Shown here: positions 1 to 64,000 of the stretch, piece after piece
How positions within the stretch are numbered: the stretch's first letter is position 1
How the letters are laid out: each line of letters starts with the position of its first letter
DNA from: Halorussus sp. MSC15.2
Lineage (GTDB): Archaea > Halobacteriota > Halobacteria > Halobacteriales > Haladaptataceae
DNA: 64,000 bases
NCBI RefSeq assembly: GCF_010747475.1
Contig: NZ_VSLZ01000001.1
Coordinates: 1,178,001-1,242,000, forward strand
Direction: 5' to 3'
Translations under genes and position numbers: made by a program
Notes under the pieces: generated by a model
Seen by the model: only the letters and a program-made list of their open reading frames with translations
Told to the model about the DNA's origin: nothing
Database searches by the model: none

Positions 1-540
1 GTGGCGCGTCCGGACGGCGTAGAGCGCGCCGTCGTCGTCCCACCGGGGGTCGGCGTAGAGGAACTCGTCGTCGCGCAGGACCTCGACGCGGCGGCCGTCC
101 GCGGCGGCGACGGCGAGTGACCCCGGCGACCAGTTGTCGGTCACGAACGCGATTTCGTCGCCGTCGGGCGAGAATCGGGGCTGGGAGTCGAGCGCCTCGT
201 GGTTCGTGACGCGACGCTTCTCTCCGGTTTCGGGGTCCACGGTCCAGACGGAGAGACCGTCGCCGTCCTCGCCGGCGTAGGCGATAGCGTCGCCCTCGGG
301 GTGCCAGTCGAACCACCGCGGGTCGAGGTGGGTGTAGCGCTGGGCGAGGACCCCTCTGCTGGTGAGTGTTCTGGTATCGTCGCCGTCTTTCAACAGGAGG
401 TTCGTCCGATGCTCGCGGCTCTCGGCGTAGACGAGGCGGTCACCGTCGGGTTCCGCGACAACCTGCTCGGCCGTCTCGGCGGTCGCGGCGTCGGCAAGCA
501 GGTTGTCGGTCGCGGTGTCACGCAGGTCGCGTCGATACAT
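1..540 (-). CDS. Beta-propeller protein, likely S9-family peptidase (N-terminal part, cut by window edge)
   Basis: Reading starts at an ATG at 540 on the minus strand and runs off the left end of the window, giving about 180 residues. The protein has no signal peptide and contains WD40/PD40-like blades, for example PRFSPDGDEIAFVTD, plus WHPEGDAIAYAGE. This is the pattern of the N-terminal propeller of prolyl-oligopeptidase (S9) or acylaminoacyl-peptidase enzymes and of TolB-like proteins. Haloarchaeal proteins of this type are usually cytoplasmic S9 peptidases of about 600 residues with a C-terminal alpha/beta hydrolase domain, which would lie outside the window. The peptidase call is therefore inference from the propeller alone. 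Confidence 0.6.
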   Translation of the reverse strand, partial: MYRRDLRDTATDNLLADAATAETAEQVVAEPDGDRLVYAESREHRTNLLLKDGDDTRTLTSRGVLAQRYTHLDPRWFDWHPEGDAIAYAGEDGDGLSVWTVDPETGEKRRVTNHEALDSQPRFSPDGDEIAFVTDNWSPGSLAVAAADGRRVEVLRDDEFLYADPRWDDDGALYAVRTRH

Positions 541-623
541 GGCTGTGGTATGCCGTGACCCGGGTTTATGTTTCAGGGTAGCGGAGAATCGCCCATTTTG
601 TTCCCTAGGTTTATTGTAGGTAA

Positions 624-631
624 GTTATATT
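624..631 (+). promoter_or_regulatory. TATA-like box of the small secreted protein gene
   Basis: The A/T-rich string GTTATATT is centred about 24 bases before the ATG at 651. That spacing fits a haloarchaeal leaderless transcript. Confidence 0.45.
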
Positions 632-650
632 GTATGGTTGGGTGTTACCT

Positions 651-893
651 ATGAACAAGAAACTGCTCGTCGCGGTTGTCGCACTCGGACTGCTAGTCGG
701 ACTGACCGGGCAAGTCGGAGCAACGGTATCGACGGACGGCTGTCTCTCCACGGTGGAGGACACCGAACACTGTGGCCACTCGATAGAGTTGGTCTCGAAC
801 GACCTCGTGAACGAAGAGGGCGACCTGTCGGTCGTCGTGACGGGGGAAGACCAATTCTGCGATGCTGAGAAGATAGGAGGCAACAAGTGTTAG
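651..893 (+). CDS. Small secreted protein with signal peptide
   Basis: An 80-residue protein starting MNKKLLVAVVALGLLVGL, a short basic n-region followed by a hydrophobic h-region, with a likely cleavage site after GQVGA near residue 25. The mature part is short, acidic and contains four cysteines (C31, C40, C68, C80 approximately), which could form two disulfides outside the cell. The ATG at 651 is preferred over an upstream in-frame start at 630 because it begins right at the signal peptide and has a TATA-like box at the expected leaderless distance. I recognise no family. It stands alone between the divergent propeller gene and the amidohydrolase gene. Confidence 0.6.
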   Translation: MNKKLLVAVVALGLLVGLTGQVGATVSTDGCLSTVEDTEHCGHSIELVSNDLVNEEGDLSVVVTGEDQFCDAEKIGGNKC

Positions 894-1049
894 AACAGAG
901 GCCGGGAACACCCATCCCTGACGTAGCGGGTGGACTGTTCGGTCGTCGGTAGAGGGTGGCGATACCGACGAAACGTCGTCCCCTCCTCCGGTTACCGGAT
1001 GGAGTTTCGAACCGAAACTCTATTACTCACACTTGCTGACCTACGAGTC

Positions 1050-2252
1050 GTGCGAGCAATCGTCAATGGGACGGTCCACACGGTTTCGGAGCGCGGCACG
1101 ATAGACGGCGGAACGGTGCTGGTCGAGGACGGCGAGATTTCGGCGGTCGGCCCGGACGAGGAGGTGGAGATTCCGGACGACGCCGACGTGCTCGATGTCG
1201 AGGGTCACCACGTCACTCCCGGACTCGTCGACGCCCACAGTCACGCCGGGATGGCCGAGTGGGGCGAACCCGAGGACGGCGACTTCAACGAGGTGTCGGA
1301 CCCCGTGACGCCCCACGTCAACGCGCTCGACGGGTTCCACCCTCGCGACGAGGAACTCCAGCACGCGTTTCAGGGCGGCGTCACGACCGTCTCGGCCCGG
1401 ATGGGGAGCGCGAACGTAATCGGGGGCGTCATCTGCTCGATGAAGACCTACGGCGACGTCGCAGACCGGATGCTCGTCCGCGAGGACGGCATGAAGGCCG
1501 CGTTCGGCGAGAACCCCAAGCGGTTCCACGGCGACCAGAAGGACCGCCAGCCCTCGACTCGGCCGGGAGTGGCCGCGACCCTCCGGCAGGCGCTGATGGA
1601 GGCCGAGGACTACGTCGAGCGACGCGAGAAGGCGCGCGAGGAGGGCGACCCCTTCGAGCGCGACTTGGGCATGGAGAACCTCGCCCGCGTCGTGGAGGGC
1701 GACCTGCCGCTCCGGGTCCACGCCCACCGCGCCGACGACATCGCCACGGTGTTCCGTATCGCCGACGAGTTCGGCATCGAGAACCTCTCCATCGAACACG
1801 CGACGGAGGGCCACGTCCTCGCCGAGGAGTTCGTCGAGCGTGACGTGCCCGCCGTGGTCGGCCCGACCATCTCGTCGGCGAGCAAGTACGAACTCCGCAA
1901 CATCACCTTCGAGACGCCGGGCATCCTCCACGACGCGGGCGTGAAGGTCGCCATCCAGACCGACGCGCCGGTGCTCCCGCAGGAGCATCTGGACGTCTGT
2001 GTCGGTCTCGCGGTCCGCGAGGGGCTTCCGGAGGACGTGGCGCTCCGCACCGTCACGCGGAACCCGGCCGAGATTCTGGGTATCGAGGACCGCGTGGGAA
2101 CGCTCGAACCGGGCACCGACGCCGACCTCGTGGTCTGGGACGGCCCGATGTTCGAATTGGACTCCGACGCCCGGCAGGTGTTCGTGGAGGGCGAGCGAAT
2201 CTACGACAGCGAGCGCGACGACGTGGACCCCCGCGAGGAGTACGCGTGGTAA
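1050..2252 (+). CDS. Amidohydrolase, imidazolonepropionase-like
   Basis: A 400-residue metal-dependent hydrolase of the amidohydrolase superfamily. The small N-terminal beta-domain (MRAIVNGTVHTV) is followed by the metal motif HSH at H63 and H65 (VTPGLVDAHSHAGM). Later come the histidine-bearing strands RVHAHRADD and SIEHATEGH and the conserved aspartate region QTDAPVLPQ, then the C-terminal ADLVVWDGP segment that closes the beta-domain. Such enzymes hydrolyse cyclic amides or related C-N bonds; the substrate cannot be told. I chose the GTG at 1050 because an A/T-rich box lies at about 1018-1028, the correct leaderless spacing, and the extra upstream residues from 930 look non-coding. It stands as a single transcription unit. 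Confidence 0.85.
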   Translation: MRAIVNGTVHTVSERGTIDGGTVLVEDGEISAVGPDEEVEIPDDADVLDVEGHHVTPGLVDAHSHAGMAEWGEPEDGDFNEVSDPVTPHVNALDGFHPRDEELQHAFQGGVTTVSARMGSANVIGGVICSMKTYGDVADRMLVREDGMKAAFGENPKRFHGDQKDRQPSTRPGVAATLRQALMEAEDYVERREKAREEGDPFERDLGMENLARVVEGDLPLRVHAHRADDIATVFRIADEFGIENLSIEHATEGHVLAEEFVERDVPAVVGPTISSASKYELRNITFETPGILHDAGVKVAIQTDAPVLPQEHLDVCVGLAVREGLPEDVALRTVTRNPAEILGIEDRVGTLEPGTDADLVVWDGPMFELDSDARQVFVEGERIYDSERDDVDPREEYAW

Positions 2253-2339
2253 CGTAGCGGCCGTATTCGGCCTCTCCCGACGGAATCCGGCACAGCAAAC
2301 GGAACACTCATATGCTGACAGACAGGTACATCGTGACGG

Positions 2340-2606
2340 ATGTCGCCGTCCCCTCCGTTCCTCGACCGGAAAACGGGCACGATAGACTGGAAGCAGGTGT
2401 TTCGTGAGGCGGTTCCGCTCGCTCGCCTCGTCGGAGTGTTCGTCGCTGTCGCGCTCGTCCCGTTCGCGTTCGTCTTTCTCTTCGAGGACAACGCGGCCCT
2501 CCGAGCGATGTTCACGGTGGCGACGCAGTTCGTCCTCGCAGTCGGGTCCGGCATCGTTCTGATGTACGTCGTCTCGCGCGGGATTCGACTCGCCGACGAG
2601 CAGTAG
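2340..2606 (+). CDS. Small two-helix membrane protein
   Basis: An 88-residue protein with two predicted transmembrane segments, one at about residues 29-49 (ARLVGVFVAVALVPFAFVFL) and one at about 58-80 (TVATQFVLAVGSGIVLMYVV), separated by a short acidic loop. The N-terminus before the first helix is soluble and contains DWKQVFREAVPLARL. This resembles the small uncharacterised membrane proteins common in haloarchaea. No catalytic or binding motif is visible and the neighbours give no clue. Confidence 0.65.
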   Translation: MSPSPPFLDRKTGTIDWKQVFREAVPLARLVGVFVAVALVPFAFVFLFEDNAALRAMFTVATQFVLAVGSGIVLMYVVSRGIRLADEQ

Positions 2607-2700
2607 ATTCCGACGACGACGCTCGGAGACCGGCGGCGACGAACGCCGTCGCCTGGACCAACCTATTTGTCGGTTCACCGATTACTACCGGCCGACACGC

Positions 2701-3273
2701 ATGCGTGGGACCACGCGGACCGCGGTGGCGCGCACGCTCGAACGGGCAGTCCGGTGGGGAATCGCCGCCGTGTTCGGAGAGGGGTTTCGGCGACGAAATC
2801 CCGGTGCGGTCGCGAACGCCGTCGGCGCGCTCGCGGCCACCTTCCTGCCGGACGTAATCGAACGCCGGTACGACGTGGCGTTCCGGCCGTGGCAGCGCGT
2901 CTACACCGCCGTGGCGATGCTGGCCCACGCCGTCGGGATGCTCGGACCGTACGACGACACGTGGTGGTGGGACCACGTCACCCACACGCTCTCGGCGACG
3001 CTCCTCGGCGGTGTCGTCCACGCCGCCGCCCGCCGCCGCGGCCGTGACCCTCGTCCGCGGGTTCTCGCCGTCATCGTCTGCGCCGGGGTCGTCTGGGAAC
3101 TACTGGAGTACGTCGTCCACGCGGTCAGTCGTCGTCTCGGCATCGAACCCCTGCTCGTCCAGTACAGCACCACGGACACCTTTCTGGACGTGGTGTTCGA
3201 CCTGCTGGGCGCGCTCCTCGTCCTCGCGTTCGGCGACCGCCTGCTCCGGAACTTCGCGCCCGACGCGGAGTAG
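2701..3273 (+). CDS. Multi-spanning membrane protein, YjdF/DUF2238-like
   Basis: A 190-residue protein with about five hydrophobic segments. Polar residues sit in the membrane-proximal motifs WWWDHVTHTLSA (about residue 90), WELLEYVVH (about 138) and DTFLDVVFDLLGALL (about 160). This set of conserved His, Glu and Asp residues inside helices is the pattern of the YjdF/DUF2238 family of inner-membrane proteins, whose function is unknown. The N-terminal 30 residues are basic. The family assignment is inference from the motif pattern. Confidence 0.65.
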   Translation: MRGTTRTAVARTLERAVRWGIAAVFGEGFRRRNPGAVANAVGALAATFLPDVIERRYDVAFRPWQRVYTAVAMLAHAVGMLGPYDDTWWWDHVTHTLSATLLGGVVHAAARRRGRDPRPRVLAVIVCAGVVWELLEYVVHAVSRRLGIEPLLVQYSTTDTFLDVVFDLLGALLVLAFGDRLLRNFAPDAE

Positions 3274-3478
3274 ACCGAGGCCAGCGCGTCCCGAGGTACC
3301 GACGGCGACCGACCTGCGTTACCGACTGACGGGGAGCAGGTGTCGTTCGACGCCCCTCCGACCCGTCGCACCGAGCGCGAACGTCTCGGTGACCGCCTGT
3401 ATGACGTCTAATTCGGGTTTTTAACGTTCCTTAGTAAGTGGTTCAACAATCGAATATCAATTCTGATTCTGGTCGAAG

Positions 3479-3487
3479 TTATTAAGA
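3479..3487 (+). promoter_or_regulatory. TATA-like box of the chemoreceptor gene
   Basis: TTATTAAGA lies about 28 bases before the ATG at 3511, which supports that start over the upstream in-frame start at 3493 and suggests a leaderless transcript. Confidence 0.5.
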
Positions 3488-3510
3488 GCTGAGTGGGGCT
3501 CCTCACGAGT

Positions 3511-5871
3511 ATGGCAACTGAACCGGACGATTCGTCGGGAGACCCGTCCAGGGGACTCCTGTCACGGTTGGGAGACCGACTCCCGACCGGAGCGATACCG
3601 AACGTCTTCAGACGGACGTTCGCCGCGAAGTTCTTCGGCGTCGTCCTCGTCGTGGTCCTCGTCACGAGCAGCGTCGGGGCGTACAACTACGCCTCCACGC
3701 AGGACGCGCTGGAGAAGGACGTGAAGAACCGCATCAGTTCGACCGCCGACCTGCAGGCGAGCAGACTCGGCGAGTGGGTCCGGAGCAAGCGGACGCTCAC
3801 CCGGACGCTCTCGCAGGCGCAGGCGTTCCGGACCTACAACCAGCGCGGCGTGAACTACTACCTCGAAGCCCAAGAGCCGACCCTCCCCGACGACGTTCGG
3901 GCGGTCCACTTCGTCAACACCACATCGTGGAACGTCGTCGTCAGTTCGAACGACGACGCCGCGGGCACGAACCTTCGGGAGAGCGGCGTGCCGTGGGCGA
4001 CCGACGACCGGGCCGCGGACCTTCAGCGGCCCAGCGACGTCTTCGTCTCGAGTCGGCCGTACGACGCGCCCGGTAGCGAGGGACGCGTCGTCGCGTTCGT
4101 CAGTCGCGTCCCCGACAAGTCCGACCGTGCCGTGGTCCTGACAGCCAACATCTCCGCGCAGATGAACGGTCTCCACCAACCGGTCAAGGACGGCGAGACG
4201 GTGGTGTACAACCTCGACGGCGACGAGGTGTTCGACACCGGCGACTCCAAACTGGACGGCAAACTCGCCGGAGAGGCCATCGTCGGGTCGGCGGGTTCGA
4301 GCGACGGTCTCGTGACCACCGACAACTTCGTGGCCAACCACAGGCCGGTCGCCGGGGCCAACTGGGTCGTGGTCTCGTACGCGCCGAAGGCCAGCGCCTT
4401 CTCGATGCGCGACCGGGTCGGCACCAGCCTACTGACCACGATTCTGGCCGCGGTCCTCGCGCTCGGCGTGGTCTCGCTGGTCTTCGAGCGCCGGACGACC
4501 GCGACGCTGAACGAACTCACCTCGAAGGCCGAGGAGATAGAGCGCGGCGACCTCGACACCGACCTCCGGAGCGACCGCATCGACGAACTCGGCCAGCTCT
4601 ACGACGCGTTCGCCAGCATGCGCGACGCCATCGGCGAGAAGATTCGGGCCGCCGAGTCGGCGCGCGAAGAGGCCCGAGAGGCCCAGCAGGTCGCCGAGCG
4701 GGAACGCAAGGACGCCCAAGAGGCCAAGGAACGAGCCGAGACTCTCAACGGCCACCTCGAACGGAAGGCCGACAGTTACAGCGAGGTCATGCAGGACGCC
4801 GCCGACGGCGACCTCTCTCGCCGGATGGACACCGACGCCGAGAGCGAGGCGATGGCGCGAATCGCCTCGGCGTACAACCGGATGATGGACGAACTGACCG
4901 ACGCGATGCTGGAGGTCAGGTCCTTCAGCCGGAAGGTCGCGGGCGAGAGCGAGCAGGCGACCACCAGCCTCACCGAGGTCCAGCGCGCCAGCGAGGAGGT
5001 CAGCGAGTCCGTCCAAGAGATTTCGGACGGCGCGGTCGAACAGAACCACGACCTCCAGCGCGCCAGCGACGAGATGAGCGACCTCTCGGCGACCGTCGAG
5101 GAGGTCGCGTCCTCGACCGACAACGTGGCCCAGCGCGTCGAGGAGGCCGCCGCCGAGGGCGAGGAGGGTCAACAGGCCGCCCAAGCGGCTATCGAGGAAC
5201 TCGACAGCATCGAGGACCGCACCGAGCGAACGGCGGAGTCGGTCGAGCGCCTCCGCGACGAGGTCGGCGACATCGAGGAGGTCGTCGGGTTCGTGACCGA
5301 CATCGCCGAGCAGACGCACGTCCTCGCGCTCAACGCCTCCATCGAGGCGGCCCGCGCGGGCGAGGCCGGAGAGGGCTTCGCGGTCGTCGCCGAGGAGGTC
5401 AAGAACCTCGCCGAGCAGACCCAGTCGGCCACCGACGAGATTCGAGGCTCCATCGACCGGGTCCGCGACCAGACCGAGACGACCGTCGAGGAGATGCACG
5501 AGACCCGGACCAGCGTCTCGGACGGCACCGAGACCGTCGAGGAGGCCCTCGAAGCGCTCGAACGCCTCGTGGACGACGTCTCCGAGACCAACGACAGCAT
5601 CCACGAGATAAGCCGCGCGGCCGAGCGACAGGCCGAGTCGGTGCAGGAGGTCGTCGCCACGGTCGAGGACGTCTCCAGCGTGAGCGAGGAGACGACCACG
5701 CAGGCCGAGACGGTCTCGGCGGCCGCGGAGGAACAGACCGCCTCGCTGAGCGAGGTGTCGAGCAGCGTCGAGGACCTCGCGGAGCGGTCCGAGCGTCTGA
5801 GCGAACTGCTGGAACAGTTCGACTTCGAGACCGAGGAGCAACCGCCCGCTCGGACGGTGAGTCCGGAATGA
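3511..5871 (+). CDS. Methyl-accepting chemotaxis transducer (halobacterial transducer)
   Basis: A 786-residue chemoreceptor. TM1 lies at about residues 40-60, followed by an extracellular sensor region of about 245 residues and TM2 at about 304-325. A HAMP domain (about 325-380) and a long coiled coil rich in E, A and R lead to the signalling domain. The hairpin tip at about residues 593-633 includes [20 protein letters not shown] and [12 protein letters not shown], the CheA/CheW contact region conserved in all such receptors. The downstream BMP-type lipoprotein gene overlaps the stop codon, so the receptor probably senses a ligand-loaded binding protein, as in the BasT/BasB and CosT/CosB systems of Halobacterium. 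The ligand is unknown. Confidence 0.93.
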
Positions 5872-7049
5872 CCGACGACGGGATGCAAACGCCGTCTCCG
5901 GTCTCGCGGCGGCGACTGCTCGGCGGGATGGCCAGCGCACTGGGCATCGCGGGTCTGGCGGGGTGTTCCGGCGGTGGTTCGGACGAGCGGACGACCGCGT
6001 CCGACGCGGCGTCGAGTACGACGCGACAGACGACTCGGCCGACGACGACCGAGCGACCCGAGAACACTGACGCCCGCGTCGGCATGGTGTACGCGCTTGG
6101 CGGACTCGGCGACAACTCGTTCAACGACATGGCCCACTCGGGCGCCCAGAAGGCCCGCGAGGAGTTCGGCATCAGCTTCGAGAACGCCGAACCGTCCTCA
6201 GCGGCGGACATCGAGCGCCTGCAACGCGAGTTCGCGGCGGCGACGGACCCGCCGAAGGACCTCGTCTGCTGCGTCGGCTTCGCCCAGACCAGCGGTCTGG
6301 TCGCGAACGCGACCGAGTACCCCGACCAGCAGTTTCTCCTCGTGGACGGCGTGGCAACCGCGGACGACGGGAGCCTCCTGCCGAACGTGGCCAACTACAC
6401 GTTCGCGGAGCATCAGGGGTCGTTTCAGGTCGGGTATCTGGCCGGACTGGTCACCCAGCGCGATTTCAGCGCTGGCTCGGGCCGGACGACCGACGACCTC
6501 GCGGTCGGCTTCGTCGGCGGCGTGGACGTGCCGCTCATCCACAAGTTCGAGGCCGGATTCCGGGCGGGCGTGGCCCGCGCCAGCGAGGACATCGAGGTCA
6601 CGTCGGCGTACGTCGGGTCGTTCGCCGACCCGGACGCCGGGCAGAAAATCGCCGGGGAGATGTACGCGGACGGCGCGGACGTGGTTTACCACGCCGCGGG
6701 CGGGTCCGGTGTCGGCGTCTTCCGCGCGGCTCAGGAGGCCGGACGGTTCGCCATCGGCGTGGACAACGACCAGTCGCGCAGTGTTCCGGAGTACAGCGAC
6801 GTCATCCTCGCCAGCATGGTCAAGCACGTGGACAAGGCGGTGTTCCGGTCGATAGCCAGCCTCGTGGACCGGAAGTTCCGGTTCCGGGTCGGGACCGTCA
6901 ACACGCTCGGACTGCTCGAAGGCGGCGTCCGCGCGGTCTACGGGACCGACCTCGGTTCCGCGATTCCGAGCGAGGTGTCGGAGCGACTCGACGCCTCGCG
7001 AAGAGCCATCATCAAGAACGAAATCGACGTGCCATCGACGCTCTCCTGA
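5868..7049 (+). CDS. BMP-family substrate-binding lipoprotein
   Basis: A 393-residue exported binding protein. The N-terminus has a twin-arginine motif (SRRRLLGG, about residues 13-20) and a lipobox ending in LAGC near residue 35, so it should be Tat-exported and lipid-anchored. The body matches the Bmp/PnrA family (basic membrane lipoprotein; known members bind nucleosides), with features such as [18 protein letters not shown] near the start of the mature domain, [19 protein letters not shown] and [14 protein letters not shown]. It starts within the stop of the chemoreceptor gene (ATGA overlap), so the two are translationally coupled. No ABC permease genes follow, which favours a sensory role over transport. 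Confidence 0.88.
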
Positions 7050-7361
7050 CGACCCTCCGGAGTCGAGGCCGGGAGACCGGACACCGTCGGCGCGCGCTTA
7101 AGCGGTCCTCGTGACCGCGCCGAGCGTGCGAGGGACGGCGGCCGCGGATGCGGCCGTCGAGGCTGAGGAGGTGTGAGGCCTGCGGTTGCAGTGCGGAAGA
7201 CTCCTACGAGTCGGTCGTAGCTAGCTACTCGATGTGTTCGACCAAACGACTAGCCAACCTCACTCGATGCGTTCGACTGAATCACCAAGCCGGTCCACCT
7301 GAAAACAGACTCCTTCTCGACACCGCTGACGAAACGAACCCCGCTCCGGACGAGGTGATTC
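7050..7361. other. Intergenic region with several short hairpins and an imperfect direct repeat
   Basis: About 310 bases between the converging bmp and spoVR genes. It holds inverted repeats GCGGTC-n5-GACCGC (about 7102-7118) and GACTC-n4-GAGTC (about 7199-7212), and a GC-rich hairpin around 7135-7161. Around 7229-7300 there is an imperfect direct repeat, CTCGATGTGTTCGAC and CTCGATGCGTTCGAC, spaced about 34 bases. The part around 7160-7200 resembles GC-rich intergenic elements I have seen dispersed in haloarchaeal genomes, but I cannot verify that. No convincing gene is present. Confidence 0.35.
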
Positions 7362-9344
7362 TCAGGCCAACCAGTCTTCGGGCTTGGTGTCGTAGTCCAC
7401 CTCGTCGGCCGCGATATCCTCGACTTCGCTCCACTCTAAGTCCTCCATCGTGAACTGCTCGCCGTCGTAGCGCAGGAGCTTCCCGACTTCCTCGGGTTCC
7501 GGTTCGCGGTCCCGACGCCGGGCGATTTCGGCGTCGCGGTCGTCCACCTCCTTCACGATGGTCTTGAGGTTCACCGGGCGACCCCACAGGTCGAACACTC
7601 GCTCCAGCGTGCGCTTGGCCTGCTCGACGTCGAGCATCACGCCGTTGTAGTGGTGGCCCAGTAGCAACTCGTTCCGGTTGTTGTAGTTGCCGTCGTACAC
7701 CGCGACGGTGGGCTTGCCGAAGTTGGTGAACTGGAGCATCAGCTTCTTCTTCACGTCCTCGTAGTCGGTGCTGGCGACGCGGTAGTCGCCCGTGGTCTGG
7801 CTGAACTCGTAGGTGAAGTACTGGTTGTCCGTGACGAACTCCTGCGTGAGGTAGCTGTCGAGGAACGTCACGTCGTTGTTGCTCGCCCGGACCTCGCGCA
7901 TCTTGTCCCAGCCCACGGTGTAGTCAACGTCGGCGATGGCCTCCTCGACCGAGTCGTACCGGGCGTCGTCCACGATGTAGCGCGCGAACTGTTCGAGGTC
8001 CTGCTGGGAGACCGACCGGAGGAACCCGCGGTTCTGGCGCTTGCACAGCGAGAAGTGGCGCTCGGCCAGTCCCTCGTAGGTCAGCACCTTCCACGGGTAG
8101 CGCCGGAGGTCTATCTCCCCCTCTTTCGCGGCCGCCAGCATCTCCTCGTCCACCTTCTCGGGAGCGAGGTCGTCCAACTCGTCCAGATTCTCGGGGTCGA
8201 TGGCGTCGATTCTGGGGTCGGGCGCGAGCAGTTCCTGCACCCGGTCGAAGTCCACCGTGTCGTGGAAGTTGCGCCACGTGACGCCCTCGGTCCGCAGGAG
8301 CTTCCGCGCGACCTCCCGGCGGTTCTCGGTGTTCTCGATATACTCCCAGAGCTCCTTGCCGAGCTGGTAGGGGTTGAGCCCCGGCGAGTTGAGGACTCGC
8401 GCCTGATGGTCGGCGTACTGGAGGAACTCGTCGTCGTCCGCGAACGCCTCCTCGCCCATCATCATCGACTCCCAGTAGGCGGCCCACCCCTCGTTCATCA
8501 CCTTCGTCAGCTTCTGGGCCGCGAAGTAGTACGACTCGGCCCGGAGCATCTCCAGAATCTCGCGCTGCCACTCGGTCATCTCCTCGGCCTTGCCGGTCTC
8601 CTCGTCGTAGGCCTTGCCGTGGTCACGGAGGAACGCCAGCACGTCCATCTCGGGGTCGTCGAGTTCCGGGTCCTCGGCCTGCTCGTCCAGCCACTCCTCG
8701 TCGAAGACCTGCTGTTTCACCTCGTCCGAGAGGTCCATCTCGTCGAGTTTCTGGTCGAGTTCGTCCTCGATGCCCTCCTCGTCGTCGCCCCGCCGCTCGA
8801 ACTGGCGCTTGAACGGTTCGTGCTGGTCGATGTTGTCCTCCAGACACAGCACGCTGTCTATCCACTGCTCGACCGCCTCGCGGTCGATTTCGGGGTCGGA
8901 CATGTACTCCTCGATGCGCCGGGCGTGGCGCTCCAGCATCGCCGCGGCGTCCAACTCGTCGGCGAACATCCGGTACCACCGGTTCTTGGCGAAGAAGTCG
9001 GCGTGGGCCTCGACGTGGGTGATGACCGCCTTCTGGTCGGCCACGTCGTTGGACTCCTGCAGGAAGGCGTGAGAGGGGTCGTCGTTGATGACTATCTCGA
9101 AGGCCTTCCCGCCGGTGTACTGGCCCTGCTTCTGCTGGCGGTCGTACTGCATGCCCCACCGCCAGTGGGGGTAGCGCTCTTGGAAGCCGTTGTACGCGAT
9201 GAGTTCGTTCATCTCGTCGTAATCGACCACCCAGTAGTTCACGTCGTAGGGGTCCAGCCCCAGCTTGTGGGCCAGATTCCGAGCCTCCTCGGCCGGTTCG
9301 CGGAGCGGTTCGGCTGCCTTGGCTGTTCTGGGTCGCTGTCTCAT
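7362..9344 (-). CDS. spoVR: SpoVR family protein
   Basis: A 660-residue intact SpoVR/YcgB-type protein. The N-terminal region carries the family signature around DPYDVNYWVVDYDEMNELIA and YPHWRWGMQYD, followed by VINDDPSHAFLQESN and VEAHADFFAKNRWY. The middle contains NEGWAAYWESMMM, and the C-terminus FGKPTVAVYDGNY. Family members are cytoplasmic and of unresolved biochemical function; Bacillus SpoVR affects spore cortex formation, and E. coli YcgB is linked to the stationary-phase YeaG/YeaH kinase pathway. Here it is the last gene of a prkA1-prkA2-DUF444-spoVR transcription unit, 43 bases after the DUF444 gene. Confidence 0.93.
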   Translation of the reverse strand: MRQRPRTAKAAEPLREPAEEARNLAHKLGLDPYDVNYWVVDYDEMNELIAYNGFQERYPHWRWGMQYDRQQKQGQYTGGKAFEIVINDDPSHAFLQESNDVADQKAVITHVEAHADFFAKNRWYRMFADELDAAAMLERHARRIEEYMSDPEIDREAVEQWIDSVLCLEDNIDQHEPFKRQFERRGDDEEGIEDELDQKLDEMDLSDEVKQQVFDEEWLDEQAEDPELDDPEMDVLAFLRDHGKAYDEETGKAEEMTEWQREILEMLRAESYYFAAQKLTKVMNEGWAAYWESMMMGEEAFADDDEFLQYADHQARVLNSPGLNPYQLGKELWEYIENTENRREVARKLLRTEGVTWRNFHDTVDFDRVQELLAPDPRIDAIDPENLDELDDLAPEKVDEEMLAAAKEGEIDLRRYPWKVLTYEGLAERHFSLCKRQNRGFLRSVSQQDLEQFARYIVDDARYDSVEEAIADVDYTVGWDKMREVRASNNDVTFLDSYLTQEFVTDNQYFTYEFSQTTGDYRVASTDYEDVKKKLMLQFTNFGKPTVAVYDGNYNNRNELLLGHHYNGVMLDVEQAKRTLERVFDLWGRPVNLKTIVKEVDDRDAEIARRRDREPEPEEVGKLLRYDGEQFTMEDLEWSEVEDIAADEVDYDTKPEDWLA

Positions 9345-9387
9345 GGGTCTGGCTCCGTGGTGAACGTCGTAGTCTCGGTGGCTCGTC

Positions 9388-10701
9388 TCACGATTCGGCC
9401 TCCGTGCTGAGAATCTCGTAGATGGCGTCGGTCACGTCCTCGGGACTGTTGACGTAGCTGACCGCCACCTCCGACGACTCGCCGAAGTGGTCCTCGACCT
9501 CCTCGGCGTGGGTCGCGTTGATGGCCTTCCCGTCGGGTTGGGTCTCGACGTAGGCGTGGAGGTTCGCGGGAATCTCCTCCATCAGCGGCACGACGTTCTC
9601 GCTGGTGTCGTTCCGGGAGTTCTCGCTGTCGCCCGCCGCGAACACGTAGCGGTTCCAGTCCGACCACGGGTAGCGCTCGTCGAGAATCTCCGCGGTGAGT
9701 TCGTAGGCCGACGAAATCTTGGTCCCGCCGCCCGACCGGATGCCGAAGAACTCCTCGCGGTCGACCTCCCACGCCTCGGCGTCGTGGGCGATGTAGACGA
9801 ACTCGGCGTTGTCGTACTTCCCGGTCAGGTACCAGTCCAGCGGCGTGAAGGTGCGCTCGACCAGTTCGCGCTTCTTCTCGCGCATCGACCCCGACACGTC
9901 CCGGATGTTGACGACGACCACGTTCTTCTCGCGCTCCTCGATGATTTCGGGGTAGCGGTAGCGCTCGTCCTCCCGTCGGAAGGGGACGTGGCGGATGCCC
10001 TCCTCCTTTATCTTCTGGGCCGTGCTGCGGTTGGTGACGTTCTCCTCGACCTCCTCGATGGAGTCCCACTTCGTCTTCTCGTCGGCGGGAATCTGGCCGT
10101 AGGCCTCTTCGAGCCAGTGCTTCGAGACGTTGATGGAGTTGTCCCGCGCCCATTCGAACGTCCTGTCCGGACCCCAGCCGTCGATTCGCAGCACCTCTTC
10201 GAGGAAGTCGGGGTCGAAGTCCATCGCCAACTTGCGCTTCAGCCCCTCCTTGAACATCTGCTCGAAGTCCAGCGTGGAGTCGGGACCGGTCCGGGTCATG
10301 TCGGTGAAGTCGCCTTCCTTCTCCTCGATGACCTCCTTCCCCTTCGGTTCGAGGTCCAGTCCCAGTTCGTCGTCTAGTTCCTCGGCGAACTCCTCGGGGT
10401 CCATCTCGTAGTAGTCGTGTTCCCCGCCTTCCTCGCCGGGTTCGTCGCCCTCGTCGCCCTCCTCGCCGGGTTGTGGCTGGGGTTCGCCGACCGGGTCGCC
10501 CACGTCGGGGTCGCCCTGCCCGACTCCGCCCTTGTCCCGCCGGTCGTACGCGAACTCCGGCAGGTCCACGATTTTGATGGGGATGTTTATCTCGTCGGGC
10601 AGGCTCTGGCCGAGGTCGCCGTACTGGATGAAGTCCGCGAGGTCCTCGCGCTTCTCCTCGCCGACCTCCCTGTAGCGCTCCAAGTCCTCTCTCAGTCCCA
10701 T
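9388..10701 (-). CDS. DUF444 (YeaH-like) von Willebrand A-domain protein
   Basis: A 437-residue protein of the YeaH/YhbH (DUF444) family. The C-terminal half is a von Willebrand A domain with the MIDAS motif DVSGSM (in [13 protein letters not shown]) and the later [10 protein letters not shown], which would bind a metal ion. The middle is very acidic, with a Gly/Glu/Pro-rich linker. DUF444 proteins are nearly always encoded next to PrkA kinases and SpoVR, as here, and probably act as their partner. The ATG at 10701 is chosen because it overlaps the real end of prkA2 by 10 bases and begins [13 protein letters not shown], the usual family start. Upstream in-frame residues belong to another frame. 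Confidence 0.92.
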
Positions 10702-13051
10702 TTGTAGCTCACCTGACTCATGACGTGTTGGCTGGTCAGTTCCGCCGACGCCTCGCTGTAGCCGAACATCTCGACCAGATTCGTCACCGTCTTCTCCTTC
10801 ACCGCGGCCGTCTCGGTGTCGCTGGGCGGGTCGGCCCACTGGTTGGGGTCGAAGTCCTCGTACACCCGGCGCACGTCGTCCCAGTCGTAGTTCGCCAGCA
10901 CCGTCTTGATGATGGGAATCTCCTTGGGGTCGATGTCCGACACCGAGAAGTCCTCGTCGCGGTTCTCCCACGCGTGGCGGTTCAGCGCGGTGATGACCTT
11001 GTTGCGCCGGAACTCCTCGACCGCCGGCGAGGGACCGTGGTCGGCCCCGTAGCTCTCGGGCGAGAACCGGCCGAGGTGGTCGTCTCGAACACCTTCATCT
11101 TGAGCGCGTCGGGTTCGACGCGCTCGCCACGGTCGTTCTCGACCTGCTCGTCGGTCGCCCACGCGTAGACGTGTTCGATGTACTCCTCGACGGTCTCCTC
11201 GTCCACCCGCTTGTCGCGCATCATCGCGTCGAGGACGTCCTCCTCCTGTCGCTGGAAGATGTGGTTCTTCACCGGCACGAGTCGGTTCTCGTACTCGGTG
11301 CGCTCGGCCGTCGAGAAGACGGGCGCGCCCGTCAGTCCCTCGGCCATCGCGTTGAGGATGTCGCGGGGCATGATGACCTCCTCGACGGAGTACTCGGCGT
11401 GAGCGCGCTCGCTCTCCTCGTTGAGCAGGTCCGCGATGACGTCCCGCGTGTAGGTCACGGGAATCCCCTGCTCGCCGTCGTCGGCGTCGTCGCCGAACTC
11501 GAAGTCGTCCTTGTCGAGTCGGTCGTCGCCGTCGAGGAGGTACCCCCGGTCGAACAGTTTGGCCTTGTCCACGAGGTCGAGTCCCGCGGGCACGTCCTCG
11601 CCGTCGAGTCGAGTCACGACGCTGTAGAGCGCCGCGGCCTCGACGGCGTGGGGCGCGAGTTCGCGCTGGCCCACTCCGGTCCCGTGGTCGTTGTTCCGGA
11701 CCGGGACCGAGAGGGGTTCGCGAATCAGCGTCTCAAGTTCGTCGTAGCTGTCGGCCCGCCAGACGTCGGTCTCGTTGGTCAGTTCGCGCCGGATGAGTTC
11801 GGCCTCCAGACTCAGGTTGGTGAGGTACTTGAACCGACGCCGGTCGAGTCGGCGCTTCAGCGCCTTGAGCGGGTCCGCACCGCCCGCCTCGGCGTGCTGG
11901 TTGAGTTGGGCCTCCAAGTCGGGATTCGAGATGATGAGCAACTGGGTGTCGATGTCCATCTGGATGCCCTTGTCCAGTTTCACCGTCTTCTCGTCGGGCA
12001 CGTTGAGCAACTTCTGGAGCAGGTCGGCGTGCTGGGCGGCGTCCTCAACGATGGTGAGCAGGCCGTTCCCCTGCGAGAGGACGCCGTCGTAACTGAACGC
12101 CTGCGGGTTCTTGCGCCCTCGCGAGTCGAGTTCCTGCAACATCCCGCGCATCCACGACCCCACGAGGCGCTCCTTGGGCGGCCCGGAGTCCTCCGAGTGG
12201 AGGACGCCGATGCCGTGACCGATGTCCACCACGTAGTTCTTCACGCGGAGGTGGTTGGGGTCGGTGATGGCGCTGAACAGGTCCGCTTCGCCGGTCCGAC
12301 GGTACTGCTCTTCGAGGTAGTCGTAGGCCTCCCGACTGAAGGGGTCGAGTTTGCTGTCCACCTTCAGGTCGATGTGGTCCTCGACCTCGGCGTTGATTCG
12401 CGCGAGGATGTCCTCGCGGACCTCCTCGGGGAACACCGTCAGCGGGTTGGCCTGCACCGGACTCGGGAACCAGTTCTCCTCGTCGGCGGCCGCCCGCTCC
12501 TCGCCGTAACTCAGGCCGCGGGCCTCGGTGGCGCTGGCGATGTTCCACTCGACGGTGTAGCGACGGCCCGCCTCGGTCTTCGAGAACTCGCGGAGACCGT
12601 TGACGAGACACCGCTTCAGTTCGGACTTGCCGGTCGCCGTCGGCCCGTCGAACCAGATTATCTTCTCGGCCTTGCCGCGTTCGGCCGCGATGGACCGGAG
12701 GTCGTCCACGAACGCGTTGAGGACCTCCGTGTTGCCGAGGATGGCGTGTTCGCCGTCGTTAGCGGGGTCGTCGAAGAAGCGGTAGCGCTCCTTCTCCTCG
12801 CCAACCTCGACGACGGTCCGGGTGCCCATCGACTCGATGGCTTCGAGGAGGTACCTGCTGGCGTGGGCCGCAACGGTGGGGTTCCGGAACGCCTCGTCCA
12901 CGAACTCGGTGAGGCTCTTGGGTTCCTCGTAGGTCTCCCTGAGTTCGCGGTCGGCCGCCTCGACGAACTCGCCGGCGTCGCGGTCCGGCGTCTCCTCGCG
13001 GCCGCTGGCGTCGTCGCGGCCGGTCCGCCCGTCGTCGTGGCCGGTCGCCAC
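10692..13051 (-). pseudogene. PrkA family serine protein kinase, second copy, frameshifted
   Basis: PrkA (YeaG-like) kinases combine an AAA-type P-loop domain with a C-terminal kinase-like domain. The GTG start at 13051 is 2 bases after the prkA1 stop. Walker A is GPTATGKS, preceded by KIIWFD. At about 11082 the frame breaks: codons for LKMKVFE run into an unrelated tail, while [12 protein letters not shown] and the rest of the PrkA C-terminus continue in the -1 frame to a stop at 10692, ending [10 protein letters not shown]. One missing base between about 11081 and 11084 would restore a protein of about 786 residues. Because the C-terminus is perfectly preserved in the other frame, the break is recent or is a sequencing error. 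It resembles prkA1 only distantly. Confidence 0.88.
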
Positions 13052-13053
13052 GG

Positions 13054-15117
13054 TTAGTCCTCCATCTCTGCGCGAGCGACCTCGGCACCGGCGAACTCCA
13101 GCACCTCCTTGGCGCCGTCACGCGAGTAGCCTTGGTCCACGAGCGCGTCTATCCACGCGTTCTGCTCGTCGTCGTCCATCTCGTTGGCCGACACCAGCGC
13201 CGAGAAGTTGATGTTGTGCTTCTTGTCCTCCCAGAGTTTGCGTTCGAGCGCGCGGCGCAGGCGGTCGTTGTCCTGCGGGTCGAACGGCGACCCCTCGCGG
13301 GCGCGCCGGGAGACCCAGTTGCTCACTTCCTGCCGGAAGTCGTTCTTGCGGTCGCGCGGGATGTCGAGTTTCTCCTCGACCGCCCGGAGGAAACTCTCGT
13401 CGGGTTCCTGCTCGCGGCCGGTGAGTTCGTCCTCGACGGTGTCGTCGTCGATGTACGCCATCACGTGGTCCATGTACTTCTCGCCCTGCCGCTGAATCTC
13501 CTCGATGTCGTAGGCCAGCGCGTGGCGCACGTCCTCGATGGCGCGGTCCTTGTACTCCTCGCGGACCATCTCGAGGTAGCGGTAGTACGTCTCGAAGTTC
13601 TCCTCCGGGATGGAGCCGTGGTTCTCGAGGTTCTCCTCGAAGTGGTTGAACACCGAGAGCGGACTTAGGAACCCCTTGTCGCGGTGGGTGGAGTTCATGA
13701 TGGCCTCGGCTATCTCGTCGCCGATGAACCGGGCGGAGACGCCCTCCATCCCCTCGCCGATGTCGGCCGACTCCTCGCCCTCCTCGCGGAGTTTCTTCAC
13801 GTCCACGTCCTCGCCGTCCTTTATCTCCCCGTTGTAGGCCTTGACCTTCTGCATCAGGTCCACCATCTCGCTGTCGGGTTCCTCGATGCGGGTCAGGACG
13901 CCGAACAGTCCGGCCATTTCGAGGGTGTGGGGTTCGATGTGGACGTCGGGCACGTCGGCGTTGCCCAACATCTTCCGGTAAATCTTGGCCTCCTCCTCGT
14001 ACTCGAGGACGTACGGGAAGTCGATGCGCTTGGTCCGGTCGTTGAACGCCTCCATCTTCTCGTCGCCCTTCTTGTCGCGGTACTCGGGCATGTTCGTCCG
14101 GCCGACGATGACTTGGTCGATGTCGATTCGGGGGTTGTTCTTGGGCTTGATGGTCTGTTCCTGCGTCGCGTGGAGGAAGTCGTACAGAAACTCGCGCTGG
14201 AGTTTCAGCAGTTCCTCGCCCGAGAAGATGCCCCGGTTGGCGTTACAGAACGCCCCCGAGTAGTCGAACGCGCGCGGGTCGGACTCGCCGTAGATGGCGA
14301 TTTTGCTGTAGTTGACGTCGCCGGTCAACTCGGTCTCGTCTTGGTTCTTCTTGTCCTTCGGTTCGAACGTCTCGACCGCTTGGCGCTTGTTCTCGTCGGC
14401 GGTGAGTCGGATGACCTCCACGTGGTTCTCGAGGACCTGCTGGATGTCGTCGTCGTAGTACGCCAGCAGTTCGTCCATGTAGAACGCCGACGCGGGGTCG
14501 AGCGACTGCTCGTTCTGGATGGTGTAGGGCGCGTCGAGGTTCTCGTTCAGGTCGTCGATGACTCGCTGGCGCTGTTCGAGCGGCAGCAGGACGAGGGGGT
14601 CCTGATTCATCGGCGACCGGACCGTGTCGTCGGCCGGGTCCTGGTCGTGGATGACGTCACAGAGGTTGGTCCACTTGTACGTGTACATCCGGCCCTCTTC
14701 GCGGAGGGTGTAGTCCTCGAAGTACTTCCGGGCCTGCCGGTCGAAGTCGGACTTCCCCGACCCCACCGGACCGAGCAGGAGTTTGATGCGCTTCTGCGGC
14801 CCGAGACCCCGCGCGCCGGACTTGACCTTGTTCACGAACTCGTGGATGGCGCGGTGGATTTCGTGGCCGTAGAACGTGTTCTCGCCGTCGTGCAGCGGGT
14901 CCTCCGAGGCGAGCAGGTACTCGACCACACCGGCTTCCTCGTCGTACTCGGTCCCGTAGTAGTCGAACATGTCGGCCACCCGCTGGTGGGCGTTCCGAGC
15001 GATTTTGGGGTCTTCGTACACCTCGTCGAGGTACCAGTCGAACGACTTGGTCTCGCGGAGGTCTTCGGGCATCGATTCTTGGTATCGCTGGCTGAGTTCT
15101 TCCAGTGTTGCTGTCAT
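13054..15117 (-). CDS. prkA: PrkA family serine protein kinase, first copy
   Basis: A 687-residue PrkA-type protein kinase. Walker A is LLGPVGSGKSDFDR at about residues 115-128; the N-terminal PrkA AAA domain includes QRVADMFDYYG and the later CNANRGIFSGEELLKLQ. The C-terminal kinase-like part follows, ending EVARAEMED. The ATG at 15117 (MTATLEELSQRYQ) is chosen; upstream codons to 15279 have poor haloarchaeal character. Known relatives phosphorylate proteins on Ser/Thr and act in stress or stationary phase. It heads the unit prkA1-prkA2-DUF444-spoVR and lies 2 bases from prkA2. Two adjacent, diverged prkA genes are common in haloarchaea. Confidence 0.92.
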   Translation of the reverse strand: MTATLEELSQRYQESMPEDLRETKSFDWYLDEVYEDPKIARNAHQRVADMFDYYGTEYDEEAGVVEYLLASEDPLHDGENTFYGHEIHRAIHEFVNKVKSGARGLGPQKRIKLLLGPVGSGKSDFDRQARKYFEDYTLREEGRMYTYKWTNLCDVIHDQDPADDTVRSPMNQDPLVLLPLEQRQRVIDDLNENLDAPYTIQNEQSLDPASAFYMDELLAYYDDDIQQVLENHVEVIRLTADENKRQAVETFEPKDKKNQDETELTGDVNYSKIAIYGESDPRAFDYSGAFCNANRGIFSGEELLKLQREFLYDFLHATQEQTIKPKNNPRIDIDQVIVGRTNMPEYRDKKGDEKMEAFNDRTKRIDFPYVLEYEEEAKIYRKMLGNADVPDVHIEPHTLEMAGLFGVLTRIEEPDSEMVDLMQKVKAYNGEIKDGEDVDVKKLREEGEESADIGEGMEGVSARFIGDEIAEAIMNSTHRDKGFLSPLSVFNHFEENLENHGSIPEENFETYYRYLEMVREEYKDRAIEDVRHALAYDIEEIQRQGEKYMDHVMAYIDDDTVEDELTGREQEPDESFLRAVEEKLDIPRDRKNDFRQEVSNWVSRRAREGSPFDPQDNDRLRRALERKLWEDKKHNINFSALVSANEMDDDEQNAWIDALVDQGYSRDGAKEVLEFAGAEVARAEMED

Positions 15118-15683
15118 CGTATCACGCGTTCCGTTGGGAGAGTCGAGAGAGAGCAAACGGTTGACCGGTGGTTCTGTAGTTCGCGGCCGGAATATGTGGT
15201 AGACGGACACGCACAAAGAGGTGACGGCCACTCTGATATCTGATAACTTTTCACAAACGTGGCGCTGCCCGTGCCACACACCCCTTCCGACTCCTCGGAC
15301 CCGCTCGTGCGCGGGACGCTACCGTTTTGGCCGTTCATGTACGTGCTATCCCACCCCGTATTCACGGCGACGTGCACGTCGGAGGGCGACGAACTCGGGC
15401 GGTCGTGAATCGGTAGGTTCGTGTTACCGCGTACCGCGTGGGTCGGTACCACCGATACTATTTAATGGATGGGATGTAGCGATATATAACTGTTGGCTCG
15501 ACTCGATTTTGATTTTATATAAATTAACTCCATTGAACACCGACGACTGACGCGGGTGAAGGGCATCACCTCTTCGGTGGGAGTTGGTAACGGACCCGGC
15601 CTTTAAGACCGGGCGAGCGAGCGGACCGCTGTCGCCCGCGTGCGACCGGCAAGGCCTTACCCGGCAGGGCCGAACCGGCGACC
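15118..15683. other. Intergenic region, divergent promoters, no gene seen
   Basis: About 565 bases between the divergent prkA1 and 15684 genes. It contains an A/T-rich stretch at about 15461-15530 (including TATATAAATT near 15515) unlike the surrounding DNA, and the inverted repeat CCCGG-n9-CCGGG around 15595-15613 shortly before the rightward gene. Only very short open frames exist, none with a plausible start and codon use. I see no RNA gene. Confidence 0.4.
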
Positions 15684-16100
15684 ATGAGCGACGGCGACCC
15701 GACCGAGCGCAGTTCGACCGACCCCGACCTACCCGCTGGCTGGACGGTCTGGAACGACGAACCCGAGGGACGCCGAATCCTCGCGTACCGGCCGGACGTG
15801 TTCGACGGCGACGAGTTCCCACCGGCGTGCATGCCGACGCTGTACGTCGCGGCTGGCGCGCCCAACCGCCCGGCCTCCGAGGCCGAGTACGGGACGACGC
15901 GGGTCTGGCGCGTCGAGTTCTTCCTCGAACCCGAAGTCGAGTTAGTCCCCGCGCGAACGTACGACACGCGCGAGGAGGCGGTCGCAGGCGCGCGAGAACT
16001 CGCGGCCGAGTTCGCTCGCGGCGAACTCGACTACCGAGGCGCGTATCAGGTCCCGCGGGAGGAGTACTTCGATGAACTCGACGAACTGACCGGGGAGTAG
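15684..16100 (+). CDS. Conserved haloarchaeal protein (probably DUF5820 family)
   Basis: A 138-residue soluble, acidic protein. It includes LPAGWTVWNDEPEGRRILAY near residue 18, ACMPTLYVAAGAPN, and a helical tail TREEAVAGARELAAEFARGE. No signal peptide or membrane segment is present. I think it belongs to the haloarchaeal DUF5820 family from the LPAGW and MPTLYV features, but no function is known. It is followed 65 bases later by the UPF0179 gene on the same strand and may be co-transcribed with it. Confidence 0.7.
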   Translation: MSDGDPTERSSTDPDLPAGWTVWNDEPEGRRILAYRPDVFDGDEFPPACMPTLYVAAGAPNRPASEAEYGTTRVWRVEFFLEPEVELVPARTYDTREEAVAGARELAAEFARGELDYRGAYQVPREEYFDELDELTGE

Positions 16101-16165
16101 CGACAACTCGGCCGACCGGCCGACAGGACGAGAGTCTTAACCGGACGGCCCGCGTACCCGTGTCC

Positions 16166-16615
16166 ATGTCGTCCATCACCCTCATCGGAACCCGTCTCGC
16201 CGACCCCGGTCAGGAGTTCGTCTATCGGGGCGAGTCCTCGGCCTGCGAGGGGTGTCCGTACCGCGACCAGTGTCTGAACCTCTCGGAGGGCGTGCGCTAC
16301 CGCGTCAGCGACGTGCGAGACGGTGCCCAGACCCTCGACTGCGCCGTCCACGACAGCGGCGTGACCGCGGTGGAGGTCGAACCCGTCGGCGCGAAGGCCA
16401 ACGTCCCCGCCAAGAACGCCTACGCCGGGAGCAAGGCCAGTCTCGAAGGACCCTGCCCGCACACGGAGTGCCCGAGCCACGAATTCTGCGAACCGGCGGG
16501 TGTGAACTTCGACGAGGACTACCAGATTACGGAGGTCGTGGGCGACCCGCCCCACGACTACTGCATGCTCGACCGGGACCTGACGCTGGTCGAGTTCGCG
16601 CCGAACGAGGAGTAG
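16166..16615 (+). CDS. UPF0179 family cysteine-rich protein
   Basis: A 149-residue archaeal protein of the UPF0179 family, starting MSSITLIGTRLADPGQEF. Eight cysteines are visible: C27, C30, C36, C59, C97, C102, C108 and C133. The ACEGCPYRDQC and CPHTECPSHEFC clusters could bind zinc or an iron-sulfur cluster. The ATG at 16166 is preferred to the GTG two codons upstream because family members begin at this methionine. No function is established for the family; it is widespread in Euryarchaeota. Confidence 0.88.
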   Translation: MSSITLIGTRLADPGQEFVYRGESSACEGCPYRDQCLNLSEGVRYRVSDVRDGAQTLDCAVHDSGVTAVEVEPVGAKANVPAKNAYAGSKASLEGPCPHTECPSHEFCEPAGVNFDEDYQITEVVGDPPHDYCMLDRDLTLVEFAPNEE

Positions 16616-16766
16616 CAAACTGCGACCGGACCGACGTTCCGGGCTTCCGACTCGCCATGATGCGACGCGAGAACGAACTTGTCCGAACCGGACGAACGGA
16701 CGACGAACGAACCAAAAAATCGGATGCCGTCACGCTATCGGTGCTGTCGAAAGCGAGCGCCGACTG

Positions 16767-17747
16767 TTAGAACCACCCGTCTTCGTCTTCTTCACCGATG
16801 AAGCCTTCGCCCTCTTCTTCTTCCTCTCCACCGTCGAAGAGATTCTCATCTTCCTCTCCTTCGACGCCGGTGAAGGGACCGAAGTCGTCGGCGGTGTCGA
16901 ACTCGTCGTCTGCGGCGAACACCTGTTCGCCGAATCCGGTGAGCGTGGGAGCCACGAACTCGCTCGCGTCGCCGAACTCGTGACTGAGTTCGTCGTCACC
17001 GACGCAGCAGCCTTCGGTCTCACCGTCGTCCTGCATCGCACCCATCGCGCTGCTGTCCACCATGGCCGCTTCCGTCGTCTCGTTCGCCTGCTCGGTCGCC
17101 GTCATCTGGGCCTCCGCACCTCGCTTCGGGGTGACGTCGCTCACTTGGACGACCGAACCGTTGGTCAGGTCCACGACGACCGACTGGGTCGCGTTCGGCG
17201 AGACGAACGTGACCTGCTGGCCGGTGAAGTTGGGTTCGGCCTCGATGGCGACCTCTATCGGCACGAACTCGTCGCCGACCTCCTGCTGGGCCGCCTCCAC
17301 CGCCGAGACGGCTCCGCCGATGTCACTCACGCTGATTCCCTGCTGTTGGAGCACGGTCTGGTTCACCTGTGCGATATTCCTGCTGACTTGGATGATTCCG
17401 GCGTCGGTCCCGTTGACGACGACGCCCGTGACGTTCCCCGTCTCGTTGGCGACGAGGACCTCGTATCCCGGCGTACCGTTCGCCCGTTTGAGTCGAACGC
17501 CGAGTACCGTCCCGCCGGTCTCGTTCTGCGCGAGGACGGCGGCTTCGTACGCCGTCACGTTGAGTTCCGAAAGGTTGAGACCGCCGGTGGTCTGGTTCTG
17601 CGCGCCGTCGTCCTGTAGATACTGTCCCCCTTCGACCGCGCTACGGTCGGCCGAACTGGCGGCGACTGCCGAGCCAGCACCCACTGCGACGACGCTGGCT
17701 ACCAGTAACGCGCTCAGTCCGACCGATAGAAGTGTCCGTCCGTTCAT
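16767..17747 (-). CDS. Secreted acidic protein with PepSY-like region
   Basis: A 326-residue exported protein. The signal peptide runs MNGRTLLSVGLSALLVASVV to an AVAA cleavage region near residue 29. Residues of about 60-120 (YEAAVLAQNETGGTVLGVRL, then YEVLVANETGNVTGVVV) resemble a PepSY domain, a fold thought to inhibit or bind peptidases. A second, similar domain may lie around 150-210 (VSAVEAAQQEVGDEFVPIEV). The C-terminus is highly acidic, with runs of E, D and G, and holds a CC pair (GCCVGDD). The start at 17747 has a Shine-Dalgarno-like GAGGTG just upstream. It might be a secreted peptidase regulator; that is inference only. Confidence 0.72.
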   Translation of the reverse strand: MNGRTLLSVGLSALLVASVVAVGAGSAVAASSADRSAVEGGQYLQDDGAQNQTTGGLNLSELNVTAYEAAVLAQNETGGTVLGVRLKRANGTPGYEVLVANETGNVTGVVVNGTDAGIIQVSRNIAQVNQTVLQQQGISVSDIGGAVSAVEAAQQEVGDEFVPIEVAIEAEPNFTGQQVTFVSPNATQSVVVDLTNGSVVQVSDVTPKRGAEAQMTATEQANETTEAAMVDSSAMGAMQDDGETEGCCVGDDELSHEFGDASEFVAPTLTGFGEQVFAADDEFDTADDFGPFTGVEGEEDENLFDGGEEEEEGEGFIGEEDEDGWF

Positions 17748-18130
17748 TATGTTCACCTCGCTCGCACCGCAGTAGCGTGGGACGACAGCGACGCTAATAA
17801 TTACTTTCGCCAATCCGTTACCTGTATAGATAGCCACCAATCGCAGTTCACCTAGCTATTCCGGCATGTCCGTGCCGCGAACTATCGGGCGACGTGACCC
17901 GAATGGTCGATTCGAAGACAGTTTCCTCTCAATCGCATTGGTGGTCCAACTCGCCTAATGTTCGACTTATCCCCAACGGTAATCGAACGAACCGGCCGTT
18001 CGGGGTCGGTTCGACGACGCTCGTCTCAGAGCTGTGACAGTGGGCGTGACTGCTGTCGGACAGGTCGGAACTGCGGCGGAGCCGTCGCCGGTGTCGTTTC
18101 GTCCGTCGGAACGAGTCGGACGAGCGAGGG
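17748..18130. other. Intergenic region, nothing recognised
   Basis: About 380 bases. The left end holds the promoter of the leftward secreted-protein gene, with an A/T-rich box near 17795-17805 and a leader with a Shine-Dalgarno-like sequence. The remainder lies after the end of pepF. Short open frames are present but none has a credible start or composition. Confidence 0.4.
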
Positions 18131-19912
18131 TCAGAACTCGTCCAGATACCCCGCGAACGTCTCGGCGGCGCGCTCGTACGTGGCCGGACTGGTGACGTCG
18201 ACGCCGAGGGCTTCGAACTGCGCGAGCAGGTCCTTCCGGCCGGTGTTCCGGAGGAAGTCGCGGAACCGGGAGGGACTGAAACTCCCCTCGCGGAGTCGGT
18301 CGCGGACCACCAGCGCGCCCGTCGCGCCGAGGACGTACTGGAAACTGCTGTATGGTTCGCGGGTCCCCTCACCGAGCCAGTTCCGTCCGGCACGGTCGTC
18401 GTACGCGACCTCGGGCCGGAACTCCGCGAGGAGGTCCGCGTGCGTCTCGCGAACGCGTTCGGCAGAGAGATTCTCCCCGTTCTCGACCGCTGTCGCGAGG
18501 CGGTGAGCGAACGCCGAATTCATCGTCTGGACGTAGAAGTTACCGCCGACGCACTCCAACAGGCGGTTCTTCGCGTGGGCCGCGAGCGGTCCGCCCTGTT
18601 CGATGCAGTGTTCGAGGACGAGAATCTCGTGGAGAACCGACGGAATCTCGCAGATAGCGCTCGGACAGGTCGCGTACCGGGTCGGTCCCTCGCGGTGGTA
18701 CGAGACGTTGAGCGCGTGGCCGAGTTCGTGCCCGAGTACCGAGAGCGACCACAGGTCCTCGCGGTAGTTCGCCAGTACGAACGCCCCGTCGGCCGCCGAG
18801 GCCGGGCAGTACGCCGGGATGTCGGTCCGCTTGTTCTGGGTCGGATACGCGTCGATGCGGCGCTCCGCGAAGAACGACCGCGTTCGGTCCACGTAGTCCT
18901 CCCCCAGCGGCGCGAGCGCGTCGAGGATGTGTTCTTTCGCCTCCTCGTACGGAACCTCGGGTTCCGGGGCGTCCGCGATGGACACTTGGAGGTCCCACGG
19001 TCGGAGCGTCTCGACGCCGAGGCGCTCCCGACGGACCGCCTGCGCCCGGTGGTACGGTCCCAGATTCGCCCTGACCGCGTCGAGCATCACGTCGTGGACC
19101 GCTCCGGGCAGGTACGGTTCCGCCCCCGACTCTGGGTAGGTTCCCCGGAAGTCGCGGTCCCGAATCGAGTCGTAGCCCCGGACCTCGACCTCGGCGTCGG
19201 CGGCCGCGAGTTTCTCGGCGTAGGCCCGCGAGAGCGTGTGTTCGAACCGGTCCATCTCGCTCCAGAACGCCTCGTAGACCCGTTTGCGGTACGCCCGATT
19301 CGGATGCGATAGCTCCTCGCCGTAGTTGTCGTGTCGGAGTTCGACCGTTTCGCCGTCGGGTCGCTCCACGCTCGGTGCGTCGAAGTCCTCGGTCGTGACC
19401 GCCCGGATGACTCTGGTCGGCGCGGACCGCGTCTCGCCGTGGGTCGCGATGGCGTCCTCGGCGTCCGACGACCGGACTCGCTCGGCCTGCTCGCGCAGGC
19501 TCTCGGCGTATCGGCGATACTCGTCGAGTTCGGCGACGAACGCGTCGAGGCGCTCGTCGTCGGTCTCGCGGAGGCGACGGCGGACGGCCGCCGCGACGGG
19601 TTCGAACTCGGCCTCGATGTCGCGGAACCGCCTCCGAACGTCGTCGGCCGCGTCGGACTCGGTGTTGACGTTCCCGTAGAGCGTGGCGTACAGGTCGAGT
19701 CGCTGTTTCCGGCGGTAGCACTCCCCGGTTCGTTCGAGGAGCGCCCGGAGGTCCGCCGTCGTTTCGAGCGACGCCGCGGCCGCCGACTCCAGCGCCGAAA
19801 TCCGGTCGCGGAGCGCCGCCGCGGCGTCGTCCCAGTCGTCCGGCGTCTCGAAGATGCGGGTCAGGTCGAATCGGTACTCGGATGCGATGTCGTCTCTCTC
19901 TGGTAAACTCAT
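18131..19912 (-). CDS. pepF: Oligoendopeptidase F, M3 family metallopeptidase
   Basis: A 593-residue zinc peptidase of the M3B (PepF) family. The zinc motif HELGH is at residues 395-399, with the third ligand likely E422 in CEIPSVLHE, about 27 residues downstream, as in the family. The N-terminal half is the helical substrate-entry region, starting MSLPERDDIASEYRFDLTRI. No signal peptide is seen, so it should cleave short peptides in the cytoplasm. Length and all catalytic residues are intact. It is a single gene, divergent from SBDS. Confidence 0.92.
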   Translation of the reverse strand: MSLPERDDIASEYRFDLTRIFETPDDWDDAAAALRDRISALESAAAASLETTADLRALLERTGECYRRKQRLDLYATLYGNVNTESDAADDVRRRFRDIEAEFEPVAAAVRRRLRETDDERLDAFVAELDEYRRYAESLREQAERVRSSDAEDAIATHGETRSAPTRVIRAVTTEDFDAPSVERPDGETVELRHDNYGEELSHPNRAYRKRVYEAFWSEMDRFEHTLSRAYAEKLAAADAEVEVRGYDSIRDRDFRGTYPESGAEPYLPGAVHDVMLDAVRANLGPYHRAQAVRRERLGVETLRPWDLQVSIADAPEPEVPYEEAKEHILDALAPLGEDYVDRTRSFFAERRIDAYPTQNKRTDIPAYCPASAADGAFVLANYREDLWSLSVLGHELGHALNVSYHREGPTRYATCPSAICEIPSVLHEILVLEHCIEQGGPLAAHAKNRLLECVGGNFYVQTMNSAFAHRLATAVENGENLSAERVRETHADLLAEFRPEVAYDDRAGRNWLGEGTREPYSSFQYVLGATGALVVRDRLREGSFSPSRFRDFLRNTGRKDLLAQFEALGVDVTSPATYERAAETFAGYLDEF

Positions 19913-20145
19913 AGCCGTCTCGGGTGTTGTGCGGAGTCACTGCTGCGGTAGTCGCGGTGACGATACGGGTTGGCGACCGGGGCGAACGCCGGTCGGAGAA
20001 GTTAGCGGGTCATCGGTCGTTCCGTTGCCCGAACGTGTCACCCCGGCGTAATAACTGTACCGCTCGCCGGGACCGACGGCCGGGTTGCGTGCGAGCGGTG
20101 CCCGACGAACCGGGGTCGGGCGGTCGAACCGACGCGGCGACGCAA

Positions 20146-20155
20146 GCTTATTTGA
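20146..20155 (+). promoter_or_regulatory. TATA-like box of the SBDS gene
   Basis: GCTTATTTGA lies about 28 bases before the ATG at 20179, which fits leaderless transcription. Confidence 0.5.
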
Positions 20156-20178
20156 GACGGGGGACACTACCGTACGGT

Positions 20179-20904
20179 ATGATATCACTCGAAGAGGCGG
20201 TGACTGCCCGCCTCGAATCCCACGGCGAGCGGTTCGAGGTGCTGGTAGACCCCGACGCAGCGCTCGAAATCAAGCGCGGCGAGTTCGACGGCGAACTGGA
20301 GGACGTCATCGCGGCCGAAGACGTGTTCGAGGACGCGAGTCGCGGCGACCGACCCGCCGAGAGCGCACTCGAGGAGGTGTTCGGCACGACCGACCCGCTG
20401 GAGATAATCCCGCAGGTCATCCGCGACGGCGAGATTCAGATAACGGCCGAGCAGCGCCGTGAGATGCAGGAACAGAAGTACAAGCAACTGGTCAATCGCA
20501 TCACGCGCAACGCGGTCAACCCCCAGATGGACGACGCGCCCCACCCGCCCGAGCGCATCGAGTCCGCGCTGGAGGAGACCGACTTCCGCGTGGACCCGAT
20601 GGAACCCGTCGGGACGCAGGTGGACGACGCGCTCGACGCGCTCAAGCCGGTCATCCCCATCCGGTTCGACGAGGTGACCGTCGCGGTGCAGGTGCCCGCC
20701 GACTACGCCGGGAGCGCGCAGGCCAAGATTCGGCAGTTCGGCGAACTCGAACGCGAGGAGTGGCAGAACGACGGCGGTTGGGTCGGCGTCCTCACCTTCC
20801 CCGCCGGGATGCAGAACGAGTTCTACGACCTCGTGAACGAACACACGAGCGGCGAGGCCGAGACCCGAATCATCAAGGACGAGGACGAGATTCAGACGCG
20901 CTGA
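20179..20904 (+). CDS. Ribosome maturation protein SBDS
   Basis: A 241-residue archaeal SBDS (Shwachman-Bodian-Diamond syndrome) protein. In eukaryotes, SBDS works with EFL1 to release eIF6 from the 60S subunit; archaeal members are thought to have a similar role in large-subunit maturation. The three domains are visible: the N-terminal FYSH domain starts ISLEEAVTARLESHGERFEV, the helical middle has QKYKQLVNRITRNAVNPQ, and the C-terminal ferredoxin-like domain has IPIRFDEVTVAVQVPADY. A start at 20179 agrees with the TATA-like box. Confidence 0.93.
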   Translation: MISLEEAVTARLESHGERFEVLVDPDAALEIKRGEFDGELEDVIAAEDVFEDASRGDRPAESALEEVFGTTDPLEIIPQVIRDGEIQITAEQRREMQEQKYKQLVNRITRNAVNPQMDDAPHPPERIESALEETDFRVDPMEPVGTQVDDALDALKPVIPIRFDEVTVAVQVPADYAGSAQAKIRQFGELEREEWQNDGGWVGVLTFPAGMQNEFYDLVNEHTSGEAETRIIKDEDEIQTR

Positions 20905-20961
20905 CTGCGACTTGCTCTATCTGCCGGTAGAACGTTTCCGAGAAGAAGACCGATTCGCCGA

Positions 20962-21282
20962 CTATCCCTTTCTGAAGCCGACCAAGAAGCCGCCGGTGAA
21001 TCCGGCACCGACCGACAGCGTCGAGAGGATGGTCGTCACCCACGACGGGGGAACGCCTGTCTCGGCGGTTTCGCCAGCCTGAAGCACGCCTGCGGTGAGT
21101 CGATTCCAATCGACGGTCAGGATTCCTCTCGATTCGAGGAACTTGAAGAGGGCCAGTTCGATACCGACGAGGATGGCGATGAGCTTTGCCACCTTCTTGG
21201 CGGCGAAACCGATGACGCCGCCGACGACGGCTCCGGACCCGAATTCGAGTCCGAGTTGTTGGGGGTCTATTTCGAGGGGCAT
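20962..21282 (-). CDS. FUN14 domain membrane protein
   Basis: A 106-residue membrane protein of the FUN14 family. Residues 15-40 form a glycine-rich helix (GSGAVVGGVIGFAAKKVAKL) typical of the family, followed by a second hydrophobic segment (LIAILVGIELALFKFLE) and a C-terminal one near residue 90 (GAGFTGGFLVGFRKG). Archaeal FUN14 proteins have no proven role; the eukaryotic homologue FUNDC1 is a mitochondrial outer-membrane mitophagy receptor. It ends 57 bases from the end of SBDS on the opposite strand. Confidence 0.82.
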   Translation of the reverse strand: MPLEIDPQQLGLEFGSGAVVGGVIGFAAKKVAKLIAILVGIELALFKFLESRGILTVDWNRLTAGVLQAGETAETGVPPSWVTTILSTLSVGAGFTGGFLVGFRKG

Positions 21283-21497
21283 ACGACCTATCCCTCATCG
21301 ATGGAATAAGGTTCTTGTGGTAAGTGGGCCGGGTCGTTGAACCGAACCGTGTCCGCCGTTCATTACACGTCCCGCAGCGTCGTCCGCCGCGGTCGCCCCC
21401 GTCGTATCATTGAAAAGGGACGGGACCGTAGACCGACCTATGGGCACCGTGGGTGCGGAAACCGAGGTGAAGGCCCGGCGAGGCTAGCGTCGTCGGG

Positions 21498-21854
21498 GTG
21501 GACATCAGCGGCCGCCACGAGGAGTCCGGCGAGTACCTCATGGTGGCGGCGGCGGTCCACGCCAGCGTCGGCACGACACGCCTCCGCAACGTCGAGGGGA
21601 TGGGGTTCGCCACGAGTCGGAATCCGCCGACGTTCGAGGACGCCGCCACCGTCGTCGCCGACGCGGTGGCCGAACTGCCCGAACCGCCGGACGGTCCGGT
21701 GGTGGCCGAGCGAGGCGAGTTCTACGAGGAACCCGACGTGAAAGTCGAGCAGTACCTCGGCCCGAGTTTCAAGTACGTCGAGAGTATAGCCGAACGAAAG
21801 ACCGTGCAGACCGCACACCACGCCGCGTACGCCGCCCGAAAACTGTTCCTATGA
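21498..21854 (+). CDS. DUF2209 family protein
   Basis: A 118-residue archaeal protein of the DUF2209 type, with DISGRHEESGEYLMVAAAV at the N-terminus and YLGPSFKYVESIAERKTVQT near the C-terminus. The VGVD-like start looks like a ribonuclease-H-type first strand, although I cannot assign activity. The start is uncertain. The only in-frame start after the upstream stop is the GTG at 21498, but family conservation seems to begin a few codons earlier (SVVGVD). A well-placed ATG at 21440 is one base out of frame, so a one-base gain between 21440 and 21498 is possible. The stop overlaps the hflX start (ATGA), so the pair is translationally coupled. Confidence 0.75.
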   Translation: MDISGRHEESGEYLMVAAAVHASVGTTRLRNVEGMGFATSRNPPTFEDAATVVADAVAELPEPPDGPVVAERGEFYEEPDVKVEQYLGPSFKYVESIAERKTVQTAHHAAYAARKLFL

Positions 21855-23145
21855 AAGCGATAATCGCAAAGCGAGTCGATTCAGGCACACCAGACACCGA
21901 AGAGATACGCGACCTCGCCCGCGCGCGAGCTACGAGGTCGCGGCCGAGTTCACCCAGTCGCGCAAGGAGGACCCGGCGCTACAGGTCGGCGAGGGGAAGG
22001 CCGACGAAATCGGTCGCGCGGTCGCCGAGACCGGAGCCGGAATCGTCATCTTCGACAACGAACTCGGCCCGTACCAGACGTACAACCTCGGCCAGCGCGT
22101 CCCCGAGGACACCAGAGTCATCGACCGGTTCCGACTCATCCTCGAAATCTTCGGTCAGCGCGCGCAGACCCGGAAGGCCCAGCTACAGGTCGAGTTGGCG
22201 GAGTTACGCTACGAACTCCCGCGCGCGGAGGCCAAGACTAGCCTCGCCAAGCGCGACGAGCGGCCGGGGTTCATGGGGCTTGGCGAGTACGACGAGAGCC
22301 GCGAGCAGGACATCAAGGACCAGATTTCCCGCATCAAAGACGAGTTGGACTCTATCGCCCGGACCGAGGCCGACCGCCGGGACCGCCGCCGGGAGTCCGG
22401 GTTCGACCTCGTGGCGATGGCCGGCTACACCAACGCCGGGAAGTCCACGCTGATGCAGAGCCTCGCGGCCGACCTCGAACTCGGCGAGAACGAGGAGTTA
22501 CACCCCGACCTCGACACCACCGCGGAGGCCCAAGACCGCCTGTTCACCACGCTGGGCACGACGACCCGGAAGATGGACATGGACCGCCGGGACGTGCTGT
22601 TGACCGACACGGTCGGGTTCATCAGCGACCTGCCACACTGGCTGGTCGAGTCGTTCAAGTCCACCCTCGACGCGGTGTACTACGCCGACCTCGTGTTGCT
22701 CGTGGTGGACGTGAGCGAACCCATCGAGGAGATACGCGAGAAACTCGTCACCTGCCACGACACGCTCTACGAGCGCAACGAGGCACCCATCGTGACGGTG
22801 TTGAACAAGATAGACGCGGTGAGCGAGGACGAACTCGCCGAGAAGACCGAGGCGCTCTCTGCGCTCGCGCCCGACCCCATCGCCGTCTCGGGCAAGGAGC
22901 AGACCAATCTAGTGGGTCTGCGCGAACGCATCGACGCCGAACTCCCCGATTGGGAGCGCGAGAAACTGGTCCTCCCGATGACCGACGACACCATGAGCGT
23001 CGTCTCGTGGGTCCACGACCACGCGCGGGTCAACGACGTGACCTACGCCAACGACGAGGTGGTCGTGGACTTCGAGGCCCGGCCCGCCATCGTCGAGCAG
23101 TCCCGCGCCAAGGCGGGCGACCTGACCAGCGCACCGTCGGCGTAA
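21851..23145 (+). pseudogene. hflX: GTPase HflX, frameshifted near its N-terminus
   Basis: HflX is a ribosome-associated GTPase of the Obg-HflX family that rescues or splits stalled ribosomes. Reading starts MKAIIAKRVDSGTPDTEEIR, and the frame breaks at about 21924 after DLARA. The conserved N-terminal domain continues one frame lower (YEVAAEFTQSRKEDP, QVGEGKADEIG) and runs open to 23145. The G-domain is complete: G1 GYTNAGKST, G3 DTVGF and G4 NKID. One missing base in the GCGCGCG run at 21920-21928 would restore about 431 residues. Everything else is intact, so a sequencing error is likely. Confidence 0.9.
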
Positions 23146-23322
23146 TTCGTTTCAACTCTCGTTACTGCTCGGTCTACTTCCGGTGTGGTCGATTATCCCG
23201 ACGGCCGAATCCGAAGTCCCGCGAATAACAAAGTAGCCCCGACCGTCAGACCAGTACGACAGGTGGCCAGCGCGACCGACCGGCGGGAGCGCCGACGCCC
23301 AACGTTCCCGGTCTCACAGACG

Positions 23323-23736
23323 ATGGCCCGCAAACGAACCCACACGCGTGTGGCGTGGTACAAGGTGTACCTCGCACTGACCGCGTTCTCCACCGGCCTG
23401 CTCGGACTGGTTCTATACGACGTGCCGCCGTTCGGGGGCCTGACGCCCGTCGCCGTCAGCGCGCTCATCGTCGCCCTATTCGCGGTGGCGAGCGTCGGTT
23501 ACTGGTACGACGTGTCGCGCGGACGTCGGTCCGAGGAGACGCCGCCGAACTTCCTGCGGACGCTCGACGAGGAGGTGGACTACCGCGAGGAGGAGGACCG
23601 CGGTGAGGAGAGCGAGGAGGGGAACGGCGACGGACGCGGACCGAACGACGCTGACGGGTCGAACCCCGACGGCGGCGAAACTGACGGCGACGCTGACGAG
23701 TCGAACCCGGACGCCAACCAGACCGACGGTGACTGA
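23323..23736 (+). CDS. Two-helix membrane protein with acidic tail
   Basis: A 137-residue protein with two transmembrane segments at about residues 13-33 (YLALTAFSTGLLGLVLYDV) and 42-63 (VAVSALIVALFAVASVGYW). It is followed by a long, disordered, highly acidic tail rich in D, E, G and N, with repeats such as ESNPDANQTDGD. The ATG at 23323 begins MARKRTHTRVAWYKVYL, basic residues just before the first helix. The tail composition is typical of haloarchaeal surface or cytosolic linkers. No function is recognised. Confidence 0.65.
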   Translation: MARKRTHTRVAWYKVYLALTAFSTGLLGLVLYDVPPFGGLTPVAVSALIVALFAVASVGYWYDVSRGRRSEETPPNFLRTLDEEVDYREEEDRGEESEEGNGDGRGPNDADGSNPDGGETDGDADESNPDANQTDGD

Positions 23737-23775
23737 AGCGGAACGACCGGCCGCGACGACCCGGCCGCCGGGCGA

Positions 23776-24288
23776 CTACAGTTCGCGTTTCGTCTTCTCG
23801 ACCACTCGCACGCGGTCGATGGACGTGTCGGGGTACTGGCCGTCGTCGTCCTTCTCGGCGGCCTTCACCATGTCCCAGACCACGTTCAGGCCGGTCGTCA
23901 CCCCCTCCAGCGCCTCCATCTCGCACCCGGTCTTGCCGGTGGTCTCGACAGCGACTTCGAGGGTCACGCGGTCGGCGAACAGTTCGAAGTCGGTCTCGAC
24001 GTTCGTGATGGGAATCTGGTGGCACATCGGGATGGTCTCCCACGTGTGCTTGACCGCCTGCACCGCGCCGACGCGGGCGGTGGCCAGCACGTCGCCCTTG
24101 CTCACGTCGTTGTCGCTGATGGCCTCGACCGTCTCGGGTTGGAGGTTGATTTCGCCCGCGGCGACCGCCCGGCGCGCCGTGTCGGGCTTGTCGCCCACGT
24201 CCACCATCTGGACCTCGCCCTCGTCGTCGGTGTGGGTCAACTCCGCATCGCGGGCCTCTCCGGTCTCCTCCTCGCCGTTCTCACTCAT
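23776..24288 (-). CDS. moaC: Cyclic pyranopterin monophosphate synthase MoaC
   Basis: A 170-residue MoaC, which forms cyclic pyranopterin monophosphate in molybdenum-cofactor synthesis, acting after MoaA. Family motifs are MVDVGDKPDTARRAVA near residue 28, PMCHQIPITNV near residue 87 and GKTGCEMEALEGV near residue 117, with the DMVKAAEKD segment carrying the active-site lysine region. An N-terminal acidic extension of about 25 residues is common in haloarchaea. The ATG at 24288 overlaps the end of nnr by 8 bases, so the two are probably co-transcribed. Confidence 0.95.
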   Translation of the reverse strand: MSENGEEETGEARDAELTHTDDEGEVQMVDVGDKPDTARRAVAAGEINLQPETVEAISDNDVSKGDVLATARVGAVQAVKHTWETIPMCHQIPITNVETDFELFADRVTLEVAVETTGKTGCEMEALEGVTTGLNVVWDMVKAAEKDDDGQYPDTSIDRVRVVEKTKREL

Positions 24289-25732
24289 CGTCGTCACCCC
24301 ACAGGGCGCGAGGGAGCGCGTCGAGCAGGTCCGACGCGAGCAGGCCGTCGTGGCGCTCGTGGTCCAACAGTTCGGCCGCCCGCCCGTTGGCGTACGCGGC
24401 CATGCAGGCCGACTGGAAGGGGTCGTGGGTCGCGAGCAGGCCCGCAGTCGTGCCCGCGAGCGTGTCGCCCGTGCCGCCGACGGTCATGCCGGGCGTCCCC
24501 GCCGTCGAGACACGAGTGCGCTCGCCGTCGGTGACGATGTCGTCGCTCGCCTTCGCCAGCACGACGTGACCTAACTCCTCGGCGAACGCCTCGATTTCGT
24601 CGGCGTGGTCGCGCAGAGCGTCGGCGCTCTCGACCTCCGGACCGCCCATCTTCGCCAGTTCCTTGCGGTTCGGCGTGCAGACGAGCGTCGCGTCGGTCTC
24701 GACCTCCGGTACCACGGGGAGCGCGTCGGCGTCCACGACCGCCCGGCCCGAGAACTCGGCGAGGAACCGGTTCGCCGCCTCCAGCGTCTCGTCGGCGTTC
24801 CCGAGACCGGGACCGAGAACGACCACGTCGTCGTAGCTCTCGGCGGTGTCCACGAGGTCGGGCACCTGCTCGGGAGAGAGGTGGTCGCCGTCGTACGACT
24901 GGACGATGAGGTCCTCGGCGTACCCCTGAATCTGGGGCGCGACCGGGTCGGGCGCGGCCACGAACGAGAGGTCCGCGCCGGTCCGGAGCGCGGCCTGGGC
25001 CGCGAGCGCCGGAGCACCGGTGTACGGGCCGCCGCCCACGACGTAGGTCCGGGCGTCTTCGGCCTTCGTCCCACTGCGGACCGGAAGCAGGTCGCCCGGT
25101 CCGACGAGTCGCTCGGCGGCCGCCGGGATGCCGATGTCGGCGACCGTCACCTCGGCGTCGAGCGAGTCGAGACCGGGTTTCGCGTCGTGGAACGTGACCA
25201 CGCGGTCGGCCTCGACCGCGGTGGCTTCGGCGTCGGGTACCTCGCCGGTGTCGGCGTTCACGCCCGAGGGCACGTCAACCGAGACCACGGTCGCGTCCGC
25301 CTCGTTGATTCGCTCGGCGACGGTGGCCTCGGGTTCGCGGAGCGCGCCCGTGACGCCGGTGCCGAGCATGGCGTCCACCACCACGTCGCAGTCGGGCAGG
25401 TCGAAGTCGCGCGAGTCGCCGACCGCCTCCACGTCGTACTCGCCGCGTCGGAGGGCGTCCCAGTTCTCGCGGGCGATGTCGGTCGCTATCGTCTCCGCCC
25501 GACCGAGCAGGTGGACCGAGGTGTCGTACTCGCCCAGAAACCGGACTGCAACGAACGCGTCGCCGCCGTTGTTCCCGCGCCCGGCGACGACCGCCACGCG
25601 CGCTCCGGGGTCGGCGACCGCTCGCACCTCTCGGGCGACCGCGTTGCCGCTGGATTCCATCAACTGCTTTCGCGGCACGCCGAGGGCGGCCGCGTTCGCG
25701 TCCACCTGCGCCATCCGGTCTGCCGAAATCAT
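24281..25732 (-). CDS. nnr: Bifunctional NAD(P)H-hydrate epimerase / ADP-dependent dehydratase
   Basis: A 483-residue repair enzyme for hydrated NAD(P)H. The N-terminal epimerase (YjeF_N) part has VVAGRGNNGGDAFVAVRFL at about residues 47-65 and DAMLGTGVTG. The C-terminal ribokinase-like dehydratase part has VVLGPGLGN, VCTPNRKELAKMGG and TPGMTVGGTGDTLAGTTAG, which holds the catalytic aspartate. The two domains are fused, as usual in prokaryotes, and the gene is intact. It starts at 25732 and runs into moaC. Confidence 0.95.
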   Translation of the reverse strand: MISADRMAQVDANAAALGVPRKQLMESSGNAVAREVRAVADPGARVAVVAGRGNNGGDAFVAVRFLGEYDTSVHLLGRAETIATDIARENWDALRRGEYDVEAVGDSRDFDLPDCDVVVDAMLGTGVTGALREPEATVAERINEADATVVSVDVPSGVNADTGEVPDAEATAVEADRVVTFHDAKPGLDSLDAEVTVADIGIPAAAERLVGPGDLLPVRSGTKAEDARTYVVGGGPYTGAPALAAQAALRTGADLSFVAAPDPVAPQIQGYAEDLIVQSYDGDHLSPEQVPDLVDTAESYDDVVVLGPGLGNADETLEAANRFLAEFSGRAVVDADALPVVPEVETDATLVCTPNRKELAKMGGPEVESADALRDHADEIEAFAEELGHVVLAKASDDIVTDGERTRVSTAGTPGMTVGGTGDTLAGTTAGLLATHDPFQSACMAAYANGRAAELLDHERHDGLLASDLLDALPRALWGDDDE

Positions 25733-25953
25733 ATCGGGGCGTTGGTCGGCGAGCGCGTTAAGTCCTATCGTCGGCGCGCGCCGCCGGTCGCTCGGAGGCG
25801 AACGCCCACCGTACTCGACGCAGGCCGGGCGAAGTTCGAGGGCGTCGGCGAACGCAACACTACCGAGATACCAATCTACAGATTTTTATGAGGGATACAG
25901 AGATTTCTATAAGAATTGAACACCTGTCCGAACTCCCGTCTTCGAAGCACCCT

Positions 25954-25979
25954 AGCCAGCACCAATAAGGCACTCGCGG
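25954..25979 (+). promoter_or_regulatory. Upstream element shared with the 33687 gene
   Basis: The string AGCCAGCACC-AA-TAAGGC starts exactly 53 bases before the ATG at 26007. The same string with TC in place of AA starts 53 bases before the ATG at 33687. Sixteen of 18 bases agree, and the following bases are similar too (CTCGCGG versus CTCTCGG). It may be a promoter with its TATA region around AATAAGG, or a shared regulator site. Confidence 0.5.
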
Positions 25980-26006
25980 GCCGTGGTTCTCACGGGGAGA
26001 GTACTG

Positions 26007-27035
26007 ATGTCCAATAACCGATACCGACAGGGAGGTCGAGAGGAGCGTCGCGACGAATCCACCCGACGAAGCGGCGACCAACGGGGCGAGGAGCGTCGAA
26101 GTCCCGAACGGGTCGAGTCCGACGTGAAACAGAAGCTTCAGGGGCAGGAGACCATCATCCCGGCCAGCGCCGAATCCGGGAGTAGCCAGTCTCAGCCCGG
26201 ACAGGCGAGTCTCCGCTACGGCGGTGACTCGCGACGCGAGGGGGGACAGACCCAACAGACGGAGATACGTAGACAGGACGTGGCCCCCGGAGGAGACCAG
26301 CAGTCCCAGCAGCGTCAGCAGTCCCAGTCTGGACGACAGCCCCAGCAGAATCGGCAGCGTCGATACGGACAACAGACCGGCCGGGGCGACAGACAGACGG
26401 GTGGCGGCGGCCAGCAGACGCGGGGAAGCGACCAGCAGACGCAGGGGAGACGCCACAGCCTCCAGTTCGGCGGCGAGGCCCGCCACGAACAGAGTCACGC
26501 GAACAACCCGCACGGCGGGGAGCAGTTCTCCGGACAGGAGCGACACTCCGGACAGGCTGGCGGGTCCCACCGCCGCGACATGCCCGCAAAGATGCCCCAG
26601 CAGCGCCCCTCGCCCCAGCAGTCTCACCAGCAGACGCCGCCCAAGCAGCCCCACCAGCAACCGAGCGAACAGCCCGAACAATCGAGCGAACAGCCCGAAC
26701 TACGGACCGCCCACCCCAGAGAGACCTACTCCCGTCGGTTAGAGGAGTCCCAGCAGCGCACCGAGCGAGGCCCCGGCGGCGAGCAGTGGGGGACCCAGTC
26801 GTCGTGGCAGGAGCGAAGCCAACTGGGGACCGAACGTCACGGGTCGCAGGGTCGGCAGTCCCGGAGCAGGGGTCAGCAGTCCCGGGGAAGCGGTCAGCAA
26901 TCTCGATACGGAAAAGGGTACCAGCGGGGTCGCGGCCGACAGCAACGGGGCCGCGGCCAGCAACAGGGCCGCGACCAGCAGCAGGAACACGGCCACCAGC
27001 AGGGCGGCGAACGAACGTCGCGTCACCAGAACTGA
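26007..27035 (+). CDS. Disordered Gln/Arg/Gly-rich protein, paralogue of the 33687 product
   Basis: A 342-residue low-complexity protein made mostly of Q, R, G, S and E, with no membrane segment or signal peptide. The only ordered-looking segment is about residues 34-55 (ERVESDVKQKLQGQETI). The C-terminus has RG repeats (QRGRGRQQRGRGQQQGRD, about 306-323), the composition of RNA-binding or condensate-forming regions. It is basic, which is unusual in an acidic haloarchaeal proteome. It shares RSPERVES (31-38) with RSPRIES, and GSHRRDMPAKMPQQR (186-200) with GSHREEGLAGRMMGQR, in the 33687 product. G/C at third codon positions and a clean start support a real gene. Function unknown. Confidence 0.7.
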   Translation: MSNNRYRQGGREERRDESTRRSGDQRGEERRSPERVESDVKQKLQGQETIIPASAESGSSQSQPGQASLRYGGDSRREGGQTQQTEIRRQDVAPGGDQQSQQRQQSQSGRQPQQNRQRRYGQQTGRGDRQTGGGGQQTRGSDQQTQGRRHSLQFGGEARHEQSHANNPHGGEQFSGQERHSGQAGGSHRRDMPAKMPQQRPSPQQSHQQTPPKQPHQQPSEQPEQSSEQPELRTAHPRETYSRRLEESQQRTERGPGGEQWGTQSSWQERSQLGTERHGSQGRQSRSRGQQSRGSGQQSRYGKGYQRGRGRQQRGRGQQQGRDQQQEHGHQQGGERTSRHQN

Positions 27036-27096
27036 GACGACGCCGCTCGCTGACTGATTCCAGCGTTTTACTACGCGGGGGGCCGTGAGTGGTAAC

Positions 27097-27691
27097 GTGT
27101 CCGAAGAATACGCACTCGAACGGACGGCCGCCCGGGAAGACGTTGCGACGCTCCTCCGCGGAATCGCCGACGGCGTCGCCGCTGGCTCGATTCGCCTCGG
27201 CGACGAGGACGCCATCTCCGTCGCGGTTCCCGACGCGGTCGAACTGGAGGTAGAGTTCGAGACCGACGACGGCCGGAGTCTGGAGGTCGAACTGGAGTGG
27301 GACGAGGAGACCGCGGTCGAAGCGTTCACCGACGAGACTCCGGCGGCGCGCCGACGAAGGTGACCATTCTATCGCGGACGCTGCCGACACCGGCGACGGA
27401 GACGACTCGTCTCCTGACACCGATGCCGCTACCGCCGACGCCGATACCGCCATCGACGACGGAGACGAGACCGTCGAACTCCCGGTCGGGTCGGCCGAAC
27501 CTCGGGAGAGTCTCGCCCGGTTCGAGGTGTTCGCCGACCGGGCGGACGAGTGGCGCTGGCGGTTGGTCCACCGGAACGGCAACGTCATCGCCACGAGCGG
27601 CGAAGGGTACACCCGCAAGCACAACGCTCTGAAGGGTCTGCGGAGCGTGATGACCAACGCCGCCGACGCGGAGACGGTCGAGGAGGACTAA
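27097..27691 (+). pseudogene. Amphi-Trp domain - UPF0339 (HVO_2922-like) fusion, frameshifted
   Basis: The first part, from a GTG at 27097, is an amphi-Trp-type domain (EEYALERTAAREDVATLLRG, then VELEVEFETDDGRSLEVELEW). The frame then ends in RRRR-stop at 27363. From about 27350 the frame one base later runs open, through an acidic linker (DEGDHSIADAADTGDGDDSS), to a UPF0339/DUF1508 domain (FEVFADRADEWRWRLVHRNG, then GYTRKHNALKG) and a stop at 27691. No start codon exists in the second frame before that domain, so the two were one fused protein. Removing one base near 27349 (GCGGCGCGCC) restores about 198 residues. UPF0339 proteins are small, of unknown function. The box at about 27063-27072 supports the GTG at 27097. 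Confidence 0.8.
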
Positions 27692-28128
27692 ACCGACCCG
27701 TCGGGTTCCCAGAGGATAGCCTCGTCGTCGTCCCTGCGCCCGGATTCGACCTCGAACTCGCCGTCGAGTTCCCACTCCTCGCACCGCCAGTCGTCGGTCG
27801 CGGCCTCCCAGACGAGTGCGACGACCTCGTCCTCGCTCTCGCGGGGGTAGTAGGCCGTCACGCGCTCTTCGAGGACCGTGACCACCGCCGCGTCGAGCAG
27901 GTCGTCCGCGCAGGGGGTGTCGGCGTTCGCCACCGGAATCCGGCCGACGAGGGCGTCGTCGTCCACCATCGAGTCGCGGGTGTTCGACTGCGGATTCACG
28001 ACGGGGACGGCGACATGGAGGACGAGTTGCTCGCCGGGGTCGGTTCCCTCCCCTTCGGCCCCCTGCGGTAGCGATTCGGTCTCGGTACCTCGCACTTCGA
28101 CGCCGACTTCTGGCGTGTTCTCGCGCAT
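27688..28128 (-). CDS. Conserved haloarchaeal protein of unknown function
   Basis: A 146-residue acidic soluble protein beginning MRENTPEVGVEVRGTETE and ending AILWEPDGSV. It contains LVLHVAVPVVNPQSNTRDS, TVLEERVTAYYPRESEDEVV and WRCEEWELDGEFEV. I recognise no domain. Its stop codon overlaps the stop of the convergent amphi-Trp fusion gene by two bases (CTA/TAA at 27688-27691), so the two ends are packed tightly. No frameshift is apparent and codon use is like its neighbours. Confidence 0.6.
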   Translation of the reverse strand: MRENTPEVGVEVRGTETESLPQGAEGEGTDPGEQLVLHVAVPVVNPQSNTRDSMVDDDALVGRIPVANADTPCADDLLDAAVVTVLEERVTAYYPRESEDEVVALVWEAATDDWRCEEWELDGEFEVESGRRDDDEAILWEPDGSV

Positions 28129-28214
28129 AGCTGACCGGGAGCAGTACGCGACTGACGCGGAAAGTCGTGCTGGCCCCGCCGGGTCCGGGTTCTGACTCGG
28201 TGTCGAGGGTGCTC

Positions 28215-28511
28215 TCAGCGCCGGATGCGGAACCCCTCTTCGCCCTCGGGGGCTTCGTACTCGACTTCCACGTCGTCCACGTCGGCGGCGGGACTCCCGG
28301 TGTGACACCACACGACCATCGACTCCACCGCGTCCTCCGGCCCCTCGAAGACGGCCTCCACACGGCCGTCGCTGAGGTTCTGAACCCACCCGTCCACGCC
28401 GCGCTCTCGGGCGGCGTCGCGGGTGTTCGCCCGGTAGTAGACGCCCTGTACCTTGCCGGAGACGAAGACGTGCGCTCGGGTTCGGTCGGCGCTCTCGGAG
28501 TCGCTCGACAT
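28215..28511 (-). CDS. acyP: Acylphosphatase
   Basis: A 98-residue acylphosphatase, which hydrolyses carboxyl-phosphate bonds of small acyl phosphates. After a 13-residue acidic extension comes the signature HVFVSGKVQGVYYRANTRDA with the catalytic Arg in VQGVYYR, followed by GWVQNLSDGRVEAVFEG with the catalytic Asn. The length matches the single-domain enzyme. The cytoplasmic role of archaeal acylphosphatases is not well defined. Confidence 0.92.
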   Translation of the reverse strand: MSSDSESADRTRAHVFVSGKVQGVYYRANTRDAARERGVDGWVQNLSDGRVEAVFEGPEDAVESMVVWCHTGSPAADVDDVEVEYEAPEGEEGFRIRR

Positions 28512-28645
28512 GGTTCTACGTCCCGGTTCGACGTTCTGTCTTAAGGCGATTTGGATGGCCGACACTCGCGGCGGTACGGTGGTCGAGAGTCCGGGCACAA
28601 GATACAATGTTCAATCCCCCAAGCACTCTGTGGGGGAACTACTGC

Positions 28646-29377
28646 GTGACACAGAACGCGACCGGGGGACGTAACGCGAGTCGAGTCCGGCGGATGGCCG
28701 TCACGGCGCTCGGCGGAACGCTCGTGACCGTCGGACTTCGGAGACGCTCTCTCGGCGGGACGGCGCTCGCGCTCACCGGCGGGTGGCTGCTGTACCGAGG
28801 GGTCGGCGGACGCACCCGCCCGTCGGAGTCCGGCGGTGCGACTCCGGGGTCCGAAGACAGCGGGGTCGAGGCGGAGACCGATTCGGGCGCGACGGCGGTC
28901 GAACGGTCCGCTACCGTCCGGGAGTCGCCCGACGAACTCTACCGCTTCTGGCGGGACTCGGACCTGCTGACTCGCATCGTGGGCGGTTTCGCCGAGGTCA
29001 CGCTGGCGGGCGAGGACCGTCACCGCTGGGTGGTCTCCGCACCGTTCGGCCGGAGCATCGAGTGGGAGACCGAGATGGTCGAGGACCGTCCCGGCGAGTT
29101 CCTGCGCTGGGAGTCCACCGAGGGCGCGCCGATACCCAACGAGGGGTCGGTGCGGTTCCGACCCGCTCCGGCCGACCGCGGGACCGAGGTGACGCTCACG
29201 CTGCGGTTCGACCCGCCGGGTGGCCGAGCCGGGCGCTCGGCGATGAACCTGCTGGGCGTCGTCCCCGAGACGCTGGCGAGCAAGATGCTCTATCGCTTCA
29301 AGAGCCTCGCCGAGACGGGCGAGATTCCCACGCTCGACCGCAATCCGTCGGGCCGGGGTAGCGGCGATTGGGTCTGA
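28646..29377 (+). CDS. SRPBCC (START-like) family protein with N-terminal hydrophobic segment
   Basis: A 243-residue protein. The N-terminal 55 residues carry a hydrophobic region (LGGTALALTGGWLLYRGVGG) that may anchor it in the membrane. A poorly conserved acidic linker follows. Residues of about 95-240 fit the SRPBCC/polyketide cyclase-dehydrase fold, with TVRESPDELYRFWRDSD at its start, FAEVTLAGEDRHRWVVSAP and VTLTLRFDPPGG. Members bind hydrophobic ligands. An earlier ATG at 28607 is possible, but a TATA-like box at about 28600-28609 and a hairpin (CCCCC-n11-GGGGG) sit over that region, so GTG at 28646 is preferred. Confidence 0.75.
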   Translation: MTQNATGGRNASRVRRMAVTALGGTLVTVGLRRRSLGGTALALTGGWLLYRGVGGRTRPSESGGATPGSEDSGVEAETDSGATAVERSATVRESPDELYRFWRDSDLLTRIVGGFAEVTLAGEDRHRWVVSAPFGRSIEWETEMVEDRPGEFLRWESTEGAPIPNEGSVRFRPAPADRGTEVTLTLRFDPPGGRAGRSAMNLLGVVPETLASKMLYRFKSLAETGEIPTLDRNPSGRGSGDWV

Positions 29378-29513
29378 GGGTCTATTTCGGGACGACCACC
29401 TACGGGTGGGACGCCACCTCATCGACGGGGACGTTCGGTCGTGTACCACCCCTGAGGTCGGGACGCGGTCCCGGGGACCGGAGGGAGATTACCTCCGGGT
29501 CCGGTGGAAGTGG

Positions 29514-30419
29514 TTACCCACGGGTCCGGAGGTAGTGAAAGACGTAGGTCTGGGCGTAGCCCGCGAACTCGCCGCCGAACTCCTCGCGGAGCGCCCGGGA
29601 GGTCTCTGCGTACGACCCCTTCTCGCAGTGCGGATAGTGTTCGGCTATCGCGGTCTGAATCCACGTGTCGAGCGGAACCGCCTCCAGATAGCCCAGCGAG
29701 AACAACAGCACGCAGTCGGCCACCTTGTCGCCGACGCCGACGAACGCCTGCATCGCGTCACGGGCGTCCTCGTAGTCGAGACCCCGGACGTCGTCGGCCG
29801 TGGCCTCGCCGGAGGCGACCAGTTCCGCCGAGCGCCGGACGTAGGGCGCGCGGTAGCCGAGTCCCAACTCCCGGAGTTCGTCCTCGGTCGCTCGCGCGAG
29901 TCGCTCGGGCGTCGGGAACGCGTGGTAGGTCTCGCCGTCGAACTCGACGGTCTCGCCGAACTCCCGGGCGAGGGCGGTCTGCATCCCGTGGATGCGCCCG
30001 ACTCGCATCTGGGCCGAGCAGATGAACGACACCAGACAGGGGAAGAAGGGGTCGTTCACGATTCGGAGTCCGGGGTACGTCTCCCGGGCGTCCGCGAGCA
30101 GGGGGTGGTCCGGGATTCGCTCGAAGATGGCGGGGAGGTCGTCGTCGAGTCGGAGTCGCTCCGCCACCAGCGACTCGGCGTCGAACGACGCCTCCCACTC
30201 CAGTCGGTCGTCGCGCTGGCGCACCCTCAGGACTTCCGACTCCCCGTCGGTGTGCCCGCCGACGACGGTGTGGTACCACGCCGACCCGCCGCTCGCGCCG
30301 CCGGTCTCGTAGGCGCGCCCGTCGTCGCGCCGCCAGAGGAAGGTCTGCCCGCTCTCCAACGTCGTCTGTACGTCGAGACCCCCCTCGAACTCGCCGATAG
30401 CTATCGAACCCGAGTTCAT
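29514..30419 (-). CDS. ogg: 8-oxoguanine DNA glycosylase (Ogg-type HhH-GPD)
   Basis: A 301-residue DNA repair glycosylase of the helix-hairpin-helix GPD superfamily that removes 8-oxoguanine. The N-terminal TBP-like domain starts IAIGEFEGGLDVQTTLESGQ, followed by ESGQTFLWRRDDGR. The catalytic region is FVGVGDKVADCVLLFSLG, with the active-site Lys in GDKVADC, followed by LDTWIQ, where the conserved Asp is expected. PFFPCLVSFICSAQ and the HhH GLGYRAPYVR are typical of archaeal Ogg1. The gene is single and complete. Confidence 0.92.
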   Translation of the reverse strand: MNSGSIAIGEFEGGLDVQTTLESGQTFLWRRDDGRAYETGGASGGSAWYHTVVGGHTDGESEVLRVRQRDDRLEWEASFDAESLVAERLRLDDDLPAIFERIPDHPLLADARETYPGLRIVNDPFFPCLVSFICSAQMRVGRIHGMQTALAREFGETVEFDGETYHAFPTPERLARATEDELRELGLGYRAPYVRRSAELVASGEATADDVRGLDYEDARDAMQAFVGVGDKVADCVLLFSLGYLEAVPLDTWIQTAIAEHYPHCEKGSYAETSRALREEFGGEFAGYAQTYVFHYLRTRG

Positions 30420-30505
30420 CGCCAGACCGAACGAGACCGGCCGGTGGAAGTCTTTCGTTTCGGGGCTAAACTTGATACTGTTGGCGCCACAACTTCTATG
30501 CGCCT

Positions 30506-30955
30506 ATGAACTGCAGAGTTGTCGTGGAAGCCGCAGTCCCGGTCTACGACGTGGAGACTCCCGACGAGGCGGTTCGCATCGCCATCTCCAAGACCGGCGA
30601 GTTGCTCAACCCCGACCTCAACTACGTCGAAATCAACATGGGGAAACGGTCCTGTCCGCACTGCGGGGAGGAACTCGAACCGGCGTTCATCGCGGCCGAC
30701 GAGAGCCTCGTCGCGCTCGAACTGGAGATGACGGTGTTCAACGTCGAGCGCGAGGAACACGCCTCGCGAATCGCTCGCAAGGAAATCGGCCAGCGCCTCG
30801 AGAACATTCCCCTGACCGTCCTCGAAGTCGAAGTCGTCGAGGAGAACGACGAAGACGGCGAGGACGTCGAGTCCGAGGAGGTCGAATCGGAGAGCCAGAG
30901 CGACCGCGACGAAGACGACGAAGTCCTCCCCGAGTTCGAGGACCTCATCGAGTGA
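30506..30955 (+). CDS. UPF0212 (DUF555) family protein
   Basis: A 149-residue archaeal protein of the UPF0212 family. It begins MNCRVVVEAAVPVYDVETPD and has DEAVRIAISKTGELLNPDLN, then a single CPHCGEEL motif (about residue 51) that could bind zinc, and a helix-rich body with EHASRIARKEIGQRLENIPL. The last 30 residues are acidic and disordered. Function is unknown, but the family is widely conserved in Euryarchaeota. Confidence 0.88.
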   Translation: MNCRVVVEAAVPVYDVETPDEAVRIAISKTGELLNPDLNYVEINMGKRSCPHCGEELEPAFIAADESLVALELEMTVFNVEREEHASRIARKEIGQRLENIPLTVLEVEVVEENDEDGEDVESEEVESESQSDRDEDDEVLPEFEDLIE

Positions 30956-31163
30956 CCAACAACTCTGCCAGCCCTCCGCCCGCGGGCGGCGTGACGGGCA
31001 CGTCTATCCTCCACGCGTAGCCGACACTCGTTCTGCCGTCTCTGCGTTCCGTTCCGAAACGTTCCCGTAGCGGTGCTCTTCAAGTACTATCCAGAGAACC
31101 GTTGCAGAACACAGCAACCGCTATCGGGTCGTATCGACGATTCGAGGAAGCGTCGTCCGCAGT

Positions 31164-31403
31164 TCAGTCGGCCTTGGCGGCGACCTTCTCGTCCGCCTCG
31201 GCTTCGTTCATTTCGGAAGTTATCGCGTTTGCCATGGCGAAGACCGCTGCTTTGTGGTCCGTTTTGGACTTGTGAATGGATGTTGGTCGTACACCAAGGG
31301 AGTCGTACTCTGAAAGGTCTACTTCGGTGCTGTTCTCCTCCTCGAAATAGTTTCCAACCTCCGCAAGCAGCCCGTGAAGGTGGATGAGTTCCTGCTTCTT
31401 CAT
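31164..31403 (-). CDS. UPF0058 family metal-binding-like protein
   Basis: A 79-residue protein starting MKKQELIHLHGLLAEVGNYF, the signature of UPF0058, a small four-helix archaeal family with a conserved HLH. It continues VRPTSIHKSKTDHKAAVFAM, with further conserved His residues. Such proteins probably bind a metal, though none has an established function. The ATG at 31403 is preferred to a start two codons earlier. Confidence 0.85.
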   Translation of the reverse strand: MKKQELIHLHGLLAEVGNYFEEENSTEVDLSEYDSLGVRPTSIHKSKTDHKAAVFAMANAITSEMNEAEADEKVAAKAD

Positions 31404-31650
31404 AACCAAACGAGGCTAACAGTTGCAGGGTTATAGTATTATCTTGAGTCCCGTTAACACGGAGTACGGATTTCCCCTCCCAAGGAGGCCATAATCCGAC
31501 CTGAGAGCGCGTAATACGGTATTTCGAAACTGTTTCGAACTGTTGCATCCGTCACGCTGTGAACCGACCCGGATTCGGGACCGCCTCCCGAGCAGTGGCG
31601 TTTCTGTGAGTCTGAAAGATTTTTATCCGAACGCGCACCTTTAGATAGCT

Positions 31651-32058
31651 ATGGAGAGTTACGACGAACACCTCGACCGGGCGATAGACGAGACGCCCGA
31701 AATCGACGATAACGAGGCCCGATTCGACGTTCCAGACGCCGACGTGCGCCAGGAGGGGAACGTAACCGTCTACGAGAACTTCCAGAACACCCTCGACGCG
31801 CTCGGTCGGGACGAGGACCACGTCCTGAAGTTCTTGCAGGACGAACTCGGCACGAGCGCACACATCGACGAGAGCGGCCGTGCGCGCCTGACCGGCGAGT
31901 TCAGTTCCGGCCGCATCGAGGACGCCATCGAGGAGTACACCGAGACGTACGTCCTCTGTTCGGAGTGTGGACTTCCCGATACGCGTCTCGAACGAGAACA
32001 GGGTGCGCTGTTGTTGCGGTGCGAAGCGTGCGGCGCGCGCTCCGCGACCAGCAGCTAA
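31651..32058 (+). CDS. Translation initiation factor aIF2 subunit beta
   Basis: A 135-residue beta subunit of archaeal IF2, which together with alpha and gamma subunits delivers initiator tRNA to the small ribosomal subunit. The N-terminal helix leads to the central domain (HVLKFLQDELGTSAHIDESG, then ARLTGEFSSGRIEDAIEEY) and to the C-terminal zinc ribbon with CSECGLPDTRL and CEACGARS. The start is supported by a TATA-like TTTTTATCC at 31620-31628. Its stop abuts the stop of the convergent downstream gene. Confidence 0.93.
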   Translation: MESYDEHLDRAIDETPEIDDNEARFDVPDADVRQEGNVTVYENFQNTLDALGRDEDHVLKFLQDELGTSAHIDESGRARLTGEFSSGRIEDAIEEYTETYVLCSECGLPDTRLEREQGALLLRCEACGARSATSS

Positions 32059-32238
32059 CTACTGAAACTGTTTTAGCGTCTCGAGGTCCTGCTCGGTCCG
32101 CGTGAACTCCGCGGTCCGGCGACTGGCGTGGCAGTTCGGACAGTTGAACACCTCGTCGTGGGGCGGCAAGTCGTCGGGCGATTCTTCCCAGTCCTTGCCA
32201 CACTCGGGGCAGACCAGTCGCACGTACGTTTCGTTCAT
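32059..32238 (-). CDS. Small zinc-ribbon protein
   Basis: A 59-residue protein, MNETYVRLVCPECGKDWEES, with two CxxC pairs: CPEC at residues 10-13 and CPNC near residue 33, the usual spacing of a zinc ribbon. The C-terminus is a short charged helix. It is a conserved haloarchaeal orphan by appearance, with no known function. The stop codon is base-to-base adjacent to the stop of aIF2-beta (TAA at 32056-32058; TAG at 32061-32059). Confidence 0.72.
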   Translation of the reverse strand: MNETYVRLVCPECGKDWEESPDDLPPHDEVFNCPNCHASRRTAEFTRTEQDLETLKQFQ

Positions 32239-32310
32239 ACAAAGAACCATGCGCGTGGCTGATAGAAAAAAGTTGCCGCAACTTCTCAGTCGTGACGAAC
32301 GAGCAGAGCC

Positions 32311-32327
32311 GTAAACACTATGTTTAC
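32311..32327. promoter_or_regulatory. Inverted repeat GTAAAC-n5-GTTTAC
   Basis: A perfect 6-bp inverted repeat with a 5-base spacer in the region upstream of the exporter gene at 32403. It may be part of that promoter or an end signal for the leftward gene. Confidence 0.4.
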
Positions 32328-32343
32328 AGGTGCTAATCTAGAA

Positions 32344-32359
32344 TTTAGATATGTCTAAA
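32344..32359. promoter_or_regulatory. Operator-like palindrome TTTAGA-TATG-TCTAAA
   Basis: A perfect inverted repeat (6-4-6) about 44 bases before the ATG of the putative metal exporter at 32403. It resembles the TTAGG..CCTAA type of sites bound by DtxR/MntR/SirR-type metal regulators in haloarchaea, although the inner bases differ. A metal-responsive role is inference from shape and position. Confidence 0.5.
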
Positions 32360-32402
32360 CTACTGTCGGCGAGACGACTCCCGGTACCGGAGGACGGCTG
32401 AG

Positions 32403-33631
32403 ATGGCCGAAATCGCGGAGATATTCGTGGCGTCGGTCCGTGACGGATACGTGCAGGTCAGCGCGTTCGTCGCGTTGACGGTCCTGCTGTTCGGTCTCGT
32501 CCAGTACAGGACCGTGGTGCGTTGGTCGAACGACTCGGCGAGAGCGAGCGCGCTCAACCCCTCGTGGGCGCGGCGATGGGTCTGACACCCGGTTGCGGCG
32601 GAGCCATCGTGATGATGCCACTCTACGTCCGCGGGACGGTCAGTTTCGGTACCGTCGTCGCCACGCTCGTCGCCACCGCGGGCGACTCGGCGTTCGTGAT
32701 TCTGGCGCTCGCGCCCAAGGCGGCGGTCTACGCCTACGGTCTCGCGTTCGGCGTCGCCGTCGTCACAGGCTACGTCGTCGACCGATTCGGCGTCGGCGTC
32801 GGCCGTGTGGACGCCGCAGTCCGCAGAATCGACCGGACCGCGACCGACGGCGGGGCGGTGGCTCCCGCGACGGTCGCGACTGGACCCCACGACTACGCCG
32901 AGGGGGACTGTGCGGCTCCTGAGGCCGATGGTTGCCCGGCCCGTGACCACTCGCCTGCGCGCGAATCGCCGGTCCTAATACCCCTCTCGCACGCCGCCCA
33001 CGCGGTCTGGTGGCTGGCCGCCGTCGCGGCGTTCGGTCTCGGCGTCACGTACCTCTTCGCCGGCGCTCCCGAGGTACCGCTCGAAGTCGGTGCCTCGTTC
33101 GCTGGTCTGTTCACGGTCGTCGGCGTCACCGGGACCGCACTCTCGTTCTACCTCTACTTCGTCGGTCGCAGGTACCTCGGTGACGGGCAGGTCGGTCGCG
33201 CCCGCGAATCGTTCGAGGGAATCTACGACGCGCTGGTCCACGCCGCGATGGAGACGAGTTTCGTCACCGTCTGGGTGTTAGCGGCGTACCTGCTCTACGA
33301 GTACGGCGTCCTCGCGCTCGGCGTGGACGTGGGTGCGCTCGCCGCGGCCGCGGGGCTACTCGCCCCCGTCGCGGGCGCACTCGTGGGACTGATTCCGGGG
33401 TGCGGTCCCCAAATCGTCCTCGCTGGCGTGTACGCCGAGGGGGCGATTCCCTTCTCGGCGCTGACCGCCAACGCCATCAGTCAGGACGGCGACGCGCTGT
33501 TCCCGCTACTCGCGGTCGATAGAACTGCGGCCGTGGTCGCCTCCATCTACACCACGATTCCCGCCCTCGTCGTCGGCGTCGCGCTCCACCTGCTGTTCGG
33601 GCCGATGTTCGGCTTCGGGACGCTTGGATAG
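32403..33631 (+). pseudogene. Putative heavy-metal (manganese/arsenic-type) exporter, frameshifted
   Basis: A multi-spanning permease of the putative 10-TM heavy-metal exporter type (ArsP_2-like; also annotated as putative manganese transporter in haloarchaea). It starts MAEIAEIFVASVRDGYVQVS, but about residue 38 the frame breaks at about 32515. The natural continuation (GGALVERLGESERAQPLVGA) is one frame lower and runs to 33631. The two internal GxxPGCG signatures are intact: MGLTPGCGGAIVMMP and VGLIPGCGPQIVLAGVY. One missing base near 32514-32516 (ACCGTGGTGCG) gives about 409 residues. A metal-regulator-like palindrome lies in the promoter. The exact substrate is not certain. Confidence 0.82.
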
Positions 33632-33633
33632 TC

Positions 33634-33660
33634 AGCCAGCACCTCTAAGGCGACTCTCGG
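33634..33660 (+). promoter_or_regulatory. Upstream element shared with the 26007 gene
   Basis: AGCCAGCACC-TC-TAAGGC starts 53 bases before the ATG at 33687 and matches the sequence at 25954 in 16 of 18 positions, with identical distance to the start codon. It begins directly after the stop of the exporter gene. Confidence 0.5.
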
Positions 33661-33686
33661 TCAACCTGTCGTCGGGGGTTTCGAAC

Positions 33687-34457
33687 ATGGCTAATCCGCA
33701 CGAGATACAGGGACGACGCGAGGAGGCGAATCAGGACGGTCTCCACGAGAGCAGAGAGAGTAGTCATCAGGACTGGACCGACCTCGACCGCGAGGAGGGC
33801 GGTGAGCAACATCACCACCACCATCACCACCACCACGGCGGTGAGAGCCAGCAGTCCGACCCCGACTACGAGCAGAAAGCCGAGGAGGCGCTCTCGCGAA
33901 TCCGAGGTAACGAGGGCCGCGGGAGCGGCCGGAGCGACCGCCAGCGCGGCGGCACGGCCAGCCAGCAGGGTCACGACTTCGGCGAGAACGAGAGCGGACA
34001 CACCGACCGACACGGGAGTCGAGGCGCGAACGACCTCGGGACGTCACGAAGCCCGCGAATCGAAAGCGTGGGGTCGAGCGGCCACGGCGAGCAGAGCGGG
34101 ACGGAGCAACACCGCGGCAGTCACCGCGAACAGGGCCGACAGCAGAGCGACGACCGACGATACGGCCAGCGGCGCCAGCAGCGGGGACGCGAAGGTGCCG
34201 AACACGGGACCGCGCACGAGGGAAGCCAGCGCGGGAGCCACCGCGAAGAGGGACTCGCCGGGCGAATGATGGGTCAGCGCGGCGAACAGACCCACCACTC
34301 AGACCCGAGCGACTCGACGTTCCGCGACCAGACGTCCGGCGAACGAGAACACCGTCACGGCGGCGAGCGCGGAACGAGCGAGCGCGACCGCCGGTTCGGA
34401 AGCCGTCGCGGTCACGGAAGCGAGCGCCACACCGGCGACCGCCACTCCTCGCACTGA
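33687..34457 (+). CDS. Disordered His/Gln/Arg/Gly-rich protein, paralogue of the 26007 product
   Basis: A 256-residue low-complexity protein. Residues 42-50 are nine histidines in a row; the rest is rich in G, R, S, Q, E and H. A possibly helical piece is PDYEQKAEEALSRIRGNEG (about 59-77). It shares with the 26007 product RSPRIES (121-127) and GSHREEGLAGRMMGQR (183-198), plus an upstream element at the same distance. The ATG at 33687 is the only start after the exporter stop that fits. The His tract could bind metal and the gene follows a putative metal exporter, but this link is speculative. No signal peptide is visible. Confidence 0.7.
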   Translation: MANPHEIQGRREEANQDGLHESRESSHQDWTDLDREEGGEQHHHHHHHHHGGESQQSDPDYEQKAEEALSRIRGNEGRGSGRSDRQRGGTASQQGHDFGENESGHTDRHGSRGANDLGTSRSPRIESVGSSGHGEQSGTEQHRGSHREQGRQQSDDRRYGQRRQQRGREGAEHGTAHEGSQRGSHREEGLAGRMMGQRGEQTHHSDPSDSTFRDQTSGEREHRHGGERGTSERDRRFGSRRGHGSERHTGDRHSSH

Positions 34458-34551
34458 GCGAGTCGAAACGGTCGGACGGGATTCGAAGCGGACCGTCCGC
34501 CGATAGTGAGCATCCCTTTTCTTTCGAGCGACGATTCCGACGAGCGTCGCG

Positions 34552-35061
34552 TCAGTAGGGACCCCCACCGCCACCGCCGCCGTCCTCGGTCGTGGTCGTG
34601 CCCGTAGTCGTCGTTCCGGCCAGTGAGACCTGCCCCTGCATGCGCTGGGGGTGGTACTCGCAGTCGTAGCGAGCGAGTCGGTCGGTGGCTTCGAGGACCA
34701 GCGACCGACGCGCGCCGACTTCGGCGGCCGATTCGGTCGCCGCGACCACCTGCCCGTCGGCGTCGAAGACGCGGAGTTCGTGTTCCACACCGTCGAGGTT
34801 GACCCAGACGACTTCGTAGACGGTTCCCGGGTGCACGGTCAGCGTCGGGTTCTCCCGCCCCTGAATCCTAGACGGCGCGAGTCCGTACCAGTACTCGACC
34901 TGTCCGCCGAGGACGATGGTCTCGTCCGGTTCCTGCGCAGTCGTCGTCTCGCGCGCCGTCTCGGTCTCCTGTCGGTTGTCGCTCGCACCCGCACACCCCG
35001 CAATCGAACCCGCGACGCCGATTGCCGAGGCCCGCAGGAACGCTCTCCGCTCGAGTTCCAT
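34552..35061 (-). CDS. Tat-exported cupredoxin-domain lipoprotein
   Basis: A 169-residue exported protein. The N-terminus, MELERRAFLRASAIGVAGSI, has the twin-arginine motif and a lipobox ending AGC near residue 23. The mature part is a cupredoxin (halocyanin-like) domain: the first Cu ligand is the His in GVEHEL, and CEYHPQRM supplies Cys, His and Met of a type-1 site. The C-terminus is TTTTGTTTTEDGGGGGGGPY, a Thr- and Gly-rich extension. Such proteins carry electrons or copper at the cell surface. The ATG at 35061 is preferred over the one at 35076. Confidence 0.82.
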   Translation of the reverse strand: MELERRAFLRASAIGVAGSIAGCAGASDNRQETETARETTTAQEPDETIVLGGQVEYWYGLAPSRIQGRENPTLTVHPGTVYEVVWVNLDGVEHELRVFDADGQVVAATESAAEVGARRSLVLEATDRLARYDCEYHPQRMQGQVSLAGTTTTGTTTTEDGGGGGGGPY

Positions 35062-35211
35062 GGTACCATATACCACGAAACGTGACTAATCGATTTTCCA
35101 AACTTTGCGTCACGTTTCGGCCAAATTCACACCGTTCCGTCTCGGAGAGTTACGTTTCGACGCTCGTCCGGGTATCTCTCGGAAGAGCGGCGACAGTCCG
35201 CTCCGGTGGAA

Positions 35212-35496
35212 TCAGACGGTGAACAGGTGGCCCTCGCGGGGGACGTCGAACAGACCGACTCGCGCCCCGGCGTCGAGCCACGCGTGTCCGTAGGAGAACG
35301 ACGCCAGCGCGTTCACGAGGTCGCCGTCTTCCCTAAAGTGGCGGCCGTCTTCGAGGTAGGACGTCGCCATCTCCAGACACTCCGCCGCGGCCTCACCCAT
35401 CGGTGTCTCCTCTGGCGGGGCGATTTCGGCGGCGTCGAGGGCCTCGGCGAGCAGCCCCTCGTAGCGGTCGGTCTTCTCTTCGAGGTCGGCGGGCAT
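35212..35496 (-). CDS. DUF357 family helical protein
   Basis: A 94-residue archaeal protein of the DUF357 type. It is mostly helical: ADLEEKTDRYEGLLAEALDA at the start, then AAECLEMATSYLEDGRHFRE and LVNALASFSYGHAWLDAGAR, ending LFDVPREGHLFTV. The SFSYGHAWLDAG stretch is a family mark. No function is known. Confidence 0.85.
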   Translation of the reverse strand: MPADLEEKTDRYEGLLAEALDAAEIAPPEETPMGEAAAECLEMATSYLEDGRHFREDGDLVNALASFSYGHAWLDAGARVGLFDVPREGHLFTV

Positions 35497-35615
35497 ACTC
35501 GCTGTAGGCCGAAACGCGAGGTAAAGACTTCGACCTCCGTCGAAACTGTCCGTTGCCGCCACCGGCACCCGTGTTTGTTGTTCGTGGAGCGCAAACTCGG
35601 AGGAGTGAGATATTT

Positions 35616-36020
35616 GTGTCATCCGAGAGAAACGATTCCGTGGCCCGAACCGAACGACTCGGCGAGTTCGCCCGCCGGATTCAGACGCACGTGCTGGTTC
35701 TGCTGGTCGTCCTCGTACCGTTCGCTCCCTTCTGGTATCTCGTCTCGACGACCGACGGGTCGCTCACGGTTTCGGGTATCGCAGTAGCCGTGAGTTCCGG
35801 GACGGTGCTTCTCTCCGCCGGGGCGCATCTCGTCGCCAAGTACACGAGTAAGTCGGCCACGGCCATCCTCGTGTTCGACGGAGTTCCGCTCGGGTTCAAC
35901 GCGGGTTCCTCGCTGAGTGATTGGGCAGGTTTCTCGGAGGACATCTCGGTAGTCGTCGGACTCGCGAGCGCACTCGTCCTGACTCTCGGTCTTCTCGACT
36001 ACCACGACGGGACCGCGTGA
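35616..36020 (+). CDS. Four-helix membrane protein
   Basis: A 134-residue protein with about four transmembrane segments: THVLVLLVVLVPFAPFWYLV (about 24-44), a second near VSGIAVAVSSGTVLLSAGAH (about 52-72), a weaker one near TAILVFDGVPLGF, and the last near VVVGLASALVLTLGLLDY (about 112-130). The GTG at 35616 has a GGAGG ribosome-binding-like sequence about 12 bases before it; an alternative GTG is at 35640. I recognise no family. Confidence 0.62.
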   Translation: MSSERNDSVARTERLGEFARRIQTHVLVLLVVLVPFAPFWYLVSTTDGSLTVSGIAVAVSSGTVLLSAGAHLVAKYTSKSATAILVFDGVPLGFNAGSSLSDWAGFSEDISVVVGLASALVLTLGLLDYHDGTA

Positions 36021-36071
36021 CTGTCCGACCGCTATCGGTCTCGATACCGGAAAGCCGACGGGACAACACAA

Positions 36072-36079
36072 GCTAAATA
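36072..36079 (+). promoter_or_regulatory. TATA-like box of the Grx-TrxR gene
   Basis: GCTAAATA is about 28 bases before the ATG at 36104, fitting a leaderless start. Confidence 0.5.
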
Positions 36080-36103
36080 CGCCCCCCATAACAATATTGT
36101 ACC

Positions 36104-37420
36104 ATGAGCGAACACCCGCGAGTCGAAATTTACACGAAAGAGGATTGTTCCTACTGTGAGAAGGTGAAAGACCTCTTCGACTCCAAGGACGTCGAGTACG
36201 AGACCTACAACGTGACCGGCGACGAAGACCTGTTCGAGGAGATGGTCGAACGGGCCGACGGCCGGAAGACCGCCCCCGAAGTGTTCATCGACGACGAACT
36301 CATCGGCGGGTTCGACGACACGCAGGCGCTCGACGAGACGGGCGAACTGGACGAGAAGTTAGGTATCGCGAACGCCGACACCGGGACCGAACACCGCAAA
36401 CTTATCATCTCCGGTAGCGGTATCGCGGGCCTGACCGCGGCCATCTACGCCGCGCGGTCGAACAACGACCCCCTCGTGCTGGAAGGCGACGAACCCGGCG
36501 GCCAGTTGACCCTCACCACCGACGTGGAGAACTACCCCGGGTTCCCCGAGGGAATCAGCGGCCCGGACCTCATCAACAACATGAAAGAACAGGCCGAGCG
36601 CTTCGGGGCCGAAATCAGGAACGGCGTCATCGAGGACGTGGACGACTCCTCGCGGCCCTACCGCGTCGAACTCTCGAACGGTGACGTCTACACTACCGAG
36701 GCGTTCATCGCCGCCTCAGGCGCGAGCGCCCGGACGCTCGGCGTCCCCGGCGAGGACGACCTGATGGGCTACGGCGTCTCGACCTGCGCGACGTGCGACG
36801 GGGCGTTCTTCCGCGACGAGGAGATGCTGGTCGTCGGCGGGGGCGACGCCGCGATGGAGGAGGCCAACTTCCTCACCAAGTTCGCCTCGAAGGTGTATCT
36901 GGTCCACCGGCGTGAGAAGTTCCGCGCCGAGGACTACTGGATAGACCGCGTGCAGGAGAAGGTCGAAGAGGGCGACATCGAAATCGTCCGGAACGCCGAA
37001 CTGACGGAGGTTCACGGGTCGGTCGAAGACGGCGTCGATTACGCCGAACTCGTCCGCCATCCCGAGGGCTACCCGACGGACAAACTCGACGACCCCGAGA
37101 CCGAGACGTTCGAGATGGACGTCGGCGCGGTGTTCCTCGCCATCGGTCACACGCCGAACACCGACTACCTCGAAGGGACCGACGTCGAGATGGACGAGGC
37201 GGGCTACATCCAGACCGAGGGCGGCACGGGCGGCGGCCAGACCGAAACCGGCGTGCCGGGCATCTTCGGCGCTGGCGACGTGGTGGACTACCACTACCAG
37301 CAGGCCGTGACCGCCGCGGGGATGGGTTGTAAAGCCGCGCTGGACGCCGACGATTACCTCGAAACCCTCGAAATCGAGGCCGAATCGGGTGCGACCGAGG
37401 CGGCCGCGAGCGACGACTGA
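36104..37420 (+). CDS. Glutaredoxin - thioredoxin reductase fusion
   Basis: A 438-residue flavoprotein. Residues 1-90 form a glutaredoxin domain (VEIYTKEDCSYCEKVKDLF, dithiol CSYC at C15 and C18; TAPEVFIDDELIGG is its substrate-binding end). From about residue 97 a thioredoxin reductase follows: FAD motif IISGSGIAGLTAA, NADPH motif VVGGGDAAMEEA, and the redox CATC at C228 and C231 in STCATCDGAFF. The fusion suggests electrons pass from NAD(P)H through FAD and CATC to the attached CSYC. Most archaeal TrxRs lack such a domain. The C-terminus is acidic. It is complete, with a promoter box at 36072. Confidence 0.9.
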   Translation: MSEHPRVEIYTKEDCSYCEKVKDLFDSKDVEYETYNVTGDEDLFEEMVERADGRKTAPEVFIDDELIGGFDDTQALDETGELDEKLGIANADTGTEHRKLIISGSGIAGLTAAIYAARSNNDPLVLEGDEPGGQLTLTTDVENYPGFPEGISGPDLINNMKEQAERFGAEIRNGVIEDVDDSSRPYRVELSNGDVYTTEAFIAASGASARTLGVPGEDDLMGYGVSTCATCDGAFFRDEEMLVVGGGDAAMEEANFLTKFASKVYLVHRREKFRAEDYWIDRVQEKVEEGDIEIVRNAELTEVHGSVEDGVDYAELVRHPEGYPTDKLDDPETETFEMDVGAVFLAIGHTPNTDYLEGTDVEMDEAGYIQTEGGTGGGQTETGVPGIFGAGDVVDYHYQQAVTAAGMGCKAALDADDYLETLEIEAESGATEAAASDD

Positions 37421-37429
37421 ACCGTCACC

Positions 37430-38665
37430 TCACCCCTCGGTGGTCGTCGCGTTCGTCGCCGTCTCGTTGACGTCGATGACGGCGATGGCGTTGACCGCCT
37501 CCTTCGAATCCACTTTCGTGTACGGCCCGTCGGCGGTCCGGTTCGAGGTCACGAAGTCGAACTCCTGATTATCGTTCGAGTCGCGGTACGCGATACTGAC
37601 GAGTCGCTGGGACTGGTTCAGCGGTTGGGCGAGTTCCACCGTGACGTTCCGGTGGGTCCCCGGTTCCAGATAGTCCGAGACTCCGACGATACTCTCGACG
37701 ACCTCTCCTTCGATGACGCCGGTATCGTGAACGACGACGAACCCGCCGTCGGGAACGGTCACGGACTGCACGGTGACCGTACTACCGTTCGAGTTCTGTC
37801 GCTCGAACGTGAGGTGCGCCGTCCTGGCCTCTGCCTGCGTTGTCGTTGCGGTGGGCGTCGCGTTCTCTGTCACCGTGGCGGTGGCAGTCTCGGTTGCGGT
37901 GGGCGTGGCAGTCTCGGTTGTAGTGGGCGTAGCGGTTTCGGTTTGGGTTACCGTGGTCTCCGTCGTGGTGACCTCCGCTCGTGCAGTGGCCGTCGCGTTC
38001 TCAGTCGTGGTGGTCGTGGTGGTCTCCGTCTCGGTGACCGTCGTGGTCTCCTCCGCGGTGGTTACCGTCTCGGTCGCCGTGACTTCCGCCTGAACCGTCT
38101 CCTCCGTCGTCGTGGCCTGTGTCGTCGCGGCCGTCGTCGTGTTCTCGACCGTCGTCGCGGTCGGCGTAACGTTCTGGACTGTCGTAGTGGTCTCGGTCGT
38201 CGTTGTATCGGCCGTCGCTTCGACCAGCGTCAGGTTCGCAGTCGCCGCCGCGCTCTCGGTGAACACGCCGTGGACGAACGTCCCTGTGGGGAACCCTTCG
38301 GTATCCTCCTCCGTGACGTTGAAGACCACGGTCTGGGTACCGTTCGTCGGAATCTGGACCAGTTGCGCCGCGATGACGTTCCCGGCTATCTGGTAGCTGA
38401 CCCGGTTCGTGACCGTCTCACCGGCTCGATTCTCGACGGTCGCGGAGACGGTGTAGTTCGTCCCCACACGCACTCGTTCGGGTGCAGTGAGATTCTGAAT
38501 CGTGACGTTGGCCTGCTGGTTCACCGTCGCCGTCGTCGTTTCCTGCAACGCGGTCGCGTCGTCCGAGGTCGTCGCCTGCGTCGTGACCGCTCCTGCTCCG
38601 ACGACGAGCAGCGCAGCGACGAGTAGCGTCACCGTCGTGTGTCGCCGCTCGCTTTTCGATGACAT
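37430..38665 (-). CDS. Secreted Thr-rich protein with C-terminal DUF7282-like domain
   Basis: A 411-residue exported protein. The signal peptide runs TTVTLLVAALLVVGAGAV and ends near residue 32. An Ig-like or CARDB-like domain follows (VRVGTNYTVSATVENRAGE, then NGTQTVVFNVTEEDTEG) at about 60-140. A long threonine/alanine/valine/glutamate-rich linker (about 145-290) precedes a C-terminal domain with LTFERQNSNGSTVTVQSVTV and GGFVVVHDTGVIEGEVVES, which looks like the haloarchaeal DUF7282 domain. Many Asn-X-Thr sites suggest N-glycosylation. It is probably at the cell surface or shed. Codon and amino-acid composition of the linker are extreme. Confidence 0.75.
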   Translation of the reverse strand: MSSKSERRHTTVTLLVAALLVVGAGAVTTQATTSDDATALQETTTATVNQQANVTIQNLTAPERVRVGTNYTVSATVENRAGETVTNRVSYQIAGNVIAAQLVQIPTNGTQTVVFNVTEEDTEGFPTGTFVHGVFTESAAATANLTLVEATADTTTTETTTTVQNVTPTATTVENTTTAATTQATTTEETVQAEVTATETVTTAEETTTVTETETTTTTTTENATATARAEVTTTETTVTQTETATPTTTETATPTATETATATVTENATPTATTTQAEARTAHLTFERQNSNGSTVTVQSVTVPDGGFVVVHDTGVIEGEVVESIVGVSDYLEPGTHRNVTVELAQPLNQSQRLVSIAYRDSNDNQEFDFVTSNRTADGPYTKVDSKEAVNAIAVIDVNETATNATTTEG

Positions 38666-39103
38666 TACGACACCACCTCAAAACGCGGTGTTTCTTTGAG
38701 AGACATCGGGCGAAGTGTGCGATTCCACTCCGTATCGAGAGATATAGACGCACGACCGTTCACGCCGTTATTACCGCACTAGCGCGTTGCTGACGCGGTA
38801 CAACGCCCAGTAATCGCCTCGCTCTGTCGGAAACCCTCCAGTGAAACGCCGCCGTCGATGCTAGACCTTGCCTATCCCTCTCGGCCCCCTGCCCGGTGTG
38901 GCGACGCACCACCGTATCGTAGGTTGCGTATCGTCAACGGTGGGATAGAGATAAGTAACGAATAATACAGAATGAGTGGAGATTGTACTATAGATTAGAT
39001 TCGGTACAATAATCCGTTGCGAACAGAACGGTCTTCCTTTTTTTATGGAGCTGTCACTCCCATTGACGGATGCCCCGATTCGGTGGGGCAGAGGGAGAGA
39101 ACT
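38666..39103. other. Intergenic region between divergent exported-protein genes
   Basis: About 440 bases. The left part is the promoter of the leftward Thr-rich protein gene. The region 38930-39050 is A/T-rich, with short runs such as a T tract near 39037-39045 immediately before ATGG, which may serve as the TATA region of the rightward gene with a short leader. I see no gene. Confidence 0.4.
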
Positions 39104-39645
39104 ATGACACGAGAAAACGACGTAGAAGAAACCGACGATTCGCGGCGTTCGTTCATGAAGAAGGGGGCGCTCGCGTCGAGTGCGTCGCGCTCGGACTGGC
39201 GAGCAGTGGGAGCGTCGCCGGGGACACCACCGAAGCACAACTGCAACAGACCCAGCCACAGGACGGTCTGCAGGCGCTGGTGTTCGTGGACGACTACAAG
39301 CCGACCGTCCCGTTCCAAGTAGTGAGCCGGATTCAACAACCGACCGTTGGCCAGATACTCGGCTACGTGAATCCGGCGAATCCGCAGCAAGGTGGTGGTG
39401 CGGTCGTCGACCCCGACGACTGGAACGGCTACCTCATCAACTACCAAGGGTGCGGTCCCGGTAACTACGAACTCATCTTCGTGCGTGAGGGGTCGCTCCA
39501 GCAGGGGACGACCTACTCGTTCTCCACCAACGCCGTCTACTTCAGCAACCAGCTTCAACTCCTCGAATCGACGATACAGCAGGGCGGCGGCGGTGGCGGC
39601 GGTGGCGGCGGCGGTGGTGGTACAAACGCTACCGACCCGTCATGA
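39104..39645 (+). pseudogene. Tat-exported protein of unknown family (copy 1), frameshifted in signal peptide
   Basis: The gene starts MTRENDVEETDDSRRSFMKK with a twin-arginine motif. At about 39184 (AGTGCGTCGCGCTC) the frame breaks; the natural continuation ALGLASSGSVAGDTTEAQLQ is one frame lower. One missing base gives about 180 residues. The mature domain, GLQALVFVDDYKPTVPFQVV then IQQPTVGQILGYVNPANPQ and VDPDDWNGYLINYQGCGPGN, is closely similar to copy 2 directly downstream. The end is a run of 13 glycines followed by TNATDPS. No function is recognised. Its stop overlaps the copy 2 start (ATGA). Confidence 0.72.
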
Positions 39646-40387
39646 ACGACACTAGCGGCAAGAAGAAGGCGCTCGCTGCCGCCGGTCTCGCGTTGGGACT
39701 GGCGGGCACCGGGAGCGTCGCGGGGGACACGATGAAACAACAACAACAGACGCAGCCACAAGACGGACTCCAAGCACTGGTGTTCGTGTCCGATTACCAG
39801 CCGAGCGTCGGGTTCCAAGCGGTGAGCCGAATCCAGCAACCGACGGTCAATCAGATTCTCGGCTACGTGAATCCGGCCAACCCGAACCAGGGAGACGGTG
39901 CGGTCGTGGACCCCACGGACTGGAACGGCTACATCATGAACTATCAGGGGTGCGGACCGGGTAACTACAATCTCGTCTTCCTGCGTGAGGGGACGCTTCA
40001 GCAGGGCCAGACCTACTCGTTCACCACCGACGCCATCTTCTTCAGCAACCGACTCCAACTCCTCGAATCGGAGATACAGCGAGGTGCTGGAGCGCGGCCG
40101 GACAAGGAACGGAGGGTGCAGGCCAGACCCAAACCGAGACGACGACCACGACTGAAGAGACGACGACCACGACAGAGGGAACGACTACGACGACGGAGAC
40201 GACGACCACGACGACGGAAGGAACAACAACGACGACCGAAGGAACGACAACGACGACCACGACCGAAGGGACGACTACGACGACGACAGAAGGAACGACA
40301 ACGACCCCGCCGGACACGACTACCGAGACCCCGACGACGACCGAACAGGTCATCGTCAACGCGACCGAGACGGAAGACGGCGGGTAG
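39642..40387 (+). pseudogene. Exported protein of unknown family (copy 2) with Thr-rich tail, frameshifted
   Basis: It starts MNDTSGKKKALAAAGLALGL, a signal-like N-terminus without a twin arginine, then GTGSVAGDTMKQQQQ. The domain shared with copy 1 follows, from GLQALVFVSDYQPSVGFQAV to FFSNRLQLLESEIQ. At about 40095 the frame breaks: one frame lower continues AGQGTEGAGQTQTETTTTTE and a long Thr/Glu tail, ending VIVNATETEDGG at 40387. In the unshifted frame the tail is a basic Arg/Pro string that runs to 40454, clearly an artefact. One missing G in GAGCGCGG restores about 248 residues. The tail resembles cell-wall or surface linkers. Confidence 0.72.
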
Positions 40388-40390
40388 GAC

Positions 40391-40417
40391 CCTGTGCCGA
40401 CTCAGAGTCGGCACAGG
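40391..40417. terminator. Perfect 13-bp inverted repeat after the copy 2 gene
   Basis: CCTGTGCCGACTC, one base A, then its exact complement GAGTCGGCACAGG. It starts 3 bases after the stop codon of the copy 2 gene. It could form a very stable hairpin, so a transcript end or stabiliser is likely; no U-tract follows directly. It could instead be a binding site for a dimeric regulator. Confidence 0.5.
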
Positions 40418-40535
40418 ACCACCGAGGCACGAGTGGGATAGTAGACGCTTTTAGCCAACCAGTACTCCGAACTCTTTCTGAGTTCGATATCCGCAAATTC
40501 CAACAGGAACGCTCGCGAGCGCGACCGATACCGGG

Positions 40536-42026
40536 TCAGTCGTCCGAAATCGCCGTCTCACTGTCCTCCATATCGACGGGACCCGGGCCGGGCGTCCCGC
40601 GAACGTCACCCTCGCGCCACGTGTCCCGGGAGAACCACGCCCACGCGATGAGCGCGCCGGCCACGTTCGAGACGAAGAACGCCACCCAGATGCCGCGAAC
40701 GCCGAAGATGGCCCCTTCCGGGACGAACGGAATCGAGAGGCGGAACTGGGAGGCGACGTACGCGACCGGCAGGCGAATCCCGGCGAGCGTGGTGATGGAG
40801 ATGGCGGCCGCTACCAGCGTCTTGCCCGCGCCGCGGAACCCGCCGGTGAACGCCCGCATGACTCCGATGAAACCGAACGAGAGCGCGACGTATCGAAGGA
40901 ACGTCGCGCCCTCTTCGAGGACGGCGGGGTCGTCGGTGAACACCGCCACGATAGGCGTCGGAACGAGGAAGATGAGGACGCCCAGCACCGCGAGAACGAC
41001 GAACAGGCCCTTGGCGGCGACGTAGTTCGCCTTCGCCGCGCGGTCGGGTTTCCCCGCGCCGATGTTCTGTCCGGTCATCGTCTCGACGCCTCGCGCGACC
41101 GCAATCGCCGGGAGGAAGATGACCGAGAACACTCGCGTCCCGATGCCGTAGGCCGCGACGACGGTCGTCGGGAACAGGCCGACGATGAGCAACAGCGCGT
41201 TGATGGAGAGCGCGCGCCCGGTCCCTTCGACGCTCGCGGGGATTCCGATTTGGAGAATCTTCCGCAGATACTGGAAGTCCGGGCGCATGTCATCTAGATT
41301 GATTTCGATTCCGCGGGACCCCGAGAGCATGATGCCGAGTCCGACGAGCATCGCCACGCTCCGGGAGAACACCGTCGCGATGGCCGCCCCTTGGATGCCG
41401 AGTTCGGGAAAGCCGACGGTCCCGACGAGCGGCGCGTTCCGGACCACCGTCCACCCGTTGATGAGGAACGGGTCGAGGACGACGTTCAGGACGACCGTTC
41501 CGGCCATCACGAACATCGGCGTGAGCGTGTCACCGGCACCGCGCATCAGCGAGATGAACACGAAGAAGCCGAACATGAACGGGAGTCCGAGCGCGATGAC
41601 CTGCATGTAGGCCGTCGCGCCGGGAAGCACCGCCGGGGAAGCCCCGAGGAAGTCGAGGAACGGCCGGACGAAGGGATAGCCGACCGCCCCGAGTATCACC
41701 GACGCGATGAACGCGAAGGAGACGGTCTGGGAGGCGGCGTACTCGGCTTCCTCGGTCTCGTCGGCCCCGGTGTGCTGGGCCACGAGGACGCTCCCTGCGA
41801 CGGACAGGCCCATCCCCAGCGAGATGAGCAGGAACACCATCGGGAAGCCGAAACTAATCGCGGCCAGCGCCTCGGTGGAGTACTGGCCGAGCCAGAAGGT
41901 GTCCGCGAGGTTGTAGGCCGTCTGCATCAAGTTCGTGATGACGATGGGCAGCGAGAGGAAGACGAGCGGCTTGACGATGCCGCCCTCGGTGAGGTCGAGT
42001 TCCTCTTGCCCCTCGAAGAAACTCAC
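40536..42026 (-). CDS. MATE family multidrug efflux transporter
   Basis: A 496-residue membrane transporter with about 12 transmembrane helices. It starts MSFFEGQEELDLTEGGIVKP, followed by the first helix LVFLSLPIVITNLMQTAYNL. MATE features visible include LADTFWLGQYSTEALAAIS near residue 41, SLMRGAGDTLTPMFVMAG and VETMTGQNIGAGKPDRA. It likely expels cationic drugs or metabolites using Na+ or H+. The GTG at 42026 overlaps the stop of the upstream truncated TetR gene by four bases (GTGA). Confidence 0.92.
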   Translation of the reverse strand: MSFFEGQEELDLTEGGIVKPLVFLSLPIVITNLMQTAYNLADTFWLGQYSTEALAAISFGFPMVFLLISLGMGLSVAGSVLVAQHTGADETEEAEYAASQTVSFAFIASVILGAVGYPFVRPFLDFLGASPAVLPGATAYMQVIALGLPFMFGFFVFISLMRGAGDTLTPMFVMAGTVVLNVVLDPFLINGWTVVRNAPLVGTVGFPELGIQGAAIATVFSRSVAMLVGLGIMLSGSRGIEINLDDMRPDFQYLRKILQIGIPASVEGTGRALSINALLLIVGLFPTTVVAAYGIGTRVFSVIFLPAIAVARGVETMTGQNIGAGKPDRAAKANYVAAKGLFVVLAVLGVLIFLVPTPIVAVFTDDPAVLEEGATFLRYVALSFGFIGVMRAFTGGFRGAGKTLVAAAISITTLAGIRLPVAYVASQFRLSIPFVPEGAIFGVRGIWVAFFVSNVAGALIAWAWFSRDTWREGDVRGTPGPGPVDMEDSETAISDD

Positions 42027-42184
42027 GCGACCACCTCCGGATTTCCGTCGAAACGGTCGCGGGTGGTCGCCTTCGAGAGCGGCGATTCGTTCGCTACTCG
42101 TTGCATCGTCGGGTCGGCGTGGCCGTACTCGCAGAGGGCGGGGTACGTCGCCTCCGTCGTCCGTTCGGAAATCTCTGCGTCCAT
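42023..42184 (-). pseudogene. Truncated TetR-family regulator (DNA-binding domain only)
   Basis: A 53-residue frame from ATG at 42184. Residues of about 10-40 match a TetR/AcrR helix-turn-helix: EATYPALCEYGHADPTMQRV then ANESPLSKA. After SKAT, where the recognition-helix end (often LHYHYD or LYYHF) should come, the sequence is TRDRFDGNPEVVA and stops. The ligand domain (about 130 residues) is missing. It overlaps the MATE start by GTGA, so the gene is translationally coupled. The remnant may be non-functional, or a small DNA-binding peptide. Confidence 0.72.
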
Positions 42185-42197
42185 TCTCTACCGAAAC

Positions 42198-42216
42198 TTA
42201 CTGAACAGTCAGTCAA
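42198..42216. promoter_or_regulatory. TetR-type operator candidate before the tetR-MATE unit
   Basis: TTACTGAACAGTCAGTCAA is an imperfect inverted repeat (TTACTGA against TCAGTCAA), about 14 bases before the tetR remnant start. Sites like this are typical of haloarchaeal TetR autoregulation of efflux genes; this is inference. Confidence 0.5.
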
Positions 42217-42328
42217 AAGCGTTACGAACCGAAACATATCCCGTCCTCGCGACGGGGCGTTCCGGGTCGTTCTCCGTGTTCGGTCCAACATCCGCACTTC
42301 TTTACGTCCGCCCGGGGAACGTGAGGGT

Positions 42329-42628
42329 ATGACGGACACCGACGTCGAGACCGTGACGTACACCATCGAATCACCGGACGGCGACGCCGAAGAACTGACG
42401 CTCCCGACCGGAATCGTGGACGCGCTCCGCGAGGACGACTCCGAAACCGCGCCGGAAGTGCTCGGCGACCTGACGATGCTCTCGTTCGCACAGCAGGCCC
42501 ACGCACTCGTCCACCACGCGCACGAGGACCCCGACGAGGAGGTACTGGCCAACGAGGAGAAGACGATGGAACTGTTCGAAGAGCGATTCGGCCAGACGTT
42601 CGGCGAGATGACCGGCCACTCCCACTGA
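42329..42628 (+). CDS. Small conserved haloarchaeal protein of unknown function
   Basis: A 99-residue acidic protein, MTDTDVETVTYTIESPDGDA with VDALREDDSETAPEVLGDLT and SFAQQAHALVHHAHEDPDEE, ending MTGHSH. It is mainly helical with several His residues in HALVHHAHED, and has no signal or membrane part. The start at 42329 follows a GC-rich leader; the next ATG is much later. The family appears restricted to haloarchaea; I cannot name a function. Confidence 0.65.
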   Translation: MTDTDVETVTYTIESPDGDAEELTLPTGIVDALREDDSETAPEVLGDLTMLSFAQQAHALVHHAHEDPDEEVLANEEKTMELFEERFGQTFGEMTGHSH

Positions 42629-42759
42629 GTGGCTCCTCTCGCCGACCGACTCCTTCCATCTTTTTCGCCGACCGTACCGCCCGCAGTCAAAAATGCACCG
42701 TTATAGCAGGGGATAGTAACTCACCGGACGCCTTCGAAACGACCGCCCGAGTGACAGCT

Positions 42760-42912
42760 ATGGGCGAAGAAGAAACTCGGATGCGCGTGTCCTGTCGGGA
42801 CTGTCCCTTCGAGAAGGTCGTCAGCGTCGGCGACGAGCGACCCGCGGACGTTCTCATCGACCACGGTCAGCGAACCGGCCACACGCTGTCTATCGAACGA
42901 ATCGAGAAGTGA
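42760..42912 (+). CDS. Very small CxxC protein
   Basis: A 50-residue protein, MGEEETRMRVSCRDCPFEKV, with a single CRDC pair and a histidine pair in DHGQRTGHTLSIERIEK. It is compatible with a small metal-binding zinc-finger-like fold (C-x2-C and H-x5-H). Haloarchaea encode many such mini-proteins. The start is ATG at 42760 and no other start is available. Nothing else is known. Confidence 0.6.
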   Translation: MGEEETRMRVSCRDCPFEKVVSVGDERPADVLIDHGQRTGHTLSIERIEK

Positions 42913-42933
42913 CCTCCGTCAGTCACCCAGTTT

Positions 42934-43596
42934 TCAGACCACGGCGTACCGCAGCAACACGCCGTCGTCGATTCGCGACACGTCGTCCAGTTCCAACTCC
43001 GGGAACTCGGCGACGAACCCCTCGCCGTCGGCCAGCGTGGGGGCGTCCCTGCCGCCGACGAGTTGGGACCCCACGTACACTCGGAGTTCGTCCACGAGGC
43101 CGTCCTCGAACAGCGAGAAGATGAGTTCGCCCCCGCCCTCAACCATCAACTGCTCGACGCCCTCGCGTTCGAGCGACGAGAGCGCGCTGGAGAGGTCCAC
43201 GCGTTCGTCGCCCGCGGTGACGAGTCGGGCGCCCGCGGTCTCCAGCGCCTCGATTCGGTCTGCGGGCGCGGACTCCGCGACGAGGACGTAGGTCGTGGCG
43301 GCGTCGTCCAGAATCCGAGCGTCGGTCGGGGTCCGCGCCCGCGAGTCGGCGACTACCCGCAGGGGATGGGCCGACTCGCTCCGCTCTCGACGGGCGGTCT
43401 GTCGCTCGGGGTCGTCGAGCGTGAGGTGCGGGTCGTCGGCCAGCACCGTGCCCACGCCGACCATCACTGCGTCGCTCCCCGCCCGGAGCGCGTCCACCCG
43501 GTCGAAGTCGTCCGGGCCGCTGATGGCTATCTGTTCCCGACGCTTCGAGGAGAGTTTCCCGTCGGCGCTCATCGCGGCGTTGACGACCACGCGCAT
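42934..43596 (-). CDS. arfC: 2,5-diamino-6-ribosylamino-pyrimidinone 5'-phosphate reductase
   Basis: A 220-residue RibD-C-type reductase of the archaeal riboflavin/F420 pathway. It begins MRVVVNAAMSADGKLSSKRR. It carries the fold marks GPDDFDRVDALRAGSDAVMV, GVGTVLADDPHLTL and LMVEGGGELIFSLFEDGLVD, the last holding the NAD(P)H-binding GGG. It reduces the ribosyl side chain of the pyrimidine intermediate. It is a standalone archaeal form lacking the deaminase domain. The gene is intact and single. Confidence 0.9.
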   Translation of the reverse strand: MRVVVNAAMSADGKLSSKRREQIAISGPDDFDRVDALRAGSDAVMVGVGTVLADDPHLTLDDPERQTARRERSESAHPLRVVADSRARTPTDARILDDAATTYVLVAESAPADRIEALETAGARLVTAGDERVDLSSALSSLEREGVEQLMVEGGGELIFSLFEDGLVDELRVYVGSQLVGGRDAPTLADGEGFVAEFPELELDDVSRIDDGVLLRYAVV

Positions 43597-43703
43597 ACCC
43601 GGAGTTGTCGTCCGGACGGAAAACCGCTTTCGGTGGCCCGCGAGACGTGGCGGGTGTACCGGCTGTCGCGGCTACGTCTCGTAGCCGGTGCCGTCCGTCT
43701 CGG

Positions 43704-44078
43704 CTACGAGAGGTGGGCGGTGACGTCGGTCGATGAGACCATCCCGACGTAGTCGTCGTCCACGACCGGGAGGTGTTTGATGCCGTAGGTGGTCATCATC
43801 GCGGCCACCTCCTCCATGTAGAGGTCGGGCGTGGCGGTCTCGACGTCGGTGGTCATCACGTCGGAGACCTGCAACTCCGAGGTGTCGCGTCCGTCGGCGA
43901 CGGCGTCGAGTACGTCGGTACTGCTGATTATCGCCCGCGGCGTGGTCGTGACGACCAGCGCGCTGATGTCCTTCTCTCGCATCCGCTCGGCCGCCTCCAT
44001 CACGGTCGCGTCCTTCGAAATCGTCTCCAACGGCGCGGACATCACGTCCTCGACGGTCGGTCTGTCAGTAGTGGTCAT
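43704..44078 (-). CDS. Two-CBS-domain protein
   Basis: A 124-residue protein made of a tandem CBS pair (Bateman module). The first CBS has TVEDVMSAPLETISKDATVM and LVVTTTPRAIISSTDVL. The second has VSDVMTTDVETATPDLYMEE and HLPVVDDDYVGMVSSTDVTA. Such modules often bind AMP, ATP or other adenosyl ligands and regulate partners. No effector domain is attached. The ATG at 44078 gives MTTTDRPT. Confidence 0.9.
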   Translation of the reverse strand: MTTTDRPTVEDVMSAPLETISKDATVMEAAERMREKDISALVVTTTPRAIISSTDVLDAVADGRDTSELQVSDVMTTDVETATPDLYMEEVAAMMTTYGIKHLPVVDDDYVGMVSSTDVTAHLS

Positions 44079-44218
44079 ACGTCTAGGAACAGAGCCACCG
44101 GTTTGATATTTTCCCTCGAACCCTCGAGTTCCCTCGCTCCCATCGCCTCCACTTCGGCACCACCGATACCCCGTCGCGCTCCCGGTCGATTTATGTCTAA
44201 GAGCGTGTAGTTCAGGAC

Positions 44219-45544
44219 GTGCGCCGCTACCGCGTCGCTTTCGCTCTGGTGGTCGTTCTCTGTGCCAGCACGCTCGGCTATAGCTACGTTTCCTCGCCGG
44301 CCAACGCCGCAGTGACGACCTACGAGCGACAGGCCGAACTCCCGGCGGAGGAACGCGCGTCGGTCGTCGCGCCCACCGGGAACGTCACGGTCGTCGCCGG
44401 TCACGGGATGAAGGGCGAATTGGCCGCACTGGTCGCGTTCGGTCCCGGTGGGAAAGTCCTCTACCACAACGACTCGTACCACGGCTACTTCGACGTGGAC
44501 CCCGTCGAGGGAACCCGGAGGACCGTCGAGTACGTCGCCGAACACGACTACGACGGCGGCGACTGCGAGGGGAAGTGTACCGTCTCCGTGGTCGAGCGCG
44601 TCAACCTCACGACCGGCGAAATCGAGCGCGTCTACTCCCGAATCATCCCGCAGGACCGCGGGGCCAACTGGCACGACGTGGACCGCCTCGACGAGAGCCA
44701 CCTGCTGGTCGGGGCCATCAACACCGACGAGATGTACGTCGTCAACACCACGACCGGAACGACGACGTGGGAGTGGTCCACCAAGCAGTCCTACCCCATC
44801 GCGGGCGGCGGTCCCTACCCGGCCGACTGGGCACACCTCAACGACGTGGAGAGACTCCGGGACGGCCGTCTCATGACCAGCCTCCGGAATCAGGACTCGG
44901 TGGTCTTCGTGGACCCCGAGACGGGCGTGCAGGAGAACTGGACGCTCGGCGCTGACGGTGCCCACGGCGTCCTCTACGAGCAGCACAACCCCGATTACAT
45001 CCCCGAGTCCGAGGGCGGGCCGGCGGTCGTGGTCGCCGACTCGCTCAACGACCGCGTCGTCGAGTACCAGCGAGCGGGAGGCGAGTGGAAGCGAACGTGG
45101 GTCTGGTCCGACGAGCGGATGAAGTGGCCTCGCGACGCCGACCGCCTCCCTGACGGGAACACGCTAATCGCCGACACGAACGCTCACCGCGTGCTGGAGG
45201 TTAATCCGCGGGGCGACGTGGTCTGGAGCGCCCCCTTCTACGCGCCCTACGAACTCGAACGCCTCGGCACGGGCGACGAGAGCGCGGGCGGCCCCGCGGC
45301 CGCGCGGGCCGACCTCCAATCGCAGGGAGTGAACGGGACCGACCGGTCTCCGACGACCTCCGTCGCCGGATTCTCGCCCCGGAAAGTCACGAACAGCATC
45401 TCGTTCGTCCTCCCCATTTGGATGGGGTTCGCCGACGCCGCGGCCGCACTGATTCTGGTCCTGACCGTGCTGGTGTGGGCGGTCGTGGAGTACCGTAACT
45501 CCGCGCTGTCGGTGTCGTTCCGGTGGCCGATTCGACTCCGGTGA
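44219..45544 (+). CDS. Arylsulfotransferase-like membrane-anchored propeller protein
   Basis: A 441-residue protein. It has an N-terminal signal-anchor (YRVAFALVVVLCASTLGYSY) and a C-terminal helix (DAAAALILVLTVLVWAVVEY at about residue 401). Between them is a beta-propeller with ASST-like features: GANWHDVDRLDESHLLVG, DWAHLNDVERLRDGRLMTSL, GAHGVLYEQHNPDYI, RDADRLPDGNTLIADTNAHR. Arylsulfotransferases move sulfate between phenols; haloarchaeal members lack proven activity. It is probably located outside the membrane. It starts at a GTG at 44219. Confidence 0.78.
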   Translation: MRRYRVAFALVVVLCASTLGYSYVSSPANAAVTTYERQAELPAEERASVVAPTGNVTVVAGHGMKGELAALVAFGPGGKVLYHNDSYHGYFDVDPVEGTRRTVEYVAEHDYDGGDCEGKCTVSVVERVNLTTGEIERVYSRIIPQDRGANWHDVDRLDESHLLVGAINTDEMYVVNTTTGTTTWEWSTKQSYPIAGGGPYPADWAHLNDVERLRDGRLMTSLRNQDSVVFVDPETGVQENWTLGADGAHGVLYEQHNPDYIPESEGGPAVVVADSLNDRVVEYQRAGGEWKRTWVWSDERMKWPRDADRLPDGNTLIADTNAHRVLEVNPRGDVVWSAPFYAPYELERLGTGDESAGGPAAARADLQSQGVNGTDRSPTTSVAGFSPRKVTNSISFVLPIWMGFADAAAALILVLTVLVWAVVEYRNSALSVSFRWPIRLR

Positions 45545-45653
45545 CTCGCTCGATTTTCTCCGCGACCGTCCGGCCGGATTCGCTCGCTCGACCAACCGCC
45601 GAAAGCGACCGGGAGACCAACCGGGAGGCGGTGCGTTCGGCTCCCACAACGAA

Positions 45654-45662
45654 CACTTTTAA
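45654..45662 (+). promoter_or_regulatory. TATA-like box of the rpa1 operon
   Basis: ACTTTTAAT is about 28 bases before the ATG at 45686, which supports that start over GTG at 45683. Confidence 0.5.
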
Positions 45663-45685
45663 TCCGCCCGGGCAAAGTTCGAGTG

Positions 45686-46954
45686 ATGAGTTTGGACGAC
45701 CATGCCGAGGACCTCGCCTCCGACCTCGGCGTCGACAAGGAGGAGGTCAAGGCGGACCTCGAGAATCTGGTGGAGTACAGCGTCCCGGTGGACGAGGCCA
45801 AGCAGAGCCTCAGACGGAAGTACGGCGACGGCGGCGGCGGTTCGAGCGAACCTTCCCAGACCGATATCGCCGACGTGTCCACCGAGGACAGCAACGTCAC
45901 CGTCACCGCGAAGGTGCTGACGGTCGGCAAGCGCTCGATTCGGTATCAGGGCAACGAGCAGGTCATCCACGAGGGCGAACTCGCCGACGAGACCGGGAAG
46001 ATTTCGTACACCGCGTGGGAGGACTTCGGTCTCTCGGCGGGCGACACCATCACCGCGGGCAACGCCGGCGTCCGCGAGTGGGACGGGAAACCCGAACTGA
46101 ACCTCGGCGAGAGCACCAACGTCGCCTTCGAGGACGACATCGACGTCCCGTACCCCGTGGGCGGCGACGCCGACCTCGCGGACCTCGAACCCGGCGACCG
46201 CGGCATCGACCTCGACGTCGAGGTCGTCGAAGTCGAGCGCAAGACCATCGACGGCCGCGACGGCGAGACCGAAATCAAGAGCGGCGTCCTCGCCGACGAG
46301 TCGGCCCGGCTCCCGTTCACCGACTGGGAGGCCCGGCCCGAAGTCGCCGAAGGCGCGACGATGCGACTCGAAGACGTGTACGTCCGGGAGTTCCGGGGCG
46401 TCCCCTCGGTCAACCTCTCGGAGTTCACCGAGGTCGCCCCGCTCGACCGCGAACTGGCGATTAGCGACACCGGCACGCGGATGACGGTCCGCGACGCGGT
46501 CGAGACCGGCGGCGCGTACGACGTGGAGGTCGTCGGCAACGTCGTCGCGGTCCGCGACGGGTCGGGCCTCATCGAGCGCTGTCCCGAGTGCGGTCGCGTC
46601 GTCCAGAACGGACAGTGCCGGAGTCACGGCGACGTGGACGGGCAGGACGACCTGCGCGTGAAGGCGATTATCGACGACGGGACCGGCACCGTGACCGCGG
46701 TCCTCGACGACGAACGCACCGAGGAAGTCTACGGCGGCGACGTCGAGGACGCGAAGGCTCAGGCCCGCGAGGCGATGGACAAGGAGGTCGTCGCCGACGA
46801 GATTCGTGACCGCGTCGTCGGCCACGAGTACCGCGTCCGGGGGAACCTCTCGGTGGACGACTACGGCGCGAACCTCGAAGTCTCGGAGTTCGAGCGGTCC
46901 GCTGACGCGCCCGCCGACCGTGCGAAGTCCCTGCTCGCGGAGGTGGCAGAATGA
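45686..46954 (+). CDS. rpa1: Replication protein A, large subunit (Rpa1-type)
   Basis: A 422-residue single-stranded DNA-binding protein with three OB folds and a zinc finger. Domains: a helical N-terminus (SLDDHAEDLASDLGVDKEEV), OB1 at about 65-160 (VTVTAKVLTVGKRSIRYQGN then YTAWEDFGL), OB2 at about 175-275 (FTDWEARPEVAEGATMRLED), and OB3 at about 280-400. A zinc motif, CPECGRVVQNGQCRSH, is near residue 297. It coats ssDNA in replication and repair. It is the first gene of an rpa1-rpap1-rpe operon like that of Haloferax. Start codons at 45683 and 45686 both occur; 45686 is preferred. Confidence 0.9.
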   Translation: MSLDDHAEDLASDLGVDKEEVKADLENLVEYSVPVDEAKQSLRRKYGDGGGGSSEPSQTDIADVSTEDSNVTVTAKVLTVGKRSIRYQGNEQVIHEGELADETGKISYTAWEDFGLSAGDTITAGNAGVREWDGKPELNLGESTNVAFEDDIDVPYPVGGDADLADLEPGDRGIDLDVEVVEVERKTIDGRDGETEIKSGVLADESARLPFTDWEARPEVAEGATMRLEDVYVREFRGVPSVNLSEFTEVAPLDRELAISDTGTRMTVRDAVETGGAYDVEVVGNVVAVRDGSGLIERCPECGRVVQNGQCRSHGDVDGQDDLRVKAIIDDGTGTVTAVLDDERTEEVYGGDVEDAKAQAREAMDKEVVADEIRDRVVGHEYRVRGNLSVDDYGANLEVSEFERSADAPADRAKSLLAEVAE

Positions 46955-48930
46955 GTTCCAACGGCGACGGGAACGGGTCCGACTCCGACAGTCAGGGCGG
47001 CGCGGGCCGCCGCGAAGTCGCGTGGCGCGTGTTCGCCGCGGAGTACGACGACGCCGACTTCGACTACTCCGAGAGCGACGAGGAGCGCGCCCCCAACTAC
47101 GTGGTCACGCCGACGGGCGCGCGAATCAACCGCCTGTTCGTGGTCGGCGTCCTGACCGAAATCGAGCAGGTCGGCGACGACGTACTCCGGGCGCGGGTCG
47201 TGGACCCGACCGGCGCGTTCGTCCTCTACGCCGGGCAGTACCAACCCGACGAGATGGCCTTCTTGGAGAACGCGTCTCCGCCCGCGTTCGTCGCGGTGAC
47301 GGGCAAGGCCCGGACCTTCCAACCGGAGGACTCCGACCGGGTGTTCACGTCGATTCGCCCCGAGTCCATCAACCGCGTGGACGCCGAGACGCGTGACCGC
47401 TGGGTGGTCCAGACCGCCGAGCAGACCCTCTCGCGGGTCTCGACGGTCGCCGACGCCATCGACTCGGGCGAGCGCGGCGACGCGCTCCGAGCGGCCCTCG
47501 AAGCCAGCGGCGTGGACTCGGGACTCGCCTCGGGCGTTCCGCTGGCGCTCGACCACTACGGCACGACGAAGGCCTACCTCGCGGAGGTCTGGGACCTCGC
47601 GGTCGATTCGACCAGAGTGGTCGCAGGCGAACTCTCGGCCGACGACGTGGGACCGCTCGAACTCGCTCCCGGCGAGGGCGGCGACGAGGTGGCGATGAGC
47701 CTCGACTACTCGCTGACCGACGACGAGGCGGGCGACCTCGCGGAACTGGAGACCGCGAGCGCTTCGGCGGAGTCGGCGGCGGAACCGCGAGACGAGACCG
47801 CCACGGAGTCGGGCGAGGAGACCACCGAACCGAGCGACGAGATGGACCCCGAGACCGAGACGCCGCCCGCCGAGGCCCGGACCGAAGCGGACGAAACCGA
47901 AGCGGTCCCCGAGGGGAGTTCCGACCCCGAACCGACCGCGGACGCCGAGACGGACATCGGCGACTTCGACGAACCCGAGACGGCCACAAGCGACGACCTC
48001 GGCGAGGCCCCAACTACCACCGTGGACGAATCCGAGACAGACCCCGAGACCGAATCGGAGGCGGCCCCGGAAACGGAGACGGAGGAGGCCCCCGAAGCGG
48101 CGGCGGACGCCGAACCCGAGGACGCCCCCGAGGTCGAGGACGCGGAGGAGGCGGCCGAACTGCAGGACGAAATCGGGACGGACGAACCGCCGACCGTCGA
48201 GTCCGAACAGGGCACCTCGACCGAGGAGTCGTTCGCGCCCGAGACCGACGACGACGGGCAACCCGAGGACGACGGACCGGACCTCGGCACGGCCGGGGCG
48301 GGCGACGAGATGTACGAGTTCGACGAGGAGGAGCGCGAACAGGTCGAAGAGGAGTACGGACTGGAGTTCTCCTCGGGGAGCGAAGTCGAGAGTCCCGAGG
48401 AGTCGGAGATGGAGGCCCCCAGCCCCGACCCCGAACAGGGTCCGGACGAGCCGACGCCCGAGCGCGAGTCCGAACTGGCCGACGAGGACCCCAACGCGGG
48501 CGAACCCGCCGACCCGACCGCCGAGGAAGTGGACACCGACGAGCTACAGGGCGTGGAGTCGGCGTCGGGCGGCACCGAGGAGGTCGTCAACGACGCCGAC
48601 GCGGCCCCCGCAGGCGGGGAGACGGCCGCCGCGGAAGCGCCCGGCGCGTCCATCGGCGAGAACGAGGTGGCCGAGTCGGACGCCGACGAGGCTGACGAGG
48701 AGTCCGACGCCGACTCCGGCGAGCAGGGGACGCCCGAGAACCTCGAAGACACCGTGATGGACCAGATGCGCGAGTTGAACGACGGCGACGGCGTCGCCCG
48801 CGAGACGCTGCTGGCCGCGGTGGTGCAGGCCTACGACGTGACGCCCGCCGACGTGGAGGACGCGCTCGAAGCCGCGCTGATGGCCGGGCGATGCTACGAG
48901 TCGGGCGAGGACACGCTCAAGCCCATCTGA
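46951..48930 (+). CDS. rpap1: RPA-associated protein (Rpap1-type, COG3390)
   Basis: A 659-residue protein. The N-terminal 240 residues are structured: EVAWRVFAAEYDDADFDYSE, then YVVTPTGARINRLFVVGVLT and LRARVVDPTGAFVLYAGQYQ, an OB-like fold. A very long acidic low-complexity linker follows (about 255-590). The C-terminus is a short winged-helix-like domain (LNDGDGVARETLLAAVVQAY, then ALEAALMAGRCYESGED). It binds the Rpa1-type protein in the known Haloferax operon. The start overlaps rpa1 (ATGA). The linker is far longer than in many relatives, which is typical of haloarchaeal sequence. Confidence 0.88.
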   Translation: MSSNGDGNGSDSDSQGGAGRREVAWRVFAAEYDDADFDYSESDEERAPNYVVTPTGARINRLFVVGVLTEIEQVGDDVLRARVVDPTGAFVLYAGQYQPDEMAFLENASPPAFVAVTGKARTFQPEDSDRVFTSIRPESINRVDAETRDRWVVQTAEQTLSRVSTVADAIDSGERGDALRAALEASGVDSGLASGVPLALDHYGTTKAYLAEVWDLAVDSTRVVAGELSADDVGPLELAPGEGGDEVAMSLDYSLTDDEAGDLAELETASASAESAAEPRDETATESGEETTEPSDEMDPETETPPAEARTEADETEAVPEGSSDPEPTADAETDIGDFDEPETATSDDLGEAPTTTVDESETDPETESEAAPETETEEAPEAAADAEPEDAPEVEDAEEAAELQDEIGTDEPPTVESEQGTSTEESFAPETDDDGQPEDDGPDLGTAGAGDEMYEFDEEEREQVEEEYGLEFSSGSEVESPEESEMEAPSPDPEQGPDEPTPERESELADEDPNAGEPADPTAEEVDTDELQGVESASGGTEEVVNDADAAPAGGETAAAEAPGASIGENEVAESDADEADEESDADSGEQGTPENLEDTVMDQMRELNDGDGVARETLLAAVVQAYDVTPADVEDALEAALMAGRCYESGEDTLKPI

Positions 48931-49679
48931 TGAGCCTCGTGGAGCCGGTTCCCGGCGAGCCAGCGGCGGTCGCCGAGGTGGGACCCGACGGCGAGCGCGC
49001 GCTGGTCGTCGCCGACTTCCACGCGGGCATCGAGCAGGCCCTCCGCGCGGAGGGCGTCTCGCTCGACAGTCGCGCACAGCAGCGACGCGAGCGACTGCTC
49101 GCGCTGGTCACGCGCACCGACCCCGACCGAGTCCTCTTTCTGGGCGACCTGATGCACGCCATCGGCGACCCCGGCGGGGCCGAGCGCGGCGAAATCGAGG
49201 TCCTGCTGGAGCGCCTCGACGAACGGGGCGTGGCGGCCACGCTGGTCAAGGGCAACCACGACGGCGCTATCGAGTCGTGGGCGGACCTCGACGTGACGGC
49301 GGGCGCGGGCGTCCGTCTGGGTTCGGTCGGGTTCGCCCACGGCCACACGTGGCCCGCGCCGGAGGTCCTCGACAGCGACGTCGTCTGCGTCGGCCACGAA
49401 CACCCCGCGGTCCGACTGGAGGACGAGGTGGGCGGGAGCCGAGTCGAGCGCGTCTGGCTCAGGGGACCGCTGGCCGGGGCGGCGTTCGCCGAACGCGAGG
49501 GCGGCGTCCGGGCGGGCGCGGAACTGGTGGTCTTCCCGGCGTTCAACGAACTCGTCGGCGCGACGTGGGTCAACGTCGAGGGACAGGAGTTTCTGGCCCC
49601 GTTCCTGCCGGAGGGACTGGCGGACGGAGAGGCCTATCTGCTGGACGGGACGCGACTCGGCGAGTATCAGACGGTCTGA
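48930..49679 (+). CDS. rpe: RPA-associated phosphoesterase (Rpe), calcineurin-like
   Basis: A 249-residue metallophosphoesterase. Motifs are ALVVADFHAGIEQAL (the DxH motif), RVLFLGDLMHAIGD (GD), LVKGNHDGAIE (GNHD), and SVGFAHGHTW with CVGHEHPA (the His ligands). It is the third gene of the rpa1-rpap1-rpe operon in Haloferax-like organisms, and its ATG overlaps the rpap1 stop (TGATG). Its substrate is unknown, but the context points to nucleic-acid repair. The end overlaps the convergent PH-like gene by 13 bases. Confidence 0.9.
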   Translation: MSLVEPVPGEPAAVAEVGPDGERALVVADFHAGIEQALRAEGVSLDSRAQQRRERLLALVTRTDPDRVLFLGDLMHAIGDPGGAERGEIEVLLERLDERGVAATLVKGNHDGAIESWADLDVTAGAGVRLGSVGFAHGHTWPAPEVLDSDVVCVGHEHPAVRLEDEVGGSRVERVWLRGPLAGAAFAEREGGVRAGAELVVFPAFNELVGATWVNVEGQEFLAPFLPEGLADGEAYLLDGTRLGEYQTV

Positions 49680-50139
49680 CTCGACGCTTCCTGCACCGCC
49701 GCGACGAGTTCGTCCGGCCGGTCGGACCCGACGAACGTCGATTTGCCGTCGGTCCGCTCGAAGCGGACGCCGCTCCGACCGCTCGCGGTGTAAGCGACAC
49801 CGCTGGGACTCCAGCGGATGCCCCACCCGCCGTAGCGGAGCGGACCGTAGCCCGTCTCCTGCACGTCGGCGAGGTCCGAGAACGGGATGCGCCTGAACGA
49901 CCGGTGGAACGGCGCGAACTCGACGTAGATTCCGTCCTCGCGGACTCCGTCCGGAGGGTGGCGACCCGGAGCAGGAGCGCGACGCCACCGAGCGCGAGGA
50001 GTCGGCCGACCGTCTCGCGGGCCGACTGCTTCCCGCGGGCGAGATTCACGATGTCGGCGGTCGCACGCAGGCCGAGCAGTCCCCAGACCCACGAGTGGCC
50101 GAGGTTCTGGTTCTCCCGGAAGTGGACTTTCGTCTCCAT
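49667..50139 (-). pseudogene. Membrane-associated PH-like (DUF6141-type) protein, frameshifted
   Basis: It starts METKVHFRENQNLGHSWVWG with hydrophobic stretches (VGRLLALGGVALLLRVATL). At about 49945 the frame breaks: the natural continuation VREDGIYVEFAPFHRSFRRI then PFSDLADVQETGYGPLRYGG is in the other frame and ends TVQEASSQTV-like at 49667. Restoring one base at GAG|TCC gives LRTEVREDG, the expected PH-like junction, and a protein of about 157 residues. The HRSFRRIPFSDL and RYGGWGIRWS stretches fit DUF6141/bPH-like proteins. Function is unknown. Confidence 0.72.
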
Positions 50140-50498
50140 GGAGTCACCTTCGGGACCGCTGAGAAAAGTCTTCGTGGCCGTCGCGGTGCCGTGCGGTGAC
50201 TCCTCAGTTCAAGCAGTAGCTAGCTTCACTCCGTCTTCTCTGTTCGAGTCCCCACTCAGTGAGCGAGACCCCGTTCTGAGGCGGTTGCGGTTGCGATTGG
50301 CTTCGGAGGAACTGACTCCCGCGGTCCTCAGTTACAGGGAGAACGAGGTCTCTCAGTTACCGATTCGACAACCCGTGCGCGAGACCCAGAACGGAGACCG
50401 ACGGACGCTCCGTTCGTGACCAAAAACGCCGTCCGAGACCCACCTATCAGGTTCTAGAGGCGACGTGCTTATCACCCTCTAACCGCTAAAAACGTCCA
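50140..50498. other. Intergenic region before the Lhr helicase gene
   Basis: About 360 bases. A TATA-like CTTATCAC at 50468-50475 is 28 bases before the ATG at 50499 and looks like the helicase promoter. A partial inverted repeat, GGTTCTAGAGG and CCCTCTAACC, flanks it (about 50451-50484). The rest (50150-50440) has no recognisable feature and no good open frame. Confidence 0.42.
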
Positions 50499-53369
50499 AT
50501 GAGCGACGGAGCGGCCGCGAGTTCTGCGGCCTTCGCACAGTTCGGCGAGCAGGTGCGGGCGGCGCTCTCCGAGCGCGGATTCTCGACGCCCACCGAGCCA
50601 CAGCGCCGGGCGATTCCGCCGCTGGCACGCGGCGACGACGCGCTGGTCATCGCGCCCACCGGGACCGGGAAGACCGAGACGGCGATGTTGCCGGTGTTCG
50701 ACGCCATTGCGGAGAATCAGGCCGAGAACGGTCCCCGGTTCGGCATCTCCGCGCTGTACGTCACGCCGCTGCGCGCCCTCAACCGCGACATGCGCCAGCG
50801 ACTGGAGTGGTGGGGCGAGGAGTTGGACCTCCGGGTGGACGTGCGCCACGGCGACACCACCGACTACCAGCGCCAGAAGCAGGCCAACGACCCGCCGGAC
50901 GTGCTGGTGACGACGCCCGAGACCCTGCAGGCGATGCTGACCGGGTCGAAGCTACGCACGGCCCTCGAAGACGTCCACCACGTCGTGATAGACGAGGTCC
51001 ACGAACTCGCCAGCGCCAAGCGCGGCGCGCAGTTGACTATCGGACTCGAACGACTCCGCGAGTTGGCCGACGACTTCCAGCGCATCGGCCTGTCGGCGAC
51101 CGTCGGCGACCCGGAGGAGGTCGGCCGGTTCCTGACCGGCGACCCCGCCGAGCGCGACGCCCCCGAAATCGTGGAAGTGGACGTGGGGAGCAAGGTCGAG
51201 TTCGAGGTCCGGGAGCCCGAAATCACCGAGGAGGACGAGCGACTCGCCGGCAGACTCGCCACCGAAGAGTCGATGGCGAGTCACGTCCGGGCGATTCTGG
51301 AAATCGTCGAGGACCACGACTCGACGCTGATATTCGTCAACACCCGACAGACCGCCGAGGCGCTCGGGTCGCGGTTCAAGGAGTTGGACGCGAACGTCGG
51401 CGTCCACCACGGGTCGCTGTCGAAGGAGGCCCGAATCGACGTGGAGGACCGATTCAAAGCCGGGAAGCTCGACGCCCTGCTCTGCACCTCCTCGATGGAA
51501 CTCGGCATCGACGTGGGTCGCATCGACCACGTGGTCCAGTACTCCAGTCCCCGAGAGGTCGCACGCCTGCTCCAGCGCGTCGGGCGCGCGGGCCACCGGA
51601 GCGAGGAGGTCTCTCACGGCACGATAATCACCAAGCACCCCGACGACACCCTCGAAGCCCTCGCCATCGCCCGGCGCGCGAAGGCGGGCGACGTGGAGGA
51701 CGCCGAGATTCACGACGGGAGCCTCGACACCGTGGCCAACCAGATAGTCGGGTTGGTGATGGACTTCGGCGACCTCTCGGCGATGCGGGCCTACGACATC
51801 GTCACGCGGGCCTACCCCTTCCGGGACCTCTCCGAGGAGGAGTTCAAGGCGGTCTGTCGCGAGTTGAAGAGCAACCGACTCGTCTGGCTCGACGAGGCCG
51901 AGGACCGACTGGAGAAGTCGAGCCAGACGTGGCAGTACTTCTACGCCAACCTCTCGATGATTCCCGACGAGCAGAAGTACACCGTCGAGGACATCGCGTC
52001 GGGGTCGCAGGTCGGCACGCTCGACGAGCGGTTCGTCGTCAACTTCGCCCAACCCGGCGAGATATTCGTCCAGCGCGGCGAGATGTGGCGCATCACCGAG
52101 GTGGACGACGACGAGGAGACCGTCAAGGTCTCGCCCATCGAGGACCCCGGCGGTGAGATTCCGTCGTGGGTCGGCGAGGAGATTCCGGTGCCCTACGACG
52201 TCGCGCAGGAGGTCGGCGAGATGCGCGCCGTGGCGGGTCCCCAGTTCGAGCGCGGCGCGCCCCGCGAGGGCGTCGCCAAGGAGTTCACGAACCGCTATCC
52301 CACGGACGAGTACACCGCGAGCGAGGCGCTCTCGCAACTGGACCGCCACGCCGAGGCCGACGCCCCGCTCCCGACCGCGGACCGAATCGTGGTCGAACAC
52401 GCCGCTCGGACGGTCGTTCTCAACGCCTGTTTCGGCCACAAGGTCAACGAGACGCTCGGCCGGGTCCTCTCGTCGCTGGTCGGCCAGCGAACTGGGTCGT
52501 CGGTCGGACTGGAGGTGGACCCCTACCGCATCGAGTTGGACGTGCCCGCGAAGGTAAACGGACAGGAGGTCGCGGCGGTCCTCGAAGAGACCGACCCCGA
52601 CCACGTCGAAGCCATCATCGAGTTGAGCCTCAAGCACTCGGACTCGCTCAAGTTCAAACTCTCGCAGGTCGCCGCCAAGTTCGGCGCGCTCCGGCGCTGG
52701 GAGGGCGGTGGCAGCGCGGGCGGCCCGCAGATGGACAGGCTGATGGCCGCCCTCGAAGAGACGCCGATGTACGACGAGGCGGTCCGGGAGGTGTTTCACG
52801 ACGACCTCGCGGTCGAGCGGGCCAGCGAGGTCCTCCGCCGAATCCGGTCGGGCGACGTCGACGTCGTGACGACTGGCGGCCGCACCCCGGTCGGGTCGGG
52901 CGGCATCTCGTCAGGCCGGGAACTGCTCGCGCCCGAGAACGCCGACGCCAGCGTCATCCAGACGGTCAAGGACCGGATTCAGGACGACGAGGTCATCCTG
53001 CTCTGCCTCCACTGCGCGGACTGGAAGCGCAAGAAGCCGGTCCGGCGCGTCCGCGACCAGCCGAAGTGTCCCGAGTGCGGTTCGACCCGCGTCGCGGCGC
53101 TCAACCCGTGGGCCGACGAGGTGGTCAAGGCCGTGCGCTCGAACGACAAGGACGACGAGCAGGAGAAGATGACCCGGCGCGCCTACAAGGCCGCCAATCT
53201 GGTCCAGAGCCACGGCAAGCGGGCGGTCGTCGCGCTGGCGGCCCGCGGGGTCGGCCCGCAGAACGCGGCCCGCATCATCGCCAAACTCCGCGAGGACGAG
53301 GACGACTTCTACCGGGACATCCTCGCACAGGAGCGCCAGTACGCCCGCACCCAGTCGTTCTGGGACTGA
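50499..53369 (+). CDS. ATP-dependent helicase, Lhr-type (Lhr-core)
   Basis: A 956-residue SF2 helicase. Motif I is APTGTGKTE (near residue 51), motif II is DEVH (in VVIDEVHELASAKRG), motif III is GLSATVG, motif V is GIDVGRIDHVVQYSSP and motif VI is LQRVGRAGHRSEEV. The helicase core is followed by the winged-helix and extended Lhr region (YPFRDLSEEEFKAVCREL) and a C-terminal CLHC...CPECG zinc finger near residue 840. Lhr enzymes unwind DNA and DNA:RNA hybrids in repair or fork restart. The gene is intact. Confidence 0.9.
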   Translation: MSDGAAASSAAFAQFGEQVRAALSERGFSTPTEPQRRAIPPLARGDDALVIAPTGTGKTETAMLPVFDAIAENQAENGPRFGISALYVTPLRALNRDMRQRLEWWGEELDLRVDVRHGDTTDYQRQKQANDPPDVLVTTPETLQAMLTGSKLRTALEDVHHVVIDEVHELASAKRGAQLTIGLERLRELADDFQRIGLSATVGDPEEVGRFLTGDPAERDAPEIVEVDVGSKVEFEVREPEITEEDERLAGRLATEESMASHVRAILEIVEDHDSTLIFVNTRQTAEALGSRFKELDANVGVHHGSLSKEARIDVEDRFKAGKLDALLCTSSMELGIDVGRIDHVVQYSSPREVARLLQRVGRAGHRSEEVSHGTIITKHPDDTLEALAIARRAKAGDVEDAEIHDGSLDTVANQIVGLVMDFGDLSAMRAYDIVTRAYPFRDLSEEEFKAVCRELKSNRLVWLDEAEDRLEKSSQTWQYFYANLSMIPDEQKYTVEDIASGSQVGTLDERFVVNFAQPGEIFVQRGEMWRITEVDDDEETVKVSPIEDPGGEIPSWVGEEIPVPYDVAQEVGEMRAVAGPQFERGAPREGVAKEFTNRYPTDEYTASEALSQLDRHAEADAPLPTADRIVVEHAARTVVLNACFGHKVNETLGRVLSSLVGQRTGSSVGLEVDPYRIELDVPAKVNGQEVAAVLEETDPDHVEAIIELSLKHSDSLKFKLSQVAAKFGALRRWEGGGSAGGPQMDRLMAALEETPMYDEAVREVFHDDLAVERASEVLRRIRSGDVDVVTTGGRTPVGSGGISSGRELLAPENADASVIQTVKDRIQDDEVILLCLHCADWKRKKPVRRVRDQPKCPECGSTRVAALNPWADEVVKAVRSNDKDDEQEKMTRRAYKAANLVQSHGKRAVVALAARGVGPQNAARIIAKLREDEDDFYRDILAQERQYARTQSFWD

Positions 53370-53469
53370 CCGGAAAGCCCCCGTTTCCCGCTCTTAACCC
53401 CCATTCTACGGTCGTAACCGGCGAGTGTCCGCTCGTTACGTGCTCCCAACTACGTGAACGGCCGATTCG

Positions 53470-53476
53470 CTATAAG
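53470..53476 (+). promoter_or_regulatory. TATA-like box of the 53501 gene
   Basis: CTATAAG, about 28 bases before the ATG at 53501, supports that leaderless start. Confidence 0.5.
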
Positions 53477-53500
53477 ACGCGACGTGATGCAGGTGCGGGC

Positions 53501-54185
53501 ATGGCCGAGGACGGGAACTCACTACGACGACGCGACGTTCTCAGGGCCGGCGCGGCCGCGGGGGTCGTCGGACTCGGATGGGTCGCGAGCGGCGTCTCCG
53601 CGCAGGACCAGCGCACCCGGAACGCCTACAGTTACAGCCTCCAGAGCGGTGACCTGTTCCGGGTGTGGCTCCGACCGCAGGACTCGGGGGGGAAACGCCC
53701 GGACCGAGCCTATCCCGGCGGACTGCACTGGCGGTCAGTCCAGAGAGTACCAGATATTCATCGTCCGGGCGTACAGGGACGGAATCGACCTCGGATACGA
53801 GGGGCTGTTCGTGCCTTCGCAGGCAGTATCGAACCGGACGACCGAAACGACGACCACGACGACAGAGACGACTACGACGGAGACCACTGAGGAGACCGAG
53901 ACCACCACGACGACCGAGGCCGCGCTTCAAGAGGAGACGACGACGGCGAACGAAACGGGGACACCTGCAAACGAGACGACGACGCCCGACGACGAAACGA
54001 CGGCGAACGAGACGACCGTCCAAACGGAGACGACTGCTGCTGAAACGACTACGCAGGGTGAGTCCGGACTCCCCAGTATACAGGTCGGAAAGTGGTACCG
54101 CGTCACCTCCTCGATACGCTGCGATTCCCTGTTCCAACTGTCGCTCGAACCCGCCGAACCGCGCGACGGCGGTACTGGTGGCTGA
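53501..54185 (+). pseudogene. Tat-exported Thr-rich protein, frameshifted at a 7-G tract
   Basis: It starts MAEDGNSLRRRDVLRAGAAA with a twin-arginine motif and a VSAQDQ cleavage-like site. The mature part is QRTRNAYSYSLQSGDLFRVW, and then seven Gs at 53686-53692. Read as seven, the frame leaves the protein (KRPDRAYPGGL); read as six, it continues GNARTEPIPADCTGGQSREY, then a Thr/Glu-rich linker (TTETTTTTTETTTTETT) and the end GKWYRVTSSIRCDSLFQLSL. Corrected length is about 228 residues. The homopolymer makes this the best candidate for slippage, either in sequencing or in the cell. Function is unknown. Confidence 0.75.
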
Positions 54186-54538
54186 GTACGGCTTCGAGGA
54201 TTCACGCCGCACTCTGCTGTCGCTGTGGGCTACGCGTCCGTCCGACCGTCTCTCGTCCAGTACTCTCGGACCGGCCGGTTCGGGTACTTCCGGACCGGTG
54301 TTCTCTGCCGCCGAAATCAGGACTTTCCGCGAGGTAATCCCGACTGGTCTGCGGTAACGCGGGTTCCGCGTGTTCAAGCCGCGATGATTCGGGTAAACGG
54401 ACGACCCGTACAAGACGCGACCTGCGCACAGAACCGTCGAAATCCACACCTCGCGAGTTCGGGACGACAATCACCGAGTGGACGGCGGTGCCGTCGAGAA
54501 AGAAGCGTTCAGAAGGCGGCGCTCCGTTCTCGGGTCGG
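54186..54538. other. Intergenic region, nothing recognised
   Basis: About 350 bases between the ends of convergent genes. I see no credible open frame, repeat or palindrome. Composition is close to that of the neighbours. Confidence 0.4.
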
Positions 54539-55120
54539 CTACCGCGACTGGACGCTCGCGGGCAGCCACGCCCCGAGCAGTCCGGCGGTTCCGGTCGCCA
54601 GCGCGAACACCCAGACGGCCGTCAGTGCGAGCGAGGCGGCGACGACCGCCGTCTGTACCCACGTCGGCGGTTCCGAGAGTAATGCGTCGGTGACGACGAC
54701 CATCCCGGCGTAACTCGCGGCGAACGGGAGCGCGAGGACGAGACCGAACGGCGCGAGGACGAGGTCGAGCCACCCCGGAACCGTCGTGACGAGCGTCGCG
54801 AGCAGGTAGGTCCCGGTCGCGGCCCCGAAGACGCCGAGGACCGCGAGCGTTCGGTCGGTCGGCCGGAACGCGAGTCTCGCGTACGGGTGGTGGCTCGCAA
54901 GCGCCGACGCGTCCGCGAACGCCAGAACGACGACTGCGGCGAGGTAGGCTCCGGCGAGTCCGACGAGAGCGTAGCCAGCGTGGGCCGCGTCGAGACACGG
55001 ACGGGCCGACGGACACCCCATCGCGGCGTCCCGATAGACGAAGTACAGCGTCGGGACGGCGACCGCGAGGAGCGGGAGGACGAGACTCCGACGCGGGCGG
55101 AGGGCGGCGTACCAGTTCAT
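54539..55120 (-). CDS. Multi-spanning membrane protein of unknown family
   Basis: A 193-residue protein with about five transmembrane segments: SLVLPLLAVAVPTLYFVYRD (about 12-32), GYALVGLAGAYLAAVVVLAF (about 49-68), TLAVLGVFGAATGTYLLATL (about 90-110), LVLAPFGLVLALPFAASYAG, and TAVVAASLALTAVWVFALAT (about 155-178). Two cysteines in AAMGCPSARPCLDAA face a loop. I recognise no family. It starts MNWYAALRPRR. Confidence 0.65.
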   Translation of the reverse strand: MNWYAALRPRRSLVLPLLAVAVPTLYFVYRDAAMGCPSARPCLDAAHAGYALVGLAGAYLAAVVVLAFADASALASHHPYARLAFRPTDRTLAVLGVFGAATGTYLLATLVTTVPGWLDLVLAPFGLVLALPFAASYAGMVVVTDALLSEPPTWVQTAVVAASLALTAVWVFALATGTAGLLGAWLPASVQSR

Positions 55121-55162
55121 AGCGTATCGTTGTGGGTGTGGAGAAATAAATCTGGGTCGCGG

Positions 55163-56062
55163 TCAGTACTCGACGAGTTTCGTCGCTGAGCCGTCGTGGT
55201 CGAGTTGGGAGCCGTTGTTCATGTCGTAGTAGTCGTCGTAGCCGTACCAGTTCGACGCGCCGTCGAAGACGTCCTCGATGGCTGCTTCGGCGTCGTCGAA
55301 CGACGTGGCCTCGTGGGGGACCGAACTGTCGACGTGGGCCGACCCGGAGACGTAGCCCTCGAACTCCCACATCTTGAGATGGTTTCGGCCGAGGAAGCCG
55401 AAGGTACTCGTCGCGACGGACTTGTCCTGCTGCTCGAACTGGTTCGTCGCGCTGTTGTACGCGTAACGGTTGTACTGGACCACGTTGTCGGTCCACCCGT
55501 TGCTCGTCAGCACTCCGGCGACGTCGGCCGCGGACTGTTCGGAGATGACGTTCATCGGGGCCGCCGTCTCGTATCCACCGTCGACCGCCTCGTACTCCCA
55601 GACGCCGTAGGGATGGTCCTCCTCGTCGGGGTCGCGGGCCTGAACGCTGACTCCGCCGGTCTTCCGGTAGTGGGCCTTCCACTCGTCCTCCTTCGCGTAG
55701 TAGGTGTCCCACGGTCGCTTCTCGGTCCGCGTGTCTCGGAGCGGCAGGTCGTCCTGTTTGGCCTTCGGCCGGTCGAACGTCTCGGTCTTAGTCAGCACCG
55801 GCGGGGTGATGCCGTAGCGCCGCCGGAGGTCGTCGCTTATCTTCCGTTTCGTGACGGTCACGCTGTCGGGTCGAATCTTGGTCTTGACGATTTCACGACC
55901 GGTCACGCGGAATTTTTCGGGGACCGCCGGACCGGACGCCGCCGTGCCGGACTCCGACAGCAGGGGGAGACCGAGAGCGCCGAGACCCAGCGAGACGATG
56001 CCGTTCATGAACTGTCGTCGAGTACCGTCGTTCGAGGGACGGTCGGGGGAGTCGTCTGTCAT
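55163..56062 (-). CDS. Tat-exported protein of unknown function
   Basis: A 299-residue protein. The N-terminus has TRRQFMNGIVSLGLGALGLP, a twin-arginine signal without a lipobox, cleaved near SGTAASG. The mature part has SVTVTKRKISDDLRRRYGIT, RDPDEEDHPYGVWEYEAVDG, and the pair TSTFGFLGRNHLKMWEFEGY and VSGSAHVDSSVPHEATSFDD. It ends TKLVEY. The gene is intact. No known motif is recognised. The A/T-rich upstream region fits its promoter. Confidence 0.7.
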   Translation of the reverse strand: MTDDSPDRPSNDGTRRQFMNGIVSLGLGALGLPLLSESGTAASGPAVPEKFRVTGREIVKTKIRPDSVTVTKRKISDDLRRRYGITPPVLTKTETFDRPKAKQDDLPLRDTRTEKRPWDTYYAKEDEWKAHYRKTGGVSVQARDPDEEDHPYGVWEYEAVDGGYETAAPMNVISEQSAADVAGVLTSNGWTDNVVQYNRYAYNSATNQFEQQDKSVATSTFGFLGRNHLKMWEFEGYVSGSAHVDSSVPHEATSFDDAEAAIEDVFDGASNWYGYDDYYDMNNGSQLDHDGSATKLVEY

Positions 56063-56369
56063 ACCTCGGATAGTTCGGTTAAGCTGGCATACAATAAATT
56101 ATTCTATTAGGGATATTTAATTGAACTACTCCTACTGGAGTCTGTGTGGACTCTATCCGGCTACGTATCCGCCGGTAGCAACCGCTCCCGAACGCAGTCG
56201 GACGCCTCCTCAGTAGGCACTACACCCCCGAGCAGATGCGAGTGACGAGGCTACAGGAGAGAGTAGGAGGAAGAGAGAATCGGAATACTACCGCACGTCA
56301 CCGGCGAGTCGTCTCGAAAAACAGTTCGCCGTAACCGTCGACGCGAACGGGCCGGGTGGTCGCCGACTC
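56063..56369. other. Intergenic region, promoter of the leftward exported-protein gene
   Basis: About 307 bases, with an A/T-rich stretch at 56088-56120 that likely holds the promoter of the leftward gene. The remainder is GC-rich and holds no feature I recognise. Confidence 0.4.
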
Positions 56370-57626
56370 TCAACTACTCGTCTCGGTCGTCGTCCACCAC
56401 TCGACGAGTTCGGCGGTTCGCTCGCGCTCCTGTTCCATCTGGTGGCGCGGCGACTCGCGCTCCTTGTCGTCGAGGGCGTTGCGCTCGACGATGTCGGCGG
56501 CGTTCTTGAAGGCGGCCTGCGCACCGTACTCCTCGCCGGTCCCGGAGAACAACCCTTCGTCGGTGAACAGTCGTATCGTGCATCGGACGAACGGCGTCCC
56601 CCGATGCTGCTCCTTGTGCTTGTGGAAGCGGACGTTCGCTTCGAGGATGTCCATGTCCTTGTACTTCCCGTCGATTTCGTCGATTCGCTCGACTATCTCC
56701 TCGCGCGAGAGGACGTCCAGCAGGTCCACGCCGAACACCTGCACGTCGGAGCGCTGCTCTTGGTCGCCGGTCCACGTCAGCGCCCGGAGCAGGTCGGTAA
56801 TCGTCACGATGCCCGCGGGCGATTCGAACTCCTCCGGGACGACGATGAGCGACGAGTAGCCGTGGTCCTGCATCTTCGCGAACGCCTCGTCGAGTCCGGC
56901 GTCGAGCGGAATCGTGGCCGCGGGCGAGTTCATCACGTCGCGGGCGGGCAGGTTGGTCATCGTCGCCTCCAACCCCGACCGCTCGCCCCAACCGCCGTGG
57001 GTGCGACCCTGACTCTTCGAGACGCCGCCGCCGAACGAGTCGGTGGCGTTGTTGTTGCCGCCCTGTTCCTGTGTCATCTTCCGAGTCGTGAAGTCCACGA
57101 GGTCGTAGAGGCTTATCATCCCGACCGCGTCGGTGCCGTCGATGACCGGGACGCGGGTGAACTTGTGTGTCCGAATCGTGTGGATGACCTTCCCGAGGAC
57201 GGTGTCGGGTTCGACCGACACCACGTCCTCGGTGTACACGTCCGACACGTCGAGGGCACCGAGGTTGTCCTGCACCATCTCCAGCAGGTCCTTCGCGTTG
57301 ACGACGCCCCGCAGGACGCCGTCGTCGTCGAGAACCGGGAGCATCTTGACCTGCCCCTCGACCATCAACCGCGCGGTCTCGCGCACGTCCTCGTCTCTGG
57401 CCACCGTCGGCGGGTGGCGCACCACCGACCGGACCTTCGCCTCGGGGTCGTGGTGCGAACTCACGAGGTCCTTGCGGGTGACGATGCCCTCGAACTTGTC
57501 GCTCTCGCCCCGGACGACGATGGCCTCCAACGTCTGGTCACCGTCGAAGATGCCCCGAATCTTCCCCAGTCGGGTGCCCGGGTTCACGTCCACGTACTCG
57601 GTCGTAACGGCGTCGGCGATATCCAT
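56370..57626 (-). CDS. Four-CBS protein with C-terminal ribosome-hibernation-like domain
   Basis: A 418-residue protein starting MDIADAVTTEYVDVNPGTRL. CBS domains lie at about 1-55, 65-125, 130-185 and 220-290, with motifs such as VMNSPAATIPLDAGLDEAFA. A Gly/Asn-rich linker (QEQGGNNNATDSFGGGVSKS) separates the first three from the fourth. Residues of about 295-400 (VFGVDLLDVLSREEIVERID, ILEANVRFHKHKEQHRG, VRCTIRLFTDEGLFSGTGEE, AFKNAADIVERNALD) resemble the HPF/RaiA ribosome hibernation fold. CBS modules sense adenine nucleotides, so the protein may link energy state to ribosomes. The ribosome link is inference. Confidence 0.82.
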   Translation of the reverse strand: MDIADAVTTEYVDVNPGTRLGKIRGIFDGDQTLEAIVVRGESDKFEGIVTRKDLVSSHHDPEAKVRSVVRHPPTVARDEDVRETARLMVEGQVKMLPVLDDDGVLRGVVNAKDLLEMVQDNLGALDVSDVYTEDVVSVEPDTVLGKVIHTIRTHKFTRVPVIDGTDAVGMISLYDLVDFTTRKMTQEQGGNNNATDSFGGGVSKSQGRTHGGWGERSGLEATMTNLPARDVMNSPAATIPLDAGLDEAFAKMQDHGYSSLIVVPEEFESPAGIVTITDLLRALTWTGDQEQRSDVQVFGVDLLDVLSREEIVERIDEIDGKYKDMDILEANVRFHKHKEQHRGTPFVRCTIRLFTDEGLFSGTGEEYGAQAAFKNAADIVERNALDDKERESPRHQMEQERERTAELVEWWTTTETSS

Positions 57627-57710
57627 GGATTCCCCACCTACCCGTGGTAGTGTCCAGTCGGGTTTGAACTTTCTTGCCGACGTGGCGACCTATCCCGTGG
57701 CTGACCGGCG

Positions 57711-59927
57711 TCACTCCAGCGTCGGGCGAATCTTTTCGACCGCGGCGTCGAAGTGCTTCCGCTGAATCCGAATCTCGTCGGCGTTCTGGTCGGCCTGCTC
57801 GACGCCCCACGCCTCGGCCGCCTCTCGAATCGCTCGCATCGAGGCGTCCCTGACGACCGACTCCAAGTCCGCGCCCGTGTACCCCTCCAACTCCGCGGCC
57901 AACTCGTCCAGACTCACGTCGTCACCGAGGGGTTTGTCGTCGGCGTGGACCGACAGAATCGCCCGGCGGCCCTCCTCGTCGGGCGCGGGCACCTCGATGT
58001 GCTCTTCGAGTCGCCCGGGTCGCAGGAGCGCGCGGTCGAGTGCGTCCCGTCGGTTAGTCGCGGCCAGCACTATCAGGTTCGGATTCTCGGCGAGACCGTC
58101 CATCTCGGTCAGGAGTTGGGAGACCACGCGCTCGGACACCTCCGCGCCGCCGCCCATCCCGGAGCCGCGTTCGCCCGCGATGGAGTCTATCTCGTCGAAG
58201 AACACGATGGCCGGGGCGGCCTGCCGAGCGCGGTCGAATATCTCCCGGACCGTCTTCTCGGACTCGCCGACGTAGCGGTCGAGCAGTTCCGGCCCGTCCA
58301 CGTGGATGAAGTTCACGTCGCTCTCGCCCGCCAGCGCCCGCGCGAGCAGGGTCTTGCCGGTCCCCGGCGGGCCGTAGAGCAGGATGCCCGAGGGCGGTTC
58401 GGTGTTGGTCTTGTCGAAGAGGTTGCGGTACGCCAGCGGCCACTCGACCGCCTCGGTCAGCGTCTGTTTCGCCTCCTCCAGATTCCCGACCGCGTCGAAC
58501 CCGATTTCGGGCGACTCGGCGACGAACTCGCGCATCGCCGAGGGGTCCACCGAGGCCATCGCGGTCTCGAAGTCCTCGCGGGTGACCTCCACCTCCATCA
58601 GCGCCGCGTCGTCGGCCCCGGCGTCGCGTGCCCGCCGGAGCGCGGCCATCGCCGCCTCGGTCGAGAGCGCGTGGAGGTCCGCGCCGACGAACCCGTGCGT
58701 GGAGGCCGCGAGTCGGTCCACGTCCACGTCGTCGGCCAGCGGCATCCCGCGGGTGTGGACGTCCAGAATCTCGCGGCGTCCGGCCTCGCCGGGCACGCCG
58801 ATTTCGATTTCGCGGTCGAACCGACCGCCCCGCCGGAGCGCGGGGTCGATGGAGTCCACCCGGTTGGTCGCGCCGATGACCACGACCTGTCCGCGAGATT
58901 CGAGACCGTCCATCAGCGAGAGCAACTGGGCGACCACGCGGTTCTCCACGTCGCTCTCCTCGTCGCGTTCGCCCGCGATGGCGTCTATCTCGTCGAAGAA
59001 CACGATGGTCGGGGCCTCGTCGCGGGCGGTCTCGAACACCTCGCGCAGACGCTCTTCGCTCTCGCCCTTGTACTTCGACATAATCTCCGGTCCCGACACC
59101 GTGACGAAGTGGGCGTCCACCTCGTTGGCGACCGCCTTGGCTATCATCGTCTTGCCGGTTCCCGGCGGGCCGTAGAGCAGGACGCCCTTCGGCGGGTCGA
59201 TGCCGAGTCGCCGGAAGAGTTGGGGGTTCGACAGCGGGAGTTCGACCATCTCCCGGACGCGCTCCAGTTCGTCTTCGAGACCGCCGATGTCCTCGTAGGT
59301 CGCGCCCGTGGGTTCCGCGGGGGTGCCGTCTCCCTCGCCGCCGACGGGAATCGAGACGCCGGACTCCGACCCAGCGCGACTCCCTCCGGTCGCACCCGAC
59401 TCGGCCCCGCCCGACCCGGACGCCATCGCCACCGTCACGTCGGTGTCGTCGGTCACGCGGACCACCCCGTCGGGGTCGGTCGCGCCGACGCGGAACGTTC
59501 CGGCGTCGCCGAGGCGTTCGAGGCGAACCCGCTCGCCCTCCTTGAGCGGCCGGTCCTGCAGGGTGCGCTTGAGCGCCGATTCGAGCGTGTCGCGGTCGTC
59601 CTCGTCGAACTGAGCGGTCGGCGCGAACGTCACCGACTCGGCGTCGGCGACCGAAATCTGGCGCACCGTCACCGCGTCGCCGATGCTCACTCCGGCGTTG
59701 GCCCGCGTCTCGCCGTCTATCCGGACGGTCCCGGCCTGCGCGTCGCTCCCGGCGGGCCACACCTTGACGACGGTATCGCGCTCGCCCTCCACGACCACTG
59801 TGTCGCCGCTCAGGACGCCCAACGCCGACCGGGCCGACTCGGGGACGCGAGCGATACCCCGGCCGGCGTCGCGCTTCTCCGCGCCCTGTACGGTTAGCTC
59901 GACTGCGGCGGAACCCTTCGCGTTCAT
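57711..59927 (-). CDS. Cdc48/VAT-type AAA+ ATPase
   Basis: A 738-residue double-ring ATPase of the Cdc48/p97 family that unfolds proteins for the archaeal proteasome. The N-domain starts MNAKGSAAVELTVQGAEKRD and has a double-psi barrel (GIARVPESARSALGVLSGDT). D1 has GPPGTGKTMIAKAVANE and FFDEIDAIAGERDEE; D2 has GPPGTGKTLLARALAGE and FFDEIDSIAGERGSG. It ends FDAAVEKIRPTLE and lacks the common C-terminal HbYX motif at that end. The gene is intact and divergent from the small gene at 60063. Confidence 0.93.
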   Translation of the reverse strand: MNAKGSAAVELTVQGAEKRDAGRGIARVPESARSALGVLSGDTVVVEGERDTVVKVWPAGSDAQAGTVRIDGETRANAGVSIGDAVTVRQISVADAESVTFAPTAQFDEDDRDTLESALKRTLQDRPLKEGERVRLERLGDAGTFRVGATDPDGVVRVTDDTDVTVAMASGSGGAESGATGGSRAGSESGVSIPVGGEGDGTPAEPTGATYEDIGGLEDELERVREMVELPLSNPQLFRRLGIDPPKGVLLYGPPGTGKTMIAKAVANEVDAHFVTVSGPEIMSKYKGESEERLREVFETARDEAPTIVFFDEIDAIAGERDEESDVENRVVAQLLSLMDGLESRGQVVVIGATNRVDSIDPALRRGGRFDREIEIGVPGEAGRREILDVHTRGMPLADDVDVDRLAASTHGFVGADLHALSTEAAMAALRRARDAGADDAALMEVEVTREDFETAMASVDPSAMREFVAESPEIGFDAVGNLEEAKQTLTEAVEWPLAYRNLFDKTNTEPPSGILLYGPPGTGKTLLARALAGESDVNFIHVDGPELLDRYVGESEKTVREIFDRARQAAPAIVFFDEIDSIAGERGSGMGGGAEVSERVVSQLLTEMDGLAENPNLIVLAATNRRDALDRALLRPGRLEEHIEVPAPDEEGRRAILSVHADDKPLGDDVSLDELAAELEGYTGADLESVVRDASMRAIREAAEAWGVEQADQNADEIRIQRKHFDAAVEKIRPTLE

Positions 59928-60062
59928 GTCAGTCTCTCGTAGCTCGTGCGTATTGAGGGTTCCCCTGTCGGGTGCCGGCCGACGCGTCCCGCGACCAGCG
60001 AACCGCTACCGAGCGACGACTCGGGACAACTGATTTGGTCGCCGACACTGTATCACCCTAAC

Positions 60063-60197
60063 ATGGTCGTCAAAACCGAGCGCGACGAGATGACGTGGTA
60101 CAAGTGCGAGGGGTGTGGGATGATGTTCGACGACGCCGAGGACGCCAAGCAACACGAGGCGAACTGCGACCACGAGGACCCCTCCTACATCCAGTGA
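60063..60197 (+). CDS. Small C2H2-like zinc-finger protein
   Basis: A 44-residue protein, MVVKTERDEMTWYKCEGCGM then MFDDAEDAKQHEANCDHEDP, with CEGC followed by H-x3-C and a final CDH. This fits a single C2H2-like or zinc-ribbon finger. Haloarchaea carry many such small proteins. Start ATG at 60063. No function is known. Confidence 0.72.
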   Translation: MVVKTERDEMTWYKCEGCGMMFDDAEDAKQHEANCDHEDPSYIQ

Positions 60198-60345
60198 CCC
60201 GGAGTTCACGGCGGCCGACGCGGACGAGATGTCCCTCTCGCTAACGGGGCAGTTGGTCTGTTTTCGACGGACCGTCTGTTCGGACGTCACGAAGTGCGTC
60301 GCCTCGCCCGTCGAGTGCCGTTCGCTCGGCGACCGGTATCCCGAA

Positions 60346-60591
60346 CTACAACCCCGCGCGCTCGCGGTGGTCGGCCGCGAGTTCCCTCGCTTCGGCCTCC
60401 GTCTGGCAGGTCTCCCACCGGACCTGGTCGCCGGACCCGTACGCCAGCGCGTCCTTGAGTTCGTCGCGCAGGACGCCCGCGCCGACTTCGAGCACGTCGC
60501 CGTCCTCGCCGAGTTCGTAGACGCCGTACTGCTCGGGCGCGGACCCGACCGTCCCGCGACTCAGCGACTGCCAGCGTCTCTGGAGTGGCAT
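60346..60591 (-). CDS. Small conserved haloarchaeal protein
   Basis: An 81-residue protein starting MPLQRRWQSLSRGTVGSAPE with QYGVYELGEDGDVLEVGAGV then LRDELKDALAYGSGDQVRWE and ETCQTEAEARELAADHRERA. The YGVYELGE stretch resembles the start of a GIY-YIG-like fold. The catalytic residues of GIY-YIG nucleases are not evident, so I do not assign activity. It ends close to the 60607 gene on the same strand and may share its transcript. Confidence 0.65.
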   Translation of the reverse strand: MPLQRRWQSLSRGTVGSAPEQYGVYELGEDGDVLEVGAGVLRDELKDALAYGSGDQVRWETCQTEAEARELAADHRERAGL

Positions 60592-60606
60592 GGTGAGTCG
60601 GTCCCG

Positions 60607-61035
60607 TCAATCCTCGTTGACTATCTCGTAGGAGTTCTCGCCGAGTTCGTCCTCCTCGAAGACGAACACCCGGCCGCGCGCGGTCTCGGGGTCGGCCTCC
60701 ACCTCGATGGCGTAGCCGTCCACGCGCACCGTGACGCCGGGGAACAGTTCCTCCTCCTCGCCCGATTCGAGCATCACTCGACCGACGCCGGTCGATTCGA
60801 GGATGTCGTCGTGGGTGTTGCGGTCGTTGACGTACATCATCACGCCCTCGGTTTCGGTCGGGTCCGTCACGAGAATCTGGACCAGTTTACCGGGCTGGGT
60901 CCGGAGCGTCCCGGACTCCTTGGTCGGAACGCCGCGGTAGTAGGTCTCCCGGCCGTCGGTGTACTCCACGACGATGCCGTCCTCGGCCAACTCGACGCCG
61001 AGGGTGTCGGGGGCCACGTCGTTGCGTGCGCTCAT
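60607..61035 (-). CDS. Conserved haloarchaeal protein (probably DUF5796 family)
   Basis: A 142-residue acidic protein, MSARNDVAPDTLGVELAEDG then IVVEYTDGRETYYRGVPTKE, with KLVQILVTDPTETEGVMMYV and VGRVMLESGEEEELFPGVTV. It is mostly beta strands by appearance. I believe it fits DUF5796, which is restricted to haloarchaea. No function is known. It lies 15 bases upstream of the 60591 gene on the same strand. Confidence 0.72.
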   Translation of the reverse strand: MSARNDVAPDTLGVELAEDGIVVEYTDGRETYYRGVPTKESGTLRTQPGKLVQILVTDPTETEGVMMYVNDRNTHDDILESTGVGRVMLESGEEEELFPGVTVRVDGYAIEVEADPETARGRVFVFEEDELGENSYEIVNED

Positions 61036-61153
61036 GGTCGGATTTTCGTTCGGGTCGGGGAAAAGGGGTGTGTTTCGGGGAGCCCACTGGGTTGACTGGG
61101 CGGTAGGGGCACAAAGATTGAACTCCGTACGTGGCTAGTCAACTTGAGGGGCT

Positions 61154-62098
61154 ATGGGGTCGAAGATTACGCTGACGAACCTGAAGAGGATTCTCCGGAA
61201 TCCTCGCGTGCTACTTGGGGAACTCGGGTGGCAAGTGACCAAGGTCAATCGGAAACTATCCGAAAAGAACGGTGTCCGCGTCATGGACCAGGACTGGGAC
61301 ACGCTGGTTCTCCTTGACGGGTGCCGGTTCGATACGTTCCGGGCGTGCAGTTGGTTGAACGGTCATCTATCCGCAGCGTCGTCGCTAGGGAGCCACAGCA
61401 CCGAGTTCATCGAACGCAACTTCTCGGACGGTCAGTACCACGACACGGTGTACGTCTCGGCGAACCCGCACGTGGAGTCGCTCAAGGGGAGCGGGATATT
61501 CCACGACATCGTCGACGTGTTCGACTGGGGGTGGGACGAGGAGTTACGGACCGTGCCGCCCGAGACGATGGCCGAGGCGACCGTAGACGCCGCGGAGCGG
61601 TACCCGCACAAGCGTATCATCAGCCACTTCATGCAACCCCACACGCCGTTCATCGGCGAGACCGGACGGCGAATCACTCACGCCGGTCTCACCGGCGGGA
61701 ACAGGGAGTCACCGATGGACGACGGGTCCGACCTCTCGCTCTGGATGCGACTGCGCTATCGGCTCTCGTCCGAAGATTTCGAGACGATTCGCGAGGCCTA
61801 CGAGGAGAACCTCGAACTCGCACTCCCCCACGTCCAGCGCATTCAGGACACCGTCGCGGGGAAAGTCGTCGTCTCGGCCGACCACGGCAACATGTTCGGC
61901 GAGCGCATGCGCCCCATTCCGGCGAAGATGTGGGGACACCCGCCGGGTCTCACCCATCCGTCGCTCGTCCGAGTTCCGTGGTTGACCATGCCCCACGAGT
62001 CCCGCAGAGAGACGAGAGCGGACCCGCCGAGAGAAGCGGTAGCGATGATGGAGAACTCCGAAATGGACGACCGCCTCCGGGCGCTAGGGTACAAATAG
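61154..62098 (+). CDS. Sulfatase-like / alkaline phosphatase superfamily hydrolase
   Basis: A 314-residue protein. The first strand is DTLVLLDGCRFDTFRACSWL, with the expected metal Asp and a Cys or adjacent residue at the nucleophile position. Later SHFMQPHTPFIGE, then VVVSADHGNMFGERMRPIPA and HPPGLTHPSLVRVPWLTM supply the other metal ligands (D, H, H). The N-terminus is basic, with no clear signal. Haloarchaeal members often sit in surface-sugar regions, but here no such genes are near. Substrate unknown. Confidence 0.8.
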   Translation: MGSKITLTNLKRILRNPRVLLGELGWQVTKVNRKLSEKNGVRVMDQDWDTLVLLDGCRFDTFRACSWLNGHLSAASSLGSHSTEFIERNFSDGQYHDTVYVSANPHVESLKGSGIFHDIVDVFDWGWDEELRTVPPETMAEATVDAAERYPHKRIISHFMQPHTPFIGETGRRITHAGLTGGNRESPMDDGSDLSLWMRLRYRLSSEDFETIREAYEENLELALPHVQRIQDTVAGKVVVSADHGNMFGERMRPIPAKMWGHPPGLTHPSLVRVPWLTMPHESRRETRADPPREAVAMMENSEMDDRLRALGYK

Positions 62099-62216
62099 GC
62101 TGACGAACGGAGAGGGACGAGCGGCGGACCCGAGTTCTCCGATACCACTCCCCTCGTCCGGTGAGGCGATTGCACGAACCACCAGCGTCAATACGCACCG
62201 CGAGAGAGTCCCGAGC

Positions 62217-63089
62217 ATGGACGGCCGCGCGTCTGCGTTCGCGGCGGGGACGGTACTGAACGCCCTCGCCTGCGGCAAGGGGTCGGCGTTCGCCATCGAC
62301 GCCGAGACGACCGCCGAGGTCGAACTCGACGACTCGGGCGTCGTGACCGGCGAGGTCGCGGAAGACCCCGACGCCGACACGGCTCTGATAGAGCGGTGCA
62401 TCGAACTCGTCGTCGCGGAGTACGCGGCGGACGCGCCCGACGCCGACGGAATTTCGGGCGGCCACGTTCGGACCGAGAGCGAAGTGCCGATGGCGGCCGG
62501 ACTCAAGAGTTCCAGCGCGGCCGCGAACGCGACGGTACTGGCCGCGCTCGACGCGCTCGGAGTCGCCGAGGAGGTGTCCCGCGAGGACGCCTGTCGACTT
62601 GGCGTGCGGGCGGCCCGCGACGCCGGTGTGACCGTCACGGGCGCGTTCGACGACGCCAGCGCGAGCATGCTCGGGGGCGTCACCGTCACCGACAACCGGA
62701 CCGACGAACTGCTCGCGCGCGACCCCGTCGAGTGGGACGTGTTGGTCTGGACGCCGCCCGAGCAGGCCTTCAGCGCCGATGCCGACGTCGCGCGGTGCGA
62801 GCGACTCGCGCCCGTCGCCGAACTGGTCGCCGACCTCGCGCTCGACGGTCGCTACGCCGACGCGATGACGGTCAACGGGTTCGCCTTCACGGCGGCGCTC
62901 GGGTTCTCCGCCGACCCGATGGTGGAGGCGCTCCCCGACGTGCGCGGCGTCTCGCTGTCGGGGACCGGCCCGAGTTTCGTCGCGGTCGGCGAGCGCGCGG
63001 TGCTAGAACAGGTTCGAGACAGATGGAGTCAACGAGAGGGTACCACATGGCTGACGACGACACAGAACGACCCCGCCCGGACGAGATGA
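62217..63089 (+). CDS. aroK: Archaeal shikimate kinase (GHMP family)
   Basis: A 290-residue GHMP-type shikimate kinase, the archaeal replacement for the bacterial P-loop enzyme, which phosphorylates shikimate in aromatic amino-acid synthesis. It starts MDGRASAFAAGTVLNALACG. The ATP-binding glycine/serine motif is VPMAAGLKSSSAAANATVLA near residue 92, and the C-terminal GHMP motif is VSLSGTGPSFVAVGERAVLE. The end overlaps the start of the chorismate mutase gene by 43 bases. Confidence 0.92.
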   Translation: MDGRASAFAAGTVLNALACGKGSAFAIDAETTAEVELDDSGVVTGEVAEDPDADTALIERCIELVVAEYAADAPDADGISGGHVRTESEVPMAAGLKSSSAAANATVLAALDALGVAEEVSREDACRLGVRAARDAGVTVTGAFDDASASMLGGVTVTDNRTDELLARDPVEWDVLVWTPPEQAFSADADVARCERLAPVAELVADLALDGRYADAMTVNGFAFTAALGFSADPMVEALPDVRGVSLSGTGPSFVAVGERAVLEQVRDRWSQREGTTWLTTTQNDPARTR

Positions 63090-63352
63090 ACCTCGCGGAA
63101 CTCCGCGAGGAGATAGAGAGCATCGACCGCGAGATAGTCGAACTCATCGCCCGCCGGACCTACGTGGCCGAGACGGTCGCGCAGGTCAAAGACGAGCGAG
63201 ACATGCCGACGACCGACGAGGACCAAGAGCAGCGCGTGATGGACCGCGCGGGCGAGAACGCCGAGCAGTTCGACGTGGACGCGAACTTGGTGAAAGCGAT
63301 TTTCAGACTGTTGATAGAACTGAACAAGGTGGAACAACGAGAGAGTAGGTAG
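63047..63352 (+). CDS. Chorismate mutase (AroQ type)
   Basis: A 101-residue helical chorismate mutase that makes prephenate for Phe/Tyr synthesis. It has MNLAELREEIESIDREIVEL, the Arg in LIARRTYVAETVAQVKDERD, then VMDRAGENAEQFDVDANLVK and LLIELNKVEQRESR. The active-site Arg and Lys positions are present. The ATG at 63047 is inside the 3' end of aroK, so the two are probably translated from one message. Confidence 0.92.
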   Translation: MADDDTERPRPDEMNLAELREEIESIDREIVELIARRTYVAETVAQVKDERDMPTTDEDQEQRVMDRAGENAEQFDVDANLVKAIFRLLIELNKVEQRESR

Positions 63353-63681
63353 CCTGAGTCGGGCGTTTCAAGGCCTTCTACCGCCGGTAGATTCGTCGAT
63401 TCTTCTTTCGGCAGTCGCTCTGTAAACGATGTATAATGCAAGACTACTCTCGGTGGCTGGCGATGTCCACCAATACGACGACCGACATGAATTGTGAAGC
63501 GCACGCTCATGTACTTCCATCTCAACCAAACCACAGTATCAGGAAAGGGATGGAAATTATCCTTTATACGGCCGACAACCACCCAACCCCGCCTGGGCGC
63601 CAAATCACGTTCGAGATTCCGGAACGTCAGCAGTCAACGAGTACTACGTTCGAGGACGCAACGAACGTCACCCACACCGTT
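63353..63681. other. Lower-GC region at the right edge, no convincing gene
   Basis: About 330 bases with visibly lower GC content than the rest of the window. Open frames exist on both strands, for example 63436-63723 on the plus strand, but none has haloarchaeal codon use, a signal or a recognisable motif. Confidence 0.4.
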
Positions 63682-64000
63682 TCAATCCTCGTGTTTGGTC
63701 CGTACTGTCTCAACCCATTCTGACTTCTGAGCGACTGTTGTCCCATACCCTGATGCCGTGATACGGATTGTGTGCGTGGCCACGTACTGGGGTTGGTCAA
63801 GGGTGCGATTATGACGATAGATGTCCGCTTTGAGCGTGAACTCGCGGAGTCGGCCCTGTTCATCGACAACGAGTGACGCTGTGATGTTCGTGTAGTCCTC
63901 AGACGGGATTTCACGCAGTCGCAGGTTGCTCTTCGCTGGGACTGTGATGTTGGTAGCGGTATACCTTACGTACCCTGTTTGCAAGCCTGCATAGGTGAAG
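63682..64000 (-). CDS. C-terminal part of a probable lipoprotein (right edge, partial)
   Basis: An open minus-strand frame that enters at the right edge and ends at 63682. It gives about 105 residues: GYVRYTATNITVPAKSNLRL, then ITASLVVDEQGRLREFTLKA and VATHTIRITASGYGTTVAQK, ending VRTKHED. This strand pattern resembles the C-terminal end of haloarchaeal DUF7537-type lipoproteins. The N-terminus lies outside the window. Codon use is less GC-rich than the neighbours, so it may be acquired. Confidence 0.5.
   Translation of the reverse strand, partial: FTYAGLQTGYVRYTATNITVPAKSNLRLREIPSEDYTNITASLVVDEQGRLREFTLKADIYRHNRTLDQPQYVATHTIRITASGYGTTVAQKSEWVETVRTKHED

Follow-up and report, generated by a model that had tools for sequence, protein, structure and literature searches.

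A minus-strand gene at positions 56370..57626 of the window (the whole stretch of DNA analysed, 64,000 nucleotides) very probably encodes a ribosome hibernation factor of the HibA family, and one of an accessory, long-loop type, additional to a core HibA gene in the same genome. We propose that under stress or in stationary phase the C-terminal HPF/RaiA domain of the protein would settle in the 30S mRNA/tRNA channel, while its module of four CBS domains would swing to the 50S subunit, where the long CBS3-CBS4 loop would plug the peptidyl-transferase centre (PTC). The idle 70S ribosome would thereby stay in one piece, inactive and protected until the cell grows again. This accessory HibA would coexist in one cell with the nearly universal core HibA. 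The features concerned are as follows.

56370..57626, minus strand: accessory (long-loop) HibA-type gene, by its HibA architecture (nearest solved chain 9l96_a)
57087..57626, minus strand: CBS1-CBS3, residues about 1-180 (Pfam CBS, four stretches in the protein; AF2 model)
56955..57086, minus strand: CBS3-CBS4 long loop, residues about 181-224, putative equivalent of the HibA PTC loop, with motif GG...GGWGER (loop alignment; pLDDT)
56772..56954, minus strand: CBS4, residues about 225-285, with the adenylate-type motif residues T275, T277 and D278 (best Pfam stretch 228-283)
56463..56753, minus strand: HPF/RaiA-like domain, residues about 292-388 (profile, Pfam matches of homologues, predicted fold, structural matches)
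56373..56462, minus strand: C-terminal tail, residues 389-418, with a WW pair (alignment)
57711..59927, minus strand: CDC48-type AAA ATPase, upstream neighbour 84 bp from the HibA gene, for which we claim no working part

The open reading frame (418 a.a., ATG start) is a real gene. Its Halorussus orthologues are 69-98% identical and keep the full-length frame, and it is under purifying selection: pairwise dN/dS values are 0.16-0.31 for the whole gene and 0.07-0.27 for the HPF domain. Pfam finds four CBS domains in the protein (E = 5.4e-38). When this protein is searched by itself, Pfam and NCBIfam return CBS-type matches only and miss the HPF domain. The full-length AF2 model has a mean pLDDT of 75, with the loop at residues 181-221 below 50.

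Several lines of evidence assign the C-terminal region (about residues 292-390) to the HPF/RaiA fold. The Pfam family Ribosomal_S30AE has no match to the window copy; of the homologous C-terminal domains, 29 of 39 match it at E<=1 (best 6e-5), as do 20 of the 39 full-length homologues; in the three homologues examined singly the score is below the curated cut-off of 23.7 bits. The protein has the predicted HPF fold but falls outside bacterial HPF at the Pfam cut-off. A profile of the C-terminal domain picks up HibA of P. abyssi at 7e-16 and the H. mediterranei protein of 9l96 at 6e-46, and a sequence search of the solved structures with the C-terminal 126 residues alone suffices to find the 9l96 and 9sr9 chains. 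Predicted alone (pLDDT 84.6), the domain has the order strand-helix-strand-strand-strand-helix (strand 7-11, helix 21-34, strands 40-54, 57-68 and 72-80, helix 82-99). The first 28 Foldseek matches are HPF/RaiA/pY proteins from bacteria and chloroplasts, and after structural realignment the first 30 rows are all HPF/RaiA/pY, with Z of 8.3-12.4 and alignments that span almost all of the domain, its first strand included (in the top row, Vibrio cholerae HPF, 89 residues align with an rmsd of 2.4 at Z 12.4). Double-stranded RNA-binding domains share part of this fold and appear lower in the same ranking, mostly at Z 7-8. It is scarcely credible, however, that the similarity is to them and not to HPF: they span just about 70 residues, they are outranked by the 30 HPF/RaiA/pY rows, and sequence profiles tie the domain to HibA and S30AE. 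The initial annotation had described four CBS domains followed by an HPF/RaiA-like region at residues 295-400; the four Pfam stretches and the searches above bear it out, its limits are about right, and the structure prediction that it had made decisive for its reading returns the HPF fold.

HibA was described by Madru and colleagues in April 2026, by cryo-EM of P. abyssi ribosomes, as a protein of four CBS domains and an HPF/RaiA domain that is found in 47% of archaeal genomes (PMC13324472). Its HPF domain is placed in the 30S channel and its CBS module adopts one of three positions on the 50S subunit, where the demonstrated role of the module is the filling of tRNA sites; in one of the three placements the CBS3-CBS4 loop reaches the peptidyl-transferase centre (PMC13324472). 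HibA binds ribosomes, inhibits translation in vitro and preserves 70S particles, and Thermococcus barophilus cells that lack hibA resume growth later and have a smaller 70S pool (PMC13324472).

The window protein is related to two HibA-type proteins of solved structure. In a sequence search of the solved structures 9l96_a is matched over residues 1-391 (E = 1e-94) and 9sr9_H over both halves (E = 2e-34; two stretches at 5e-18 and 1e-13). We take the 9sr9 chain to be P. abyssi HibA because of its length of 392 residues (the length of HibA in PMC13324472), its place in ribosome entries of the date of that paper and its name. The four-CBS N-terminal module, the kinship of both halves and a long CBS3-CBS4 loop are all found in the window protein, which, judged from its sequence, is a member of the HibA family, with an architecture and a proposed role that are already known. 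The CBS part also resembles the CBS modules of AMPK gamma and MJ1225 in a structural search. Another archaeal protein, Dri, carries two CBS modules. The window protein has one module and an HPF domain, and thus differs from the Dri arrangement of two full modules with the HPF domain absent.

There are two groups of HibA paralogues in haloarchaea. A second full-length HibA copy is found in the same genome (L002, G000:C1:785081-786226; 380-382 a.a., about 40% identical to the window protein). With L002 as the query, this core type is matched in 143 of 145 haloarchaeal genomes, nearly always by close orthologues, so that core copies are nearly universal, and they are usually single. Two genomes have no core match: G129, which has an accessory copy, and G131, which has neither type. 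Full-length accessory copies distinct from the core gene are found in at least 45 of the 145 genomes among the matches listed for the window protein, and in 13 of 18 Halorussus genomes. HibA-type genes are also found on plasmids (51 places in 41 plasmid records): about 40 megaplasmid records are of the accessory type, and a single plasmid record, from Natronorubrum bangense, best matches the core type (65% to L002). We rejected carriage of accessory HibA by phages, as HibA has no match among 50,697 phage records.

The phylogenetic tree reflects the same division: all 20 core rows form one clade (support 100/98), and 9l96 groups with the accessory rows. Support for the accessory group is 94/99 without the single intermediate protein L023 but weak (53/20) with it. 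L023 is the sole HibA copy of its genome (G021) and lies between the two groups, with an accessory-like loop and a core-like end; it is possibly an early branch. A search of the main text of the HibA paper turned up neither paralogues in haloarchaea nor copies on plasmids (PMC13324472), and the core/accessory split is apparently described here for the first time.

The two groups differ in alignment in the CBS3-CBS4 loop. Measured between fixed columns, 41 accessory copies have loops of 36-46 residues and 30 core copies have loops of 21-22, and the motif GG...GGxGxR is present in all 41 accessory copies and in none of the 30 core copies. (A DNA pattern for this motif, run on the 145 genomes, mixed genuine and unrelated matches, and the counts given here rest on other searches.) The accessory loop matches the folded domains in conservation (0.53 versus 0.52-0.57), and it is predicted to be disordered when free (pLDDT < 50). 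Most simply, it would take on an ordered form once bound to the ribosome, as the loop of HibA does, and by analogy with HibA, whose loop is shorter, it probably reaches the catalytic centre of the ribosome. The ends of the proteins differ as well: most accessory proteins have an aromatic C-terminal tail (WW or GWL), whereas the core end is LLRKLGEL.

The genomic contexts of accessory genes, identified by protein searches of the neighbour genes, vary. A CDC48-type ATPase gene lies within 2.5 kb of the accessory gene in eight out of nine window-type Halorussus loci (L010 being counted for its near-identical genome), but in just one out of 20 accessory loci outside the Halorussus window type, and we therefore rejected a fixed operon and claim no working link with CDC48. 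A different CDC48 gene is within about 8 kb of core HibA in 18 of 42 haloarchaeal genomes. Stress or low-oxygen genes are found near some accessory copies (e.g. L164 on an H. halophilus plasmid, L162 on pHME505, and L165), and the set is not constant; genes seen near some copies include those for class II ribonucleotide reductase, universal stress protein, nitroreductase, a PPOX-family protein, Dps and trehalose synthesis. An accessory HibA gene on H. halophilus plasmid unnamed2 (L174) is co-located with genes for a diadenylate cyclase, a universal stress protein and a CDC48 ATPase within about 9 kb. The neighbours of 13 plasmid loci are mixed, too much so for a plasmid stress/anoxia gene island around accessory HibA, which we rejected. 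In the window itself, the region adjoining the HibA gene (53454-56062) contains fast-changing genes: a Thr/Glu-rich low-complexity open reading frame and genes for two minus-strand proteins (299 and 193 a.a.) that have no Pfam match and are missing from some close relatives.

It is likely that adenylate binding is kept in the window family, because T275, T277 and D278 (CBS4) and D175 (CBS3) are invariant in 39 haloarchaeal homologues. These residues belong to the interface where ATP was seen, and the CBS module of P. abyssi HibA binds AMP at one site per module with a Kd of 12 uM (ADP 65 uM, ATP 113 uM; PMC13324472). Both observations would suit an energy switch, in which ribosome binding is switched by AMP or ATP held in the CBS module. 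We consider such a switch rather unlikely, as AMP and ATP hardly altered the conformations of HibA, its distribution on the ribosome or its ribosome binding in vitro, and a nucleotide was not seen in native HibA-ribosome complexes (PMC13324472). The initial annotation had read the protein as a CBS-HPF fusion that couples energy charge to ribosome storage. Its fusion and its hibernation role are supported by membership in the HibA family, for which the role has been demonstrated (PMC13324472); the coupling to energy charge is unsupported as stated, the effect of AMP or ATP on P. abyssi HibA not being appreciable (PMC13324472). The initial annotation also missed that the protein is the accessory, second copy of its genome.

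As a core HibA is already encoded in the organism, the accessory copy could have diverged in its role. In the extreme case it would have left hibernation, and the same fold would regulate another partner, for example in DNA replication/repair or protein acetylation. HibA of Pyrococcus and HVO_2384 of Haloferax have been found with RadA/RadB, GINS and a Sir2 deacylase, HVO_2384 being a partner of both RadA and RadB (PMC3820547), and HVO_2384, a tandem-CBS protein of Haloferax volcanii with a hibernation-factor domain, has also been found with inactive Pat2 (PMC12607858). These partners, however, belong to other HibA proteins and not to the accessory type (HVO_2384 is probably of the core type). 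In addition, the HPF domain, which is the 30S-binding part, keeps its invariant residues under the purifying selection noted above, and a long-loop relative is present in four PDB entries, in which it is known by the chain name CBS domain-containing protein alone. We thus regard a departure from hibernation as quite improbable. For accessory HibA as a hibernation factor, the relatives suggest that it would bind ribosomes, insert its loop in the catalytic centre and act in dormancy. A bolder proposal, which we put forward tentatively, is that haloarchaea have two plugs in parallel: a HibA for housekeeping, and a long-loop HibA, frequent on plasmids and spread by horizontal transfer, whose larger, conserved loop would make a distinct contact with the catalytic centre or the exit tunnel and which would serve a separate stress programme traded between species by replicons.

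A family of hibernation factors described only in 2026 is confirmed here from raw sequence in haloarchaea, a group outside the experiments of the paper that described it (PMC13324472). The core/accessory split and the loop are a variation on a known theme and worth a test. The split poses a testable question: for what reason do many haloarchaea retain at least two ribosome plugs, and often more, that differ in their loops and of which one type is often borne on megaplasmids? Haloferax mediterranei, which carries accessory copies on two plasmids, is among the genetically tractable haloarchaea, and a relative of the accessory paralogue (9l96) already has deposited structures.

Compared with known systems, the window protein shares the fold of its C-terminal domain with bacterial HPF/RaiA/pY proteins, which lack a CBS module and have a sequence identity of about 10-20%. 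Its CBS part is structurally alike to those of the archaeal ribosome-bound CBS-module proteins Dri (Pyrobaculum) and Sri (Methanosarcina) (PDB 9e7f and 9znf); we know of no HPF/RaiA domain in Dri or Sri proteins. With HibA of P. abyssi (Pab0961; PDB 9sr9 series) it shares four CBS domains followed by HPF/RaiA, an alignment over both halves and the CBS3-CBS4 loop; it differs in that its own loop is Gly-rich, conserved and much longer than that of core copies, in its aromatic tail, and in that its genome also has a core HibA. That core HibA (L002) has the same domain order and HPF domain, but is about 380 a.a. long, with a loop of 21-22 residues, the LLRKLGEL end and about 40% identity. The closest counterpart of solved structure is WP_004060604 (PDB 9l96, 9l98, 9l9c and 9l9v), encoded on plasmid pHME505 of H. 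mediterranei and identical to 9l96 over the 384 residues visible in the alignment. It belongs to the same accessory long-loop group, with 384 residues aligned end to end and the same loop motif, but is about 43% identical and of another subclade, and it is plasmid-borne, whereas in a near relative the window-type gene lies on the main chromosome.
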